Below are positions 1-64,000 of a DNA stretch of 64,000 nucleotides, piece by piece. The DNA comes from Blattabacteriaceae bacterium (GTDB lineage: Bacteria; Bacteroidota; Bacteroidia; Flavobacteriales; Blattabacteriaceae). The notes under the pieces are model-generated. The model was not told the DNA's origin, ran no database searches, and worked only from the letters and a program-made list of their open reading frames with translations. Location: contig DASWCM010000003.1 in NCBI GenBank assembly GCA_036390115.1, positions 1 to 64,000 on the forward strand, written 5' to 3'. A program made the translations under genes and the position numbers. Numbering within the stretch: position 1 is the stretch's first letter; each line of letters starts with the position of its first letter.

Positions 1-600
1 AAGGAATTATAGAAAAAAAAAAAAAACTGAAAGGAACATTGAACAGTAAATATAAACAGCGTTCAATGTGCATGACTAGAAATATCCATCGCAAAATAAA
101 TACAAATGTATGATAAATAAAAATTGGAAACAAAAACCAAGAAAAATAAATACTTAAGCCATAAAGGCCCCTAAAAAAAATTTTAGTAAAAGCTAGAATA
201 CTCCTAAAATAAAAATAAATTATTCTATATAATAGATTAAATCTATTATAAAGTATTTACGCTCTAATTTTTAGAGTTTAAATAAAAACTTTTTTTCCAT
301 ATATTCTTTGATAAAGATGAAGCTCCTCAATAAATTTATAAGCTAAATACCAAGAATTATTTTTTGTTCATAAAAAACAGACATTAAATAACTATTTAAT
401 AGTTCCAATTTTAGAAAAAAATTGGAACTCTTCCAATAAGTCCAAGTATAATTGGATCATTTTTCATGGGGAGAATTCTAAAATATTACCATGAAAAATC
501 ATAGATACGATATTCATTCTTTCAGAAAAATAAAGAATTTTATGCTCCATATAATCTCTCTGAGATGGAGCTTTTAAAGATCTTTTGCAGATCTAATTTT
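1..600. other. Gene-free region rich in inverted repeats
   Basis: I recognise no gene here. A short open frame from the window edge stops at TAA 47-49 and may be the tail of a plus-strand gene. The stretch holds many perfect inverted repeats: 36-44/61-69 (9 bp), 171-176/181-186, 228-237/241-250 (10 bp), 401-412/418-429 (12 bp), 459-469/489-499 (11 bp), 516-522/532-538, 544-550/565-571 (followed by TTTT) and 578-583/589-594. Some may be terminators, but most lack a T-tract. It may be decayed coding DNA with hairpins, or a structured element. Confidence 0.45.
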
Positions 601-601
601 G

Positions 602-910
602 TTAAAATAATATTCCCAATGCTACTCTAGCATTTTCACTAATCATTTCCATACTCCATTTTGGATCAAAGGTAAGATCCAGTTTTACTGATCTAATTTT
701 TTCAATAGTTTTAATTTTTTTTTCAATTTCAAGAGGTAAAGTTTCAATCATAGGACAATTATATGTCGTAAGAGTTATCAAAATTTTTACTTCAAGATTT
801 TGACTTACCTGAATATCATAAACAAGACCTAAATCATAAATATTTACCTGAATTTCAGGATCTGGAATCTCTTTTAAGTAAAAAAGAACAAGTTTTTCTA
901 AATTAATCAT
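602..910 (-). CDS. sufT: SUF-associated MIP18-family (DUF59) protein, SufT-like
   Basis: This 102-residue protein is a small DUF59/MIP18-family domain. The segment around residues 14-40 (DPEIQVNIYDLGLVYDI) and the Thr-Thr-x-x-Cys-Pro-Met motif near residue 50 are typical of SufT/PaaD-like factors, which assist iron-sulfur cluster maturation in the cytoplasm. Its ATG overlaps the inferred old stop codon of the dead M16 peptidase gene upstream (ATGA), so it was probably once co-transcribed with it. SufE is encoded about 33 kb away. The family is clear; the exact role (SUF assembly factor) rests on homology. Confidence 0.8.
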   Translation of the reverse strand: MINLEKLVLFYLKEIPDPEIQVNIYDLGLVYDIQVSQNLEVKILITLTTYNCPMIETLPLEIEKKIKTIEKIRSVKLDLTFDPKWSMEMISENARVALGILF

Positions 911-2073
911 ATAGAACCTAATTCATCCAAGAAAAATATTGGATAACCTAGTTGTCCAACTTATTCCAGAAGTTTATTAACATCTACAACTATTAAACTC
1001 CAAAAGTTTTCAGTAGGAATGTATTTATTCGCTGCATTCTTAACATCTAAAGATGTAACTTACTGAAGATATTTTAAATAATTTCCCCAATAGGGACCTA
1101 AGCTCATATAGAGTAAATTTTGCTCTAACAGAGAGATATTCTAAACCTATACCCAATTTTTTCTTTTTTATAATTTTGAAGTTCTTCATAAGTTACGGGT
1201 TACTGCTTATGCAGTAACTTATGACCTTACTTGAGTGTAAACATAAAATGAACTAATATGTTTGGAATAAGATTAGAGCATACATTCTATGCACATCCTT
1301 TACTTATATTTAAAAATAATCTACACTGTTAGCTAGTAAAGCTGATAAATAATCAAAAGTATTTTTTCTAAAATCTACTTTATTCCCACCCAAAATGGGT
1401 TATTGATTCACATAAGGAATATCTACAAGTCCAATTGCAGTTTTAGAAAGTAATGGAGGCGTATCATACTTTTTATCAAAAGTAGGAGAAATACTTAATA
1501 AGTAAAAATACTTTTCACTTATTTTTTTAGCCTTTTCTAGATTAATATCTCCTATGAAAATTAAATAAGCTACATTAGGTTTAATATAGGAACGAGAAAA
1601 ACCATCGAAATCTTTAATATTATTTAAACTATCAATAGTTTTAATTTATCCAAAAGGATGGCAAAAAACAAAACTCTCTGAACCCGTTTTGCGATAGTAT
1701 GGGGATTTTTTTCATTTATTTTTAAATAGACAATTTTTTGTCCAATTATCTTTTCAAACTCTTTAGTATTATTAAAAATAGGATTAAATAGTACATCTCT
1801 CATTATCGAGAAGGAATAGAATAAATGGATATTTAATCAAATGATGCAGAAAATTTAGTTCCAATAAATCCAATATTTTGTACTCTTTAGTACTATTTTT
1901 GGTTCCAGATCGAAGCATGTACAACCAGATTTATTTCCTTCGTAAAATAATACTCTATCAAACAGTAAATTAACATAAACTATAGGAAATTGATGATTTT
2001 CTCAAATAATAATTTTTAATCCATTCTCTAATGAGAATTGTTTTACTTCTTCGAATGTTAAAATATTTAACAT
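907..2073 (-). pseudogene. Decayed M16-family peptidase, non-zinc partner
   Basis: On the minus strand a start at 2073 gives MLNILTFEEVKQFSLENGLK followed by a stop and then PIVYVN, the N-terminus of M16 (pitrilysin/insulinase-like) peptidases. Later fragments include EFEKIIGQKIVYLKINEKNP near 1700-1770 and a C-terminal VVDVNKLLE...GYPIFFLDELGSI. These are spread over several frames with many stops. No HxxEH zinc motif was seen, so this was probably the inactive partner of the pair usual in Bacteroidota. Its last codon overlaps the sufT start. Confidence 0.75.
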
Positions 2074-2080
2074 AATAAAA

Positions 2081-3240
2081 TTATTTAGGACCTAAAATTT
2101 TAATATTAAGACGTTGAGACTTATTAAAATATTTAATCGCAACTATTTTTACGTATTCCACTTTTATTTGTTTATATTCTTGTAAAGAAGTATTTATTCT
2201 TTATGCATTCTAAAAATGCATATGGAAAAAAGATAGACTTTCAGTTATTCCCAACATAGTTTAATTTATTAAAAAATTATCTTTCTAAGTTATTAACTAC
2301 TTTTTCTAGTTCTCTTATGCTAATTCCTTCATTTTTTTATATTTATTCATATAATGCTCTAGAATATCTAAGTCTACTCCAGTATTTTTTATTGCACCCT
2401 CCATTGACTTAAAAAATGAAGCTGCATTAGCAGCTAATTTATTTTAACAACGTTTTTTAAACGAGAACTTTCTCCTATAGAAAGCAATTTCTGTATTATA
2501 TCAATAACTTTAGTGTCTTTATTAATCCTAGCAGGAGTTCGATAAGCAAAAACTAGCGATGGAACAACTACGTTTTTTTAATAGCAAATGGGAAAGATTT
2601 CTTCGTAAATAAATTCTTCTTTAATTGCTAAAACGGTAATGGGTTTAGGGATAGTCTATCATTTTTTATGTTGATTTAAAATCAATTTTCTCCAGAAAGA
2701 ACTAAAACAGCATTGTTAGAAATATAAAAAGTTTAATAAAAATTTATAGAATCCATTTATGAGGATTGTCTAAACCTAGTCCTATATGGATGCTTTTTTA
2801 AAAGATGTTTAGGTACTTCTTCAAGTAGAGAAGAGAGCAAGGTTCTCTATACTTAATTTTTTTTACTCTTTTACCACTTTACGTTGTATATCTATACTTT
2901 TTTTTATCAATTTTAGCATTCATCATACGTTCTGATTATAACAGAAACCTAAAGCAATATCATTAGATGGTAAAATATCATAGGAAAAAGTTTCATCAGG
3001 AGTAGTATAAGGCATTCGTAAGGCCACCATTACTCATTACAAGTCTCTCCTCTATTAATATTTTTCGAACATTAAAACATCAAATGTTCGAAAAATGTGC
3101 GAATCCTCTACGACCTTCCAATTCATTTTTAGATCCAACATGTATAACAATGATATTACAACCAAGGGCTATCCTTATGCAAAATTACCTTAAATCCATT
3201 GGAGAGAGTTTTCTATTCAAAATAAATTTTTTATATGCAT
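2081..3240 (-). pseudogene. Decayed M16-family zinc peptidase
   Basis: Minus-strand fragments in shifting frames read NGFKVILHKDSPWL (about 3160-3200), then GSKNELEGRRGFAH and FFEHLMF. Together these preserve the HxxEH zinc-binding core (HFFEH) of M16 peptidases. A fragment near 2460-2560 (VPSLVFAYRTPARINKDTKV) fits the second M16 domain, and the end reads YFNKSQRLNIKILGPK before a TAA at 2081-2083. Stops and frameshifts run throughout. The gene was followed directly by the other M16 gene, as in free-living relatives where the two form a heterodimer. Confidence 0.78.
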
Positions 3241-3267
3241 ATATTAAAACTAATTTATATCTGAAAA

Positions 3268-4566
3268 ATGAATTTTATTGCAGTTATAGTTGGTCGTTCA
3301 AATGTAGGAAAATCAAGTTTATTCAATAGAATAATTGGCCATAATAAATCTATTGTGAATGAAAAAAGTGGTGTAACAAGAGATAGAGATTATGGATTTT
3401 CTGAATGGAACGGTATAAGCTTTATCATCGTGGATACAGGAGGATATACTCTTAGTAAAGAAATTATAGAAAAAAAAATAAAAAAACAAGTGTATCTGGC
3501 AATTGAAGAGGCAGATATAATTTTATTTGTTGTAGATATTATGGATGGACTAACAAATCTAGATTTAGAAATAGCTAAATTACTTAGAAAATCTAAAAAA
3601 CAAGTATTTTTAATAATCAATAAAGTAGATTCTAAAAAATATATTTACCATTCACTTGAATTTCAGAAATTAGGATTCAGTAATTATTTTTGTATATCAT
3701 CATTAAACGGCTGGGGTACAGGCGATTTTCTCGATAAGCTAACAAAAATATTTTCAAAAATTTCTAAAAGAGAAACAAAATATTTAAAAAAATTTGCTAT
3801 AGTTGGTCGCCCAAATGTAGGAAAATCTACAATTATTAACACTTTTTTAGGGGAAGAAAGAGCTCTAATTACGAATAGTTCTGGAACTACTAGAAATAGC
3901 ATTGATACATTTTATCAAAAATTTGGAATTGAATGTGTTTTAACAGATACGGCAGGTATTAGAAAAAATTCAAAAATAAACGAAGATTTAGAATTTTATT
4001 CTATTCTTAGAACGATAAGGGCGATAGAACGATCCACTGTTTGTTTATTGGTAATTGATGCTGTTAGTGGATGGGAAAAACAAGATATGAATATTCTTAG
4101 AATTCTTAAAAAGAACGGAAAAGGATTTATTGTTATTGTTAATAAATGGGATTTGATTGAAAAAATAGAAAAAAAAAAAAATGAAAAAAAAATAAAAGAA
4201 AAAATCTCCTATTTTGAGGATATTCCTATCTTTTTTTTTTCAGCTTTCTCTAAAGAGAAGAAGGAGATATTAAAAATAATGGAAGAATTAATGAGAATTA
4301 ATGAAAATTGTAAAAGAAAGATAAAAACAAAAGTTTTAAATGATTTGTTTTTACCGATTATTTTCAATAATCCTCCTCCAAAAGTTAATGGAAAACAAAT
4401 TAAAGTAAAATATTGTACTCAATTCTCCAAAATGAGATTTGTTTTTATTTCTAATAATCCAAAATATGTTAAAGATTCCTATAAGAGATTCTTAGAAAAT
4501 AAATTACGGGGGTATTTCAGTTTTTTAAAAGGGATTCCTATTAATATTTATTTTAAAAATGCGTGA
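3268..4566 (+). CDS. der: Ribosome-assembly GTPase Der (EngA)
   Basis: This 432-residue protein has the double GTPase layout unique to Der/EngA, which acts in 50S subunit assembly. The first P-loop is GRSNVGKSS (residues 9-17) with DTGG at 56-59 and NKVD at 118-121. The second P-loop is GRPNVGKST (180-188) with DTAG and NKWD further on. The C-terminal KH-like domain is present (KVKYCTQFSKMRFVFISN). Length matches the family. The ATG at 3268 gives the standard N-terminus directly before the first P-loop. The next gene, now dead, started inside its stop codon. Confidence 0.95.
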   Translation: MNFIAVIVGRSNVGKSSLFNRIIGHNKSIVNEKSGVTRDRDYGFSEWNGISFIIVDTGGYTLSKEIIEKKIKKQVYLAIEEADIILFVVDIMDGLTNLDLEIAKLLRKSKKQVFLIINKVDSKKYIYHSLEFQKLGFSNYFCISSLNGWGTGDFLDKLTKIFSKISKRETKYLKKFAIVGRPNVGKSTIINTFLGEERALITNSSGTTRNSIDTFYQKFGIECVLTDTAGIRKNSKINEDLEFYSILRTIRAIERSTVCLLVIDAVSGWEKQDMNILRILKKNGKGFIVIVNKWDLIEKIEKKKNEKKIKEKISYFEDIPIFFFSAFSKEKKEILKIMEELMRINENCKRKIKTKVLNDLFLPIIFNNPPPKVNGKQIKVKYCTQFSKMRFVFISNNPKYVKDSYKRFLENKLRGYFSFLKGIPINIYFKNA

Positions 4567-5520
4567 AAAAACCTGTTTTCATTGTGGGTGTAATCTTCTT
4601 AAATAAGAAAGAAATTTCTAAAATTTTGCAGTATCATAAACTTAATAAGTTTTATGAGCTTAATGCTCATACAGGTATGATTACTAATAAAAAAAAAAAA
4701 ATAATATAAATATATTTTATTTATTTTTCGAAAAAATTATAGAAAACTGGTTGATTTTGAAACGATAAAATTACTTTGATTAGATTATCTGTTACATCAA
4801 TCCATTGTAGTTCCTGTATATGGATTATTGAAAGTTTACCCAAACTCCATACTGGAATTATACAATCAACGGTAAATTTTACAACCAAAAAGATCTGTGT
4901 TCTTTTCAATAAGAAAGAACTACCATTAAGCAAATTAGCTTATTTTCTTAGGAAACTTGGTTATACTCCAAATTTTAATGAAAAATCAATATATAATTCT
5001 ATAAAAAACTGATCTATCAAATAGATTTTTATTTTTTTTTTCCTTGTAAATATTATGCTATTAGCTATCCCTGAATATATAGGATATGGAGATAAATGGC
5101 TAATCGAAAACAAATATTTTTTTAGAATATTAATGTTAATCCTATCTTTTCCAGTACTATTTTTTTATTATGCAAATTATTTCCAATCAGCATACTTTAC
5201 TTTTAAAAATAAATGTATCAATATTGATTTTCCAATTTGTTTAGGAATAATAACAATTTTCTGGCTAAGTATATACGATATAACCTATAATTTAGGTACA
5301 GGCTATTTAGATAGTTTAACTGGTTAGTTTTTTTTTCTAGGAAAATTTTTAAAAAAAACTTATCAAGATTTAGATAAATATTAAAATTTTTTTTTATTCA
5401 ATATCTATTCTTGGGCTTAGAGAAGGTATTGAAGAAAATATTTTTCTTTATTCTCTAATAACGGTAGTAAAAATAATCCAACAATGATAGTAGCTACAGG
5501 CCAGCTATGTTTATTTTATA
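4559..5520 (+). pseudogene. ccoI: Decayed copper-transporting P-type ATPase CcoI/FixI
   Basis: An ATG at 4559 overlapping the der stop gives MREKTCFHCGCNLL, the Cys-rich start of CcoI/FixI, and then breaks. A second frame (4776-5012) keeps the metal-binding domain with SIHCSSCIWIIESL. A third (5055-5327) keeps transmembrane segments with SIP-like AIPEYIGYGDKW and the motif GTGYLDSLTG. A last fragment near 5400-5460 (SILGLREGIEENIFLYSLI) fits the start of the actuator domain. The phosphorylation and ATP-binding domains are absent. CcoI supplies copper to cbb3-type cytochrome oxidase, so its loss fits loss of that oxidase. Confidence 0.82.
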
Positions 5521-5528
5521 AAAGATAA

Positions 5529-6775
5529 ATGAACCAAAAATTACAAAAAGAAGCTTTAGAATATAATGAAAAATTTACATCTGGGAAAATACAGATTTCT
5601 CCAACAAAGTAGTATGGTAGTCAAAAAGAATTATCTCTTGCTTCCTCTACAGGCGTTGCTATTCATTGGAAATAGCAAAAAATATGAATAATATTTATAA
5701 ATACACAGCTAAAGTAATCGCTGTAATTTATAACGTAACAGCTGTATTAGGCCTAAACCTGTAATGTAAGGAAAGGGTTTATTATTCAAAATCTTCGCTG
5801 GTATTGATGTTTTCGATATATAAATTAATGATAGAGATACAGAAAAATTTGTACAAGTAATAAAAGCTATATCACCTACTTTTGGTGTAATAAATCTTGA
5901 AGATATTAAAGCTCCAGAAGCTTTTAAAATTGAAGAAAAACTAAAGAATGATATTGATATACCAATCATCCATTCCGACCAACATGGAACAGCAACAATC
6001 TCTGGGGCAGCGTTAATAAATTCTTTGGAATTGACAAATAGAAACATAAAAAATGTGAAAATGTCATTAATGGAGCAGGTGCTGCTGCAATAGCTTGTGC
6101 TAGAATTTATTAAAAACTTGGGAAAACATTATTATGTTATATAGCAAAGGGCAAAGTTCCAGAAAAGACTTAACCAAAGAAAAGCAATAATTCGCAGTTG
6201 ATGCGTCTCTAAAAACCTTAGAATAAGCAATTAAAGGAGCAGATATTTTTTCTGTTTCTCTTACAGTAAAGATGCTTTTGAAGATGTCTGAAAATCCTAT
6301 TGTTTTTGCTTGCGCTAATCCTTCTCCTGAAATAGAATATGAATTAGCTGTTAAAACAAGACAGATATAATCCCAGCAACAGGGCGTAGTGATTATCCCA
6401 ATCAAGTGAATAACGTATTCGCATTTCCTTATCTATTTAGAGTAGCTTTAGATGTTCATGCTAAGAAAATTAACGAAGCAATGAAACTTGCTGCCATCCA
6501 ATCTCTCGCTTCTCTAGCTAAAGAATCTGTTACAAATAAAGCAAAAGTTGCTTATAATAAGAATCTTTTGCTTTATTACAAATAAAGCAAAAGTTGCTTA
6601 TAATAAGAATCTTTTCTTTGGAAAAGAATATATTATACCCAAACCACTTGATACCCGTTTGATAACAATGTTACTGCAGATACTGCTTTAGCTGCTATAA
6701 AATCTAAAGTAGCTCCCTATTCTAGATTGGAAGGCATACGAAGCTCAACTTAGTAAAAGAGTAAGTTTTTGACTT
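5529..6775 (+). pseudogene. maeB: Decayed NAD(P)-dependent malic enzyme
   Basis: The start at 5529 reads MNQKLQKEALEYNEKFTSGK then PTK, a stop, and LSLASSTGVAIHW, matching the malic enzyme N-terminus. Later pieces include FAGIDVFDI, SPTFGVINLEDIKAPE and PIIHSDQHGTA, the core malic-enzyme motif (usual form HDDQHGTA). Near 6300 comes FACANPSPEIEYELA, then [17 protein letters not shown]. Frames shift repeatedly and several stops interrupt it. The phosphotransacetylase-like C-terminal domain of MaeB is missing. A 46-bp tandem duplication lies inside it. The enzyme converted malate to pyruvate. Confidence 0.83.
6530..6621 (+). repeat. 46-bp-period tandem duplication inside maeB remnant
   Basis: Bases 6530-6569 and 6576-6615 are an identical 40-bp sequence starting TTACAAATAAAGC, spaced by 6 bases, giving a period of 46. 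The identity suggests a recent slippage or recombination event after the gene died, since 46 is not a multiple of three. Confidence 0.9.
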
Positions 6776-6776
6776 A

Positions 6777-7973
6777 ATGAAAAAAATAAAAATTTTTGAT
6801 ACTACTTTACGAGATGGAGAACAGATTCCTGGGTGTAAATTAAATACCTACGAAAAAATTCGAATAGCTCAACAACTAGAATTTTTAGGAGTGGATATTA
6901 TAGAAGCTGGGTTTCCTATTTCTAGTCCAGGTGATTTTAAATCTGTAGAAGAAATTTGTAAAAATATTACAAAACCAGTAATATGTGCGCTTACTCGAGC
7001 AAAAAAGAAAGATATAGAAGTTGCTGCTTCTGCTCTAAAAAAGGCTATAAATCCAAGAATCCATACAGGAATAGGAACATCTAATTGGCACATAAAATAC
7101 AAATTCAATAGCACCCCAGGTGATATTCTGGAAAGAGCTATTGGAGCTATTAAGTATGCTAAGAGCTTTGTTGAAGATGTAGAATTTTACGCAGAGGATG
7201 CGGGTAGAACAGAAAATGAATTTCTTGCTAAAGTTTGCGAATTAGCTATTAAAGCTGGTTCTACCGTATTAAATATACCAGATACAACAGGATATTGTCT
7301 TCCTGAAGAGTATGGAGAAAAAATACGATTTTTAAAAGAAAATGTTAAAGGAATTCATAGAGTAACCATTTCCACGCATTGTCATAATGACCTTGGGGTA
7401 GCTACTGCAAATTCCTTGTATGGAATAATTAATGGAGCTGATCAAATTGAATGTACAATTAACGGAATAGGAGAGAGAGCAGGAAATACAGATTTAGGAG
7501 AAATCGTAATGATAATGAAACAACATAACCATTTAGGTTTTTCCACTAATATTAATACAAAATTTATATTTCCAACAAGTAAACTGATCTGTAAGTACAC
7601 AGGAATTTATGTACAAGCTAATAAAGCTATTGTTGGAAGAAATGCTTTTTCTCATTCATCTGGGATTCACCAAGATGGTGTTCTTAAAAAACGGGAAACT
7701 TACGAAGTTATAAATCCTAAAGAAGTAGGTGTTGAAAAATCTTCCATAATATTAACGGCTAGAAGTGGCCGTGCTGCATTAGCTTATCGATGTAGAAAAC
7801 TTGGATATTTTACCCAAAAAAAAGATTTGGATAATCTTTACTCTCTTTTTCTTAAAGAAGCTGATAATAAAAAAGAAATTTCGGATAAAGATCTTATAAA
7901 GATGATAAAAAAAATACCGTTGACATCTCTGAATCTGAAAAAGATTAAAAGTTATGGGAAAAACACTTTTTGA
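6777..7973 (+). CDS. leuA: 2-isopropylmalate synthase
   Basis: LeuA condenses 2-oxoisovalerate with acetyl-CoA, the first committed step of leucine synthesis. The 398-residue protein begins with the [12 protein letters not shown] signature (residues 8-19) and has the metal-binding STHCHNDLG motif and the GIGERAGN loop in the TIM barrel. It is shorter than enterobacterial LeuA (about 520) because there is no C-terminal allosteric leucine-binding domain; short forms also occur in free-living Bacteroidota. It heads a leuA-leuC-leuD-leuB cluster with overlapping genes. Being first and apparently feedback-free fits overproduction for a host, which is inference. Confidence 0.94.
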
Positions 7974-9381
7974 CAAAATTTGGGATGCTCACACCGTAAA
8001 AAATATAGAAGGGGATATCTACATTTTATATATAGATATACATTATATACATGAGGTAACAAGCCCTCAGGCTTTTAATGAGGTAAAAGAAAGGAATCTT
8101 ACCATCTTTAGACCAAAGAAGATTATTGCAACTACAGACCATAACGTTCCTACTACGAATCAAAATTTACAAATTAAAGATCCCTTAGCAAAAAAACAAG
8201 TGAATACTCTGTCAAAAAATTGTAGGAAACATGGAATTCAGTTTTATGGTGTAGGTACTCGATATCAAGGAATAGTTCACGTAATAGGTCCAGAATTGGG
8301 GTTAACTCTACCTGGAATGACTATAGTCTGTGGAGATAGTCACACTTCTACTCATGGAGCTTTTGGCAGTATTTCTTTTGGAATAGGTACGAGTCAAATA
8401 GCTATGGTAATGGCTAGTCAATGTATTCTGCAGAATAAACCTAAACAAATGCGTTTTCTTGCAGAGGGTTTTCTTAGAAAAAGTGGGACCCAAAAAGATG
8501 TCATTCTATATATTATTTCCAAATTGGGTTATTTTGGTGGTACAGGTTATTTCGTAGAATATTCTGGACCTCTTTTTGAAGAAATGAGTATGGAAGGTAG
8601 AATGACTGTATGTAATATGAGTATAGAAATGGGGGCAAAAGGAGGTTTAGTCTCTCCAGATGAGACTACTTTTAAATATATAAAAAGTAAAAAATTTTCT
8701 CCTAAAAGAGGAGTTTTAAAAAAATCTATTTCATATTGGAAAACCCTTTTAACTGATAAATGGGCAATTTTTGATTATGAATACATTTTTGATGCTAAAA
8801 ATATTAGACCGATGATTACTTACGGAACAAATCCTAGCATGGGTATAAAAATAAATGAAAAAATACCCAAAACGAACTTTTCTAAAAAAGAATTGGAAAA
8901 ATCTCTAAGATATATGGGATTAAAAATAGGGGAATCTCTTATAGGGAAACGGATAAAACATGTATTTATGGGAAGTTGTACTAATTCTCGCATAGAGGAC
9001 CTCCGACTTTTCGCTAAAGTAGTAAAGGGTAGAAAAAAAGCTAATCATGTTCAAGCAATGATTGTACCAGGATCTAAAAAAGTTTATTATCAAGCAAAAA
9101 AAGAAGGATTGAATAAAATCCTAAAAGAATCTGGATTTGAACTTAGACAAGCAGGATGTTCAGCCTGTATTGGTATGAATGGAGATAAAATACCTTCAGG
9201 TGAATATTGTGTTTCCACTTCAAATAGAAATTTTGAAGGTAGGCAAGGTCTAGGTTCTAGAACGTTACTAACAAGTCCTTTGGTAGCAGCTATTATTGCT
9301 ATAGAAGGAAAAATTGTTGATATTGATGAATTTTTAAAAAAGAATAATATTTTCCATAATGGAAAAATTCCGACTACTTAG
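7954..9381 (+). CDS. leuC: 3-isopropylmalate dehydratase, large subunit
   Basis: LeuC forms a dimer with LeuD and isomerises 2- to 3-isopropylmalate using a 4Fe-4S cluster. The 475-residue protein has the aconitase-family motifs TDHNVPT (active site), [12 protein letters not shown], the first cluster cysteine in GSCTNSR, and the other two in GCSACIGMN, followed by [12 protein letters not shown]. Length is normal. The start overlaps the end of leuA by 20 bp, and leuD starts inside its end, which points to translational coupling. The cluster would depend on the SUF factors encoded elsewhere in this window. Confidence 0.95.
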
Positions 9382-9919
9382 GAGTACGGCTGTACCTATA
9401 CCTATAGAAAATATTGATACAGATCAAATTATACCTGCAAGATTTTTAAAAAATACTTCTAAAGAAGGGTTTGGAAAAAATCTTTTTCGAGATTGGCGTT
9501 TTAATCCTGACTTTGTATTAAATAATTCCCTTTATGGAGGGAAAATTCTAATTTCTGGAAGAAATTTAGGATGTGGCTCAAGCCGAGAACATGCAATTTG
9601 GGCTATCCTTGATTATGGATTTAGAGTAGTTATTTCAAGTGTTTTTGCAGACATTTTTAAAGAAAATGCTCTAAATAATGGTCTTCTTACAATAGAGATT
9701 TCTGAAATTTTTTTAAAAAATATTTTTGAAACTGTTATTAAATATCCAAAATCCATTATTTCCGTTGATTTGGAAAATCAAAATGTTTTTTTAGAAAATC
9801 ATACAGAAAAATTTAATATAAATTACTACAAGAAAACTTGTTTTATTGTAGGATATGAAGATATAGAATATTTAGCAAATCTTAAAAAAGAAGTTGATTT
9901 TTTTGAAAATTTCAAATAA
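9359..9919 (+). CDS. leuD: 3-isopropylmalate dehydratase, small subunit
   Basis: This 186-residue protein is the swivelling domain of isopropylmalate isomerase. Visible motifs are NIDTDQIIPARFLK near the N-terminus and GRNLGCGSSREHA in the middle, both diagnostic of LeuD. It overlaps leuC by 23 bp and leuB by one base (TAATG), consistent with one transcript and coupled translation. No sign of erosion. Confidence 0.95.
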   Translation: MEKFRLLRSTAVPIPIENIDTDQIIPARFLKNTSKEGFGKNLFRDWRFNPDFVLNNSLYGGKILISGRNLGCGSSREHAIWAILDYGFRVVISSVFADIFKENALNNGLLTIEISEIFLKNIFETVIKYPKSIISVDLENQNVFLENHTEKFNINYYKKTCFIVGYEDIEYLANLKKEVDFFENFK

Positions 9920-10974
9920 TGGAAAAAAATATTGCTGTTCTAGCGGGAGATGGAATAGGTCCAGAAGTAATCAAACAAGCACGTAAAGTTTTAAATGCTA
10001 TTGAAAAAAAATTTGGTCATACTTTCAAATATCTTGAAGGTTTTGTAGGTGCATCTGCTATAGATGAAACTGGAGATCCCTTACCTACAGCAACTTTAGA
10101 TATTTGCTCAAAATCAGATGCTATTATTTTTGGTACGATAGGTAATCCTAAATATGACGATAATCCCAAAGCAAAGGTAAGACCTGAAGAAGGATTACTC
10201 AGGCTAAGAAAAATAATGGGATTATACTGTAATATAAGACCCATAAAAGTTTATCCCTCTATGCCTCCACTTAGAAAGATTCAGACTTATGGAAATATTG
10301 ATTTTGTCATATATAGAGAATTAACTAGTGGCATCTACTTTGGAAAAAAGGGACGATCCATTGATGGACATGTAGCTTACGATCATTGCGTCTACTCTGT
10401 AAGAGAAATTGAACGAATAGGACGAGCAGCATTCGAAGCTGGACTAAAAAGACGTAAAAAACTTACTTTAATTGATAAAGCAAATGTGTTAGAAACCTCT
10501 AGGTTATGGAGAGAAACTATAAAAAAAATGAGCAAAAATTATCGTCAAATCCAGTTGGATTTTCTATTTATCGATAATGCTGCTATGCAACTTATTATAA
10601 ATCCTGAAAGGTTTGATGTAATTTTAACGGAAAATATGTTTGGAGATATTTTATCAGATGAAGCTAGTCTTATAGGGGGATCCATTGGGCTTTTACCATC
10701 TGCATCTATAGGGGAAAAAGTCTCCCTGTTTGAACCTATACACGGATCATACCCTCAAGCTGCAGGGAAAAATATCGCAAATCCTATAGCTAGTATACTT
10801 TCTGTAGCAATGATGCTGGATCATTTTGGGCTTTTTAAAGAAGGGAAAGAAATATACAAGTCAGTAAAATATTCTATTGACAAAAAAATGGTAACTAAAG
10901 ATATTGAAGCTTCCTCACCTCTAGGAACTGAGGAAGTTGGAGACTTCATTACAGAATGTATTTTACAAAATTAA
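9919..10974 (+). CDS. leuB: 3-isopropylmalate dehydrogenase
   Basis: LeuB oxidatively decarboxylates 3-isopropylmalate with NAD+ to give the leucine keto acid. The 351-residue protein shows LAGDGIGPEV at the N-terminus, the substrate Arg region RELTSGIYFG, and the family signature NMFGDILSDEASLIGGSIG followed by LLPSASIG and the HGSYPQAAG nucleotide-binding loop. Length is normal. It ends the leu cluster. No amino-transferase for the last step is visible here. Confidence 0.95.
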   Translation: MEKNIAVLAGDGIGPEVIKQARKVLNAIEKKFGHTFKYLEGFVGASAIDETGDPLPTATLDICSKSDAIIFGTIGNPKYDDNPKAKVRPEEGLLRLRKIMGLYCNIRPIKVYPSMPPLRKIQTYGNIDFVIYRELTSGIYFGKKGRSIDGHVAYDHCVYSVREIERIGRAAFEAGLKRRKKLTLIDKANVLETSRLWRETIKKMSKNYRQIQLDFLFIDNAAMQLIINPERFDVILTENMFGDILSDEASLIGGSIGLLPSASIGEKVSLFEPIHGSYPQAAGKNIANPIASILSVAMMLDHFGLFKEGKEIYKSVKYSIDKKMVTKDIEASSPLGTEEVGDFITECILQN

Positions 10975-10984
10975 AAAACTTAAA

Positions 10985-11905
10985 ATGCTTAGCCAAAAGG
11001 GAAAATTATTGGACCTGTAATTGATGTAATCTTTGAAAAGACTTCATTTATTCCTAAAATTTATGAAGCCCTAGAAGTTTAGGGTTTTTACGGTAAAAAA
11101 CTTCCTATGGAAAGCACATTGTGTAATGTGCATATCTATGGATTATACTGACTATATGGAAGGTTGTGATGGATCTAAGTAACGAGTAACGCAAAATTAG
11201 AATAACTTTACCCCACAAAATAGGTGGAATAAAGGTTATTGATTTTATAACCCTTATAGTGTGTGGAGCTGGACGGTTTACATTTCTGTATTTGCTGGAG
11301 TTGGAGAAAGAACTAGAGAAGGAAATGATTTACTCCGTGAAATGATTGAATCAGGAGATGAATTAATAAAATACCTGAAAAAAGGTAAATGGGCAAAGTA
11401 GATCAAGATGCCTTGAAAAAATCTAAAGCAACTTTTGTTTTTGGCCTTCTGTAGCCAGAGCTCGTGTAGTTTTATCTGGATTAACCCTTGCAGAATATTT
11501 TAGATACTGTAAAAAAAAATAAAGGAATAGACGTGCTTTTCTTTATCGATAACATTTTTCGTTTTACTCAAGCTGGTTATCCTTCAGCTGTTGGCTATAA
11601 ACCCACACTAGCATCTTAAATGGGCCATTACATCTGTACAAGCAATTTACGTTCCTGCTAATGCTACAACATTTTCTCATCTTGATGCAACAACTGTACT
11701 TTCTCTCTTCTTTGGGAATTTATCCTTCACTCTAGACTCATCTTAAAGAATTCTCAGCCCTGAATGTGCGACGTGTAAAAGAAGTTCTACAAAGTATAAA
11801 AACTTGCAGTATATCATTGCTGGTGAAGGAAGTAACTGTACTACTGTATGTTTAGTGGAGTTAGGCATTGTATCGATATTAATAAAATATTTATTTACAT
11901 AACTG
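10985..11905 (+). pseudogene. atpD: Decayed ATP synthase F1 beta subunit
   Basis: The N-terminus survives as KGKIIGPVIDVIFEKTSF and PKIYEALEV, then stops appear. Further on are [19 protein letters not shown] (about 11275-11330), [42 protein letters not shown] and VRRVKEVLQ/YKNLQYIIA, all beta-subunit motifs but in different frames. The catalytic P-loop is cut: sequence goes from CGAG almost directly to the [12 protein letters not shown] motif, so about 20 residues with the Walker lysine are deleted. The C-terminus is lost. This gene cannot make a working beta subunit. Confidence 0.9.
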
Positions 11906-11989
11906 TGTATAATCTGGTTTAAATTTAAAACTTTATTCCACATAATGGAGAAAAAATATCCAGTAAATGCTGGACTCTTTATATTTATT

Positions 11990-12200
11990 AGTGATAAATT
12001 TAGAACGTTCTAGGGAGTGTGAATCTATTGAGTCCATACTAAAAATAGTAGTGATACTGGGATCAGTCACGATTAATGGAGTTAGCCTAACTGGATAATA
12101 AAAAAATTTTTTTTTAGTGTAGTTGTTATTCCATATACTTCTGAAAAAAGAGGAGTTAATTTGGAATTTGATATTATTGTAAAGTACATCTTAATACAGA
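11990..12200 (+). pseudogene. ribE: Decayed riboflavin synthase alpha chain, C-terminal remnant
   Basis: Fragments read NLERSRECES, then GSVTINGVSLTG (about 12055-12093) and FFSVVVIPYTSEKRGVNLEF followed by DIIVKYI. These match the second lumazine-binding barrel of riboflavin synthase (family pattern KGSITINGxSLTV, IPYT, VNLEFDxxxKY). Stops follow SLTG, and the N-terminal barrel is gone. Riboflavin synthase joins two lumazine molecules to form riboflavin. The preceding enzyme, RibH, is also dead in this window. Confidence 0.75.
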
Positions 12201-12204
12201 CAGT

Positions 12205-12456
12205 ATGAATAACATAGAATCAAGAGTAAAGGATATTTTAGCAAAAAAATTAGGAATTGATGAACTTCCCCTAGAAAGTTCTCTAATAAAAGATTTAGGT
12301 CTAGATTCTTTAGACTATATAGAATTAATTATGACTCTTGAAGAAGAGTTTCATATTAAAATTTCTGACGAATATGTGGAATCTATCTTTAGGATAAAGG
12401 ATATTGTATTTTATGTGAATAGTCTTATTAAGAAAGATTTAAAATGCCCCATTTAA
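12205..12456 (+). CDS. acpP: Acyl carrier protein
   Basis: This 83-residue acidic protein is an acyl carrier protein. The phosphopantetheine attachment motif is DLGLDSLDYIEL with the modified serine at residue 35. The four-helix length is normal. It overlaps fabF by 13 bp, the standard acpP-fabF arrangement, which supports its role in fatty-acid synthesis. It follows the dead ribE directly, so the promoter may lie within the pseudogene. Confidence 0.95.
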   Translation: MNNIESRVKDILAKKLGIDELPLESSLIKDLGLDSLDYIELIMTLEEEFHIKISDEYVESIFRIKDIVFYVNSLIKKDLKCPI

Positions 12457-13679
12457 AAAGAGTAGTTGTTACTGGGTTAGGAATACTTTCCCCTATTGGA
12501 AATAATGTAGAAGATTTCTGGTTCTCTCTTGTTAAAGGAGAGAACGGGGTTGATTTAATCAAATATTTTGATACTAGTAATTTAAAAACTAGATTTGCAT
12601 GTTCTATTAAGGGATACTTTCCAGAAAATTTCTTTTCTAAGAAAGAAATTAGAAAATTAGATTCCTGTACTCAATATGGAATTATTGCCTCGGAAGAGGC
12701 AATTAAAGACAGTGGGTTAGATTTTTCTAAAGAAAATAGAGAACGTATTGGAGTTATTTGGGGATCAGGAATGGGGACTTCGTCCGAATGTCACTTACTT
12801 AAAAATGGACTGTATAGTCCATTTTTCATTCCTAAAACAATGAAAGATATCACTTCTATTTTTCTGTCAATAAAACATGGACTTCTCGGTCCAAGTTATG
12901 CAACTGTTTCCTCTTGTACATCTTCAGCAAATGCACTTTTCCATGCATTTAATATCCTCCAATTAGGAAAAACAGATGTTATTATTACTGGAGGATCTGA
13001 ATCAGCTATCACAGAAACGTGTATAGGGGGGTTTAACGCTCTAAATGCTATTTCTACAAAAAATGAAAAACACAAAAGTGCTTCACGTCCTTTTGATAAA
13101 AAACGTGATGGCTTTGTATTGGGAGAAGGAGCTGGAAGTCTAGTACTCGAGGAATATGAACATGCGAAAAGCAGAAACTCTAAAATTTATGCAGAAATTG
13201 CTGGTATGGGAATTTCTTCTGATGCACATCATATAACAGCTCCACATCCTTTGAGTCTTGGAATTATCCATGCTATCAAAAATGCTATAGATGATGCAAA
13301 AATTAAACCATCAGAAGTTGAACATATCAATGCGCATGGACCTTCTACTTACTTAGGAGATCTTTCTGAGATAAGAGCTATTAAAGATGTTTTTGGAAAA
13401 AGCGTTTTTAATATAAATATTAATTCAACAAAATCTATGACGGGACATTTACTTGGAGCTTCAGGTGCTATAGAATCCGTAGCTTCTATATTACCCCTTT
13501 CAAAAGGCATAATTCCTCCTACGATTAATCTTTCAGAAATTGATGAAGAAATCGATACTAGGTTAAATTTAACGCCTAAAAAAGCTCAAAAAAGAACCCT
13601 AAACATTAGTTTGTGTAATAATTTTGGATTCGGAGGACATAATGTTTGTATAATATTTAAAAAATATGATAGATTATAA
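12444..13679 (+). CDS. fabF: 3-oxoacyl-[acyl-carrier-protein] synthase II
   Basis: FabF extends acyl chains on ACP by Claisen condensation with malonyl-ACP. The 411-residue protein has the thiolase-fold layout: catalytic Cys158 in TVSSCTSSANA, a histidine in NAHGPSTYLGD, and the second histidine in KSMTGHLLGASGA. The usual HGTST reads HGPST here, a Thr-to-Pro change next to the catalytic histidine, while the catalytic residues themselves are kept. Length is normal. It sits between acpP and engB with overlaps on both sides. Confidence 0.93.
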   Translation: MPHLKRVVVTGLGILSPIGNNVEDFWFSLVKGENGVDLIKYFDTSNLKTRFACSIKGYFPENFFSKKEIRKLDSCTQYGIIASEEAIKDSGLDFSKENRERIGVIWGSGMGTSSECHLLKNGLYSPFFIPKTMKDITSIFLSIKHGLLGPSYATVSSCTSSANALFHAFNILQLGKTDVIITGGSESAITETCIGGFNALNAISTKNEKHKSASRPFDKKRDGFVLGEGAGSLVLEEYEHAKSRNSKIYAEIAGMGISSDAHHITAPHPLSLGIIHAIKNAIDDAKIKPSEVEHINAHGPSTYLGDLSEIRAIKDVFGKSVFNININSTKSMTGHLLGASGAIESVASILPLSKGIIPPTINLSEIDEEIDTRLNLTPKKAQKRTLNISLCNNFGFGGHNVCIIFKKYDRL

Positions 13680-14286
13680 TATCCATAGTGTAAAATTTAT
13701 ATCAAGCAGTCAAAAATTATCAAAAATTCCATTATTTAATTTAGCGGAATATGCCTTCTCTGGAAGATCTAATGTAGGAAAATCTAGTTTAATCAATATG
13801 ATCCTAAATAGAAAAAATTTAGCTAGAACATCTTCTTATCCAGGTAAAACAAGATTAATTAATCATTATATCGTAGATAAAAAGTGGATATTGGTAGATC
13901 TACCTGGATATGGTTCTTCTAAAGTCTCTAAAAAAGAGAGATTTAATTTTCACCAATCAATTTTTGATTATATCTTAAAAAGAAGAACCCTTTTATGCTT
14001 ATTCAATTTGATTGATAATAGATTTCCACCTAAAAATATCGATATAAGTTTTATGAGATGGTTAGGTCAAAACCAAATACCTTTTTGTCTGGTTTTTACC
14101 AAAACAGATAAAGTAAATAAAAACCTTTGCCAGAAGAATATTGAGCGATATAAAAGAATTCTTATTAATGAATGGAAGATTTCTCCTATTTTGTTTAAAA
14201 CTTCTTCTAAAACAAAACAAGGAAGAGAAGATATACTTAAGTATATTTATCATACGAACATAAACATTTTAGATTTTTTAGATTAA
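13666..14286 (+). CDS. engB: Ribosome biogenesis GTPase EngB (YsxC/YihA)
   Basis: EngB is a small GTPase needed for late 50S subunit assembly. The 206-residue protein has P-loop GRSNVGKSS (residues 33-41), the switch motif PGKTR, DLPGYG, and TKTDK. It overlaps fabF by 14 bp and converges on aroQ with a 9-bp overlap of their ends. Length and motif spacing are normal. Confidence 0.94.
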   Translation: MIDYNIHSVKFISSSQKLSKIPLFNLAEYAFSGRSNVGKSSLINMILNRKNLARTSSYPGKTRLINHYIVDKKWILVDLPGYGSSKVSKKERFNFHQSIFDYILKRRTLLCLFNLIDNRFPPKNIDISFMRWLGQNQIPFCLVFTKTDKVNKNLCQKNIERYKRILINEWKISPILFKTSSKTKQGREDILKYIYHTNINILDFLD

Positions 14287-14700
14287 AGCCATAATAGCTA
14301 ACTCGTATGAGCGTAAACCAAAACCACAAATACTTCCATCACACACAGAAGAGATGAATGATTGTTTTCTGTAAGGTTCTCTTGCATAAATATTTGTCAT
14401 ATGGACTTCTATTACCTTAGCTGGTATGGATCGTATAGCATCCGATATAGCAATAGAAGTGTGTGTATAAGCTCCTGCATTAAGTACAATACCTACTTCT
14501 GTAGAAAATCCAACTTCTTGTAGTAAATCCACAATACTTCCTTCGTGGTTACTCTGACGAGAAATAATCTCTATACCAGAGAAATATTTCTTTTTCAGTT
14601 TTTTGAAAAAACTTTCAAATCGTTCAACCCCATAAAAATCAGGTTCTCTTTTCCCTAAAAGATTTAAATTTGGGCCGTTAATAATTATTACTCTTTTCAT
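14278..14700 (-). CDS. aroQ: 3-dehydroquinate dehydratase, type II
   Basis: AroQ dehydrates 3-dehydroquinate in the shikimate pathway. The 140-residue protein is a complete type II enzyme: GPNLNLLGKREPDFYG carries the catalytic Arg18 and Tyr23, QSNHEGSIVD binds substrate, NAGAYTHTS lines the site, and EVHMTNIYAREPYR holds the catalytic histidine. It stands alone on the minus strand between plus-strand genes. With pheA and the DAHP synthase gene at the window end it supports phenylalanine or chorismate supply. Confidence 0.94.
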   Translation of the reverse strand: MKRVIIINGPNLNLLGKREPDFYGVERFESFFKKLKKKYFSGIEIISRQSNHEGSIVDLLQEVGFSTEVGIVLNAGAYTHTSIAISDAIRSIPAKVIEVHMTNIYAREPYRKQSFISSVCDGSICGFGLRSYELAIMALI

Positions 14701-14935
14701 TTAGTTTTTTTTTAATCAAAAATTCAATAGAGGTCTGGGAATATTGAACCTAAAATAAAATTTTGTTAATGGAGTAGATGGTACTAGGGTAGATAGGTTT
14801 AAAACATTAAGAAAAAATAATAAATATTTTAAATTTTCCTCTTATGCTCTGATGTTTTTTTGATACAAAATTTATTTTAAATACCTAATTTATGACATTC
14901 AAGGGCTTTTTAGATCCCAACTATTAACTAAGCGA

Positions 14936-17371
14936 ATGAAATTTACTCTATATAATTTTTTTTTATGTTTATTATTTTTTATATTGCCTTCCATAGGATA
15001 TGGGGATAAATATAAAAAAGAGAGTACTTACATCTTATCTGGGGTTAAGATAAAAGGAGTTTATCGAAATTATGTTAAAAAAAAAGTTATTAACATAATT
15101 TACTCTAAAATAGGTAAGGAAATAAAAGGAAAAAAAATTAATGATTTTATAAAAGATCTTTGGAAGACTAATCTTTTAAAAAATATCTTTATTTTTGTGG
15201 AAAAAATAAAGGGAAAAAAAATTTTTTTGAAAATTCTTATCGAAGAAGTAGATAAGCTCTCTGATTTAAAAGGAACTGGGATTTACAGGTCAAACATACA
15301 AAAATTTAATGTTAAAATTGGTAGTAAAATAAATGGAGATTTTCTTAGTTCTCTTAAAAAAGACATCCGAAATGATTATATAAAAAAGGGATTTCCCTAT
15401 GTAATCGTATTTGTACATCCTGAAAATAGGAATAAAGAAGCTTTAAAAAAGCTTCATGTACAAAAAGGACCTGGAATAAGGATAAAAAAAATTTTTTTGG
15501 AAGGGAATAAAAAGGTATCAAGTGAAGAACTTGTTAGTTCAATAAAAAAAAAAGTTAAATTATTAGATATCTTGAATAAAAAGAAATCAACTTCTGTTAC
15601 AGAAGTTGAAAAAGATATTATCGATAAATACCAATCTTTGGGATTTCTAGATGCACATATAGTATCAAAATCTATTTTGAGATTAGATGAAAAAAATTTT
15701 TTGCTAAAAATAAAGCTTTATGAAGGTAAAAGATATCTAATAGGAGATGTTTCGTTTATCGGTAATACGGTATTCGAAAAAAAACAATTAAAAAAATTAT
15801 TGAATTTTGAAAAGGGAGATCCTTATAATCCTATTGGTATAATAGAAAGTACAGAAGACCAAAAAAACGAATCTAGTATTTATTCTCTTTATTTAAATAA
15901 AGGGTATTATTTCTCTAAGGTTTTTACAGTAGAAAAATCTGTTAAAGATCATAAAGTTTATGTAGAAGTTAGGATAGAAGAAGGAAGATTAACTTTTTTT
16001 GACAGAATTACTTTTTCTGGAAATTTTGTAACTAAAGATCATGTTATTCTCAGAGAACTGAAAACTATTCCTGGAGATGTATTTTCTGAAAGAAATATAA
16101 AACAAACCTTTTTACATTTAACAAGGTTAGGAATTTTTGACAATAATAATATTTTCCCATTTTTTATAGAAAAAAAGAATAAAAATACTGTAGATCTTGA
16201 ATGGAAACTAAAGGAAAAAGTATCTGGTAAATTTAAAATACAAGGTGGATATGTAGGGAATCAGTTGATAGGAAATTTAAATATTTATTTAAATAATCTC
16301 TCTTTAGAGAATTTTCTTAAAAAAAGATTTTATCATCTCTTTCCAGAAGGAGATGGACAAAGGTTATCCTTATCTGCTCAAGTTTCTAAAAATTTTCAAA
16401 ATTATGGATTTTCTTTTACTGACCCTTGGATAGGAAAGTATTTTCCAACTTCTTTTTACTTTGAAGGAAACTATTCACAAAATTATAAAACTAAAATAGT
16501 GAAGGATGTTAATCATCTAAATAAAAAAGATGATTTTCAACCAGAAAAAAATAAAAATATTGGATTTTCATCTGGAATATCTAGGAGGTTAAAATGGCCA
16601 GACGATTATTTTTCTTGGACAGCTTTTGTTAATTATAATTATTCCCATTATTCTTATGGAGAAGAATGGGCTTTCAAAGATTTATCCAAAGTAAGGGTAA
16701 TCCATGACTTGAGATATTCATTTTCATTGAATAGAATATCCTCTGTACCAGATCCTATTTTTAAGGTAGGTGGGTCAGAATTTGACATGACAACTGTTTT
16801 TACTCTTCCATATTCTCTTTTCCAGAGAAAAAAAAATAAATATACCCAAAAATGGGTGGAATATTTAAAAATAAAACTTAAAACTTATTGGTATAAGAGT
16901 TTTCTACAAAAATTTGTGTTAAAAACTGGAGGAGAGTTCGGATATTTAATGAACTACAATAAATATAAAGAGATACCCTCATTCCAAAGATTTTTCATTG
17001 GAGGAAATGAATCCTCTAATCTTAAAAGTGGTAAAGATTATACTCCTTTGAGAGGATATCCTAATCCAGGAATATTTGGAGGAATTTCTCCTAAAATAGG
17101 GGGATTATTTTATAATAGAATTCTTATGGAAGTTCGTTACCCTATTCTTAGGAATGAATATGGAATAATTTGGTTATTAGGTTTTTTGGAAGGGGGAAAT
17201 GTTTCCTCTCATTATAATTTTTATAAAACATTTCAACTAAAAAAATCTTTTGGATTTGGATTCAGAACTTTTTTCCCAATTTTTGGTACTTTAGGCGTTG
17301 ATTTTGGATATGGTTTAGATCAAAAAACAGAAAACGTCCATAAATGGCAAATACATCTTATCCTTGGGTAA
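14936..17371 (+). CDS. bamA: Outer-membrane protein assembly factor BamA
   Basis: BamA inserts beta-barrel proteins into the outer membrane. The 811-residue protein opens with a signal peptide (hydrophobic FFLCLLFFILPSIGYG, likely cleaved before Asp24), followed by repeated POTRA domains to about residue 430 (for example IFLEGNKKVSSEELV, VSFIGNTVFEKKQL, ITFSGNFVTKDHV), then the C-terminal barrel (FSFTDPWIGKYFPTSFYFEG; RGYPNPGIFGG; FGTLGVDFGYGLD). Length is normal for Bacteroidota. It is followed 53 bp later by a Skp-like gene. The 235 bp before it hold no gene I can identify. Confidence 0.93.
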   Translation: MKFTLYNFFLCLLFFILPSIGYGDKYKKESTYILSGVKIKGVYRNYVKKKVINIIYSKIGKEIKGKKINDFIKDLWKTNLLKNIFIFVEKIKGKKIFLKILIEEVDKLSDLKGTGIYRSNIQKFNVKIGSKINGDFLSSLKKDIRNDYIKKGFPYVIVFVHPENRNKEALKKLHVQKGPGIRIKKIFLEGNKKVSSEELVSSIKKKVKLLDILNKKKSTSVTEVEKDIIDKYQSLGFLDAHIVSKSILRLDEKNFLLKIKLYEGKRYLIGDVSFIGNTVFEKKQLKKLLNFEKGDPYNPIGIIESTEDQKNESSIYSLYLNKGYYFSKVFTVEKSVKDHKVYVEVRIEEGRLTFFDRITFSGNFVTKDHVILRELKTIPGDVFSERNIKQTFLHLTRLGIFDNNNIFPFFIEKKNKNTVDLEWKLKEKVSGKFKIQGGYVGNQLIGNLNIYLNNLSLENFLKKRFYHLFPEGDGQRLSLSAQVSKNFQNYGFSFTDPWIGKYFPTSFYFEGNYSQNYKTKIVKDVNHLNKKDDFQPEKNKNIGFSSGISRRLKWPDDYFSWTAFVNYNYSHYSYGEEWAFKDLSKVRVIHDLRYSFSLNRISSVPDPIFKVGGSEFDMTTVFTLPYSLFQRKKNKYTQKWVEYLKIKLKTYWYKSFLQKFVLKTGGEFGYLMNYNKYKEIPSFQRFFIGGNESSNLKSGKDYTPLRGYPNPGIFGGISPKIGGLFYNRILMEVRYPILRNEYGIIWLLGFLEGGNVSSHYNFYKTFQLKKSFGFGFRTFFPIFGTLGVDFGYGLDQKTENVHKWQIHLILG

Positions 17372-17424
17372 TTAATCTTTTTTATTTTTTTTAATCTAAT
17401 TTAGAATTTTAAATATTTGAATAT

Positions 17425-17946
17425 ATGAAAAAAAAAATTATTTTGATTTTTTCTATTTTTTTATTTTCTCTATTTTGCATTTATTTAGCACCAAAAGAAA
17501 CTAAAAAATGTCTAAATACAGAAAATAAAGAAGTCTGTCTAAATACAGAAGAAATTCTAGAAAGAATTACAGAAATAGATAAGGTAAAAGAAAAATTAGT
17601 AAAAATTGGGAAGTACCATCAAAATATTTTGGATCAAATAGAAGAAGAAATACAGAAAACAATGGAAAAATTTGTGGAAGATCCAGATTCTGTCGAATTA
17701 AAAGTAGAACTGGAAAATCTCCAAAAAAGAGGAGAAGCTTATCAAAGAATTGCTTTTGATGCCTTCAATCAAAAACAAAAAGCTCTTATGGATCCACTCT
17801 ATAAAAAAATGGAAAATGCTATTAATAGAGTTATGGAAAAAGATAAAAGCATAATTAGAGTACTTGATTGTAGTACTGGAAAATGTGTTTTAGTGAATAG
17901 GGGCCCTAATATAACAAAAAATGTTAAAAAAGAACTTGGTATTTAG
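17425..17946 (+). CDS. OmpH/Skp-family periplasmic chaperone
   Basis: This 173-residue protein has an N-terminal hydrophobic signal (residues 4-22), a long charged coiled coil from about 45 to 145 (KEKLVKIGKYHQNILDQIEE onward), and the Bacteroidota OmpH-style tail ending in KNVKKELGI. Skp/OmpH proteins hold unfolded outer-membrane proteins in the periplasm for BamA. Its place directly after bamA supports this. The region around residues 145-160 contains two cysteines (LDCSTGKC) that could pair; their role is unknown. Confidence 0.82.
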   Translation: MKKKIILIFSIFLFSLFCIYLAPKETKKCLNTENKEVCLNTEEILERITEIDKVKEKLVKIGKYHQNILDQIEEEIQKTMEKFVEDPDSVELKVELENLQKRGEAYQRIAFDAFNQKQKALMDPLYKKMENAINRVMEKDKSIIRVLDCSTGKCVLVNRGPNITKNVKKELGI

Positions 17947-17964
17947 GGTGTATAAAATAAATGT

Positions 17965-18045
17965 GCGGGTGAAGGGATTCGAACCCCCAAGCATCTAAGC
18001 ACCAGATCCTAAATCTAGCGTGTCTACCAATTTCACCACACCCGC
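17965..18045 (-). tRNA. tRNA-Leu (anticodon UAG)
   Basis: The minus strand folds as an 81-nt leucine tRNA with a 7-bp acceptor (GCGGGTG/CACCCGC), a long variable arm, a GGTTCGAATCC T-arm and the loop TTTAGGA giving anticodon UAG. No CCA is encoded. Confidence 0.95.
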
Positions 18046-18053
18046 ATACAGCC

Positions 18054-18146
18054 CTATTTCTTCTTTTTCTGTCTATTTAGCCTACTCCTTTTTTTTCTTT
18101 TATGAGTTGCAATTTTTCTTCTTTTTCTTTTTCTACCGTTTGGCAT
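18054..18146 (-). CDS. 30-residue Arg/Lys-rich Bacteroidota small protein (likely ribosomal)
   Basis: A minus-strand ATG at 18144-18146 opens a 30-codon frame ending in TAG at 18054-18056. The product begins MPNGRKRKRRKIATHKRKKR and ends in four lysines; 19 of its 30 residues are Arg or Lys. I recognise this pattern (MPxGKKRKRHKxATHKRKKR in relatives) as a tiny protein conserved in Bacteroidota, most likely bound to ribosomal RNA; the ribosomal role is not proven by the sequence. It lies 9 bp upstream of tRNA-Leu on the same strand. Confidence 0.8.
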   Translation of the reverse strand: MPNGRKRKRRKIATHKRKKRSRLNRQKKKK

Positions 18147-18185
18147 ATTTTTTATTTTTTATATGATATAATATATCATTTGTTT

Positions 18186-18221
18186 GGAACATAATCAAGC
18201 TTGTTCCGTTTTTTTTTTTTT
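18186..18221 (+). terminator. Rho-independent terminator-like hairpin
   Basis: GGAACA (18186-18191) pairs with TGTTCC (18202-18207), followed by G and a run of about 13 T (18209-18221). On the plus strand this is a good intrinsic terminator. It would end transcripts from bamA-skp that run antisense through tRNA-Leu and the small basic gene, or act in the leader of rnr, whose start is 65 bp downstream. Confidence 0.65.
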
Positions 18222-18286
18222 AAAAACTTTTAACAAAAATTTATAAAGTATTTTTATTCATATGATGAACTATCAGCTAAAAAAAA

Positions 18287-20179
18287 ATGGATGTAGGTAG
18301 GATTAACATTACCCATTTTGGATATGCCTTTGTAAGTGTATATGGTATTGAAAAATATATTTTTATTCCAAAAAAAAAAACGGAACAAGCTTTAGGAGGA
18401 GATAAGGTTATCGTAAAAATAAAAAAAAAAAATAGACCTGAAGGTAAAGTAGTATATACTCTTGATATTGAGATTAAAAAAAAATATTATTTAGGTACGT
18501 TAAGTTTAGCTAAAACAGCATCTTATGGATTTGTACAGGTAGATAATAATTATATTTACGTAGATATTTTTATTAAAAAAAAAAATCTTAATAAAGCAAA
18601 GAATAAAGATAAGGTTATTGTAGAGATTGTTTATTGGGAAACAATCTCTACCCATCCTAGAGGGAATATTATAGAAATATTAGGGGTTTCTGGATTTAAG
18701 AAAACAGAAATTTCTGCTATATTAATAGAATATGGATGGCCAGTTGCAGATAAAGTTGAAATAAAATCAAAAAAAATACCAGAAAAAATTAGTTTAGAAG
18801 AAATAAGACTTCGAAGAGACTTTAGATCAGAAATAACTTTTACCGTAGACCCATTTGATGCAAAAGACTTTGACGACGCTCTATCATTAAAAAAACTTGG
18901 AGAAAAGACTTGGGAAATAGGAGTACATATTTCTGATGTTTCTTATTATCTTATAGAAGGAAGTTTCCTTGACATGGAAGCTTCTAAACGTGCTACATCA
19001 ATTTATTTTGTAGATTTTATAGTTCCAATGTTCCCAAAAATTTTATCTAACCATTTTTGGTCTCTTCTTCCAGATAAAGAAAGACTTTGTTTTTCTGCCA
19101 TATTTGAATATGAAATTAACAAAAAAGCTAAACTTTTAAAAAGTTGGTTTGGAAAAACCATTATAAAGTCAGACAAAAGATTTACTTATGAAGAAGTGCA
19201 AGAAATAATAGAAAAACCTTACGGAACTTTCTATGATGAAATTATTATTATAGAAAAATTAGCCAAAAAATTAAGAAAAGAACGATTAGATAGAGGATCT
19301 ATAAACTTTAATAAAGCAGAAATTAAATTTATTTTAGATGGACACCATAATACTAAAAAAATTTTTTTAAAAAAAAACAAAATGGCAAATTTTCTTATTG
19401 AAGAATTAATGCTATTAGCAAATAAAAAGGTATCAGAATTTGTAAGTATCAAAAAGTTAAGCCCTTACATTTATAGAGTTCATGATAAACCCAACTCAGA
19501 AAAATTGTTAGTATTAAAGAAAATAATAAAAACATTGGGATATACAATAAATCTAAGAAATAGTAAAACGATGGCTTATTCAATGAATTCTTTATTAGAA
19601 TTCGTTAAAAATAAACCAGAGGAAAATATTATTATTACTTTTGCGATGCAGGCAATGAGTAAAGCGAAGTATTCGACAAATAATATTGGACATTATGGTC
19701 TATTTTTTTATTATTATAGCCATTTTACATCTCCTATTCGTAGATATTCCGATATTATGGCCCATCGTTTATTAGATATCTATTTAAAAAATGGAAAATC
19801 TCCATCAAAAGAGATATACGAAAAAAAAGCAGAACATTGCAGTTCTAAAGAAAAAATAGCTTATGAAGTGGAATTAGTTTACATAAAATACATGCAGGTC
19901 AAATACATGGAATGTTTTCATGGAAATGAATTTGAAGGAATAATATCTGGATTTAACGAATTTGGAATTTCTGTAGAATTGGAACTATCAAAAGTTGAAG
20001 GAATTATACTTCTTCGTAATATGAAGGATGATAATTATGAATTTTATTCTCCTAAATACAGAGTTATAGGTGAAAAATACGGACGTAGCTACCATTTAGG
20101 ACAAAGGGTTCTAGTAAAAGTAGAAGAGGTTAATATAGAAAAAAGAACCATTAACTTCCAATTAAAAAAAAACTTATGA
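18287..20179 (+). CDS. rnr: Ribonuclease R (RNB-family 3'-5' exoribonuclease)
   Basis: RNase R degrades structured RNA. The 630-residue protein has cold-shock-like domains at the N-terminus, the RNB catalytic domain with FTVDPFDAKDFDDALSL (metal-binding aspartates, about residues 185-202) and TSPIRRYSDIMAHRLL, and a C-terminal S1 domain (FEGIISGFNEFGISVEL). It is about 80-100 residues shorter than typical RNase R: the N-terminal helix-turn-helix part is missing. An in-frame TAA six bases before the ATG excludes a longer start in this frame. It overlaps rplY by 4 bp (ATGA). Confidence 0.92.
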   Translation: MDVGRINITHFGYAFVSVYGIEKYIFIPKKKTEQALGGDKVIVKIKKKNRPEGKVVYTLDIEIKKKYYLGTLSLAKTASYGFVQVDNNYIYVDIFIKKKNLNKAKNKDKVIVEIVYWETISTHPRGNIIEILGVSGFKKTEISAILIEYGWPVADKVEIKSKKIPEKISLEEIRLRRDFRSEITFTVDPFDAKDFDDALSLKKLGEKTWEIGVHISDVSYYLIEGSFLDMEASKRATSIYFVDFIVPMFPKILSNHFWSLLPDKERLCFSAIFEYEINKKAKLLKSWFGKTIIKSDKRFTYEEVQEIIEKPYGTFYDEIIIIEKLAKKLRKERLDRGSINFNKAEIKFILDGHHNTKKIFLKKNKMANFLIEELMLLANKKVSEFVSIKKLSPYIYRVHDKPNSEKLLVLKKIIKTLGYTINLRNSKTMAYSMNSLLEFVKNKPEENIIITFAMQAMSKAKYSTNNIGHYGLFFYYYSHFTSPIRRYSDIMAHRLLDIYLKNGKSPSKEIYEKKAEHCSSKEKIAYEVELVYIKYMQVKYMECFHGNEFEGIISGFNEFGISVELELSKVEGIILLRNMKDDNYEFYSPKYRVIGEKYGRSYHLGQRVLVKVEEVNIEKRTINFQLKKNL

Positions 20180-20703
20180 ATACAATAATAATTCAAGTAG
20201 AAAATAGAAAAAATTTAGGGAAAAAAGCCAGAAAAATTTTGTTAAATTATGGAAAAATTCCCTGTGTCCTTTATGGAGGAAAGGAGAATATTTTATTTTC
20301 TGTCCAATCAGAACTCTTTAAAAAGTTAATTTATCCTTCCATTGTTTTCCTTGAATTTCTAGAGGAGAAGAAAAAAATTAGATCAATTCTAAAGGAGATC
20401 CAATTCCATCCAGTATCTGATACTATTTTACATGCAGATTTTTCAAAATTATTGGAAGGTCAAAAAATTGAATTAGAAGTCCCTATAAAAATTATAGGTC
20501 GTTCTCTGGGAATAGGTAAGGGAGGTAAAATAACCATTTTTTTAAAAAATCTTAAAATAAGAGCTCTTCCTGAAAAAATGCCTAATTATATAGAATTAGA
20601 TATTACGGATCTTGACATAGGAGATAGTCTTAGAGTTAAAGAGATTTTAACTAAATATAAAATATTAAACGATTATGAATCTGTTATTTTAACAATAAAA
20701 TGA
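20176..20703 (+). CDS. rplY: 50S ribosomal protein L25/Ctc
   Basis: bL25 binds 5S rRNA in the large subunit. The 175-residue protein has the N-terminal 5S-binding domain (GKKARKILLNYGKIPCVLYG; HPVSDTILHADF) and the C-terminal Ctc beta domain (VPIKIIGRSLGI, ALPEKMPNYIELDITDLDIG), so it is the long general-stress-type form usual in Bacteroidota. It overlaps both neighbours by 4 bp. Confidence 0.94.
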   Translation: MNTIIIQVENRKNLGKKARKILLNYGKIPCVLYGGKENILFSVQSELFKKLIYPSIVFLEFLEEKKKIRSILKEIQFHPVSDTILHADFSKLLEGQKIELEVPIKIIGRSLGIGKGGKITIFLKNLKIRALPEKMPNYIELDITDLDIGDSLRVKEILTKYKILNDYESVILTIK

Positions 20704-21140
20704 TTTTTTCGCCTGATTTTTACTTTATGAATATAGCTTTGAAAGAAGCTAAATGTGCTTTTGAAAAGGACGAGGTTCCTATTGGGGCTGTAATTGTTAG
20801 AAACGGAAAAATTATCACAAAAGCACATAACCTTGTGGAAAGATTAAGCAATGTGACAGCTCATGCTGAAATGCAGTCAATTATTTTAGCTTCTAAAATA
20901 GAAGGTAAATATTTACAAAAATGTACCATTTATGTAACTTTAGAACCATGTTTTATGTGCACTGGAGCTCTGTTTTGGGCAAAAATAAAAAGAGTAGTCT
21001 TTGGAGCAAGAAAAATGATAAATGAAAGGCATTTGTTACATCCTAGAACAAGGATTACGAAAGGAATAATGGAAAAAGAATGTAAAGACATTTTACAAAA
21101 ATTCTTTCGTACTAAAAGAAAAAATAATTTAGTCACCTAA
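20700..21140 (+). CDS. tadA: tRNA-specific adenosine deaminase
   Basis: TadA converts A34 of tRNA-Arg(ACG) to inosine. The 146-residue protein has the zinc-site motifs AHAEMQ (His55, catalytic Glu57) and PCFMC (Cys84, Cys87), with normal length and the VPIGAVIV strand. It overlaps rplY by 4 bp and its 3' end overlaps the convergent rpoD by 12 bp. Its substrate tRNA is not in this window. Confidence 0.93.
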   Translation: MIFSPDFYFMNIALKEAKCAFEKDEVPIGAVIVRNGKIITKAHNLVERLSNVTAHAEMQSIILASKIEGKYLQKCTIYVTLEPCFMCTGALFWAKIKRVVFGARKMINERHLLHPRTRITKGIMEKECKDILQKFFRTKRKNNLVT

Positions 21141-22013
21141 ATAAGGAACAAGCAAATTTATTACTGAAGAATGTCTTAATTTTTTCAATCCACAAGTTTC
21201 AATTTGTCTAATACGTTCTCTTGTCAAAGAGCATACCTTTCCTACTTCTTCTAAGGTCATTGGAGGGGACCCTCCAAGACCAAAGTGTAAAGTTATAACG
21301 AGCCTTTCACGATCATTAAGTGTTGAATTTAACGCTCTTTCAATATCTTTGCGTAGATATTCTTGATCTAGAGATCTATCTGGTCTAGTATATTCTTCGT
21401 GTCTAATTACATCGTATAGATTAGCATCTTCTCTATCTACTAATGGAGCATCCATAGAAATTTGACGTACAGAATTTTTTATAGAATCTTCTACAGATTT
21501 TTCAAGAATATTTAAATTTTCTGCAATTTCTCTTATGGAAGGGGTTCTTTGAAGTTTTTGCTCTAAATGAGTTGCTGTCTTATTAATTTTGTTTAATAAT
21601 CCTATTTTATTGGTAGGCTGACGAACGCAGCGAGACAGTTCTGCAATAGCTTGCATAATAGATTGGCGAATCCACCAAACCGCATAAGAGATGAATTTAA
21701 ACCCTTTTGTATGATCAAAACGAGAAGCAGCTTTTAGAAGGCCTAAATTTCCTTCATTAATGATATCTCCCAAAGAAAGACCTTGATTTTGATACTTCTT
21801 AGCAACAGATACCACAAAGCGTAAATTAGCTTCAATAAGTCTTTGATAAGCAGTTTTAATTACTCGTTTATTAGAAATATCTTTAATTGATCTAGCAAAT
21901 TCTCTTTCTTTTTTGGGGGATAGAAGACGGATTTTACCAATATCTTTAAGATATTTATCTAAAGATTCGGAATCCCAATTAGTTCCTTGCCTGGTAATTT
22001 TAAGTTGTCTCAT
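21129..22013 (-). CDS. rpoD: Primary sigma factor RpoD
   Basis: This 294-residue sigma-70 factor has region 1.2 (LDKYLKDIGKIRLLSPKKE), region 2 (NEGNLGLLKAASRFDHTKGF, then YAVWWIRQSIMQAI), region 3, and region 4 with the TRERIRQIE helix. It lacks region 1.1, as is normal for the short Bacteroidota housekeeping sigma. It is followed on the same strand, in the order of transcription, by nothing, and converges with tadA. It is the only sigma gene seen here. Confidence 0.94.
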   Translation of the reverse strand: MRQLKITRQGTNWDSESLDKYLKDIGKIRLLSPKKEREFARSIKDISNKRVIKTAYQRLIEANLRFVVSVAKKYQNQGLSLGDIINEGNLGLLKAASRFDHTKGFKFISYAVWWIRQSIMQAIAELSRCVRQPTNKIGLLNKINKTATHLEQKLQRTPSIREIAENLNILEKSVEDSIKNSVRQISMDAPLVDREDANLYDVIRHEEYTRPDRSLDQEYLRKDIERALNSTLNDRERLVITLHFGLGGSPPMTLEEVGKVCSLTRERIRQIETCGLKKLRHSSVINLLVPYLGD

Positions 22014-22041
22014 ATTTAATTTATATTTTTAATTTAAAGAT

Positions 22042-24201
22042 CTATTCAACATAGGACTCTTTTATGCTCTGAGGTAGAAGTACTTTTCTAGAAAGTTTAA
22101 TTTTTTTTCCATCAATTCCTATCAATTTTACTTTGATTTCATCTCCAATTTTTAGAACATTTTCTACTTTATTCAATCTTTTATTATCAATTTCAGAAAT
22201 ATGTAGTAATCCTTCCACTCCTTTAGCTAATTCAACAAAAGCCCCAAAATCTTTAATTGATTTTACTTTTGCCTTGTAAATACCCCCTATTTTTGGAAAA
22301 AAAGTAATAGACTTTATAATATCAATTGCTTTATGAATTTTATTAAAATTTTTTCCAAAAACTTCTACTAATCCAACTCCTCCTTTTTCTTCTATAGAAA
22401 TAGAAGTATCTGTATACTCCTGTATTTCTTGAATGACTTTTCCGCCTGAACCTATTACCGAACCAATGAAATCTTTTGGAATATCCAAATAAATAATTTT
22501 TGGCGCACTATCTTTAAGATTTTTTCTTGAAACTGGAAGAGTTTCTATAATTTTTTGAAAAATTTGCAACCTTCCCTCTCTAGCCTGAAAGAGAACTTTT
22601 TCTAAAATATTATAAGGAACTCCTCTATTCTTAATATCCATTTGGCATGCTGTTACCCCAAATTTTGTTCCTGCAATTTTAAAATCCATATCCCCAAAAT
22701 AATCTTCCTCACTTAAAAGATCTGAAATTATTACCCCTTCGTTTGTTATTTCGTCATAAACGAATCCCATAGAAATTCCAGCTACTGGCTTTTTAATAGA
22801 AATACCAGCATCCATTAATGCTAAGGTTCCAGAACAAACAGAAGCCATAGAAGAAGACCCATCTGATTCAAGTGTATCCGAAACTAACCTAATAGTATAT
22901 GGATTTTCATTTGGAATGATGCTATTTAAAGCTCTCTGTGCTAAGATTCCATGCCCAATCTCTCTTCGAGAAACGCCTAGTATTTGCCTAATATCTCCAG
23001 TAGAAAATGGAGGGAAATTATAATGTAGATAAAATTTTTCTCTATTTTCTAAAACTGCACTATCAATTCTGTTAACATCAATGGAAGAACCTAAAGTTAC
23101 CGTTACTAGAGATTGAGTATCTCCTCTAGTAAAAAGCGCAGACCCATGCACGTTTGGAAGATAATTGACTAAGCTCCATATTGGACGAATTTGTTTCAGG
23201 GTTCTTCCATCAATACGAATATAATTTTTTAGTATCAAAAAACGAACAACTTGTCTTTTTATATCATTAAAATATTTTTTTATACAGATTTCTTTTCTTT
23301 CATAAAGTTCTTCAGTTAGAAGCTTTTTAAAAGCTTTTAAAACTTTTTCATATTTCCTAGATCTCTTTTTCTTCCCTAAGAAACTTTTAGAAATATTTCT
23401 AATTTCCTCGTATGAAAACTCATAAAGCCTATTTTTTATTTTTTCTTCAAAAAAATTCTTATTGTTTATATAATAAGAATAATATTTTTTTTTAGGTTTT
23501 ATTTTCTGTAATAATCTGTGTTGGGCTTCTATCTGAATTTTAACATATTCATGAGCTTCTTTAAGGGCTTGTAGAAAATGTTCTTCATAAATTTCTTTCA
23601 TTTCTCCATCTATCATAACAATAGCATCTTTAGATGCCCCTATGACCAAATCCATATCCAATTTTTCAATATGCTCAATTATAGGATTTAGAATAAATTT
23701 ACCATTATTTTTAATAATACGTACTTCTGATATAGGCCCATTGAATGGTACCCCAGATATAATTAGAGCCGCAGAAGCAGCTAAACCTGCTAGACTATCA
23801 GGTAAAACCTCCCCTTCTCCATAAGATAGAAGAGTAATCATTACCTGAATCGCTTTTGAAAAGTTTTTCGGTAATAATGGGCGAAGTACCCTATCAACTA
23901 AACGCATGGTTAATATTTCTTCGTTAGAGGGTCTCCCTTCTCTTTTAACAAATCCGCTTGGAATTTTACCTCCTGCATAATATTTTTCTCTATATGAAAC
24001 TTTCAAAGGAAAATAATTTTCTTTATGCTCTTCAATTTTATCTCCTATTGCTACTGTTGCTAAAAGGATTGTATTTCCCATACGAACTACAACAGATCCA
24101 TCTGCTCTTCTAGCTAAGAACTCTGCTTCTATTGTAAGAACCCTTCCGTCTTTCAAAAATACGGTTTCTTTTATTGCTTTATTGGTAACTTTAAACGTCA
24201 T
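22042..24201 (-). CDS. pnp: Polyribonucleotide nucleotidyltransferase
   Basis: PNPase is a phosphorolytic 3'-5' exonuclease. The 719-residue protein has two RNase PH domains (first: ATVAIGDKIEEHKENYFPL; second: SALFTRGDTQSLVTVTLG and SDTLESDGSSSMASVCSG), a KH domain (IGSVIGSGGKVIQEI) and an S1 domain (IYKAKVKSIKDFGAFVEL). Length is normal. It follows rpsO with a 29-bp gap, the classic rpsO-pnp order. Confidence 0.95.
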   Translation of the reverse strand: MTFKVTNKAIKETVFLKDGRVLTIEAEFLARRADGSVVVRMGNTILLATVAIGDKIEEHKENYFPLKVSYREKYYAGGKIPSGFVKREGRPSNEEILTMRLVDRVLRPLLPKNFSKAIQVMITLLSYGEGEVLPDSLAGLAASAALIISGVPFNGPISEVRIIKNNGKFILNPIIEHIEKLDMDLVIGASKDAIVMIDGEMKEIYEEHFLQALKEAHEYVKIQIEAQHRLLQKIKPKKKYYSYYINNKNFFEEKIKNRLYEFSYEEIRNISKSFLGKKKRSRKYEKVLKAFKKLLTEELYERKEICIKKYFNDIKRQVVRFLILKNYIRIDGRTLKQIRPIWSLVNYLPNVHGSALFTRGDTQSLVTVTLGSSIDVNRIDSAVLENREKFYLHYNFPPFSTGDIRQILGVSRREIGHGILAQRALNSIIPNENPYTIRLVSDTLESDGSSSMASVCSGTLALMDAGISIKKPVAGISMGFVYDEITNEGVIISDLLSEEDYFGDMDFKIAGTKFGVTACQMDIKNRGVPYNILEKVLFQAREGRLQIFQKIIETLPVSRKNLKDSAPKIIYLDIPKDFIGSVIGSGGKVIQEIQEYTDTSISIEEKGGVGLVEVFGKNFNKIHKAIDIIKSITFFPKIGGIYKAKVKSIKDFGAFVELAKGVEGLLHISEIDNKRLNKVENVLKIGDEIKVKLIGIDGKKIKLSRKVLLPQSIKESYVE

Positions 24202-24230
24202 ATAATTTTTTTATTTAAAAAATAATCTTC

Positions 24231-24485
24231 TTATCTAAGATTAAATTTTTCTATAATATTATCGTATAATGATTTCTTTTTTTTTAGATACTTAAGCAAT
24301 CTCTTTCTCTTACCTACCAAATTTACCAAAGCTCTCTCTGAATTGAGATCTTTTTTATTTAGTTCAAGATGCTTATTTAAATGGTTTATCCTAAAGGATA
24401 ATAAAGCTATTTGGGATTGAGTAGAACCTGTATTTTCTTCAAATCCTCCATATTTTTTAAAAATTTTTTTTTTAGAAAAGTGCAT
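24231..24485 (-). CDS. rpsO: 30S ribosomal protein S15
   Basis: uS15 binds 16S rRNA helix h22. The 84-residue product starting at the ATG (24483-24485) gives MHFSKKKIFKKYGG then NTGSTQSQIALLSFRINHL and RKRLLKYLKKK, the complete family pattern. A TTG three codons upstream is a less likely start. It leads the rpsO-pnp pair on the minus strand, with a dead menG upstream. Confidence 0.94.
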   Translation of the reverse strand: MHFSKKKIFKKYGGFEENTGSTQSQIALLSFRINHLNKHLELNKKDLNSERALVNLVGKRKRLLKYLKKKKSLYDNIIEKFNLR

Positions 24486-24529
24486 AATTAACAACTTTTA
24501 AAATAAAAAATTATTCCATTTTATTAGAG

Positions 24530-25110
24530 CCATATATGGAAACTATTCCTAAAGTCAAAGTAATAATTTTTTTTACTAAAAACCCTTTATCCAGAAACAC
24601 TTTCTCTATATGAGATATATGCGAAAAAGAAAATATTGAACGTTGTAAGTAATAGTAAACAATTTTGTCACAGAGATATAAATTTTAGGGTAAAAGGTAT
24701 ATAAATATTTTAGAATCTTTCTTTTTGGTTTGGAAAACTCCACCCACTCTATGAATTTCTTTGAAACAAAGATCTTCGCAAGCCAAAAGACACTGGAACT
24801 GCGTAAAAAAAATTACTTTAAAAAAGCATAGTCCCTTTAACATTTTTATACGATTCTCTAATTTTAGAGTTTTTATTTTTTTTCTTCCTATTTCAAGCAT
24901 TCCATCAGAAATATCGTGACCTATAACATCTAGTCCCTTTATTATTTTAACTTCCTGTTCCATATGCTAAATCCAATACTTTTTTGGATAAAAAAGAATA
25001 AATAACAGAGACTACTTTCTTACGCCATGTAAAAGAAGCTCCAAAAGAAAGAATAAATACGATCAAACATTTTTGAAATTTGACTATTTTTATAAATATT
25101 CATAATTTAT
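24530..25110 (-). pseudogene. menG: Decayed demethylmenaquinone methyltransferase
   Basis: Minus-strand fragments in different frames read KMFDRIYSFFW (about 25070), TWRKKVVSVIYSFLSKKVLD plus LAYGTGS (SAM motif), then IGHDISDGMLEIGRKKIKTL, and RVGG(V). These match UbiE/MenG in order. Frameshifts follow the GTG motif, and the middle (FGxRN region) is replaced. MenG methylates the quinone in the last step of menaquinone synthesis. With ccoI and atpD dead too, this fits loss of respiration. Confidence 0.78.
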
Positions 25111-25132
25111 ACGGATAAATTTTTTTTTTAAT

Positions 25133-25375
25133 ATGAAAAAAAATATTCATCCAGAAAATTATAGATTAGTTGCTTTTAAAGATATAAGTAGTGGAGATTG
25201 GTTTATTAGTCGATCAACTGTTAAAACAAAAGATACGATAAAAATTGAAGATATGGACTATCCTCTGTATAAGATGGAAATTTCCAGCAAATCTCATCCA
25301 TTTTTTACAGGGAAAATTAAATTCGTGGATACAGAAGGACGTATAGAAAAATTTATTAAAAAATATAAAAAATGA
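25133..25375 (+). CDS. rpmE2: 50S ribosomal protein L31, type B
   Basis: This 80-residue protein is a type B bL31: it starts [20 protein letters not shown], has [20 protein letters not shown], and lacks the zinc-binding cysteines of the A type. Length is normal. It is a single plus-strand gene between the dead menG and the convergent tsaD, with 9 bp to the tsaD end. Confidence 0.95.
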
Positions 25376-25384
25376 TTTTTTCTC

Positions 25385-26398
25385 CTATTTTTTAGGACCC
25401 ATACTAAAATGGGAAAACTTCTTTTTTCTATAACTTAGAAAACCAACTAGCGCAATCATAGCTGCATTATCCAAAGTATATTCTTTGGGTAAAAGATAAC
25501 TTTCCCACCCTTTTTGGAAAGAAATATGGAAAAATCGTTTCCGAAATTCTGAGTTTTCGGAAACTCCTCCAGCAATAGCTACTTTATGAATTTTTGTTAT
25601 CAAAACAGCGTTTTCAATTTTCTCAATTAGAAGATCACAAATAACTTTTTGGAAAGAAGCGCATAAATCTGGTAAGTTTTTTTTAATAAACATGGAATCT
25701 ATGTTTAATTGTTTTTTAGTAAAAAATAAAATATGAGTCTTCAATCCACTGAAACTAAAATTTAATCCATTTATCTTAGGTTTTGAAAAAGAAAAACGAT
25801 TAGGATTTCCCCCAATCGCATATTTATCAATTAAAGGCCCTCCTGGATATGGAAACCCCCAGAGTTTTGCCACTTTATCAAAAGTTTCTCCCACAGAATC
25901 ATCAACCGATTGACCTAACAAATTAATTTTGAAAAAATTTTTTACAAGTACTATTTTTGTATGTCCTCCACTTATAGTCAAACATAAAAAAGGAAAATCT
26001 GGAGGAGTATAATGAACCCCTTCAATAAAATGAGCTAAAATATGAGCTCTAACATGATGCACTCCAATTAGTGGTATATTTAGTGTCAAAGCTAAAGATT
26101 TAGCAAAAGAAGCACCTACAAATAAAGACCCAATAAGACCAATACCTATAGTAAAAGAAACTGCATTCAACTGATCTTTAGATATTTTTGCTGAAGAAAG
26201 AGCTTTTTGAATGATGTAAACTATATTTTTTTGGTGAAATCTAGAGGCTAATTCTGGTATTACTCCACCAAAGTTTTTATGGATTTCTTGGGTGGATACT
26301 TCGTTTGAAAGTATCCGAAACCCTTTACAAAGGGAGGCTGATGTTTCATCGCAAGATGATTCTATACCCAAAATAATAGGTGTTACAGTTTCTCTCAT
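25385..26398 (-). CDS. tsaD: tRNA N6-adenosine threonylcarbamoyltransferase TsaD
   Basis: TsaD transfers threonylcarbamoyl to A37 of ANN-decoding tRNAs, together with TsaB (also in this window), TsaE and TsaC. The 337-residue protein has ILGIESSCDETSASL at the start, the metal-binding HHVRAHILAH pair, SISGGH-type LTISGGHTKIV, and the C-terminal GGVSENSEFR motif. Length is normal. The tRNA cluster begins just upstream on the other strand. Confidence 0.95.
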   Translation of the reverse strand: MRETVTPIILGIESSCDETSASLCKGFRILSNEVSTQEIHKNFGGVIPELASRFHQKNIVYIIQKALSSAKISKDQLNAVSFTIGIGLIGSLFVGASFAKSLALTLNIPLIGVHHVRAHILAHFIEGVHYTPPDFPFLCLTISGGHTKIVLVKNFFKINLLGQSVDDSVGETFDKVAKLWGFPYPGGPLIDKYAIGGNPNRFSFSKPKINGLNFSFSGLKTHILFFTKKQLNIDSMFIKKNLPDLCASFQKVICDLLIEKIENAVLITKIHKVAIAGGVSENSEFRKRFFHISFQKGWESYLLPKEYTLDNAAMIALVGFLSYRKKKFSHFSMGPKK

Positions 26399-26414
26399 TT
26401 TTAGAAAAATTAAA

Positions 26415-26504
26415 GGAGAGTTGCCAGAGATGGTTAAACGGAACAGTTTGCTAAACTGTCGACAGAAATATTCTGTCGCGTGGGTTCAAATCCCACACTC
26501 TCCG
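26415..26504 (+). tRNA. tRNA-Ser (anticodon GCU)
   Basis: A 90-nt class II tRNA with acceptor GGAGAGT/ACTCTCC, a long variable arm (GACAG..CTGTC), T-arm GTGGGTTCAAATCCCAC and anticodon loop TTGCTAA (anticodon GCU). First of a five-tRNA cluster between tsaD and mutS. Confidence 0.95.
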
Positions 26505-26514
26505 TTCCACTACA

Positions 26515-26589
26515 CGGGGTGTGGCGTAGTTTGGGTATCGCGCCTGGTTTGGGACCAGGCGATCGAAGGTTCGAATCCTTCCACCCCGA
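26515..26589 (+). tRNA. tRNA-Pro (anticodon UGG)
   Basis: Acceptor CGGGGTG/CACCCCG, anticodon stem CCTGG/CCAGG with loop TTTGGGA (anticodon UGG), and a normal T-arm. A second proline tRNA (GGG) lies at 51935. Confidence 0.96.
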
Positions 26590-26596
26590 TCCTAAA

Positions 26597-26670
26597 GGTC
26601 GCGTAGCTCAGTTGGATAGAGCACTTGCCTTCTAAGTAAGAGGTCACAGGTTCGAAACCTGTCGTGATCC
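26597..26670 (+). tRNA. tRNA-Arg (anticodon UCU)
   Basis: Cloverleaf with D-arm GCTCAGTTGGATAGAGC, anticodon stem CTTGC/GTAAG with loop CTTCTAA (anticodon UCU) and T-arm ACAGGTTCGAAACCTGT. The acceptor stem has two G-U pairs (2-71, 5-68). Confidence 0.94.
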
Positions 26671-26681
26671 CAATTACAGTG

Positions 26682-26767
26682 TACCTATGACGGGATTCGA
26701 ACCCGTATAGCCCATAAAGGCTACAGGAGTTTAAGTCCAGCGTGTCTACCAATTCCACCACACAGGC
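26682..26767 (-). tRNA. tRNA-Leu (anticodon UAA)
   Basis: Class II tRNA on the minus strand with a long variable arm and anticodon loop CTTAAAC (anticodon UAA). The anticodon stem CTGGA/TCCTG carries a U28-U42 mismatch, and the acceptor starts with a G1-U72 wobble, signs of structural erosion. Confidence 0.92.
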
Positions 26768-26770
26768 ATT

Positions 26771-26843
26771 AGCGAGAGACGGGTTTCGAACCCGTGACCT
26801 CGACCTCGGCATGGTCGTACTCTGCCAACTAAGCTACTCTCGC
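26771..26843 (-). tRNA. tRNA-Gly (anticodon GCC)
   Basis: Acceptor GCGAGAG/CTCTCGC, anticodon stem CGACC/GGTCG with loop ATGCCGA (anticodon GCC), T-arm ACGGGTTCGAAACCCGT. Its 5' end overlaps the last 10 bases of mutS. Confidence 0.96.
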
Positions 26844-29383
26844 ATTTTTATCATTTTTTTAAACTCATGCAGTTTTATTAATGCCTCTACAGGAGAGAAA
26901 AGATTCAAATCTATCTTTAGAAGATTATCTCTTATGGATTCAAGAGTTTTATCTTTAAAAAACTTTAATTGAAAGTTGAAAATTTCAGTAGCTCGTTGAA
27001 TTACGAGAAAGGGAACTCCAGCCATTTTTGCAACGTGAATACCATAACTGTGTTCGCTTTCTCCTTGTATAAGTTTATACAAGAAAACTACTTTTCCATC
27101 TATTTCCTTTACGGAAACATTAAAATTTTTAATTCTTTTAAAAAATCTAGACATTTCACTTAATTCATGGAAATGTGTAGCAAATAAAGTTTTAGGTCTT
27201 TTAACATGCTTATGGAGAAATTCCGTTATCGCCCAAGCAATGGATATTCCATCATAAGTACTTGTCCCTCTTCCAATTTCGTCAAAAATTATCAAGCTTC
27301 TATCTGAAAAATTGTTCAAAATATTTGCAGTTTCACTCATTTCAACCATGAAAGTTGATTCTCCGAGAGAGATATTATCAGAAGCTCCAACTCTACTAAA
27401 AATTTTGTCTATTATACCAATTTTAGCACTTTTAGCCGAAACATAACTTCCAATATGTGCCATTAGAACAATCAATGCTGTTTGCCGAAGGATCGCAGAT
27501 TTTCCAGCCATATTAGGCCCTGTAATCATTAAAATCTGTTGATAAACTCTATTAAGAATAATGTCATTAACTATATAAGTTTTACCAATATTTTCAATTA
27601 TAGGATGTCTTCCCTTAAAAATTTCTAAATCAAAAGATTCGTCTAATACTGGCCTGATGTAATTATTTACAGACGAACAAATAGAAAAAGAATGAAAAAC
27701 ATCAATACAAGCTATATTTCTTGCGTTTTCTTGCATAATTTTTATAAATCCAGAAAGATGGAGAATTAATTTATTAAAAATCTCCTTTTCTAAGGAAAAG
27801 ATTTTTTTTTCAATTCCCAAAACTTTAGCCTCATACTCTTTTAGCTCTTCGCTAATATATCGTTCAGAATTTGCTAAGGTTTGTTTACGAATCCATCTAC
27901 TCGGAACTTTATTTTTATATGCATTTCTGATTTCTATATAATACCCAAAGATTCTGTTGAAAGAAATTTTCAAACTTCCAATACCTGTACAGTTACGCTC
28001 TTTTAAGCAAAGTTTTTCAATAGAATCTTGACTTGAAGACATCAAGTCACGTAAATAATCTAGCTCTTTAGAATAACCTTTTGCGATAACATTTCCCTTA
28101 TTAATTTGATAAGGAGGATCAGAAGAAAGTGTTTTCATAATTATGTCGTTAACTCCATTCCAAGAATGGAGTTTTTCAGCTAAAATTTTAAATACAGATG
28201 ATTTTTCATTTGAAAAAATTTTTTTAATTGTAGAAATTGCTACCAAAGATTTATGCAAAACGATTACCTCTCTAGGTGAGATACGTTTAGAAGAAATTTT
28301 AAAGGTGAGTCTTTCCACGTCCGATATTCTTTTAAGTTGATCAAAGATTCTTGAAGAGATGTTTTTTTTATCCAAAAATTCAAATACGGCATTATGTCTT
28401 TCTTCAATTTTTGAAATATTTTTCAGCGGAAATAAAATCCACCTTTTCAGTAGCCTAGCTCCTGTTGTAGATACTGTTTTATCAAGAATATCAATTAGTG
28501 ACAAACCTTTATCGTTAAGAGATTTTACTATTTCAAGATTTCTCAAAGTAAAATCATCTAACCATATATGTTTTTCTTCTTCCATTTGGTTAATAGAAGA
28601 TATATGTTCAAGGCAATGATGGTGAGTATCAGAAAGATACTGTAAAACAGCTCCAGCAGCTGAGATCCCTAAAGATAAATTTTCAATTCCGAACCCTTTA
28701 AGAGATTTTATTTGAAAGAGACGAGTCAGTTTTTCGTAAGCTGCGTTATATTCAAAAACCCAATCAAACATAGCATAATTCCTATACTCTACCCCAAAAA
28801 CAATATTAAATATATTTTTAAATTTTTTTGGGTAAATAATTTCATTTGGCTGAAAACGTTTCACTAAATCATTTAAATGTTTTGTGGAATTCTCTAAAAG
28901 AAAAAATTCTCCAGAAGAAATATCCAATAATGCAGCTCCACCCTTCTCTCTTTCCCAGAAAAGAGAGATTAAAAAATTGTTAGTACGAGAATCAAAGATT
29001 TGATCGTTTAACGCTAGAGATGGGGTAACTAATTCTGTAACATCTCTTTTTAGAAGAGAATTAGACTGAGATTCTTCTAACTGATCACAAATAGCTACAC
29101 GAAAACCAGCTCTAACAAGTTTTGGTAGATAAGAGTCAATGGAATGATATGGAAATCCAGCTAAATCAATATTAGAACGTTTTGTCAAAGCAATATTAAG
29201 TATTTGAGAACATTTAATAGCATCTTCTGCTAAAGCTTCGTAAAAATCCCCCACTCTAAAGAGTAATAATGCATCTGTATATCTTGATTTTATAGCATAA
29301 TACTGCTTAAGAAGTGGGGTATTTTTATCTTCATTTGTTTTCACATTATTTACTAAATTGTATACGCTACACGCTTTAATCAA
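26834..29383 (-). CDS. mutS: DNA mismatch repair protein MutS
   Basis: MutS recognises mismatches and starts repair. The roughly 840-residue protein has the mismatch-binding motif GDFYEA near the N-terminus, the connector and lever domains, and the ATPase with Walker A TGPNMAGKSA, FDEIGRGTSTYDG and THFHELSE. No ATG is available at the start: TTG 29383 or GTG 29344 are the options, both upstream of the conserved PLLKQYYAIK. The stop codon lies inside tRNA-Gly. The gene looks intact, so this lineage has kept mismatch recognition despite reduction. Confidence 0.92.
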   Translation of the reverse strand: MIKACSVYNLVNNVKTNEDKNTPLLKQYYAIKSRYTDALLLFRVGDFYEALAEDAIKCSQILNIALTKRSNIDLAGFPYHSIDSYLPKLVRAGFRVAICDQLEESQSNSLLKRDVTELVTPSLALNDQIFDSRTNNFLISLFWEREKGGAALLDISSGEFFLLENSTKHLNDLVKRFQPNEIIYPKKFKNIFNIVFGVEYRNYAMFDWVFEYNAAYEKLTRLFQIKSLKGFGIENLSLGISAAGAVLQYLSDTHHHCLEHISSINQMEEEKHIWLDDFTLRNLEIVKSLNDKGLSLIDILDKTVSTTGARLLKRWILFPLKNISKIEERHNAVFEFLDKKNISSRIFDQLKRISDVERLTFKISSKRISPREVIVLHKSLVAISTIKKIFSNEKSSVFKILAEKLHSWNGVNDIIMKTLSSDPPYQINKGNVIAKGYSKELDYLRDLMSSSQDSIEKLCLKERNCTGIGSLKISFNRIFGYYIEIRNAYKNKVPSRWIRKQTLANSERYISEELKEYEAKVLGIEKKIFSLEKEIFNKLILHLSGFIKIMQENARNIACIDVFHSFSICSSVNNYIRPVLDESFDLEIFKGRHPIIENIGKTYIVNDIILNRVYQQILMITGPNMAGKSAILRQTALIVLMAHIGSYVSAKSAKIGIIDKIFSRVGASDNISLGESTFMVEMSETANILNNFSDRSLIIFDEIGRGTSTYDGISIAWAITEFLHKHVKRPKTLFATHFHELSEMSRFFKRIKNFNVSVKEIDGKVVFLYKLIQGESEHSYGIHVAKMAGVPFLVIQRATEIFNFQLKFFKDKTLESIRDNLLKIDLNLFSPVEALIKLHEFKKMIKMRE

Positions 29384-29401
29384 GCTCCTATTAAAATTTA
29401 T

Positions 29402-30649
29402 TTAATTTAAGTAACAAAGTGGACGAATCTTATTGAGGATAAACTCTTTATCAATTAAAAGATTTACAGGACCATCTATATCAAACATTAGATCTCTTAA
29501 AAGATATTCGCAAAAAGAACGCAAACCTCTAGCGCCTAAATTAAATTCCAAAGACTTTTCAGAAATAATATCTAAAGCTTCATCGGTAAAATTTAAAGAT
29601 CTTTTATCCAAAGAGAAGATCTTTTGATATTGTTTAATCAAGGAGTTATTGGGTTCTAATAAAATCCTTTTCAGAATACTAGGATCCAAAGGATCCAAGT
29701 GAACAAGAACTGGAAAACGCCCTATTAGCTCAGGAATTAAGCCAAATTCCTGAATATCCTGAGCCAGAACAAACTGTAAAAGGTTTTCTCTATTTTTCAT
29801 TTCTTTTTTTTTTGTTTGATACCCTATTCTGGATAAATTCAATCTATTGGAGATTATTCTCTCTAAACCATCGAAAGACCCTCCTGATATAAACAATATT
29901 TTCTTAGTATTTATTGGGATCATTCTTTGATCTGGATGTTTTCTACCACCTTGAGGTGGTATGTGAACAATAGACCCTTCTAATATTTTCAGCAAAGCTT
30001 GTTGTACCCCTTCCCCAGAAACATCACGGGTAATAGAAGGGTTATCTCCTCTCCTAGCTATTTTGTCTAATTCGTCAATAAAAACTATTCCTTGTTCTGC
30101 ATATTTTAGATCGTAATCTGCAGCTTGTAATAATCTGGTTAATATGCTTTCTACATCTTCCCCCACATATCCCGCTTCTGTAAAGACAGTTGCATCTACT
30201 ATGGTAAAAGGTACCTTTAAAAGTTGGGAAATACTTTGTGCAAGTAAAGTCTTTCCTGTTCCAGTAGCCCCAATCATCAAAATATTAGATTTTTCCAAAT
30301 CTAATCCATCCTCCAAATAATCATAGGATGCGATGCATTTATAGTGATTGTAAATCGACACAGAAAGTGTCTTTTTAGCCTCATCCTGGCCTATAACATG
30401 TTTATCTAAATAAAATTTAATATCTTTAGGAGTCATAAAATTTCTTAAATTTTTATTGTTATTCTGAGTATACTGAGGTGTATGAAGTATAGGCCTTTTG
30501 AATTTGAAAAAGGATCTCTTTTTCATTAAGAGACTAGCTTGAGATATACAATGATCACAGATATACCCTTCTTCTTCTACTCCACCTATGAGTACAATTA
30601 CTTCTGCTCTTTTTCGGCCACAAAAACCACATTTAAACTCTCTTTTCAT
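29402..30649 (-). CDS. clpX: ATP-dependent Clp protease ATP-binding subunit ClpX
   Basis: ClpX unfolds substrates and feeds them to ClpP. The 415-residue protein has the N-terminal C4 zinc domain (FKCGFCG; YICDHC), Walker A GATGTGKT, Walker [14 protein letters not shown], and the pore/sensor regions ([24 protein letters not shown]). It lies 12 bp after clpP on the same strand, so clpP-clpX form a unit. Length is normal. tmRNA-tagged proteins would be natural substrates. Confidence 0.95.
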
Positions 30650-30661
30650 TACTTTTTATTT

Positions 30662-31330
30662 TTATTCTGCCCCTAATACTTCATCAATAATTCCATATTT
30701 CAAAGCTTCTTCAGAAGTCATCCAAAAATCTCTATCAGAATCTTTTTCAACTTTCTCAAAAGATTGTTTGCTATGATGCGCGATAATTTCATATATTTCC
30801 CTTTTTATATTATTGATTTCACGCAATGAAATCTCAACATCAGAAGCTGGGCCATATACTCCACCTATAGGCTGATGTAGCATTATCCTGGAATGCTTTA
30901 ATCCTGCTCTTTTTCCCTTTGTGCCTGCACAAAGCAATACTGCTGCCATAGAAGCCGACATTCCTGTACAAATTGTGGCAATATCAGGTGAAACCATTTG
31001 CATTGTATCGTAAATACCCAATCCAGAATAAACGGATCCTCCAGGAGAATTAATATAAATCCGAATTTCCTTATTATTAACTGATTGCAAAAATAATAAC
31101 TGGGCTTGAATAATATTAGCTACTTGATCATTTATATAAGTCCCTAGAAATAAGATTCTATCCATCATTAACCTGGAAAAAACATCTATTTGAGCAACAT
31201 TTAATTTACGTTCTTCAGTAATATAAGGTGTTATAGAAGATTCATAAAAAGATTTTAAAGAATCCTCATAATAATGTAAGGACAAGCTGCTAATGCCCTT
31301 ATTCTTGATAGCATATTTTTTAAAATCCAC
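30662..31330 (-). CDS. clpP: ATP-dependent Clp protease proteolytic subunit ClpP
   Basis: The 222-residue protein is a serine protease of the ClpP family: catalytic Ser in GMSASMAAVLL, His in MLHQPIGG, and Asp in the SDRDFWMTSEEA segment. INSPGGSVYSGLGIYDTMQ is also typical. The start is GTG at 31328-31330. The dead trigger factor gene lies upstream, giving the usual tig-clpP-clpX order. Confidence 0.94.
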   Translation of the reverse strand: MDFKKYAIKNKGISSLSLHYYEDSLKSFYESSITPYITEERKLNVAQIDVFSRLMMDRILFLGTYINDQVANIIQAQLLFLQSVNNKEIRIYINSPGGSVYSGLGIYDTMQMVSPDIATICTGMSASMAAVLLCAGTKGKRAGLKHSRIMLHQPIGGVYGPASDVEISLREINNIKREIYEIIAHHSKQSFEKVEKDSDRDFWMTSEEALKYGIIDEVLGAE

Positions 31331-31407
31331 TGAATTTTAGTTTTAATTAATTAAATTAATATAAGCATTTATAAAAAAAAAATCAAGAGATAGAAATTCA
31401 TCCAATC

Positions 31408-32221
31408 TTAAAATTTTTTTTTCTTTATAAGAATTTGGAAAATTTTTAAATCATTAACCAATTTATTTTCAATAAATTTAAAACGAAAAAAATGCTCTAT
31501 TTCTTTCTTTTTATTTAAATATTTCTCCTTGTTATTCATATATTCCGTAGAATATGAATTCATATATCTATGAATAAAATCTTTGGTAAACTTGAATAAA
31601 GTTTTTTCCACAAGTTTCTCTAACAGAATATCATTCTACAAATAATCGTAGACTTTACTGTCATACGAAGATAAAAGTATTTCACTTATTTCTGAATTAA
31701 ATTCATTAGCGTATTTTTTTGGGTAAAGTTCCTTTAAGGTTCTATATTTACCAATTTTTTTATTATCCATTCTCTTATATGAAGAAATTCCAAATTTTCT
31801 TTGGATACTCTTTATTTTTTTAGAAACCTCCTTCTATTCTAAAAGTATTTTAGAAGGAGTATTTATTTTTTTAAAATATATTTTAAATTTAGGAGGAAAA
31901 GTTCTATAAAATTTAAAAAAAAAAATACTTGGATTTTCTATTTGCCCCTAAAGTAATTGCTTTTACTAAAATATATTATCGATATATAGAGGCTTGAATT
32001 ACCTTTTTAAAAATTTTTTTAACTTCATAATTAGTTAGTTTTTCTTCATATATTTACCGAATAAATTCTTTCGGAACTCGTCCCTTTCTAAAACCTGGCA
32101 AAAAGGTTTTTTTTCTGTATTTTTTTATTATCTTCTTTACGATTTTACTATAATCCTCTTCGAAAATTGATAAAGAAATTACTGAATTAAATTCGTCAAT
32201 TTTATGTTTCGTAATATACAT
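31408..32221 (-). pseudogene. tig: Decayed trigger factor
   Basis: The start at 32221 (minus) reads MYITKHKIDEFNSVISLSIF then KKIIKKYRKKTFLPGFRKGR and VPKEFIR before a stop: this is the ribosome-binding N-terminus of trigger factor with its GFRKGRVP signature. The 3' part (31408-31611) retains an open C-terminal helix region. The total span is less than two-thirds of a normal gene, and stops break the middle. Trigger factor is the nascent-chain chaperone. Its place before clpP-clpX is the ancestral order. Confidence 0.85.
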
Positions 32222-32339
32222 TTTTTTTGTATTTTTTTGCTACCAATCCATTTGGATTGGTTCTGTTTAAAAAGTTAATTATCTATTTTTAAAATTATTT
32301 ACCACAAAATTAGCCCCAATTGAATTTTATATTTACAGT

Positions 32340-33590
32340 GATATGTACTCATACTCTTTTTTGCTAATTAATTTTATTACTTTGGGCTAGAAAACTCTTA
32401 TTTACGTTTTCTGTATAAAAACAGAGGATACTGTGTTTTCAAATGGAATGATTGAACTCTCCTTAGGAGTTTTCCTTTCTGGATTGATTTTTATATCCTT
32501 GGGAAAGGACATGAAGAATATCTCTTAATGTTCTTAATGTTCTCATTCCTTGATATTCTTTGTGTACTTCCATATCATTGGCTCAGAGCTAATGATATGG
32601 ACGTTAGAGAGGGGGTTTTAATATTTTTTTTATGTTAGCATGCTTTCATCGGTTAATCATATTGTTTTCTTACCAATTGATCTTATCAAAAAAACATACA
32701 GATAGAACTGTATATATTTTTTTTTAAAATTTTGTTGCTTCATTAGTAAGTTTTATCTATTTTCTCCCAATTCTTATAAAGACAAATTTTAAAAAAAAAT
32801 AAATATTCCCTTAATTATTAAAAGGCTTATACCCTAATGATAGGAGCTATTGTTTTTTCTATTAATCAAAAGCTTGCTTATTATTAAACGATGTATTTAT
32901 GATTAAATGAACGGACGGCATGCTATCGTATAGCAGCTTTCATAAGCTCCTATGTTATGTCTTTTAGGATCTGTATAGAGCCTTTCTTTATCAATAAAGC
33001 TGTAGATGCTAAAATTATTTATAGCAAAATGACTTATTTATTCACTCTAGTAGGATCCGTTATTTATTTTTTTTCATTTGTTAAAATGTCCAGCAAATAG
33101 CAAAATTTATGATAAACAAAAAAATATAATAGAACTTTATCTACTGTTCCGTTAATTATGATGGCTGAGGAATTTATAGAAATTTTTCTATTTCCTATAA
33201 AGTTGTTGATAGAACTATTATTGGAGTATATATTTCTTTAATAGGAATACTGTTCCAATTTTATTTAATATTTTAGTTTTATTATCCAAATTTGGAATTT
33301 TAATAAGTTCTTTAGGAACATTACTACTCAGCCTAGCCTATGCTTCGGCTCCTAGATATGGGTACAAAAGAACTATCCTGTGAATTATCCTAAATGGAAA
33401 ATGATATTTTTACTATTTTTAGCCTAGATAGGCTGTATCTACTACTTGTGTTCCAAATGGAATTGTTCTAAATATTTTAGAACAAGCAGTATATTTAATG
33501 ATTGTTTCCTGCTTTTTAAATAATGGCATTGGGTTCTTTTGGAACAAACATAAATTATAGGAATTGAGATTTTATCTCGACTTAGGGCAT
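32340..33590 (+). pseudogene. Decayed polysaccharide/lipopolysaccharide flippase (Wzx/MVF type)
   Basis: Plus-strand fragments fit a Bacteroidota polysaccharide flippase: FLDILCVLPYHWLRANDMD (about 32545-32600), then FRICIEPFFINKAVDAKIIY (about 32960), and YKVVDRTIIGVYISLIGI (about 33200), comparable to the EPFFF and WYKLTDRTxYGAYISLIG motifs of that family. Stops and frameshifts occur every few dozen codons. The assignment rests on these three motifs in the right order. Such proteins flip lipid-linked sugars across the inner membrane. Confidence 0.6.
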
Positions 33591-33662
33591 AACTAATGAA
33601 AGGGGTATAGAGAGAGTTTAAAAAAGCAACTCAAGAAGATTTTGAAGATAAAAACCAAGAAG

Positions 33663-34106
33663 ATGAATCTAAAAAGGATAGATGAATTAAGTTATATGAG
33701 TATAGTGGAAAGAGAAATAATAGGAGAATTTTCCCACTTTTCAAATTGGGAAGAACGATATGAACATATTATAAATATTGGTAAATCACTTACAAAAATG
33801 GAAGAACGAAGTGAAGATAAGCTAATAGGAGGATGCCAATCTAAAGTTTGGATTGGCGCATATTTAAGAAATGGCAATATAATTTTACGAGCTGATAGTG
33901 ATGCTATTTTACCTAGTGGAATTGCTGCTTTGATGAGTAGAGTTTATTCAGATAAATATCCCAAAGAAATTATACCTGCAAAAATAAATTTTATTTATCA
34001 TATTGGACTGAATGAGTTAATCTCCCCTATTAGAACTAATGGAATGTTCTCTATGATTAACAAAATTAAATTTTATGCAAAGATTCTTCAGAAGATATGG
34101 CCATAA
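33663..34106 (+). CDS. sufE: Cysteine desulfuration protein SufE
   Basis: SufE accepts sulfur from the desulfurase SufS and passes it to the SUF scaffold. The 147-residue protein has the active cysteine in KLIGGCQSKVWIGAYL and the C-terminal SPIRTNGMFSMINKI signature. I chose the ATG at 33663 (MNLKRIDELSY); a TTG seven codons upstream is possible. It overlaps tsaB by 10 bp. Length is normal. With sufT it indicates a working SUF system for LeuC, CysH, CysI and ferredoxin. Confidence 0.93.
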   Translation: MNLKRIDELSYMSIVEREIIGEFSHFSNWEERYEHIINIGKSLTKMEERSEDKLIGGCQSKVWIGAYLRNGNIILRADSDAILPSGIAALMSRVYSDKYPKEIIPAKINFIYHIGLNELISPIRTNGMFSMINKIKFYAKILQKIWP

Positions 34107-34741
34107 TACTTAATATAGAAACTTCCACAAAAAATTGTTCTGTAAGTATTTCTAAAGACGGAAACTGCATTAGTCTTTTTGAGACTAAAAACTATTCTCA
34201 TTCCGAGAATCTACATGTTTTTATCAAAAAATCTTTGAAAGAAGCAAGAATAAAATTCTCCAATTTAAACGCTCTCTGCGTTAGTAAAGGTCCTGGATCC
34301 TATACTGGTTTAAGAATAGGAGTAGCTTCAGCTAAAGGTATTTGTTACGTATTGAATATTCCTCTGCTATCAATAGATACTCTTACTGTAATTAGTAAAG
34401 AAATGAATCCTTCATCTGGGTTTTTGATCCCTATGATTGATGCTAATAGTAAAGAAGTTTATACAACCGTATTTGATTCATTTGGTAAAATGCTTTTTCC
34501 CATAAAGGCTATTATATTAAATAATAATTCTTATAAAGAATATTCCAATAAAAAAATTCATATAATAGGAGATGGAGCATTCAAAGCTTTGAATGTTTTA
34601 AAGCTGGACTTTGAATATCATCCTAATATACTCCCCTCAGCTAAGAATATGGGAGAAATCTCTGATATACTTTTTCAGCAGAAAAAAAATGAAAATATTT
34701 TATTCTTTGAACCATTTTATTTTAAAAAAATAGACCATTAA
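34097..34741 (+). CDS. tsaB: tRNA threonylcarbamoyladenosine biosynthesis protein TsaB
   Basis: TsaB is the non-catalytic partner that stabilises TsaD in t6A synthesis. The 214-residue protein has the ASKHA-fold start ILNIETSTKNCSVSI, the motif SKGPGSYTGLRIGVASAKG and PMIDANSKEVYT. Length is normal. The start lies inside the end of sufE. Both tsaB and tsaD are in this window, which supports a kept t6A pathway. Confidence 0.93.
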   Translation: MAIILNIETSTKNCSVSISKDGNCISLFETKNYSHSENLHVFIKKSLKEARIKFSNLNALCVSKGPGSYTGLRIGVASAKGICYVLNIPLLSIDTLTVISKEMNPSSGFLIPMIDANSKEVYTTVFDSFGKMLFPIKAIILNNNSYKEYSNKKIHIIGDGAFKALNVLKLDFEYHPNILPSAKNMGEISDILFQQKKNENILFFEPFYFKKIDH

Positions 34742-35675
34742 ATGGATACTCATAATATTTCCTCTCAATAAAAAATGGATGACATATTCGATTTTTTAAA
34801 AAAGAGAAAAAATACACTCATAAATAAAAACTCCCAATCCAAATACATCCTACGCAATCATGCCTGATTATGTTATAAATTTATATGTTATGTCCTATAC
34901 ATTGCTTCTAATTAGACCAATAAAAGTAAGGGGGACAAAAATGGTCAGATCTTTGAAGAAAATAAGATACCTCTTATGGAAATATTCCATACAGCATAAA
35001 ATAAATTCCATAAATAAGTCCATAATAAGCTAGTGGAAAACATATATTTAGCTATATAATGCATATAATGACTATTAAAAGTTGACATTTTTTAAATATA
35101 GAGACCATTTTTAAGTATTCATAAATAGATAAAAAATTTTAAAAAAATAAATGTATATTATATAAAAAAAATAATATGGAATTTATAAATTCATTTGTTT
35201 CAGTATGCTAAATAGCATAATCGATAGATTAGGTAATCTCCCTATTATTTTAAGCCTAAAAGCATCTATGATGCTAAAAAAGTGATCATCTATTTTTATC
35301 TTTCTACTTTTATCAGTAAATGCTTTATTGAAAATTATTGGGATTGATATCTATTCATTTTCGATCGCTTGATCTAGCGTTTTGTTTTTTATTTACAATG
35401 AAATGATTTTAGGACTGTAATTTAGTAAAAGTGAACAGGTTTCTGACTGTATCTTTTACTATAACAGGCTCCTTAACTTCTTTGATTTATATGCGATCCC
35501 GTTCCAGTCTGTCTTTTAGCATTGATTTATAACTAATTCTACTTAGCTAGAGAATATTCTGATATTTTCGAAAATATAATAGGAAAAAGTGTATAAAATT
35601 TTTGGAATTGTTTTATTGTCTTTTTATAATTTTTACGTTAAATGTCCATTTAATTTTCTACATTTTCTTTAAAAA
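34742..35675. other. Unidentified gene debris, partly membrane-like
   Basis: No open frame of useful length is present. Short plus-strand pieces such as PDYVINLYVMSYTLLLIRP (about 34870), EFINSFVSV (about 35175) and LLSVNALLKIIGIDIYSFSI (about 35310-35370) look like scattered membrane-protein segments. I could not match them to a family. The stretch is probably one or two dead genes, perhaps of an inner-membrane protein. Confidence 0.4.
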
Positions 35676-35954
35676 TTAATATTTTTTGCTAAATATTGTA
35701 AGTATATTTACTGTGTATCTAACAGATAGATAGAATTCTTTTCTATCTTTGTTTCTCCTAAACAAAGATCTAAGCAACCTTTTAATTCTATTACGATCCA
35801 CAGATCTTTTAATTTTTTTTTTTAAAATAAAAAAATAAATTTTACGATGAAAAGGTCTAATACCATCTTTCTCAAGATAGAACAGGCAGAAATTTTCTAC
35901 TGAAAAAGATTTTCCAATTTTAAAAATAATACGAATAGACTTTTTGCCGTTCAA
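35676..35954 (-). CDS. rnpA: Ribonuclease P protein component
   Basis: This 92-residue basic protein has the RNR motif of RnpA, KRSVDRNRIKRLLRSLFR (about residues 49-66), which binds the catalytic RNA for tRNA 5' processing. It is shorter than usual (about 115-125) and has no ATG; the best start is TTG at 35952-35954, giving MNGKKSIRIIFKIGKSFS. The short N-terminus suggests erosion. No RNase P RNA gene was found here. Confidence 0.85.
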   Translation of the reverse strand: MNGKKSIRIIFKIGKSFSVENFCLFYLEKDGIRPFHRKIYFFILKKKIKRSVDRNRIKRLLRSLFRRNKDRKEFYLSVRYTVNILTIFSKKY

Positions 35955-36025
35955 ATTAGTTTTTGATGTGTGACAATAAAAATAAACAATAATTGTACAT
36001 ATGACGGATTAAAAAATTTGGCAAA

Positions 36026-37264
36026 TTGGAGATAAAAATTACAAAATTTGGGGGATCTTCAGTAAGAAATGCTCAAAGGATAAAAAAAATTTATAGATTT
36101 TTTAGAAAAATAGGGGGAAAAAAAATAATAATAACATCAGCTCTAGGAAAGACAACTAATTTTCTGGAAAGTTTTATAAAAAAGTCTTTTTTAAATAAAA
36201 ATATTTATAAAGTATATAAAAATCATATTAAAATTTTATATGAATTATTACCAAAAAGTAATAATTTTTTTAACAAAATTGATATTTTTTTTTCTGATTT
36301 AAAAATTTTCCTAAAAAAAGATAAATTAAAGGTAGATTTCATTTATGATCAAGTTATTTGTCAAGGGGAACTAATATCTACAAAAATTATTAGCGAATAT
36401 TTACATTGTATAGGTATTGAGAATATTTGGCTTGATGTTAGAAAATCTATTAGTACGAATAAAATATATAGGTATGGAATAATAGATTGTACAAAATCAT
36501 TCTCTAAAATCACTAGATTTATTATAGATAGACTAAACTTTACTCAAGGCTTTATAGGTTCTGATTTTAATTATTTTACTACAACTTTGGGTAGGGAAGG
36601 ATCAGATTATAGTTCATCTATTTTCGCTTCTTTACTAGAAGCGAAAAGTAAAATTATTTGTAAGGAAGTTCCAGGAATTATAAATTCGGATCCTTGGGTT
36701 TTTTCAAATTCAAGACTTTTGTATTGTCTATCCTATGAAGGATCTGTTGAATTTTCTTATTATGGAGCATCCTTTTTACATACTAAAACTTTAGTAAGTA
36801 TACAAAAAAGAAAAATTAAATTACATTTTTTATCATATTTAATGAATGAAAAATTAGGAACTTCCGTAAGAAGCATAAAAAAGGTTATTGCACCAAATAA
36901 TCTACCTTATTTTTTTAAGAAAAATCATATTTTATTATCATTTTACAGTATAGATCTCTTTTTCATTAAAAATGAATATATTGGAAGAATATTCCAATAT
37001 ATTTCTTTTTCCATTTTAAGGGTCCATTTAATGAAAAATTTTTCCTTAAAATTGACTCTTTGTATAGAAGAGAGTTTTCATTTTATGGAAACTTTTTTTA
37101 GTTTTTTAAAAAAAAGGTATAAAATGAAGTTTTATGAAAGAATATATTTCTATACAATAAAAAATTTTGATATCTTTTATCTTGGTGAGTTTACCTGTAT
37201 AATAAATATAATTTATCATAAAATAAAAAATGGTATAGTTAAGTTGGCCATAAAAACATATTAA
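36026..37264 (+). CDS. lysC: Aspartate kinase
   Basis: Aspartokinase phosphorylates aspartate for lysine, threonine and methionine synthesis. The 412-residue protein has KFGGSS (residues 7-12), the GELIST segment, QGFIGSDFNYFTTTLGREGS and YGASFLHTKTL, all of the kinase domain. The last 120 residues, where ACT regulatory domains lie, are lysine/phenylalanine-rich and poorly conserved, so feedback control may be lost. The start appears to be TTG at 36026; no ATG lies between it and an in-frame TGA at 36002. A homoserine dehydrogenase fusion is absent. Confidence 0.88.
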   Translation: MEIKITKFGGSSVRNAQRIKKIYRFFRKIGGKKIIITSALGKTTNFLESFIKKSFLNKNIYKVYKNHIKILYELLPKSNNFFNKIDIFFSDLKIFLKKDKLKVDFIYDQVICQGELISTKIISEYLHCIGIENIWLDVRKSISTNKIYRYGIIDCTKSFSKITRFIIDRLNFTQGFIGSDFNYFTTTLGREGSDYSSSIFASLLEAKSKIICKEVPGIINSDPWVFSNSRLLYCLSYEGSVEFSYYGASFLHTKTLVSIQKRKIKLHFLSYLMNEKLGTSVRSIKKVIAPNNLPYFFKKNHILLSFYSIDLFFIKNEYIGRIFQYISFSILRVHLMKNFSLKLTLCIEESFHFMETFFSFLKKRYKMKFYERIYFYTIKNFDIFYLGEFTCIINIIYHKIKNGIVKLAIKTY

Positions 37265-37274
37265 GATATTTATA

Positions 37275-37296
37275 CTTCTTAAGTTTAGAAGATTTT
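37275..37296 (+). terminator. Possible weak terminator after lysC
   Basis: CTTCT (37275-37279) can pair with AGAAG (37287-37291), followed by ATTTTT, 11 bp after the lysC stop. The stem is only 5 bp, so it is a weak candidate. Confidence 0.3.
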
Positions 37297-37320
37297 TAAT
37301 AATATTATTCTTAGAATAGC

Positions 37321-38085
37321 TTAGAATGAACGTTGTCGAAGAATTTCAAAAAGAACTATAGCTGCTACATTACTTACATTCAGAGAATCCACATTTACAT
37401 TCATTGGAATTTTTATAAGCTTTTCGGAAATTTCCATCCATATTTTAGATAGACCTTCTGCTTCATTGCCTATTACTAGAGCTAGTCCATCTCTAAAATA
37501 AACTTTATAAATGTTAAAGTATTTTTGTTGCAAAACTGTAGAAAAAATTTTTATTTTTTTTTTTCTTAAAAAGGATATTAGCCTATAAGAAGTTTCAACA
37601 AAAAAATTTGTAGTAAAAATACTACCTAAACTTGAGCGAATAATGTTAGGATTAAACGTATCTGTTTTTGGATTACAAAGAGCAATAGCATCAACAGATA
37701 CAGCATTAGCAGTACGAAATATTGCTCCAATATTTCCTGGATTCTCAATACTTTCTAGAACTAGAATTAAAGGATAATCTTTCAACTTAAGAGTTTTTAA
37801 AAGCTTTTGTTTTTGGTTAAAAACTGCAATAATTCCTCCACTATTCTTTCTGTAAGCAATCTTTAAAAAAAATGCTGAACTAATTTCTGTAATTTTTTCA
37901 GAAAATTCTACTTTTCTTGTTTTAAGTATTTCTCTGCAAAGAAGAATTTTATCTGGAAGATATCCTCCTTTCAAGGCCATTTGAAACTCCTTAATTCCTT
38001 CAACAATAAATAATTTTTTTCTACTCCTTTCTCTACTTTTTTTTTTAAGGGATAATAACTCCTTCACCTTTGAGAGTTTTTTCAT
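37321..38085 (-). CDS. SpoU/TrmH-family RNA 2'-O-methyltransferase
   Basis: This 254-residue protein has the SPOUT knot motifs: ESIENPGNIGAIFRTANAVS, NPNIIRSSLGSIF, LVIGNEAEGLS and IPMNVNVDSLNVSNVAAIVL. An N-terminal substrate-binding domain (residues 1-95) precedes it, as in enzymes that methylate a 23S rRNA guanosine. The exact target nucleotide cannot be told from the sequence. It overlaps the end of asd by 41 bp on the same strand. Confidence 0.88.
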   Translation of the reverse strand: MKKLSKVKELLSLKKKSRERSRKKLFIVEGIKEFQMALKGGYLPDKILLCREILKTRKVEFSEKITEISSAFFLKIAYRKNSGGIIAVFNQKQKLLKTLKLKDYPLILVLESIENPGNIGAIFRTANAVSVDAIALCNPKTDTFNPNIIRSSLGSIFTTNFFVETSYRLISFLRKKKIKIFSTVLQQKYFNIYKVYFRDGLALVIGNEAEGLSKIWMEISEKLIKIPMNVNVDSLNVSNVAAIVLFEILRQRSF

Positions 38086-39073
38086 TTAAAAACTGATTAT
38101 TGAATAAATATTCATAAATTTGTATGGCATTATTTGCAGCTCCTTTTAGCAAATTATCTGCTACAATCCATAAATTCAACGAATTCGTAGAATATCTTCG
38201 TATTCTACCAACAAATACTTCATCTTTTCCTTTAGATAAAATTGGCATAGGAAAATAACAATTTTCTGGACAGTTTTGAACAAGAATTCCTGGAGTATTT
38301 GAAAAAATATTTAGGATTTCATCTAAATAAATTTTATTTTTAAAATAAATGGTTACACATTCAGAATGTCCCCCTGTAATAGGAAGTCGTGCATTTGTAG
38401 CTGTTATAGAGATCCTATCCTCTTTTAGAATTTTTTTAGTCTCTCTTATTAGTTTAATTTCCTCTTTAGTGCATCCTCCTTCTTTTATAAGGTCACAATA
38501 AGGTAAAACATTTTTATATATTTGATGTTTATATATTTTTTCCACAAATTTTCCCAGAGATTCTTTTTCCAATTGATTCCTAGATTTTTTACCCGTTCCA
38601 GTTACAGATTGATAAGTTGAGATAACTAGTCTATGGGCTATATAGCGTTTGTGTAAAGGAGTTAAAATTATTAGCAATTGGATAGTTGAACAATTTGGGT
38701 TAGCAATAACCTTGTCTTTTTCTGAAATATCTCCTACATTTATTTCTGTAATTATAAGAAGCTTATTTGGATCCATACGCCACGCTGAAGAGTTATCAAC
38801 TACAAAACTTCCATATTCTACAAAACGTAGAGCCCATTTTTTGGAAATTTCACATCCAGCGGATAATAGGGAGAAATAAGGGTTTAAAGAAATAACCTCC
38901 TCTAGGCTAAGAATTCTACAATGGGTATCTTTAAATTTAAAAGAGATTTCTTCTCCAAATCCAAAAGATTTTTTTGAAGCTACAGAAAGTACTTTTTTTC
39001 CAGAAATTTTCTTAAAAATTTTTAGCAATACCCGTCCAACAATTCCAGTTGCTCCAACCAAAGCTACTCTCAT
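38045..39073 (-). CDS. asd: Aspartate-semialdehyde dehydrogenase
   Basis: Asd reduces aspartyl phosphate to the semialdehyde, the step after lysC, which lies 800 bp away on the other strand. The 342-residue protein starts MRVALVGATGIVGRVLL with the NADP-binding loop, has the catalytic cysteine in ANPNCSTIQ (Cys128) and the substrate motif SVTGTGKK, and the late histidine in PITGGHSE. I chose ATG 39073 because the upstream extension to 39151 lacks family similarity. It feeds lysine, threonine and methionine branches. Confidence 0.93.
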   Translation of the reverse strand: MRVALVGATGIVGRVLLKIFKKISGKKVLSVASKKSFGFGEEISFKFKDTHCRILSLEEVISLNPYFSLLSAGCEISKKWALRFVEYGSFVVDNSSAWRMDPNKLLIITEINVGDISEKDKVIANPNCSTIQLLIILTPLHKRYIAHRLVISTYQSVTGTGKKSRNQLEKESLGKFVEKIYKHQIYKNVLPYCDLIKEGGCTKEEIKLIRETKKILKEDRISITATNARLPITGGHSECVTIYFKNKIYLDEILNIFSNTPGILVQNCPENCYFPMPILSKGKDEVFVGRIRRYSTNSLNLWIVADNLLKGAANNAIQIYEYLFNNQFLNEKTLKGEGVIIP

Positions 39074-39163
39074 TTTGAGAATATTTATAGTTCCTCTAAA
39101 ATACCAAAAAAATATAAAAAATGTATCTACTTTTTTGCTGATAAATTGCATAATTTTAAAATT

Positions 39164-39657
39164 ATGAAAAAAATTATTATATTTTCAGACCCTTCTCCAC
39201 AATTATTAAGCACTTAATTAAAATTTTTCCATAATTAGGTTTTTCTATTTATTGTACAACTCTTTCACCTAGAATTTCTGATAAAGATCAAGTATATTCT
39301 TCTGAAAGAAGAAGAAAAGCTTTTCTAAAAAAAATAAATCAGGGAGAATGGCCCAGGTATTTTATACGTCACTTTAAATAGTGAAATTGAAAGAATTTGG
39401 TATTTAGTGTAATTTTTGATCTAGATGTTAGAGTAGGTATGAATTTAATAAATAGGTTTTCCAAAAATTCCTTATCTATTTTTGGAAAAGTTCCTTCTTT
39501 TGAAGTTTTAAAAACTCGTATTAAAATGAGAAAAACAGAAAATTCGATATATTTATCTAAACGTTTAATTAAAGCTGAAAATGAAATTATTTACGCTAAC
39601 TATTTTGATTTTATTATCATAAATAATGATCTTCAAAAGTCTAAGAAAGACTCATAA
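39164..39657 (+). pseudogene. gmk: Decayed guanylate kinase
   Basis: The start at 39164 reads MKKIIIFSDPSPQLLST, in which the P-loop (usual form SAPSGSGKTT) is destroyed, followed by a stop. Then come CTTLSPRISDKDQVYSSERR (from the TTRxPRxGE region) and, after a frame change, a clean C-terminal part from 39397: VIFDLDVRVGMNLINRFSKN and NYFDFIIINNDLQKS, typical of guanylate kinase. Without the P-loop it cannot phosphorylate GMP. Confidence 0.88.
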
Positions 39658-39691
39658 AATTTAGTCATAAATTTTCTAAAAACTAACTAGT

Positions 39692-41299
39692 ATGAAAAAT
39701 AAAAAAATGTCTTTATTTGGAAAGATTAGGGATCACTCCTTTTTTTTTATTGGATTGATTATTTTTTCTTTTATTTTTAATCCAAAAACTCTTTTAAATT
39801 TCTTTAGTTTTCATGCTGTTTTTAAAATTGATGGAAAAAAACTTCAAAATTTTTTGAAGTTAAAAAAAAAATTATACCCTACATCATTATATGATAAAAT
39901 TTTACCTAAAATTAAGGAGGAAAAGCATATAATACAGAGTGCTAAAAAAATAGGAATCCAGTTTATGAATAAAGATTTTTGGAATTTTTTGTACAAAAAA
40001 TCTTTATATAAACATATTACTCAATATAAAAAAAAAGAAGGGAGTTTCAATACTAAAAAATTTAAATATTATTTACTAAATAGTGGAAAGATTAAAAATC
40101 ACGGGTTTGTTTGGTTTCAACAAAAACAAAATATTCATGATCAAATTTTGATTCATCAATATCTTGATATGTGTTTATGTGGATTAAATACAAAAAAATC
40201 ATTTATTTCTAAGTCTAAGATAGTAGACTATCTTTACAAGAAAAAACAAAAAATTAGAGCTGATGAAATAGCAGATTATATGAAGGCAAATTCTTTTTTC
40301 TCCAATCTAGGAGATATTGAATTTTTTTTTATAAATTTTGCGAGGAAATTCTCTAAAATGGATTCTGAAATCAGAAAAAAACAAATGGAAAGTTTATTTT
40401 TTGAATTTAAAAAGGAAACTAAATATTTGATTAATTATCATTCTGATGTTTCTTATAATCCCATATATTATTCCTATAATTTTTTCCCATACTTTTTAAG
40501 AAACTTACTAAAAAATTCGAAAAGGGTAAGTTTTTTAACAAGGAAAAATTATTATCTTCTAGCAAAGATTACTGGAAAAAAAATGATATACGATTCAATA
40601 CGTGCTAGTCATATTTTTATTGATCATAAAGGATCCTTTTCTAATACTTTTTTTTATTCTAAAAAACGAAGAAGTATAAAAGAATCTATAAAAAAAATAA
40701 ATGAATTATTTTTTATACTAAAGAAAAAGCCAAAACTATTTAAAGCATTAGTTAAAAAAGAATCTTTTAAAAATAATGGATATCTAGGATTAGGATGGAT
40801 CGATATAGGAGGGATAAAAAAAACGTCTGATTTTCAGAATTTTTTAATTGAAAATCCTAAAGGGAAAATAGGAGTTTTCGAAACACCGATTGGTTATCAT
40901 ATAATACGTATTGATGATAAAAGCCCTTTACGTCCATTTTATAAACTTTCTATTTTTCTTAAATACATTAATTCCTCAAAAAAAACTGATAAAACTCAGA
41001 ACCAAAGAGTAAAAGAATTTATTCAAGAAAACGGAAAAGCTAATTTTAGTTTTTGTGCTAAAAACGCTAGAAAAAAAGGTTCTCAGGTGAAAACTAAGAT
41101 TGATTCTACAATATTAGATTTATATTCTGAAATTATACAATGGTCTTTTGATAAAAAAAGAAAATTAGGAGAATTTAAAGTTTTTTTAAACTCTAGCTAC
41201 ATTATTGCTCGGATTTCATCTCTATCTAGAGTTAGTGTTAAAAATGAGGTAAAAAAAATTATAAAAAATAAAAAAATAGCTAAAAATTTTAAAAAATAG
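39692..41299 (+). CDS. ppiD: PpiD-like membrane-anchored peptidyl-prolyl isomerase
   Basis: The 535-residue protein has one N-terminal transmembrane segment (residues 11-28, FFFIGLIIFSFIFNP), a SurA-N-like helical region, and one parvulin domain near residues 300-410 (IRASHIFIDHKG; GLGWIDIGG; VFETPIGYHIIRID). This matches PpiD, a periplasmic chaperone at the inner membrane. It is shorter than the usual 620-700 residues, mainly at the C-terminus. It is followed by tRNA-Phe. Confidence 0.78.
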   Translation: MKNKKMSLFGKIRDHSFFFIGLIIFSFIFNPKTLLNFFSFHAVFKIDGKKLQNFLKLKKKLYPTSLYDKILPKIKEEKHIIQSAKKIGIQFMNKDFWNFLYKKSLYKHITQYKKKEGSFNTKKFKYYLLNSGKIKNHGFVWFQQKQNIHDQILIHQYLDMCLCGLNTKKSFISKSKIVDYLYKKKQKIRADEIADYMKANSFFSNLGDIEFFFINFARKFSKMDSEIRKKQMESLFFEFKKETKYLINYHSDVSYNPIYYSYNFFPYFLRNLLKNSKRVSFLTRKNYYLLAKITGKKMIYDSIRASHIFIDHKGSFSNTFFYSKKRRSIKESIKKINELFFILKKKPKLFKALVKKESFKNNGYLGLGWIDIGGIKKTSDFQNFLIENPKGKIGVFETPIGYHIIRIDDKSPLRPFYKLSIFLKYINSSKKTDKTQNQRVKEFIQENGKANFSFCAKNARKKGSQVKTKIDSTILDLYSEIIQWSFDKKRKLGEFKVFLNSSYIIARISSLSRVSVKNEVKKIIKNKKIAKNFKK

Positions 41300-41319
41300 A
41301 TGGATAAGAGAATATTTCT

Positions 41320-41391
41320 GGTATCTTAGCTCAGATGGTAGAGCTCTGGACTGAAAATCCAGGCGGCCCGGTTCGATACCGGGAGTTACCA
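41320..41391 (+). tRNA. tRNA-Phe (anticodon GAA)
   Basis: Cloverleaf with acceptor GGTATCT/AGTTACC, anticodon stem CTGGA/TCCAG with loop CTGAAAA (anticodon GAA), T-arm CCCGGTTCGATACCGGG. The acceptor has a U5-U68 mismatch. Confidence 0.95.
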
Positions 41392-41396
41392 CAGAG

Positions 41397-41470
41397 CTCC
41401 TCAAGCTGGTTTCGAACCAGCGACCTCTTACTTAACAGGCAAGTGCTCTATCCAACTGAGCTACTGAGGA
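41397..41470 (-). tRNA. tRNA-Asn (anticodon GUU)
   Basis: Minus-strand cloverleaf with acceptor TCCTCAG/TTGAGGA and G73, anticodon stem CTTGC/GTAAG with loop CTGTTAA (anticodon GUU), T-arm GCTGGTTCGAAACCAGC. Confidence 0.96.
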
Positions 41471-41477
41471 GTTATTG

Positions 41478-41856
41478 TGGAGCTGGCGGGTATCGAACCC
41501 GCGTCCAAACAAACAATGCCTAAGCTTTCTACATACTTATCCGAATTTTATTTCATCCATAAATCGAATGTCGGAGATCGAATCTTTATGGTATAACTTC
41601 TATTTTTTCAGAAATCTTAGAAGTATCTGATTTCCTATCCTTGTTTTTTTTCTTATCTTCTTTCAGAAGAAACAAGGAACGACTTCTGATAGAAGATATC
41701 CCGCTCTACCATCAATGGCAGATAAAATTAAGCAGCGAGAGCGTAATTTTCGTTTCCGTTTCTCATTTAGTAAGAACAGATTAACGTGTATTACTTACTT
41801 AACACGGTATGCTTACACTCAAGCAGAAATTTTGCTGTCAAATCCATATCAGCCCC
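41478..41856 (-). ncRNA. ssrA: tmRNA (SsrA)
   Basis: Both ends of the tRNA-like domain are present: GGGGCTGATATGG at the 5' end (41856) and GGACGCGGGTTCGATACC with CCAGCTCCA at the 3' end (41478). The tag frame (41731-41757, minus) encodes GNENYALAA followed by TAA at 41728-41730. The total of 379 nt is normal. tmRNA rescues stalled ribosomes and marks proteins for ClpXP, both subunits of which are in this window. Confidence 0.94.
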
Positions 41857-41875
41857 AATAAATTTAATTTATGGT

Positions 41876-42460
41876 ATGGATATTAAGAAATTAGTTTTAG
41901 GTATAGGATATTTTCTCTGCATATTACATGCCATTTTGCTTCAAAAAGAAGCAAGGGAAATGCTTTTTTATCCTAGACAACTTTTTATTAAAAACTACAT
42001 AAATAAATCCTATATAGGATTTATTGATATTGTTAATATATTTCCTAAAACTAAATCAGGTAACATTGCTAAATTTTACGCTGGTGTTTGTTCCTATAAA
42101 TTAAGAAAGTATAAAAAAGCAATAAAATTTTTCAAAGCTTTTTCATCTAAAGATAAACTGCTTTCAGCCATAAAATATGGTATTATAGCGGATTCTTTTG
42201 TAGAATTAAAAAAGAACGAAAGAGCGATACAATACTATATTAAAGCAGTTTATAAGAGAAATAATAAATTCACTACTCCATTTTATATTCGTCAAGTTGC
42301 TATTATTTACTTGAGTATAAATAAATATAAAGAATCTAAAAGAAATTTTTATAGAATCATAAATAAATATCCAACTTCTCCTTTTGTAAAAGATATAGAT
42401 ACATATTTATCCATGATAAATAAGATATTACAAATCTATGAAACTAGAAGAGTATTCTAA
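41876..42460 (+). CDS. TPR-repeat membrane-anchored protein (YfgM-like)
   Basis: From the ATG at 41876 the product has 194 residues: a hydrophobic N-terminal anchor (KKLVLGIGYFLCILHAILLQ), then tetratricopeptide-like helices from about residue 70 (KFYAGVCSYKLRKYKKAIKF, then KNERAIQYYIKAVYK and YLSINKYKESKRNFYRII). An upstream extension in frame would run antisense into tmRNA and is unlikely. This resembles the TPR protein that precedes ribH in Flavobacteriia; here the ribH is dead. Function is unproven; YfgM-like chaperone accessory is a guess. Confidence 0.68.
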   Translation: MDIKKLVLGIGYFLCILHAILLQKEAREMLFYPRQLFIKNYINKSYIGFIDIVNIFPKTKSGNIAKFYAGVCSYKLRKYKKAIKFFKAFSSKDKLLSAIKYGIIADSFVELKKNERAIQYYIKAVYKRNNKFTTPFYIRQVAIIYLSINKYKESKRNFYRIINKYPTSPFVKDIDTYLSMINKILQIYETRRVF

Positions 42461-42850
42461 AAAGTTTTTTAAATTTGTAATTATTCTATCTAAATGGAAT
42501 GAATCTGTTACGAGATACCTTTATAAAAATGTTTTTAACACTTTAGTTTATCTTGGATAGTTGGGAGACAACTGGAAGCTTTGAATTAATCTATGCTAGA
42601 GATAAAATATGTAGCAATTCCGAATTGGATTCTCTAATTTTAATCCCTATTAAAGGGGGAAACTGAATATTTTAAGTTCATATGTAAATCTTTATTACAA
42701 GGAATAAAAAATATTAATATTGTATATGAGACTCCTGTAATTCTTTGTATTTTAAACTATGAAAATAAAAAATATAAAAATTGTAAATAGAGGAATTGAA
42801 TCTGCGAAAACAGCCATAAAAATGGCTTGTTTAAAAAACATCTTAAACAA
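42438..42850 (+). pseudogene. ribH: Decayed 6,7-dimethyl-8-ribityllumazine synthase
   Basis: The start at 42438, overlapping the TPR gene, reads KFFKFVIILSKWNESVTRYL and later NVFNTLVYLG. Fragments GETEYFKFICKSLLQGIKNI, ETPVILCIL and NRGIESAKTAIKMACLK follow, which match lumazine synthase in order (SxWN; GET-HF; ETPV-G-LT; RGxEAAxTAIKM). Stops and frame changes break it. RibH makes the lumazine used by riboflavin synthase, which is dead at 12.0 kb. Confidence 0.85.
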
Positions 42851-42863
42851 TTAAAACAAAAAG

Positions 42864-42936
42864 AAGCCTCGAAGGGACTTGAACCCCCACCATAGGAATC
42901 GGAATCCCACGTTCTATCCAGTTAAACTACGAGACC
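42864..42936 (-). tRNA. tRNA-Arg (anticodon CCG)
   Basis: Minus-strand cloverleaf, anticodon stem TGGGA/TCCTA with loop TTCCGAT (anticodon CCG) and T-arm GGGGGTTCAAGTCCCTT. The acceptor starts with a G1-U72 wobble. Confidence 0.9.
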
Positions 42937-42941
42937 TAATC

Positions 42942-43514
42942 TTAAATTTTCCAACTATTACAACTGTTTATTGTTCTTTTTCTACCATTTAAAATGAAAC
43001 TAAATACAACTTCCTTAGCTCTTCTTAAATAAAGAGGAAGTTTTATTATTTCAATATCTGTCCATTTTCCTAAAACATAATCTATTTGACCTACTTTTGG
43101 AAATTTCTTTCCAATACCAAATCTAAGACAGGCGTAGTTAGAAGTATTTAAAATATTTTGAATGTTTTTTAATCCATTATGCCCCCCACTGCTACTTCTA
43201 TATTTAAGCCGCAAAACTCCAAAATCTAAATGGAGATCATCCGTTATTACTAAAATTTTTTCGAAAGAAATATTCTCCTTTTCCAGCCATAAGTTTACGG
43301 CTTTTCCACTCAAATTCATAAATGTAGAAGGTTTTAATAAAAAAATATTATTTTTTTCAAAATAAAATTGAGCAACAAATCCTAATCTTTTCATATTAAA
43401 AACTGCTAAATGAAATTTCGAAATTTCATTTAGTATTTTAAATCCTATGTTATGCCTTGTATTAGCGTATTTATCTCCAACATTTCCTAATCCAACAACG
43501 AGAAATTTTTCCAT
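42942..43514 (-). CDS. pth: Peptidyl-tRNA hydrolase
   Basis: Pth frees tRNA from prematurely released peptidyl-tRNA. The 190-residue protein has LVVGLGNVGDKYANTRHNIG with catalytic His21, LLKPSTFMNLSG, VITDDLHLDFG and SSSGGHNGLKNI, the full set of family motifs. Length is normal. It precedes tRNA-Arg on the same strand and follows rluD. Confidence 0.95.
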   Translation of the reverse strand: MEKFLVVGLGNVGDKYANTRHNIGFKILNEISKFHLAVFNMKRLGFVAQFYFEKNNIFLLKPSTFMNLSGKAVNLWLEKENISFEKILVITDDLHLDFGVLRLKYRSSSGGHNGLKNIQNILNTSNYACLRFGIGKKFPKVGQIDYVLGKWTDIEIIKLPLYLRRAKEVVFSFILNGRKRTINSCNSWKI

Positions 43515-43518
43515 ACTT

Positions 43519-44454
43519 TTATAACCCCCTACATTTCTTCAATAAATGAAGAAAATCTTTAGAAAGATCGCACTCAAAATGAAGATATTTTCCACTTTTT
43601 GGATGTGCAAATCCTAAATAATTTGCATGTAAAGCTTGTCGCGGGCAAATCTCGAAACATTTTTCTAAAAAAATTTTATGCTCTTTAGAAATTTTCTTAA
43701 AAATTTTATCTCCACCATATCGTGGATCATTGAAAATTGGATGACCTAAAAACTTTAAATGAGTCCTAATTTGATGTGTCCTACCCGTTTCTAAATGACA
43801 AGAAATAAAAGTAACATATCTAAAATTTTCTAATACTTTATAATGTGTTACTGCATTTTTTCCTCTACTTCCATCAGGAAAAACCATCATCTTTTTGCGA
43901 TGATTAGGATTTCTCCCAATGTTTCCAACAATTCTTCCTTTTTCCTTAGAAAGGTTACCACATACAATAGCAAGATATTCTCTTTGTATTTTATGATAAA
44001 AAAATTGTTTCATTAACTGTTCCAAACTATTATTATTTTTTGCAACAACAAGTAAACCAGATGTATCCTTATCTATTCTATGTGCTAATCCAAAACGATA
44101 AGTATCTTTGTTCAGATGATATTTTAAAGCATTAACTAAGGTACCTTTGGTATTTCCTATACCAGAATGAACCGCCATTCCAGGTGGCTTATTTACTACG
44201 ATGATTTCTTTATCTTCATAAATAATATTTAAAGTAACATTTTCTGATTTCATTTCTTGTTTTAAATTCATTAAAACGCTTACTCTATCAGAGTACTTTA
44301 CTAGAAAGCTAGGTTTAACAGGTTTTTCGTTTATCCAAATAGCAGAATTTTGGATTTTTCTTCTAGAGATATTTTTAATAAAATTAGTCAAAAATTTATC
44401 AACCCTAACTTTGCCATGTTCCTTTTCTACTATAAATTTTATATGTTTGTACAT
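43519..44454 (-). CDS. rluD: 23S rRNA pseudouridine synthase, RluD-like
   Basis: The 311-residue protein has an S4 RNA-binding domain (residues 15-75, KVRVDKFLTNFIKNISR) and the RluA-family catalytic domain with the catalytic aspartate in LAHRIDKDTSGLLVVAK and ETGRTHQIRTHL. The S4 domain and length point to RluD (positions 1911/1915/1917) rather than RluA, but this is by homology. It lies 4 bp upstream of pth. Confidence 0.88.
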   Translation of the reverse strand: MYKHIKFIVEKEHGKVRVDKFLTNFIKNISRRKIQNSAIWINEKPVKPSFLVKYSDRVSVLMNLKQEMKSENVTLNIIYEDKEIIVVNKPPGMAVHSGIGNTKGTLVNALKYHLNKDTYRFGLAHRIDKDTSGLLVVAKNNNSLEQLMKQFFYHKIQREYLAIVCGNLSKEKGRIVGNIGRNPNHRKKMMVFPDGSRGKNAVTHYKVLENFRYVTFISCHLETGRTHQIRTHLKFLGHPIFNDPRYGGDKIFKKISKEHKIFLEKCFEICPRQALHANYLGFAHPKSGKYLHFECDLSKDFLHLLKKCRGL

Positions 44455-44500
44455 ATGGTTCCTAAATTAAGAAGCCTAAGATAAAGATATTCACAGATAA

Positions 44501-44523
44501 AGTATAAAAAATTCCTTTATACT
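44501..44523 (-). terminator. Hairpin downstream of the ferredoxin gene
   Basis: AGTATAAA (44501-44508) pairs with TTTATACT (44516-44523), an 8-bp AT-rich stem with a 7-base loop, 39 bp past the ferredoxin stop and before rluD. It lacks a strong T-tract on the minus strand, so termination is only possible. Confidence 0.3.
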
Positions 44524-44561
44524 CATGTATTATCTATTTGTTTAGCTTTTTTAACCTTTTA

Positions 44562-44792
44562 TCAGAATTTTTTTATAGTAATAATACCTACTGGACAAAC
44601 TCTTGAAGCTTTTTTGTAACTTTCGAAAGAAAAGTAACAAGATTTTTTTAAAACAAAAAAGCCATTCTTATCTATTGAATGCAATAAAACGGATTTTCCG
44701 TCTTTTTTAGAAATTCTGAAATATTCTGGAGCTAATTCTGAACAATAATTACATCCAATACATTTATTTCTTTGTAATGTTATGATATACAT
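44562..44792 (-). CDS. Small 4Fe-4S ferredoxin
   Basis: The 76-residue protein has a single-cluster ferredoxin pattern: CIGCNYC (Cys11, Cys14, Cys17) and RVCPVG (Cys66). It overlaps the end of the U32 gene by 13 bp, a pairing common in Bacteroidota, which suggests electron supply to that protein. It could also serve other reductases. The second half of a two-cluster ferredoxin is absent. Confidence 0.85.
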   Translation of the reverse strand: MYIITLQRNKCIGCNYCSELAPEYFRISKKDGKSVLLHSIDKNGFFVLKKSCYFSFESYKKASRVCPVGIITIKKF

Positions 44793-46024
44793 TCCGTATT
44801 CACTAATTTATAAAGTTTATCTGAAGAACGAATTTTAAAATTCAAAGGAATAGTACATACCTGACCCTTAACAACTATATCTGATAAGGAATCATTAACC
44901 ATAATAGAAAGAACTTCAACTTCTTTTACCCCTGTAATAGGTCCTGTTACTAGGATTCTATCCCCAACTTTTACCTTACTAGCTTCAATAGAAAATTCGC
45001 CTATCCTTGCCTTTGAATAATAATGACGACCTTTACCAAGAAAGATCTTTTTTCTTGTAGCTAGTGATCCACTAATTTTAGACCATTCTCCAAGTTTTTG
45101 GCCAAGGTAATACCCTCCCCAAAATCCACGATTATAAACTGATTTAAGCCGTTTAGTAAAATACATAACCTTTTTTATATCAAAATTTCCTTGATATAAA
45201 AAATCTATCGCTTTTCGGTAACAAGTTGTTACCACAGCTACATATTCAGGGGATTTTCCCCTGCCTTCTATTTTAAGAACTTTAATGCCAGATTCAATAA
45301 TTTTATCTAAAAAATGGATAGTACAAAGATCCTTTGTAGACAAAAAATATTCGTTATTAATATCTATTTTAAACCCGCTTTCCTTCTCAAGGAGAGTATA
45401 TTTCTTACGACAATTATGTGAACATGCACCTCTATTAGCTGAAGAATTTCTAGAATGCAAACTTAAGTAGCATTTTCCAGAAACAGCCATACAAAGTGCA
45501 CCATGACAAAAAATCTCAATTCTTATTAATTTTCCAGAAGGACCTTTTATTTTATATTTTTCAATTTTATAGACAATTTTTTTAATTTGATTAAGACTTA
45601 ACTCTCTACTTAAAACGATAGTATCTGCAAATGAAGAGTAAAATTTTACTGTTTCAATATTAGTTACATTTAATTGTGTAGATATGTGAACTTCCATTCC
45701 TATTTTATAGGCGTATAAAATTACCGCTTGATCCAATGCTATAATTGCGTTTATCCCAGATTCATAAGCTTTATCAGATAATTTTTTAATAATAGAAAGG
45801 TCATGATCATAGATAATTGTATTTAGTGTTAAATAACAACGGATACCTTTTTTCTTACAAATTTTTCCAACTACTGGAAGATCATTTATGGAAAAATTTG
45901 CAGAAGATCTAGCTCTCATATTAAGATGATCTACACCAAAATAGATAGAATCAGCCCCAGAGTCAATAGCTGCTCTGAGAGATTCAAAATCTCCAACAGG
46001 AGCCATAAGTTCTATTTTTTCCAT
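44780..46024 (-). CDS. trhP: U32-family tRNA 5-hydroxyuridine modification protein TrhP (YegQ)
   Basis: U32 proteins of this type help introduce 5-hydroxyuridine at position 34 of tRNAs. The product of 414 residues from ATG 46024 begins MEKIELMAPVGDFESLRAAI and keeps GVDHLNMRARSS, EIFCHGALCMAVSGKCYLS and NRGACSHNCRKKY, whose four cysteines can bind an Fe-S cluster. A longer start at 46054 lacks homology. Older annotation calls it a collagenase-like peptidase. The next gene is the ferredoxin. Confidence 0.85.
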   Translation of the reverse strand: MEKIELMAPVGDFESLRAAIDSGADSIYFGVDHLNMRARSSANFSINDLPVVGKICKKKGIRCYLTLNTIIYDHDLSIIKKLSDKAYESGINAIIALDQAVILYAYKIGMEVHISTQLNVTNIETVKFYSSFADTIVLSRELSLNQIKKIVYKIEKYKIKGPSGKLIRIEIFCHGALCMAVSGKCYLSLHSRNSSANRGACSHNCRKKYTLLEKESGFKIDINNEYFLSTKDLCTIHFLDKIIESGIKVLKIEGRGKSPEYVAVVTTCYRKAIDFLYQGNFDIKKVMYFTKRLKSVYNRGFWGGYYLGQKLGEWSKISGSLATRKKIFLGKGRHYYSKARIGEFSIEASKVKVGDRILVTGPITGVKEVEVLSIMVNDSLSDIVVKGQVCTIPLNFKIRSSDKLYKLVNTECIS

Positions 46025-46080
46025 AAAATTTATTATTGTCTTATATAAAGTCAATAAATTATAACTAGGATTAATTAAAT

Positions 46081-48822
46081 TTGCAGATAATGAAATACGA
46101 TTTCAAAGAAATTGAAAGTTTTTGGCAAAAATATTGGAAAAAACATCAGACATTTAAGACTGAAGAAAACTTTAAAAAGTCCAAATATTACATTTTAGAC
46201 ATGTTTCCCTATCCTTCTGGATCTGGATTACATGTTGGACATCTTTTAGGGTACATTTCTTCTGATATCTACGCTAGATATCAACGTTTGGAAGGTTTCA
46301 ATGTTCTTCACCCAATGGGTTTTGATTCTTTTGGATTACCTGCTGAACAATATGCTATTCAAACTGGAAAACATCCTGAAAAAACAACAGAGATTAATAT
46401 CTGTCGTTATAAAAACCAACTTTCCCGACTTGGTTTTTCTTTTGACTGGAGCAGAGAATTAAAAACAAGTGATCCTTCTTATTACCATTGGACGCAATGG
46501 ATTTTTATAAAACTTTTTAATTCATGGTACGACCATAAAATGGAAAAAGCTAGACAAATTAATGAATTGATCAACATTTTTGAAAAAGAAGGAAATATTG
46601 ACATAAAAGCTTCAGAACCATCAAAAATTTTATTTTCAAATAAGGAATGGGCAAAATTTACTACAAAAAGTAAAGAGAAAATTTTGCTTAACTATCGCTT
46701 AGCTTATAGAGATAAAGCGATAGTTAATTGGTGTCCTGATTTAGGAACCGTATTAGCTAACGATGAAGTGAAAAACGGAAAAAGTGAACGTGGGGGATAT
46801 CCAGTTTATCAAAGAGAAATGATACAGTGGAGGATAAGGATTACGGCTTATGCTGAAAGACTTTTAAAAGGACTTGAGAATCTTTTATGGCCAGATTCTC
46901 TCAAAGAATCTCAAATAAATTGGATAGGAAAATCCTATGGAACAAGGATAAATTTTCCAACTATAGATGGGGATAATATTGAAATCTTCACTACAAGACC
47001 AGAAACAATTTTTGGGGTTAGTTTCCTTGTTTTAGCTTCGAAACATCATTTTATAGAGAAAATAACTAACTCTGAGTTAAAAAACTATATTGAAAAGACG
47101 AAAGAAAGAAATGAATTAGCAGGAGTATTTTCTGGTTATCATGCTTTGCATCCTATTACTGGGTATAAATTACCTATTTACGTGAGTGAATATGTACTAG
47201 GTAAATATGGAACAAGTGCTATAATGGCAGTTCCTGCTCTAGACAAACGAGATTATAAATTTGCTCAAAAATTTGGATTAAAAGTTTTGAAGGTACTTTC
47301 TTCAAATGTAAAATGTATAAAATCAGGTTTCCTCACAGGATTACCTGTAGAAAAAGCTACTAAAATAGTTCTAGAAAAAATAGAGGAAAAAAAAATAGGA
47401 AAATTTAGTATAAATTATCGTTTGAGAGATTCAGTTTTTTCCAGACAAAGATACTGGGGTGAGCCTATTCCAATTTTTTACAAAGAAGGGGAAGTTTTAA
47501 AGTCTATTCCTGAAGAAAAATTACCTTTGCGATTACCATTTATAAATAAATTTACACCTAAAGAAAGTGTAAATCCTCCATTAAGGAGAGCTAAAACTTG
47601 GGCTTGGGATGAAGATAAAAAAAAAATATCAAATCTAGACTATAAAAGAACATTTCCTATTGAAACAAGCACTATGCCAGTATGGGCAGGATCTAGTTGG
47701 TATTTTTTACGATTTATGGATTCTAAAAACGAAAAAGAATTCGTAGGAAAAAAGTATGAAAGATATTGGAAGAATGTTGATCTTTATATTGGAGGTGCAG
47801 AACATGCAACTGGTCATTTGCTTTATGCGAGATTTTTTCAAAAATTTCTTAAAGATTATGCTCTAGTAAGTGAGGAGGAACCCTTCAGAAAAATAATAAA
47901 CCAAGGAATGATTTTGAGTAGATCAGCTTTTGTAAGCCGATTAAAAGGAACAAATAAATTTATTTCTGAAGGGTTAATTGGTCAGAATAAAAATATTCAA
48001 AAATTAACGGTTGATATTCGTTTACTTAAAACAAATAATATTCTGGATATAGAAAAATTTAAAAATTGGAGAAAAGAGTTTATTACTTCTGATCTTATTT
48101 TAGAAAATGGAAAATTTTTCTGCCAAAGGCAGGTGGAAAAAATGTCTAAATCCAGATTTAATGTAGTTAATCCTGATACAATTTGCGAAATATATGGAGC
48201 AGATACTTTACGTCTGTATGAAGTATTTCTTGGACCAATTGAACAAACAAAAAACTGGAATCTACAAGGAATAAACGGAGTCCACCAATTTATAAAAAAA
48301 TTTTGGAAACTATTTCTCCATAATGGAGCATTTATCTCTCTTATAGAGGAGCCTCCTTCACAGGAAGAATATAGAGTTTTACACAAAACCATAAAAAAAG
48401 TTAGAGAAGATATAGAAAATTTTTCTTTTAATACTTCAGTTACTGCTTTTATGATTGCGGTAAACTTTTTAAGTGAACGTAGATGTTCCAAGCGCTCGGT
48501 ATTAGAACCAATCGTAATCCTCCTTTCTACTTTTGCTCCTCATATTGCAGAAGAAATATGGAAGAAATTAGGACATGAAAAATCTATTAGTTTTGCTAAA
48601 CTCCCTAAGTATGATGTAAAATATCTCTCAGATGAGGCTATTGAATATCCTATACTATTCAATGGAAAGTTAAGATTTAAAATTTTCTTTTCAAGGGTAG
48701 CTTCTACATCTGAAATTAAAGAAAAAGTACTAAATAACCCTAAGACAAAAAGATATTTGAACGGAAATATCTTGAAAAGAATTTTTATAATTAATAAAAA
48801 AATAATAAATCTTGTTACATAA
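46081..48822 (+). CDS. leuS: Leucyl-tRNA synthetase
   Basis: The 913-residue class Ia synthetase has the HIGH-type motif PYPSGSGLHVGHLLGY (about residues 45-60), the editing domain with TTRPETIFG, the zinc-less insert, and KMSKSRFNVVNPD. A second ATG three codons in (46090) is equally possible. Length is close to Bacteroidota LeuS. It charges the two tRNA-Leu species found in this window. Confidence 0.95.
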   Translation: MQIMKYDFKEIESFWQKYWKKHQTFKTEENFKKSKYYILDMFPYPSGSGLHVGHLLGYISSDIYARYQRLEGFNVLHPMGFDSFGLPAEQYAIQTGKHPEKTTEINICRYKNQLSRLGFSFDWSRELKTSDPSYYHWTQWIFIKLFNSWYDHKMEKARQINELINIFEKEGNIDIKASEPSKILFSNKEWAKFTTKSKEKILLNYRLAYRDKAIVNWCPDLGTVLANDEVKNGKSERGGYPVYQREMIQWRIRITAYAERLLKGLENLLWPDSLKESQINWIGKSYGTRINFPTIDGDNIEIFTTRPETIFGVSFLVLASKHHFIEKITNSELKNYIEKTKERNELAGVFSGYHALHPITGYKLPIYVSEYVLGKYGTSAIMAVPALDKRDYKFAQKFGLKVLKVLSSNVKCIKSGFLTGLPVEKATKIVLEKIEEKKIGKFSINYRLRDSVFSRQRYWGEPIPIFYKEGEVLKSIPEEKLPLRLPFINKFTPKESVNPPLRRAKTWAWDEDKKKISNLDYKRTFPIETSTMPVWAGSSWYFLRFMDSKNEKEFVGKKYERYWKNVDLYIGGAEHATGHLLYARFFQKFLKDYALVSEEEPFRKIINQGMILSRSAFVSRLKGTNKFISEGLIGQNKNIQKLTVDIRLLKTNNILDIEKFKNWRKEFITSDLILENGKFFCQRQVEKMSKSRFNVVNPDTICEIYGADTLRLYEVFLGPIEQTKNWNLQGINGVHQFIKKFWKLFLHNGAFISLIEEPPSQEEYRVLHKTIKKVREDIENFSFNTSVTAFMIAVNFLSERRCSKRSVLEPIVILLSTFAPHIAEEIWKKLGHEKSISFAKLPKYDVKYLSDEAIEYPILFNGKLRFKIFFSRVASTSEIKEKVLNNPKTKRYLNGNILKRIFIINKKIINLVT

Positions 48823-48826
48823 AAGA

Positions 48827-50686
48827 TTAAAAAGTCAAGTGAATCAGCAAAATATTTATCTCCACTGGAGAGATACCACTAATTCTAGAAACTTGTCCCA
48901 TAGAATATGGACGATGTTTCATTAATTTTTCTCTAGCTTCTGAAGATAAAGATTTTATTTTTTGGTAATTAAAATGCTCAGGGATTTTTATATTCTCTAA
49001 ACGAGATAATTTTTCAGCGTTTTTCTTTTCTCTATCAATGTATACTTTATATTTTATTAGTATTGATGTTTGCTCTAAAATTCTTTCTTCGAAAATTTTT
49101 TTTTTAACGAATTTTTCCAAATCTGGAATAAATAAAATATCTTGAATATTTATCTCTGGACGAGAGAGAAATTTATTTGCATTTAAAGAATGATTAATTT
49201 TAGGAGAATTTTTCTTACTTAGAATTAAGTTTGCAAATTTCTTGGTTATGTTAAAATTTTTTAAAAAATTAAAGGATTTTTCTAGTTTCCGAACTTTTTT
49301 TTCTACTAAACGCATTCTTTGCGAATCAGCTAATCCTATCCTATAGGAAAGGTGCGTAAGTCTTTCATCAGCATTATCTTGCCTTAGTAAAATACGGTGT
49401 TCAGCTCTAGCAGAAAACATTCTATAAGGTTCTTCGGTTCCTTTAGTAATAAGATCATCTATCAATACGCCAATATAGGCTTCATTTCGTTTTAAAACGA
49501 AAGAATCTTTTTCATTAGTCTTTAAATGAGCATTAATTCCAGCCATTATTCCCTGAGCAGCTGCTTCTTCATATCCAGTTGTTCCATTAATCTGGCCTGC
49601 AAAAAATAGATTATTAATTTTTTTGGTTTCTAAAGTAGATTTTAACTGAGTTGGTGGAAAATAGTCATATTCGATAGCATAACCTAATTTTAGAATCTTA
49701 ACTGATTCAAACCCAGTAATTTTTTTCAAAGCCATGTATTGAACTCTCTCAGGCAAAGAAGTCGAAAATCCATTAATGTATACTTCATTTGTATCCCATC
49801 CTTCAGGTTCTACAAAAATTTGATGATGTTCTTTGTTAGAAAAACGATAAACTTTATCTTCAATAGAGGGACAATATCTAGGACCTAGACTTTTAATAGT
49901 TCCATTAAATATTGGGGATTGGTTAAAATTAGATTGTAAAATTTTATGTACATCAGTATTTGTATAAGTGATATAACAACATCGTTGATTTTTTAACCTT
50001 GGAGTCTCCAGATAAGAAAACTTTCCTGGAGGCTCATCTCCTAGTTGAGGATTCATTTTAGAAAAATCTAAAGAACGACCATCAATTCTAGGAGAAGTTC
50101 CTGTCTTCATTCTTCCTGAAAAGAATCCCAGGTTTTTTAATTGTTCTGTAATATTTATTGAGGAAGATTCGCTGAATCTTCCTCCATTAATTTTTTTTTT
50201 TCCTATGTGGATAATTCCATTCAAAAAAGTACCGTTTGTTAAAATAACGGATTTAGCTTGAATTTCAAGACCAAGTAAAGTTTTTACTCCAATAACTCGT
50301 TCTCTTTTTAGTATAAGATATACTACCATATCTTGAAAAAGTTCCAACATAGGAATCTTTTCTAAAATCCTTCTCCATGTTTCAGAGAAACGTTTTCTAT
50401 CAGATTGAGCTCTAGGACTCCATACAGCAGGTCCCTTGGATCTGTTAAGCATTCTAAATTGGATCATTGTGGAATCCGTAACTATTCCTAACTGGCCTCC
50501 CAAAGCATCAATCTCTCTGACAATTTGCCCTTTTGCGATTCCCCCAACTGCTGGATTGCAGGACATTTGTCCTATTGTTTGTAGATTCATACTTATTAGT
50601 AACACCCTAGATCCCATTAGAGCAGCTGAAGCAGCTGCTTCAGCTCCAGCGTGACCTCCTCCAACTACAACTACGTCGTAAAACAT
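48827..50686 (-). CDS. mnmG: tRNA uridine-5-carboxymethylaminomethyl modification enzyme MnmG (GidA)
   Basis: MnmG, with MnmE, modifies wobble uridine 34 using FAD and tetrahydrofolate. The 619-residue protein has the FAD-binding VVVGGGHAGAEAAASAALMG at the N-terminus, CNPAVGGIAKGQIVREIDAL, the GRMKTGTSPRID motif, GYEEAAAQG, and a C-terminal helical domain. Length is normal. It overlaps ybeY by 16 bp and converges with leuS at 4 bp. Confidence 0.95.
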   Translation of the reverse strand: MFYDVVVVGGGHAGAEAAASAALMGSRVLLISMNLQTIGQMSCNPAVGGIAKGQIVREIDALGGQLGIVTDSTMIQFRMLNRSKGPAVWSPRAQSDRKRFSETWRRILEKIPMLELFQDMVVYLILKRERVIGVKTLLGLEIQAKSVILTNGTFLNGIIHIGKKKINGGRFSESSSINITEQLKNLGFFSGRMKTGTSPRIDGRSLDFSKMNPQLGDEPPGKFSYLETPRLKNQRCCYITYTNTDVHKILQSNFNQSPIFNGTIKSLGPRYCPSIEDKVYRFSNKEHHQIFVEPEGWDTNEVYINGFSTSLPERVQYMALKKITGFESVKILKLGYAIEYDYFPPTQLKSTLETKKINNLFFAGQINGTTGYEEAAAQGIMAGINAHLKTNEKDSFVLKRNEAYIGVLIDDLITKGTEEPYRMFSARAEHRILLRQDNADERLTHLSYRIGLADSQRMRLVEKKVRKLEKSFNFLKNFNITKKFANLILSKKNSPKINHSLNANKFLSRPEINIQDILFIPDLEKFVKKKIFEERILEQTSILIKYKVYIDREKKNAEKLSRLENIKIPEHFNYQKIKSLSSEAREKLMKHRPYSMGQVSRISGISPVEINILLIHLTF

Positions 50687-51105
50687 AAATTATTATGAAT
50701 AAAATTCAGATAAAAATTTTCTTTTCTTCGCATTATACTTTTTTGTGATTTTGTTTTGTCTTTGTATCCAAGAAGATGCAATAAAGAATGAACCATAACG
50801 CGTATTAGCTCAATTTGAACATCTTGTTTCCACATAAATGCGTTTTCCATTAATCGTTCCACGCTAATAAAAGAATCTCCATAGATTGAAAATTTACTAG
50901 AAGAATACCCAAAAGTGATTACATCAGTATAATTATCGTGTTTAAGAAATTTGAAATTTAGTTTCAAAATAAATTGGTCGTTGCAAAAAATATAATTGAG
51001 ATAATTGACTTTTTTACCCTCTTTTTTTGCTATATTTTGAATCCATCTACTAATTAACCTTTTATTTTTTAGTTGAAAATTTGTTTCAAAAAAATATCGA
51101 ATCAT
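50671..51105 (-). CDS. ybeY: Endoribonuclease YbeY (16S rRNA maturation factor)
   Basis: YbeY is a metal-dependent RNase for 16S rRNA 3' maturation. The 144-residue protein has the HSLLHLLGYKD zinc motif (usual HGxLHLxGYxD) and the upstream strand DVITFGYSS. In this copy the glycine after the first histidine is serine and no clear third histidine follows, as in several Bacteroidota. It sits directly before mnmG. Confidence 0.88.
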   Translation of the reverse strand: MIRYFFETNFQLKNKRLISRWIQNIAKKEGKKVNYLNYIFCNDQFILKLNFKFLKHDNYTDVITFGYSSSKFSIYGDSFISVERLMENAFMWKQDVQIELIRVMVHSLLHLLGYKDKTKSQKSIMRRKENFYLNFIHNNLCFTT

Positions 51106-51120
51106 TAAATTTTTTTGGCA

Positions 51121-51783
51121 ATGTTGTATATTATTCCAACACCTATAGGAAATTTTGAAGATCTTACATTTAGATCTTTACGTATTCTTAGAGAATCTGA
51201 ATTAATCTTAACGGAAGATACTAGAACATCAAAGAAACTATTAAATCATTATAAAATTAAAACTCCCCTAATGGGGTATCATTCGTATAATGAATATAAA
51301 ATTTATACTAAAATACTTAAACTAATTAAGAAAGATAAAATCTCCTTGATTTCTGATTCTGGAACTCCGGGAATTTCTGATCCAGGATATCTTATTATCC
51401 GAGAATGTCTAAAATTAGGAATTGATGTAGAATGTTTACCTGGTTCGACAGCTATCATTCCAGCATTAGTTCAATCAGGACTTTCTATTCAAGAATTTAC
51501 GTATCTTGGATTTCTACCCCCCAAAAAAGGAAGAAAATCCAAAATAGAAGTTCTTTCAAAAGAAAAAAGAACATTAATTTTATACGAGTCACCTCATAAA
51601 CTTTTAAAGACTCTTAAAGAGTTACAAAATTTTTTAGGTTCAGAAAGATATTTGGTCCTCTGTAGAGAAATTTCAAAAAAGTTTGAAAAAAAACTTAGAG
51701 GAAGTTTAAGGGAAATTATTATCTATTTTGAGAATAACACTCCTATAGGAGAATTTGTGTTAGTTTTAGAAGGATTGAGATAG
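51121..51783 (+). CDS. rsmI: 16S rRNA 2'-O-ribose C1402 methyltransferase RsmI
   Basis: The 220-residue tetrapyrrole-methylase-like protein has LYIIPTPIGNFEDLTFRSLR at the N-terminus, TEDTRTSKKLL, SDSGTPGISDPGYLI and PGSTAIIPALVQSGL. Length is somewhat short of E. coli RsmI (286) but normal for Bacteroidota. I chose ATG 51121. Its TAG stop overlaps the 3' edge of tRNA-Cys on the other strand. Confidence 0.93.
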   Translation: MLYIIPTPIGNFEDLTFRSLRILRESELILTEDTRTSKKLLNHYKIKTPLMGYHSYNEYKIYTKILKLIKKDKISLISDSGTPGISDPGYLIIRECLKLGIDVECLPGSTAIIPALVQSGLSIQEFTYLGFLPPKKGRKSKIEVLSKEKRTLILYESPHKLLKTLKELQNFLGSERYLVLCREISKKFEKKLRGSLREIIIYFENNTPIGEFVLVLEGLR

Positions 51784-51852
51784 GCACTAAGCGGATTCGA
51801 ACCGCTGTGGAAGGTTTTGCAGACCTCTGCCTAGCCACTCGGCCACAGTGCC
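51782..51852 (-). tRNA. tRNA-Cys (anticodon GCA)
   Basis: Acceptor GGCACTG/TAGTGCC with the cysteine discriminator U73, anticodon stem GAGGT/ACCTT with loop CTGCAAA (anticodon GCA), T-arm GCGGTTCGAATCCGC. Confidence 0.95.
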
Positions 51853-51934
51853 GTTATAAAATCAATATACAACTTATTTTTCGAAGTTTCCACTCCATTT
51901 AACTTTCTTCTACACATTTTCCAGTTTTTCGTTT

Positions 51935-52011
51935 CGGGGTGTAGCTCAGTCTGGTTTTAGAGTGCACATCTGGGGGGTGTGGGGTCACTGGTTCGAATCC
52001 AGTCACCCCGA
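51935..52011 (+). tRNA. tRNA-Pro (anticodon GGG)
   Basis: Acceptor CGGGGTG/CACCCCG, anticodon stem CACAT/GTGTG with loop CTGGGGG (anticodon GGG), T-arm ACTGGTTCGAATCCAGT. It is a second proline tRNA, beside UGG at 26515. Confidence 0.93.
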
Positions 52012-52022
52012 CACGAAGAATT

Positions 52023-52712
52023 ATGTTCTGTTTACCCAGAAAAATAGCTAAAAATCTTAAAATTAAGGATTTTCTTAAATTTTTATCCAAAAAATTTACA
52101 GGTCAAGCTGTTTTTTCTACAAGTTTTAGTATGGAAGATCAAATCATTACTCATATAATTTTTGATAAAAAAATACCAATAAAGATATTTACTATTGATA
52201 CAGGGCGTTTACTTCCTGAGACATATAAAGTCTGGAGTTCTACTAATAAACTTTATAAAAACTGTATTTTAGCATACTATCCTAAGTACGAAAATATTGA
52301 AAAATCTATTTTAGAAAACGGACCTAATGCTTTTTATGAATCTTTAGAAAAAAGAAAATTATGTTGCTTCATAAGAAAAATAGAGCCTATAAAAAGAGCT
52401 TTTTTAGGAAAATTACTTTGGATAACTGGTTTGCGAATTTCACATTCTACTTCCAGAAAGTCTTTAGACTTTCTAGATTGGGATAATTCCCAACATTTAA
52501 TTAAATACAACCCACTTTTAAAGTGGATTCCTATCCAGGTCAAAGAATTTACAAAAATTCATTATTTGCTTTATAATTCTTTACATGATAAGGGGGGGAT
52601 TAGTCTCGGATGTTATCCGTGTAGTAAAACTATTCACATTTTTAGCTCCATAAGAGCTGGACGGTGGTGTTGGGAAAAAAAAATGGGGAAAGAATGTGGA
52701 TTGCATGCTTAA
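52023..52712 (+). CDS. cysH: Phosphoadenylyl/adenylyl-sulfate reductase
   Basis: CysH reduces activated sulfate to sulfite. The 229-residue protein has the PP-loop STSFSMEDQ near residue 32, the catalytic ECGLH at the C-terminus (Cys225), and Cys114-Cys115 with Cys197-x-x-Cys200, which bind a 4Fe-4S cluster. The cluster cysteines point to an APS-type reductase (also used for PAPS). It heads a seven-gene sulfur cluster and follows tRNA-Pro by 11 bp. Confidence 0.93.
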   Translation: MFCLPRKIAKNLKIKDFLKFLSKKFTGQAVFSTSFSMEDQIITHIIFDKKIPIKIFTIDTGRLLPETYKVWSSTNKLYKNCILAYYPKYENIEKSILENGPNAFYESLEKRKLCCFIRKIEPIKRAFLGKLLWITGLRISHSTSRKSLDFLDWDNSQHLIKYNPLLKWIPIQVKEFTKIHYLLYNSLHDKGGISLGCYPCSKTIHIFSSIRAGRWCWEKKMGKECGLHA

Positions 52713-52715
52713 AAA

Positions 52716-53561
52716 ATGAGAGAAAATTTACATTCCTTATTAAAATACTCTTTTAAAGGCAGAAAATATTTCTTTAATTTTTCTTATCAAAAGGAGATAT
52801 TTTCTTTATTTGAAGAAATATTTAACTTTTTGTTTAATCGTTCCCCATTTATTATTGAAAAAAGTATTTTTAGAGAATTTTGGAAAAAAATGAATAAACG
52901 TTTTTGTAAAATTCTCTCAAAAATATATAAAAATACATTAAAATGTAAATTTATTAGTCAAAAATTTTTAGAAAAAATTCCGAATATTTATGAAAAATTA
53001 ATTTTTGATGCTAAAGCTATATCTCAATTTGATCCTGCAATAGATATTCTTGAAGAAATTTTTCTTTCTCATTCAGGATTTTTTGCTATTGCTTTTTATC
53101 GTTTTTCCCATGAATTGTGGAATCAAAAAATTCCATTGATTCCTAATATTATTTATAATTTTACTCGTAGTAAAACAGGTATGGAAATTAATCCAGAGGC
53201 CTGTATAGGAAAGTATTTGGTAATTGATCATGGAAGTGGGATTGTTATTGGATCGAGTAGCTGTATAGGAAATCATGTAAAAATTTATCAAGGGGTGACT
53301 CTTGGAGCTATTAAAGTAAAGAAAAGCTTGGCTAATAAAAAAAGGCATCCAACTATTGAAGATAATGTAATTATTTATGTAGGATCTATCATCTTGGGGG
53401 GGGAAACTGTTATAGGGAATAACAGTATTATTGGAGGAAAAAGCTGGATTACAGAGAGTATTCCCCCATTTTCTATAGTTTCTCAAAAAAGTATTATAAA
53501 AATACGTATTAATGAAATTGCAAAGCATTTTGCAAACAGTAGGAAGAACTCCTCATGTTAG
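52716..53561 (+). CDS. cysE: Serine O-acetyltransferase
   Basis: CysE makes O-acetylserine, the carbon acceptor for sulfide. The 281-residue protein has an N-terminal helical domain (residues 1-150) and the left-handed beta-helix hexapeptide domain ([51 protein letters not shown]). The long N-terminus is typical of the Bacteroidota type. It overlaps cysK by 50 bp. Confidence 0.93.
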
Positions 53562-54429
53562 AATTAATAGGCTTTTTCCTAAAGAACATGAGGTTTGGAT
53601 CAAGCTTGAAAAAAATAATCCAAGTAATAGCATTAAAGATCGTATCTCCATAGCTCTTATTGAAGAAGCTGAAAAAAATAAATTTCTAAAAAAAGATAGT
53701 ATCATTGTGGAGCCTACTTCAGGAAATACTGGAATATCATTATCTATGGTTTCTGCTGTTAAAGGATACCGATTAATTCTGGTAGTACCAGAATCTATGA
53801 GTATTGAAAGACGTTATATTATGTCGACTTTTGGAGCTGAATTAGTCTTAACCTCAAAAGAAAAAGGGATGAAAGGAGCTTTAGAAAAAGCTAAAGATCT
53901 TTATGAATCCATACCAAACGCCTGGATGGCGAAGCAATTTAATAATAAGTTAAACATTTATGTACATAAAAAAAAAACAGCACGAGAAATACTAGATGAT
54001 TTTTCTGAAGGTTTTGATTATTTCATAACTGGAGTTGGCACTGGGGGTCATATTATGGGAATAACTGAAATTCTTAAAAAGAGATTCCCTAATATGAAAA
54101 TTATTGCAGTTGAACCTAAAGAATCTGCTGTTATATCAGGGAATATTTCCGAGCCACATGAAATTCAAGGAATTGGAGCTGGGTTTGTTCCAGATATTCT
54201 AGATATCAATATTCTAGACGAAATATTTACAGTAAGTAAAGAAGAAGCTTTTGAATATGCAAAAAGGGCAGCTAAAGAAGAAGGACTTTTTGTTGGTATT
54301 TCTACTGGAGCAGCATTGGCTGCTGTAAATAAAAAGATTTCAGAAATTTTAAAACCTTCAAAATTTTTGACTATTAATTATGACACGGGAGAAAGATATC
54401 TCTCAGTAGAGAGTCTTTTTAAAGAATGA
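53512..54429 (+). CDS. cysK: Cysteine synthase
   Basis: CysK makes cysteine from O-acetylserine and sulfide with PLP. The 305-residue protein has the PLP lysine in [10 protein letters not shown] (Lys42), the substrate loop TSGNTG (69-74) and the C-terminal STGAALAA. The start at ATG 53512 gives the standard N-terminus before the [10 protein letters not shown] motif. It overlaps cysE upstream by 50 bp and cobA downstream by 4 bp. Confidence 0.94.
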
Positions 54430-55178
54430 GAATAGGTAAAGTGATTTTAACTTCTTCTGGTTCTGGAGATCCAGAATCTATCACATTGAAAACCTTTCGT
54501 TATATGCGAAATACGGATATTGTCTTAACTGATCGATTAGTTAGCCAAGATATATTAAAATATTATCTTAATCCAGCTTCTCAAGTTCTTCATGTAGGAA
54601 AAGAATGTGGAAATAAAAAATCTATATCTCAAACGTATACTAATGATTTGATGGTTAGGAATGCCTTAAAAGGAAAACTTGTCCTTCGCATTAAGGGAGG
54701 GGACGTTTCTATATTTTCTAATATTATTGCTGAGTTAGATGTGTTAATCCAATGCCATATTCCTTATGAAATAATACCTGGAGTAACTTCAGCATTCGTT
54801 TCTTCTGCAAGCTTCGGAATTCCTTTAACTGCGAGGGGGTATTCTTCTGGAATTCGTTTCCTTACATATCATCACCAGAATCTAATTCAAGATTTTCAAT
54901 GGAAAGCTCTTTCAGAGACTGAAGACACTTTAGTTTTTTACATGATAAAAAATATCGATAAACTTATAAAATATCTTCTAAAATATGGAATTTCTAGTGG
55001 TAAAAAGTTAGCAATAATTGAACAAGCTGGAACCCCCTCGCAATATATGAGAACAAATTACTTGCAGCAACGAAAAATTAAAAAAAAAAGGAGTACTCCT
55101 TACTTGGCCATAATAGGAAGGGTTGTAAAATTCCACAGATATTTTCAGTGGGTTACTAAAAACTTTTCTAGAGGCTAG
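54426..55178 (+). CDS. cobA: Uroporphyrinogen-III C-methyltransferase
   Basis: SUMT makes precorrin-2 from uroporphyrinogen III, the first step to siroheme. The 250-residue protein has the tetrapyrrole-methylase signatures [32 protein letters not shown] and [20 protein letters not shown], with [13 protein letters not shown]. In this cluster it serves siroheme for sulfite reductase (CysI). It overlaps cysK by 4 bp and leads into cysJ. Confidence 0.92.
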
Positions 55179-55182
55179 GGAT

Positions 55183-56874
55183 ATGCTAAATAAAACTTTT
55201 CTTAAATTGGTTTTAAATTCTTCAAAAGAGGAAATTATTTGGATGCATGGATATCTTTCTGGATTTCTAGACCATCATTTTTTATCTTTCTCCTTAAACA
55301 AGGGTTATTTAGATGATGATTCTTATCCTAAAAAGATAAAGATAACATTAGCTTATGGAAGTGAAAGTGGAAATTCCAAGAAACTTGCAATAGAATTTTC
55401 TAGTAAGATAAAATCTTCTGGTTTTCAAGTAAAACTTACTAATTTAGATAATTATAGAGTTAGTGATTTTGAAAAAGAAACTTATTTTTTTGTAATTATT
55501 AGCACCTATGGAGATGGAGAGCCTCCTGATTCAGCTAAAGATTTTTTTAATTTATTATTAAATAAGAAATCTCCAGAACTTCATCATATTAAATATGCTG
55601 TTTTAGCTCTTGGAGATAGATCATATACTCTTTTCTGCAAAGCAGGAGAAGATCTAGATTCTCATTTAGAATCACTAGGTGCCCAACGTTATCTTCCCTT
55701 AAAAAAGTGTGACGTAGATTTTTATGAAGAAGCTAAAGAATGGATGGTCACACTTTTAAGTAAAATTAAATTTTTTTCCCAAAAAAAGTTTATTGAAAAA
55801 TTCAATAAAGAAAAAAAGTATGGAACAAATTTTTTTTTTGGAAAAGTCCAAACTAATATTATTTTGAATGATATAGGTTCAGAAAAACAAACACATCACA
55901 TAGAAATTTCTTTAAACAAAGAAGAACTTCGTTCTAAAGTTGGAGATGCTTTAGGAGTTTTTCCAGAAAATCCTTTAGATGTTGTCGAAGATATTATAAA
56001 AATAAGTAATATAAAATTTAATAAAAATATTAAACATCCCGTTGTTGGAAATGTATCTATTTTTACGCTCTTAAAGAAGCGACTAAATATTTTTTTCTTA
56101 CCTAAAAGAATAGTAAAAAAATATGCGGAACTTATCCAAAAGGATATCCCGAATATGCGAATGGATTTTTTAGATATTCTAAAGAATTTCCCCTTAATAG
56201 AACCTGAAAAAATAGAAACATTTATCAAAATATTAGAACCAATCATTCCTAGATTATATTCCATTTCTTCATCTCCTGAAGCCCAGGATGGAGAAATCCA
56301 TTTAACTGTAGAAAAGAATATATTTTTACATAAAGGAAAAATAAGATATGGTATATGCTCTAATCAGCTTTCCTTATTAAAGAAAGGAGATAATTTAAAA
56401 TTTTATATAAAACCCAATAATTTTTTTAAACTACCACCTAATGATAAAGATATTATTCTTATTAGCGCAGGTACAGGATTTTCCCCTTTTCGAGCTTTCT
56501 TGCTGGAAAGGGAAATAACAGCATCTTCTGGAAGAAACTGGCTGTTTTTTGGTAACAGGAGTTTTGAAACGGACTTCTTATATCAAACTGAAATTAAATT
56601 TTGGGTAGAAATAGGTATTCTTAATAGAGTGAATTTAGCTTTTTCTAGAGAAAAAAAAATTTATGTCCAACAAAAAATGTGGAAATACAAAACTAAATTT
56701 TTTGAGTGGATAGATTCAGGTGCGTACTTATATGTTTGTGGTAAAAAAAAACCTATGAGTTTAGAGGTGGAAAAAACGATCTTCAATATTATTGAAGAAA
56801 AAAAAGGAGAATTTTCTAAGATTTATTTTAACCGTTTAAAAGAAAGGGGACATTATTTAAAAGACGTTTATTGA
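55183..56874 (+). CDS. cysJ: Sulfite reductase flavoprotein alpha subunit
   Basis: CysJ passes electrons from NADPH through FAD and FMN to CysI. The 563-residue protein has a flavodoxin domain (YGSESGNSKKLAIEFS near 60-80; STYGDGEPPDSA; LALGDRSYTLFC), an FAD-binding domain with RLYSISSSPEAQDGEIHLTV, and the NADPH-binding domain (ISAGTGFSPFRAFLLERE; WLFFGNRS). Length is normal. Both flavin cofactors would have to come from outside, as ribE and ribH are dead. Confidence 0.95.
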   Translation: MLNKTFLKLVLNSSKEEIIWMHGYLSGFLDHHFLSFSLNKGYLDDDSYPKKIKITLAYGSESGNSKKLAIEFSSKIKSSGFQVKLTNLDNYRVSDFEKETYFFVIISTYGDGEPPDSAKDFFNLLLNKKSPELHHIKYAVLALGDRSYTLFCKAGEDLDSHLESLGAQRYLPLKKCDVDFYEEAKEWMVTLLSKIKFFSQKKFIEKFNKEKKYGTNFFFGKVQTNIILNDIGSEKQTHHIEISLNKEELRSKVGDALGVFPENPLDVVEDIIKISNIKFNKNIKHPVVGNVSIFTLLKKRLNIFFLPKRIVKKYAELIQKDIPNMRMDFLDILKNFPLIEPEKIETFIKILEPIIPRLYSISSSPEAQDGEIHLTVEKNIFLHKGKIRYGICSNQLSLLKKGDNLKFYIKPNNFFKLPPNDKDIILISAGTGFSPFRAFLLEREITASSGRNWLFFGNRSFETDFLYQTEIKFWVEIGILNRVNLAFSREKKIYVQQKMWKYKTKFFEWIDSGAYLYVCGKKKPMSLEVEKTIFNIIEEKKGEFSKIYFNRLKERGHYLKDVY

Positions 56875-56880
56875 TTGTAT

Positions 56881-58509
56881 ATGAATCATTCTCCAATTGA
56901 AAAAATTAAAAAGTCAAGTAAAGGTTTAAGAGGGAGTCTTATTGACGGAATAAATAATGAAATTACTAGATCTTTAAATGAGAGTGATCAATTTATTATT
57001 AAATTTCATGGAGTATATCAGCAAGATAATCGTGAAAGAAGAAAAGAACGAGCCTTTAAAAAACTTGAAAGATCATATTCCTTCATGATTAGGCTTAGAC
57101 TACCAGGAGGTTTTCTGACCCCTAAAAAATGGGTAATTGTAGATAGTATCGCTTGCAAAAAAGCTAAAAAAACAATAAAAATTACTTCCAGACAAACGTT
57201 CCAATTACATGGAATAATAAAATCAAAAATAAAACCTACTGTTAAAGCTTTTAATCTAGCTGGTCTTGATTCTCTTGCTACTTGTGGAGACATTAATAGA
57301 AACGTAATTTGTAGCACACAAATAAACACTTCTCCTGCTTTTTACGAAATCTTTCATTATGCAAAAAAAATAAGCCTTTTTCTTTTGCCAAAAACAAGGG
57401 CATATTATGAAATATGGTTAGATGAAAAAAAAATCCTTGAAAGATATGAAGAAGATCCTCTATATAAAGATCATTTTCTGCCCAGGAAATTTAAAATTGC
57501 AGTTGCTATTCCACCTAATAATGACGTAGATGTCTTCACAAATGATATAGGACTTATTGCTATTGTTAAAAATAAACAACTAAAAGGATTTAACATCACG
57601 ATTGGTGGGGGACTTTCTACTACCCCTGGAAATTCAAAAACTTATGCCCGTTTAGGAACATTAATTGGTTTTGCGGATAAAGAAGAAAAAATACTTAAAG
57701 TAGTTTATGAAACCCTCAAGATTCAACGAGATTACGGAGATAGAAATGAGCGAAATCAAGCTCGTTTAAAATATACTTTTGATAAATACGGAGATCTTTG
57801 GTTTAAGAATGAACTTGAAAAAAGATGCGGTTTTTTTTTAAAAAATACGAAAGTATTTATTTTTACCGATCGGTCAGACTTATTTGGATGGAATAAAGAT
57901 TCAAATGGATTTTTTTATTCTACCATTTTTATAGAAAATGGAAGAGTTTTCGATGAACCTCCTATTTTTAGGAAAACTTTTTTCCTTAAAATCGCTAAAC
58001 TTGGAAAAGTTCAGTTTAGACTGAGCTGTCATCAAAATATAATTTTTAGTGATGTTAGAGTGGAATACTTCCATGAAATTAATCTCTATTTAGAGAAATA
58101 TGGTATAAATTCTTATATGGAAATTCTTTCGAAGATTAGAAAAAATTCTATGGCTTGTGTAGCTTTTAATACTTGCCCTTTAGCTTACTCTGAAAGTCAG
58201 CGTTACTTTCCTATTTTTCTTTCTAAGATTTATCTTCTCCTTAAGAAACATCTCTTGAATAAAGAAAAAATAATTATCAGGATTACTGGATGTTCAAATG
58301 GATGTTCTCGTCCATATGTAGCTGAAATTGGATTAATTGGGAGCTCTTATGGCTGTTATAATATCAATTTAGGGGGAGATAAGCATGGTCTGCTACTAAA
58401 TAAGAGTTATAAAGAAAATATAAATGAAACGGAAATTATTCGTGAATTTGATATTCTTTTTGCTTATTTTTCTAGTTACACTAAAGATAATTTGGTATAT
58501 TTTAAATGA
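56881..58509 (+). CDS. cysI: Sulfite reductase hemoprotein beta subunit
   Basis: CysI reduces sulfite to sulfide with siroheme and a 4Fe-4S cluster. The 542-residue protein from ATG 56881 has the siroheme-binding TSRQTFQLHGI region, and the coupled cluster cysteines in CVAFNTCPLAYSESQRYFP and GCSNGCSRPYVAEIGLIG in the C-terminal quarter. Length is normal. The TTG at 56875 is a less likely start. It is flanked by cysJ and cysG. Confidence 0.94.
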   Translation: MNHSPIEKIKKSSKGLRGSLIDGINNEITRSLNESDQFIIKFHGVYQQDNRERRKERAFKKLERSYSFMIRLRLPGGFLTPKKWVIVDSIACKKAKKTIKITSRQTFQLHGIIKSKIKPTVKAFNLAGLDSLATCGDINRNVICSTQINTSPAFYEIFHYAKKISLFLLPKTRAYYEIWLDEKKILERYEEDPLYKDHFLPRKFKIAVAIPPNNDVDVFTNDIGLIAIVKNKQLKGFNITIGGGLSTTPGNSKTYARLGTLIGFADKEEKILKVVYETLKIQRDYGDRNERNQARLKYTFDKYGDLWFKNELEKRCGFFLKNTKVFIFTDRSDLFGWNKDSNGFFYSTIFIENGRVFDEPPIFRKTFFLKIAKLGKVQFRLSCHQNIIFSDVRVEYFHEINLYLEKYGINSYMEILSKIRKNSMACVAFNTCPLAYSESQRYFPIFLSKIYLLLKKHLLNKEKIIIRITGCSNGCSRPYVAEIGLIGSSYGCYNINLGGDKHGLLLNKSYKENINETEIIREFDILFAYFSSYTKDNLVYFK

Positions 58510-59244
58510 AGGGAATAAAACAAGAAAAAAACAATTTATTACCTTTTTTTTTTACATCAAAAAAATTTTTATTTTTTTATTTTGGGAGGTGGGCATTTAG
58601 TTTTAAATAGACTTTTTTTTATTAAAAAAAATTTTACTTTTACTTCTGTTTCCCTTATCTCTGATAAGATGGAAAAACCTATAAAAATAAACTATATAAT
58701 AAATAAAAAAATTAAATTGAGTAAATTTTTTTTTAATAAAAAAGAAATTGAAAAAACGGATATCCTTATTTTAGCTGAGGATAACTTTTTTATTCTAGAG
58801 AAGATTTGGATGGATGCTAAAAAATTTGGTAAGCTTATAAATTTTTCTGATTTTCCATCTTTTTGTGATTTTTATTTTGGGTCACTTTTAAAGAAAGTAA
58901 ATCTTAAAATTTCTATTTCAACTAATGGAAAATCCCCTACATTGTCTAAACGTTTTAGAGATCTACTATCAGAAGTTTTAACCAAAGATATTAGTCTTAT
59001 ATTAGATAGGTTATACACAGTACGAAAAAAACTTAAAGGAAATCTGTCTTCTAAAATGAGAGTTTTAAACATTATAACTTCTGAGTTAATTAGAGAAAAA
59101 TTAAATAGGGTAATCATATGGAAAAAAAATAAATGTATATTTTTTATATACATTTTTGGTTATATTATTCTTCTCTTTTCTTTTATTTTTTTTGATCAAA
59201 AAAGTGAAAACATATTTAGTCGTATTAATAAATATTTTTATTAA
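58506..59244 (+). CDS. cysG: Siroheme synthase (precorrin-2 dehydrogenase/ferrochelatase), apparent frameshift
   Basis: CysG-N/Met8-type enzyme that oxidises precorrin-2 and inserts iron. The ATG at 58506 overlaps the cysI stop and reads MKGIKQEKNNLLPFFFTSKK, the usual Bacteroidota start. The body (58582-59244) has LGGGHLVLNRLFF, KTDILILAEDN, INFSDFPSFCDFYFGSLLKK and ISTNGKSPTLSKRFRDLL. The two are out of frame by one base in the T-rich tract 58566-58583; deleting one T of 58572-58578 restores FLFFILGGG. A late hydrophobic segment (FFIYIFGYIILLFSFIFF) is odd. Either slippage restores it or the gene is newly broken. Confidence 0.8.
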
Positions 59245-59257
59245 AAATTAATATATT

Positions 59258-62200
59258 TCATATTTGCATAATAGCAATTTTTGCTTGAAATCCCTCAACT
59301 TTTACTTCTTCCCCTTCCCATTCAAAAGTTGGAGATAAAATAAGATCAACAGAGAGTGTTTCTTCACAAATATAATTATTGTTATTTTCAATAGCCTCAA
59401 TGAATTCTTTAGAAGAATCTATATAACTGATAATTTTATCAGTTAGATTAAATCCTTTTTGTTTTCTAAGATTTTGCATTTTGTTAACAAAGCTTCTAGC
59501 TAACCCTTCTTGTTTAAGACTATTCGTTAAACGAACATCTAATGCTACTGTAAATTTTTTTTCTGGATCTGAAAATACAGAAAAACCAGGAATTTCTTTG
59601 GTAGATATTAAAACATCCTCTAAATGAATAAATAGTTTTTTTTTTTCTAAAAAAATTTCTTTTTTTCCCCTTTTTTCTATTTGCACAATATCAGATTGTG
59701 TAAATTTTTCTATAACAGATATTATCTTTTTTAGAGATTTTTTAAATTTTGGCCCTAATTTTTTATAACTAGGACTAATCTGTTTTCTAAAAATAGATAC
59801 TTCAGGATCTGAAACCTCTATTTTTTTTACATTAACTTCTTTTGCTATAAATCTTGATACTAATTTTAGTTGTTTTCTTATACGCTCATTCTTCGTTATT
59901 ATTAATACCTTTTGTAAAGGTTGTCTAACTTTAAGATTCTTTTTCTTTCTTAGAGAAAGAACCATCGAACTAATCTTTTTGCCAAGGTACATACGTTCTT
60001 GAAGATCTTCATCCAGAAGATCTGGATTGAATATAGGAAAATATGACAAATGGACGCTTTCAAAAGTCTCCTTATTTGTGATTTTATTTAAATCCTGATA
60101 AAGTCTATCAGAAAAAAAAGGAGCAATAGGTGAAATTAGCTTCGATACATTAAAAAGACAATAGTAAAGAGTTTGATAAGCTGAAATTTTGTTATTATTA
60201 TATGTTTCTTTCCAAAAACGTTTACGACAAATTCTGATATACCAATTACTGAGATGATCTATAACAAAGTTATTTAATTCTCGAACTACTTTTGTAGGAT
60301 TATATTCTGAATAATATTTGTCAACTTTTTGGATTAAGTTGTTTAATTCTGATAAAATCCACCGATCTACGTTCGGACGTTCTTCTAACGAAAAAAGTTT
60401 TTCTTTAAAAAGAAATCCATCTATATTTGCGTATAGAGCAAAAAAAGTGTAAGAATTATAAAGAGTCCCAAAAAATTTTTTTTTAACGTCTTCTATGCCT
60501 TCTGGATTAAAACGAATATTTTCCCAAAATGATGTATTCGATACCAGATACCATCTAATAACATCAGGTCCAAATTTTTCAATTATATCAAAAGGATCTA
60601 TCGTATTTCCTCTACTTTTAGACATCTTTTGCCCATTCTTATCAAGAATTAATCCATTAACTACAACATTTTTGTAAGAAATAGAATCAAAAAGCATACA
60701 GGAAATAGCGTGTAAAGAATAGAACCACCCCCTAGTTTGATCTACTCCTTCAGCTATAAAATCAGCTGGAAATTCTTTTCTTTTTTCGATAAAATCAGAA
60801 TTTTCAAAAGGATAATGAAATTGAGCATATGTCATAGCTCCAGAATCAAACCAAACATCTATTAAATAAGGTTCTCTTTTCATTGGTAGACCAGAAGGAG
60901 ATACCAATATAATCTTATCAAGCACGTGTTTGTGTAGATCAATTTGTTTATAATTTCTTGGACTCATATCCCCCCTAATAAAGTTTTTGAAAGGATTTTC
61001 TTTCATAATTTTTTTTTGGATTGATTTTTCAATTTCATTAACTAATTCTTCAACAGAACCTATAATTATTTCTTCTCCGTCATTCTTCCATATAGGAAGA
61101 GGAACTCCCCAAAATCTAGATCTGGATAGATTCCAATCATTAATATTCTCTAGCCATTTTCCAAATCTATTTTCTCCTATAGTTTTAGGGTTCCAATGAA
61201 TGGATTTGTTTAATTCTACCATTCTACGTCTTCTTTTAGAAGTTTTCATAAACCATGAGTCTAACGGATAATACAATAATGGTTTTTCCATTCGCCAACA
61301 ATGTGGATAGGAATGGGTATAGTTTTCTCTATAGAAAACTCTGTTTTCAGATTTTAATAATTCTGCAATTTTATCATCTACAGATCTCTGATTTAAGAGA
61401 TTTTTAGAGTATTCTTTTTTAACATATTCTCCTTCAATAGGGAGGTTTTTGATAAACCTCCCTTGTAAATCTACAAGTGGAATTTGTTTTTTACTCTTTT
61501 CATCTCTTACTAACATTGAAGGAATTCCGTTCTGTTTAGCTACATAAGAATCTTCTACTCCAAATGTAGGAGCTAAGTGGACAATTACGCTTCCTTCATT
61601 TGTGTTGATTAAATCGCTCGGAATAACTTTAAACGCTTTTTCTGCTCCTTTAGAAGGAAGGACCCAAGATAATAATTGTTCGTAACGACTTCCTATAAGA
61701 CTATATCCTTTGAATTCTTTTAAAATTTTATAAGGGATTTTTTTATCCGTTTTTTTAAATTTTTTGAATTCTTTTTCATTTTTTACCCAAAAAAACTTTT
61801 TTGGAAAAAGTTTCCAAATTCTATTTTTGGAAAGTATAAGATTTTCTTTTAGAAAGGTATAAGGATTGTAAGTTGTTACAATAACATAATCTATGTTAGG
61901 TCCAATACCAATTGCTGTATTGGAAGGAAGGGTCCAAGCTGTTGTTGTCCAGGCTAAAAAGAAGATGTCACCCAAGATTTTTTTAAAATTTTCCGAAAGA
62001 CTATTTTTAATAGTTTTAAATTTAACAACTAGTGCAGTATCTGTAATCTCTTTGTAAGATCCAGGTAGACTCAATTCATGAGAACTTAGGGTTGTTCCAG
62101 ATGTTGGAGAATAAGGTTGTACCGAATATCCTTTGTATAAAAAACCTTTTTTATAAAGTTTCTTTAAAGACCACCAAATACTTTCTATATATTTTGATTC

Positions 62201-62650
62201 AAAAGTTATATAAGGTTCATTCAAATCTACCCAGTATCCAATTTTTTCAGTAATATTTTTCCAAAATTTAGTATAAAGCATTACAGCTTTTTTACAAGCT
62301 TTATTATAACTTTCTATGCTAATTTTTTTACCAATATCCTCCTTAGTAAGACCCAGAGATTTTTCTACGCTAAGTTCAATAGGCAATCCATGTGTATCCC
62401 AACCTGCTCTACGTTTAACTTGTTTTCCTTTTAAAGTATGGTATCTACAAAATATGTCTTTAATAGTTCTTGACATTAAATGGTGTATCCCAGGCATACC
62501 ATTTACAGATGGTGGGCCTTCATAAAAAACATGAAGTTTTTTACCATTTCTAGAGTAAACGCTTTTTTGAAAAATTTGATGATCCTTCCAATATTGATTT
62601 ATTTCTTCAAAAATCTTTTGAAGATCTAATTTTTTGTAATTTTTAAACAT
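59258..62650 (-). CDS. ileS: Isoleucyl-tRNA synthetase
   Basis: The 1130-residue class Ia synthetase has the HIGH-type motif PPSVNGMPGIHHLMSR (about residues 46-61), the CP1 editing domain (FFLAWTTTAWTLPSNTA), KMSKSRGNTIDPFDII, and a long C-terminal region. The length and motifs match the Bacteroidota/eukaryote-like IleS type. It stands on the minus strand between cysG and pheA. Confidence 0.95.
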   Translation of the reverse strand: MFKNYKKLDLQKIFEEINQYWKDHQIFQKSVYSRNGKKLHVFYEGPPSVNGMPGIHHLMSRTIKDIFCRYHTLKGKQVKRRAGWDTHGLPIELSVEKSLGLTKEDIGKKISIESYNKACKKAVMLYTKFWKNITEKIGYWVDLNEPYITFESKYIESIWWSLKKLYKKGFLYKGYSVQPYSPTSGTTLSSHELSLPGSYKEITDTALVVKFKTIKNSLSENFKKILGDIFFLAWTTTAWTLPSNTAIGIGPNIDYVIVTTYNPYTFLKENLILSKNRIWKLFPKKFFWVKNEKEFKKFKKTDKKIPYKILKEFKGYSLIGSRYEQLLSWVLPSKGAEKAFKVIPSDLINTNEGSVIVHLAPTFGVEDSYVAKQNGIPSMLVRDEKSKKQIPLVDLQGRFIKNLPIEGEYVKKEYSKNLLNQRSVDDKIAELLKSENRVFYRENYTHSYPHCWRMEKPLLYYPLDSWFMKTSKRRRRMVELNKSIHWNPKTIGENRFGKWLENINDWNLSRSRFWGVPLPIWKNDGEEIIIGSVEELVNEIEKSIQKKIMKENPFKNFIRGDMSPRNYKQIDLHKHVLDKIILVSPSGLPMKREPYLIDVWFDSGAMTYAQFHYPFENSDFIEKRKEFPADFIAEGVDQTRGWFYSLHAISCMLFDSISYKNVVVNGLILDKNGQKMSKSRGNTIDPFDIIEKFGPDVIRWYLVSNTSFWENIRFNPEGIEDVKKKFFGTLYNSYTFFALYANIDGFLFKEKLFSLEERPNVDRWILSELNNLIQKVDKYYSEYNPTKVVRELNNFVIDHLSNWYIRICRKRFWKETYNNNKISAYQTLYYCLFNVSKLISPIAPFFSDRLYQDLNKITNKETFESVHLSYFPIFNPDLLDEDLQERMYLGKKISSMVLSLRKKKNLKVRQPLQKVLIITKNERIRKQLKLVSRFIAKEVNVKKIEVSDPEVSIFRKQISPSYKKLGPKFKKSLKKIISVIEKFTQSDIVQIEKRGKKEIFLEKKKLFIHLEDVLISTKEIPGFSVFSDPEKKFTVALDVRLTNSLKQEGLARSFVNKMQNLRKQKGFNLTDKIISYIDSSKEFIEAIENNNNYICEETLSVDLILSPTFEWEGEEVKVEGFQAKIAIMQI

Positions 62651-62661
62651 TTTTTTTTAGA

Positions 62662-63486
62662 ATGCATAAAATTGCTATCTATGGAATAATGGGATCTTAT
62701 CATCATATTGCTGCTATTAAATTTTTTGGGGAAGAGTGTCACTTAATGGAGTGTTCTTCTTTCGAAGAAGTTGTCAAATCAGTTTTTTCTCTTAATCCTA
62801 AGAAGGGAATAATGGCGATGGAAAATTCTATCGCTGGTTCTATTTTAACAAATTATGTGATGCTATCCAAATATAAACTTAAAATTATTGGAGAGGTTTT
62901 TATTCCTATAAATCAGTGTTTAATTACTTTCTCAGGTCAATCTTTAAAAAATGTTAAGGAATTAATTTCTCACCCAATGGCTCTTCTTCAGAGTAAAAAA
63001 TACTTTAATCAGTTTACAAATATTAAAGTACTTGAATGTACTGATACTTCAGAAGGAATTCGATATATTGCTAAAAATAAAATGAAAAATCTAGCAGCTA
63101 TAGCCACAGAAATTGCTTCTATCATTTATGGTTTGAATATTCTAGAAAAGAATATTCAAGATCATTCTTATAATTTTACGCGTTTTTTTATCGTAAGTTC
63201 TTCAAAAGATTCTTCTAAAAATTTTTCTGATAGAGCTTCTATTAAATTACGAATAGATTCTAAAATTGCCACTATTTCTAGGTTGCTTCGTATATTTTCA
63301 AAAAATTGGAATATAACAAGTATTCAGTCAATTACTTTCTTTGAAAAAACTTGGGAAAATATTTTTTTTATGGATTTTTCTTTCGAAGAATATGGTCATT
63401 TTAAGAAAATGATGGATCTTCTTTCTAAAGAAACCTTTGATATTTTCATATTTGGAGAATATAAAAATGGGTGGAAAATAATTTAA
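62662..63486 (+). CDS. pheA: Prephenate dehydratase
   Basis: It turns prephenate into phenylpyruvate for phenylalanine. The 274-residue protein has the PDT domain with AMENSIAGSILTNY (about 52-65), SHPMALLQSKKYF and the TRF motif in NFTRFFIVSS, then an ACT domain (residues 195-274). The ACT signature ESRP is not seen, so feedback may be altered. No chorismate mutase domain is fused; that activity is expected from the bifunctional DAHP synthase gene which follows. Confidence 0.92.
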   Translation: MHKIAIYGIMGSYHHIAAIKFFGEECHLMECSSFEEVVKSVFSLNPKKGIMAMENSIAGSILTNYVMLSKYKLKIIGEVFIPINQCLITFSGQSLKNVKELISHPMALLQSKKYFNQFTNIKVLECTDTSEGIRYIAKNKMKNLAAIATEIASIIYGLNILEKNIQDHSYNFTRFFIVSSSKDSSKNFSDRASIKLRIDSKIATISRLLRIFSKNWNITSIQSITFFEKTWENIFFMDFSFEEYGHFKKMMDLLSKETFDIFIFGEYKNGWKII

Positions 63487-63568
63487 TTTTCTCTAAAAGA
63501 AAATCCTCTATTACTAGAAAATATTGCGTTTTTAATAAGAAAATTTCCAAAATTCTTTATTTTTATAA

Positions 63569-64000
63569 ATGAAAATGAATTCAACTGTGTTGAAATCATT
63601 AAAAATGATGAAAAAGCTTAATGACATAGAGCAGTCTTGGATAAAGAAATTCAACACCCCCTTAATTATTTCAGGCCCATGTAGTGCAGAAAGTGAAGAG
63701 CAAGTGCTAGAGACAGCCCAAAGGCTTGATAAATCTTATGTTCAAATCTTTAGAGCTGGTATTTGGAAACCTAGAACGAGACCTAATTCTTTTGAGGGAA
63801 TTGGAGAAAAAGGCTTTTATTGGCTTAAAAAGGTTAAAGATAAAACTGGGCTAAAGATAGCCATTGAAGTAGCTTCAGCTGAACACGTAAAAATATCCCT
63901 CAAACATAATGTTGTTGATGTATTTTGGATAGGAGCTAGAAGTACTGTGAATCCTTTTTCTGTACAAGAAATAGCAAATGCTCTTGAAGGATCCGATAAA
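63569..64000 (+). CDS. DAHP synthase (likely fused to chorismate mutase), N-terminal part
   Basis: The gene runs off the window end. From about residue 13 it reads MMKKLNDIEQSW, then FNTPLIISGPCSAESEEQVL, FRAGIWKPRTRPNSFEG, GLKIAIEVASAEHVK and FWIGARSTVNPF. This is the KDPG-type DAHP synthase, often fused to chorismate mutase in Bacteroidota; the C-terminal part that would show this is outside. It starts aromatic synthesis. In-frame starts are ATG 63569, 63575 and 63605. Its position after pheA matches Bacteroidota gene order. Confidence 0.9.
   Translation, partial: MKMNSTVLKSLKMMKKLNDIEQSWIKKFNTPLIISGPCSAESEEQVLETAQRLDKSYVQIFRAGIWKPRTRPNSFEGIGEKGFYWLKKVKDKTGLKIAIEVASAEHVKISLKHNVVDVFWIGARSTVNPFSVQEIANALEGSDK

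Follow-up and report, generated by a model that had tools for sequence, protein, structure and literature searches.

The decayed ATP synthase locus between leuB and acpP

The window, that is, the whole 64,000-base stretch analyzed, corresponds to C3:1-64000 of a 334,739-base genome assembled into eight contigs. Examination of the region between leuB (9919-10974, forward strand), which is intact, and an equally intact ORF whose function as acyl carrier protein (acpP; 12205-12456, forward strand) was read from its sequence revealed no listed ORF of 80 amino acids. In G052, the sole other genome of the same genus to be compared, the same place is occupied by intact atpD (503 amino acids; TIGR01039, 743 bits), atpC (PF02823) and ribE (TIGR00187). 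Remnants of these genes were measured by global alignment to G052, with the intact leuB and acpP flanks serving as left and right anchors. In this manner, an atpD pseudogene (F1 beta subunit) was delineated at 10985-11821, followed by debris of atpC (F1 epsilon subunit) at 11822-11855 and by a ribE (riboflavin synthase) pseudogene at 11848-12204, all on the forward strand. The preliminary description had atpD run from 10985 to 11905; the start stands but the end overshoots, taking in the atpC debris and part of that of ribE.

Positions 10985-11821 are a dead atpD, identified both by homology and by location, since the remnant is flanked by leuB and acpP, like its G052 counterpart. When G052 AtpD served as tblastn query, positions 10993-11821 were matched piecewise in three different frames, with a full-length reading frame being absent. 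Relative to the G052 gene, 837 of 1512 nucleotides are retained (55%, the other 45% being gone), with 91.5% identity over the retained bases, and 27 deletions, of which 20 are not multiples of 3, were counted alongside no insertions. Only 34 of the 303 nucleotides of atpC (11%) are left, while ribE keeps 62% of its length and has suffered 16 deletions.

The proposal that atpD had lost its P-loop proved essentially right. Thirteen of the 24 nucleotides encoding the Walker A/P-loop motif GGAGVGKT are kept, the VGK codons having been removed by a 10-nucleotide deletion beyond which most of the next stretch of the gene is also missing. Still, this is neither an exact deletion of the P-loop segment nor a specific lesion, because atpD is shredded throughout: the motifs QMNEPS, SEVS, ADDLTDPA and VDP are likewise damaged, with GERTREGN being whole at the DNA level.

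Respiratory and membrane-associated genes across the genome

A second atpD, the existence of which would have overturned the preliminary description, was sought in a search covering all of the genome but 5,755 bp (three contigs shorter than 3 kb, reading as N). The only PF00006 match in this readable genome was Rho. Likewise, E. coli AtpA, AtpB, AtpE, AtpF, AtpH and AtpC found no match in the genome when used as queries, and AtpG matched a single fragment. The second ATP synthase locus of G052, atpB-E-F-H-A-G, corresponds here to C3:128607-130475, where it is decayed, with 41% of the bases of atpB, 29% of atpE, 61% of atpF, none of atpH, 32% of atpA and 73% of atpG being left.

Other gene families were assigned on the intact G052 copies, after which their state in the present genome was measured. 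On the forward strand of the window, a ccoI-type copper P-ATPase pseudogene (4565-5458; 37% left) stands next to the site of ccoNO, which has been wholly deleted (0% of bases left), and is followed by debris of ccoP, encoding cbb3 subunit III (5459-5525; 8% left), and by a malic enzyme pseudogene (5529-6780; 94% left, 12 deletions). On the reverse strand lie a menG/ubiE pseudogene (24511-25103; 84% left) bearing eight deletions, all frame-changing, and the debris of alternative complex III (ActF to ActA; 34738-35194), an 8-kb cluster reduced to less than 0.5 kb, in which 1-3% of ActA-E and 29% of ActF are left. The ccoI and menG genes had already been called dead, at 4.6-5.5 and 24.5-25.1 kb, as is now confirmed. 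The window further contains a ribH (lumazine synthase) pseudogene with three frameshifting deletions (42438-42854, forward strand) and a remnant of a CcsBA-type cytochrome c maturation gene (86-586, reverse strand). The topA/ispB/ccsBA stretch of G052 corresponds to unassembled sequence separating contigs C4 and C3 of the present genome, and those particular absences are unproven.

Elsewhere, 55, 26 and 64% of SdhC, SdhA and SdhB, respectively, 27% of NDH-2 and 79% of MenA are left, the last, like MenG, with many frameshifts. Menaquinone synthesis is absent, with menA and menG, responsible for the last two steps, being broken and polyprenyl diphosphate synthase falling in an assembly gap. Fumarase is broken, as is malic enzyme. 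COX1 (PF00115) was found in G052 but not here, and no CxxCH protein was detected, as compared to four in G052. In the readable genome, functional ATP synthase, terminal oxidase, cytochromes c, complex III, succinate dehydrogenase and NADH dehydrogenase are all absent; the respiratory chain, F1Fo and last two menaquinone steps kept by G052 are deleted or broken at syntenic positions. The earlier expectation that this symbiont cannot perform oxidative phosphorylation is thus upheld, as there is no COX1, no intact F1Fo subunit, succinate dehydrogenase, alternative complex III, NDH-2, menA or menG, and no CxxCH protein. Quinone synthesis, oxidase maturation and ATP synthase, previously described as failing together, have indeed been lost together genome-wide, although the process should be called completed.

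The losses extend to membrane targeting, with Ffh, FtsY, YidC and TatC being broken; HtpG is broken as well. A simple hydropathy count yielded three multi-pass membrane proteins, as compared to 15 in G052, namely, SecY, SecDF and the signal peptidase LepB. As such, Sec is kept, with all three of these proteins intact, and Tat is broken at TatC. SecDF is normally powered by the proton-motive force, and its gene is intact (L014:15703-18339, on contig C6) in a genome left with neither a proton pump nor an ATP synthase, a finding that weighs somewhat against the loss of respiration. Separately, about 10% of the length of argS (C3:160365-160545) and about 9% of that of hisS (C3:204488-204618) remain, such that these two aminoacyl-tRNA synthetases have to be supplied from another source.

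Mode and timing of the decay

The two genomes share 225 reciprocal-best intact orthologues, which are collinear and show a median nucleotide identity of 94.3%. G052 thus resembles the present genome in gene order and sequence, yet differs in that its respiratory chain and F1Fo are whole, with F1Fo, cbb3 oxidase, alternative complex III, succinate dehydrogenase, NDH-2, menA and menG all being retained. Indels were counted using three strict alignment settings, in mutual agreement, in place of gap-cheap parameters. Across 31 pooled pseudogenes (33.9 kb), 401 deletions were seen against 36 insertions (about 11:1), with 54% of bases retained; deletions occur at about 12 per kb, and 69% of those in decayed blocks are not multiples of 3. 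By contrast, intact genes, serving as control, show 0.95 deletions and 0.68 insertions per kb, with 87% of indels being multiples of 3. Decay has therefore proceeded mostly through many small deletions (median 8 nucleotides) and few insertions, together with some kb-sized deletions. Deletion mediated by direct repeats was considered as the main mechanism and rejected, as breakpoint microhomology is near chance (mean 0.94 vs. 0.86 bases); repeats of five or more bases show a small excess (3.4% vs. 1.4%), and this would be at most a minor route.

Two further observations concern the assemblies themselves. In G052, topA (L041:10829-11811, contig C14) comprises only two overlapping partial ORFs, and that genome may be losing topoisomerase I. 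In the present genome, contigs C1 (L002) and C5 (L013, L017), of 19.6 and 33.7 kb, have no G052 homologues and contain a phage-type ATP-dependent DNA ligase, a helicase and pieces of a family-A DNA polymerase. They are probably phage DNA binned in with the symbiont chromosome, which would hence be nearer 275 kb than 335 kb.

Divergence from G052 at codon positions 1, 2 and 3 is 4.5, 2.7 and 10.1% in intact genes and 8.3, 6.2 and 9.9% in pseudogenes, meaning that constraint on the latter has been lost. The share of the branch spent without constraint was obtained by a simple two-rate estimate in which baseline constraint is taken from all intact genes and absolute values are rough. This gave 0.72 (0.50-0.94) for the electron transport chain, 0.61 (0.42-0.80) for ATP synthase, 0.57 (0.28-0.89) for quinone synthesis and 0.35 (0.17-0.55) for membrane targeting. 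The three respiratory groups are indistinguishable in timing, and decay of membrane targeting may have come later. This rough estimate suggests that the lost genes have been unconstrained for some 60% of this genome's own branch since the split from G052.

Loss of oxidative phosphorylation as a module and comparison with other symbionts

Taken together, it is very probable that oxidative phosphorylation disappeared as a module from a highly reduced Bacteroidota endosymbiont of the insect type, with chromosome contigs totaling 275 kb, following its split from G052. An insect host would be in keeping with the size and kinship of the genome. Selection on respiration would have ended once a host or co-symbiont supplied ATP or intermediates, after which drift under a deletion bias would have eroded the respiratory chain, quinone synthesis and ATP synthase and, subsequently, a large part of the membrane-insertion machinery (Ffh, FtsY, YidC, TatC). 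Intact genes were seen for 2-oxoglutarate dehydrogenase and succinyl-CoA synthetase (sucA, sucB, lpd, sucC and sucD), and one predicted substrate-level ATP-forming step hence persists. In tblastn searches, gapA gave a long match and pgk, pyk, ackA and pta gave none; eno is fragmentary both here and in G052. As such, succinyl-CoA synthetase is the sole recognized ATP-forming step. Fed by 2-oxoglutarate dehydrogenase, it would provide what endogenous ATP is left, the remainder being imported, with most ATP presumably coming from the host. A search for an ATP/ADP translocase found none but, as it was run without a positive control, is uninformative alone. It is conceivable, although rather doubtful, that the loss of respiration is compensated by a co-resident respiring sister or a dedicated host ATP supply, in a cell whose only multi-pass inner-membrane proteins are the Sec translocon and peptidase and in which SecDF works without a bacterial proton pump.

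Several other explanations were weighed against modular loss. That the broken genes reflect assembly or sequencing error might be entertained for a draft genome of eight contigs, possibly derived from a metagenome, yet faulty assembly would scatter frameshifts everywhere, whereas the damage is limited to functional modules on two contigs, of 209 and 60 kb, with collinear intact neighbors to either side on the same contig. Because intact genes are almost free of frameshifts, with less than one deletion per kb and mostly in-frame indels, as opposed to the frequent, mostly out-of-frame deletions of pseudogene blocks, such error is very unlikely. Equally improbable is a second intact ATP synthase hidden in the 5.8 kb of masked small contigs: the complete G052 F1Fo set, at about 6.5 kb in two loci, would not fit there, both loci are already present here in decayed form, and the genome-wide family search returned Rho only.

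Rescue of frameshifts by transcriptional slippage or recoding, with the genes still working, was raised as a possibility for homopolymer frameshifts in Walczuchella (PMC3971599), and the AT-rich composition here (window GC 0.287) would be favorable. Deleted codons, however, cannot be restored by slippage; with 45% of atpD and all of atpH and ccoNO physically missing, and 20 frame-changing deletions in atpD, this explanation can practically be dismissed. Lineage splitting, whereby both sisters live in one host and the G052-like, respiring genome supports the other, would fit their collinearity, their 94% identity in intact genes and the almost one-way direction of loss. Still, there is no sign of a shared host and reciprocal losses are minimal, G052 showing no more than about three split ORFs, making this scenario improbable, if marginally less so than error or a hidden copy. 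Modular loss remains the best explanation.

A comparison covering 68 genomes of the family showed neither ATP synthase nor COX1 in the present genome, in G066 and in nine g6 genomes, the g6 genomes also lacking SecY; in G067, COX1 is kept and the PF00006 set is degenerate. In the RpoB tree, the present genome is sister to G052 (100/100), G066 groups with the respiring G053 and the g6 genomes form a separate clade, and respiration has therefore been lost at least three times independently in the family. G066, of genus g8, has neither COX1 nor ATP synthase, its SecY is broken, and it apparently represents a third independent loss. In the same tree, the branch leading to the present genome (0.056) is twice as long as that to G052 (0.028), which suggests faster protein evolution after respiratory loss. 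The value of the case lies in its intact sister and legible pseudogenes: two symbiont genomes in the same gene order, only one of which has the genes to respire, offer a paired natural experiment in which third-codon-position divergence, at some 10%, is low enough for lost genes to be roughly dated and deletions counted. Together with G066 and the g6 genomes, comprising at least three independent module losses in one family, this makes testable which change in host or partner lets a bacterial cell abandon its own energy metabolism.

The type of loss is already known. Candidatus Uzinura diaspidicola, a symbiont of armored scales, lacks ATP synthase, NADH dehydrogenase, cytochrome c, cbb3 oxidase and menaquinone genes (PMC3971599), but its loss is total and encompasses Sec, whereas the present genome has legible pseudogenes and an intact SecY, SecDF and signal peptidase. 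In Candidatus Walczuchella monophlebidarum, also a flavobacterial symbiont with a small genome, the ATP synthase genes are pseudogenes and the conversion of 2-oxoglutarate to succinate is kept, as in the present genome; Walczuchella nonetheless retains NADH dehydrogenase, cbb3 oxidase and cytochromes c (PMC3971599), whereas here the electron transport chain has gone as well. At a guess, the g6 pattern resembles that of Uzinura and the G067 pattern that of Walczuchella (PMC3971599). The two extremes of energy metabolism among tiny symbiont genomes are represented by Karelsulcia, which, in contrast to the present genome, retains atpABCDEFGH (PMC13383532), and Organicella, which is without any ATP generation (PMC8204192), whereas succinyl-CoA synthetase is kept here. 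Relative to the complete loss in Uzinura and the ATP synthase decay in Walczuchella, the case described here is unusually fresh and well paired.
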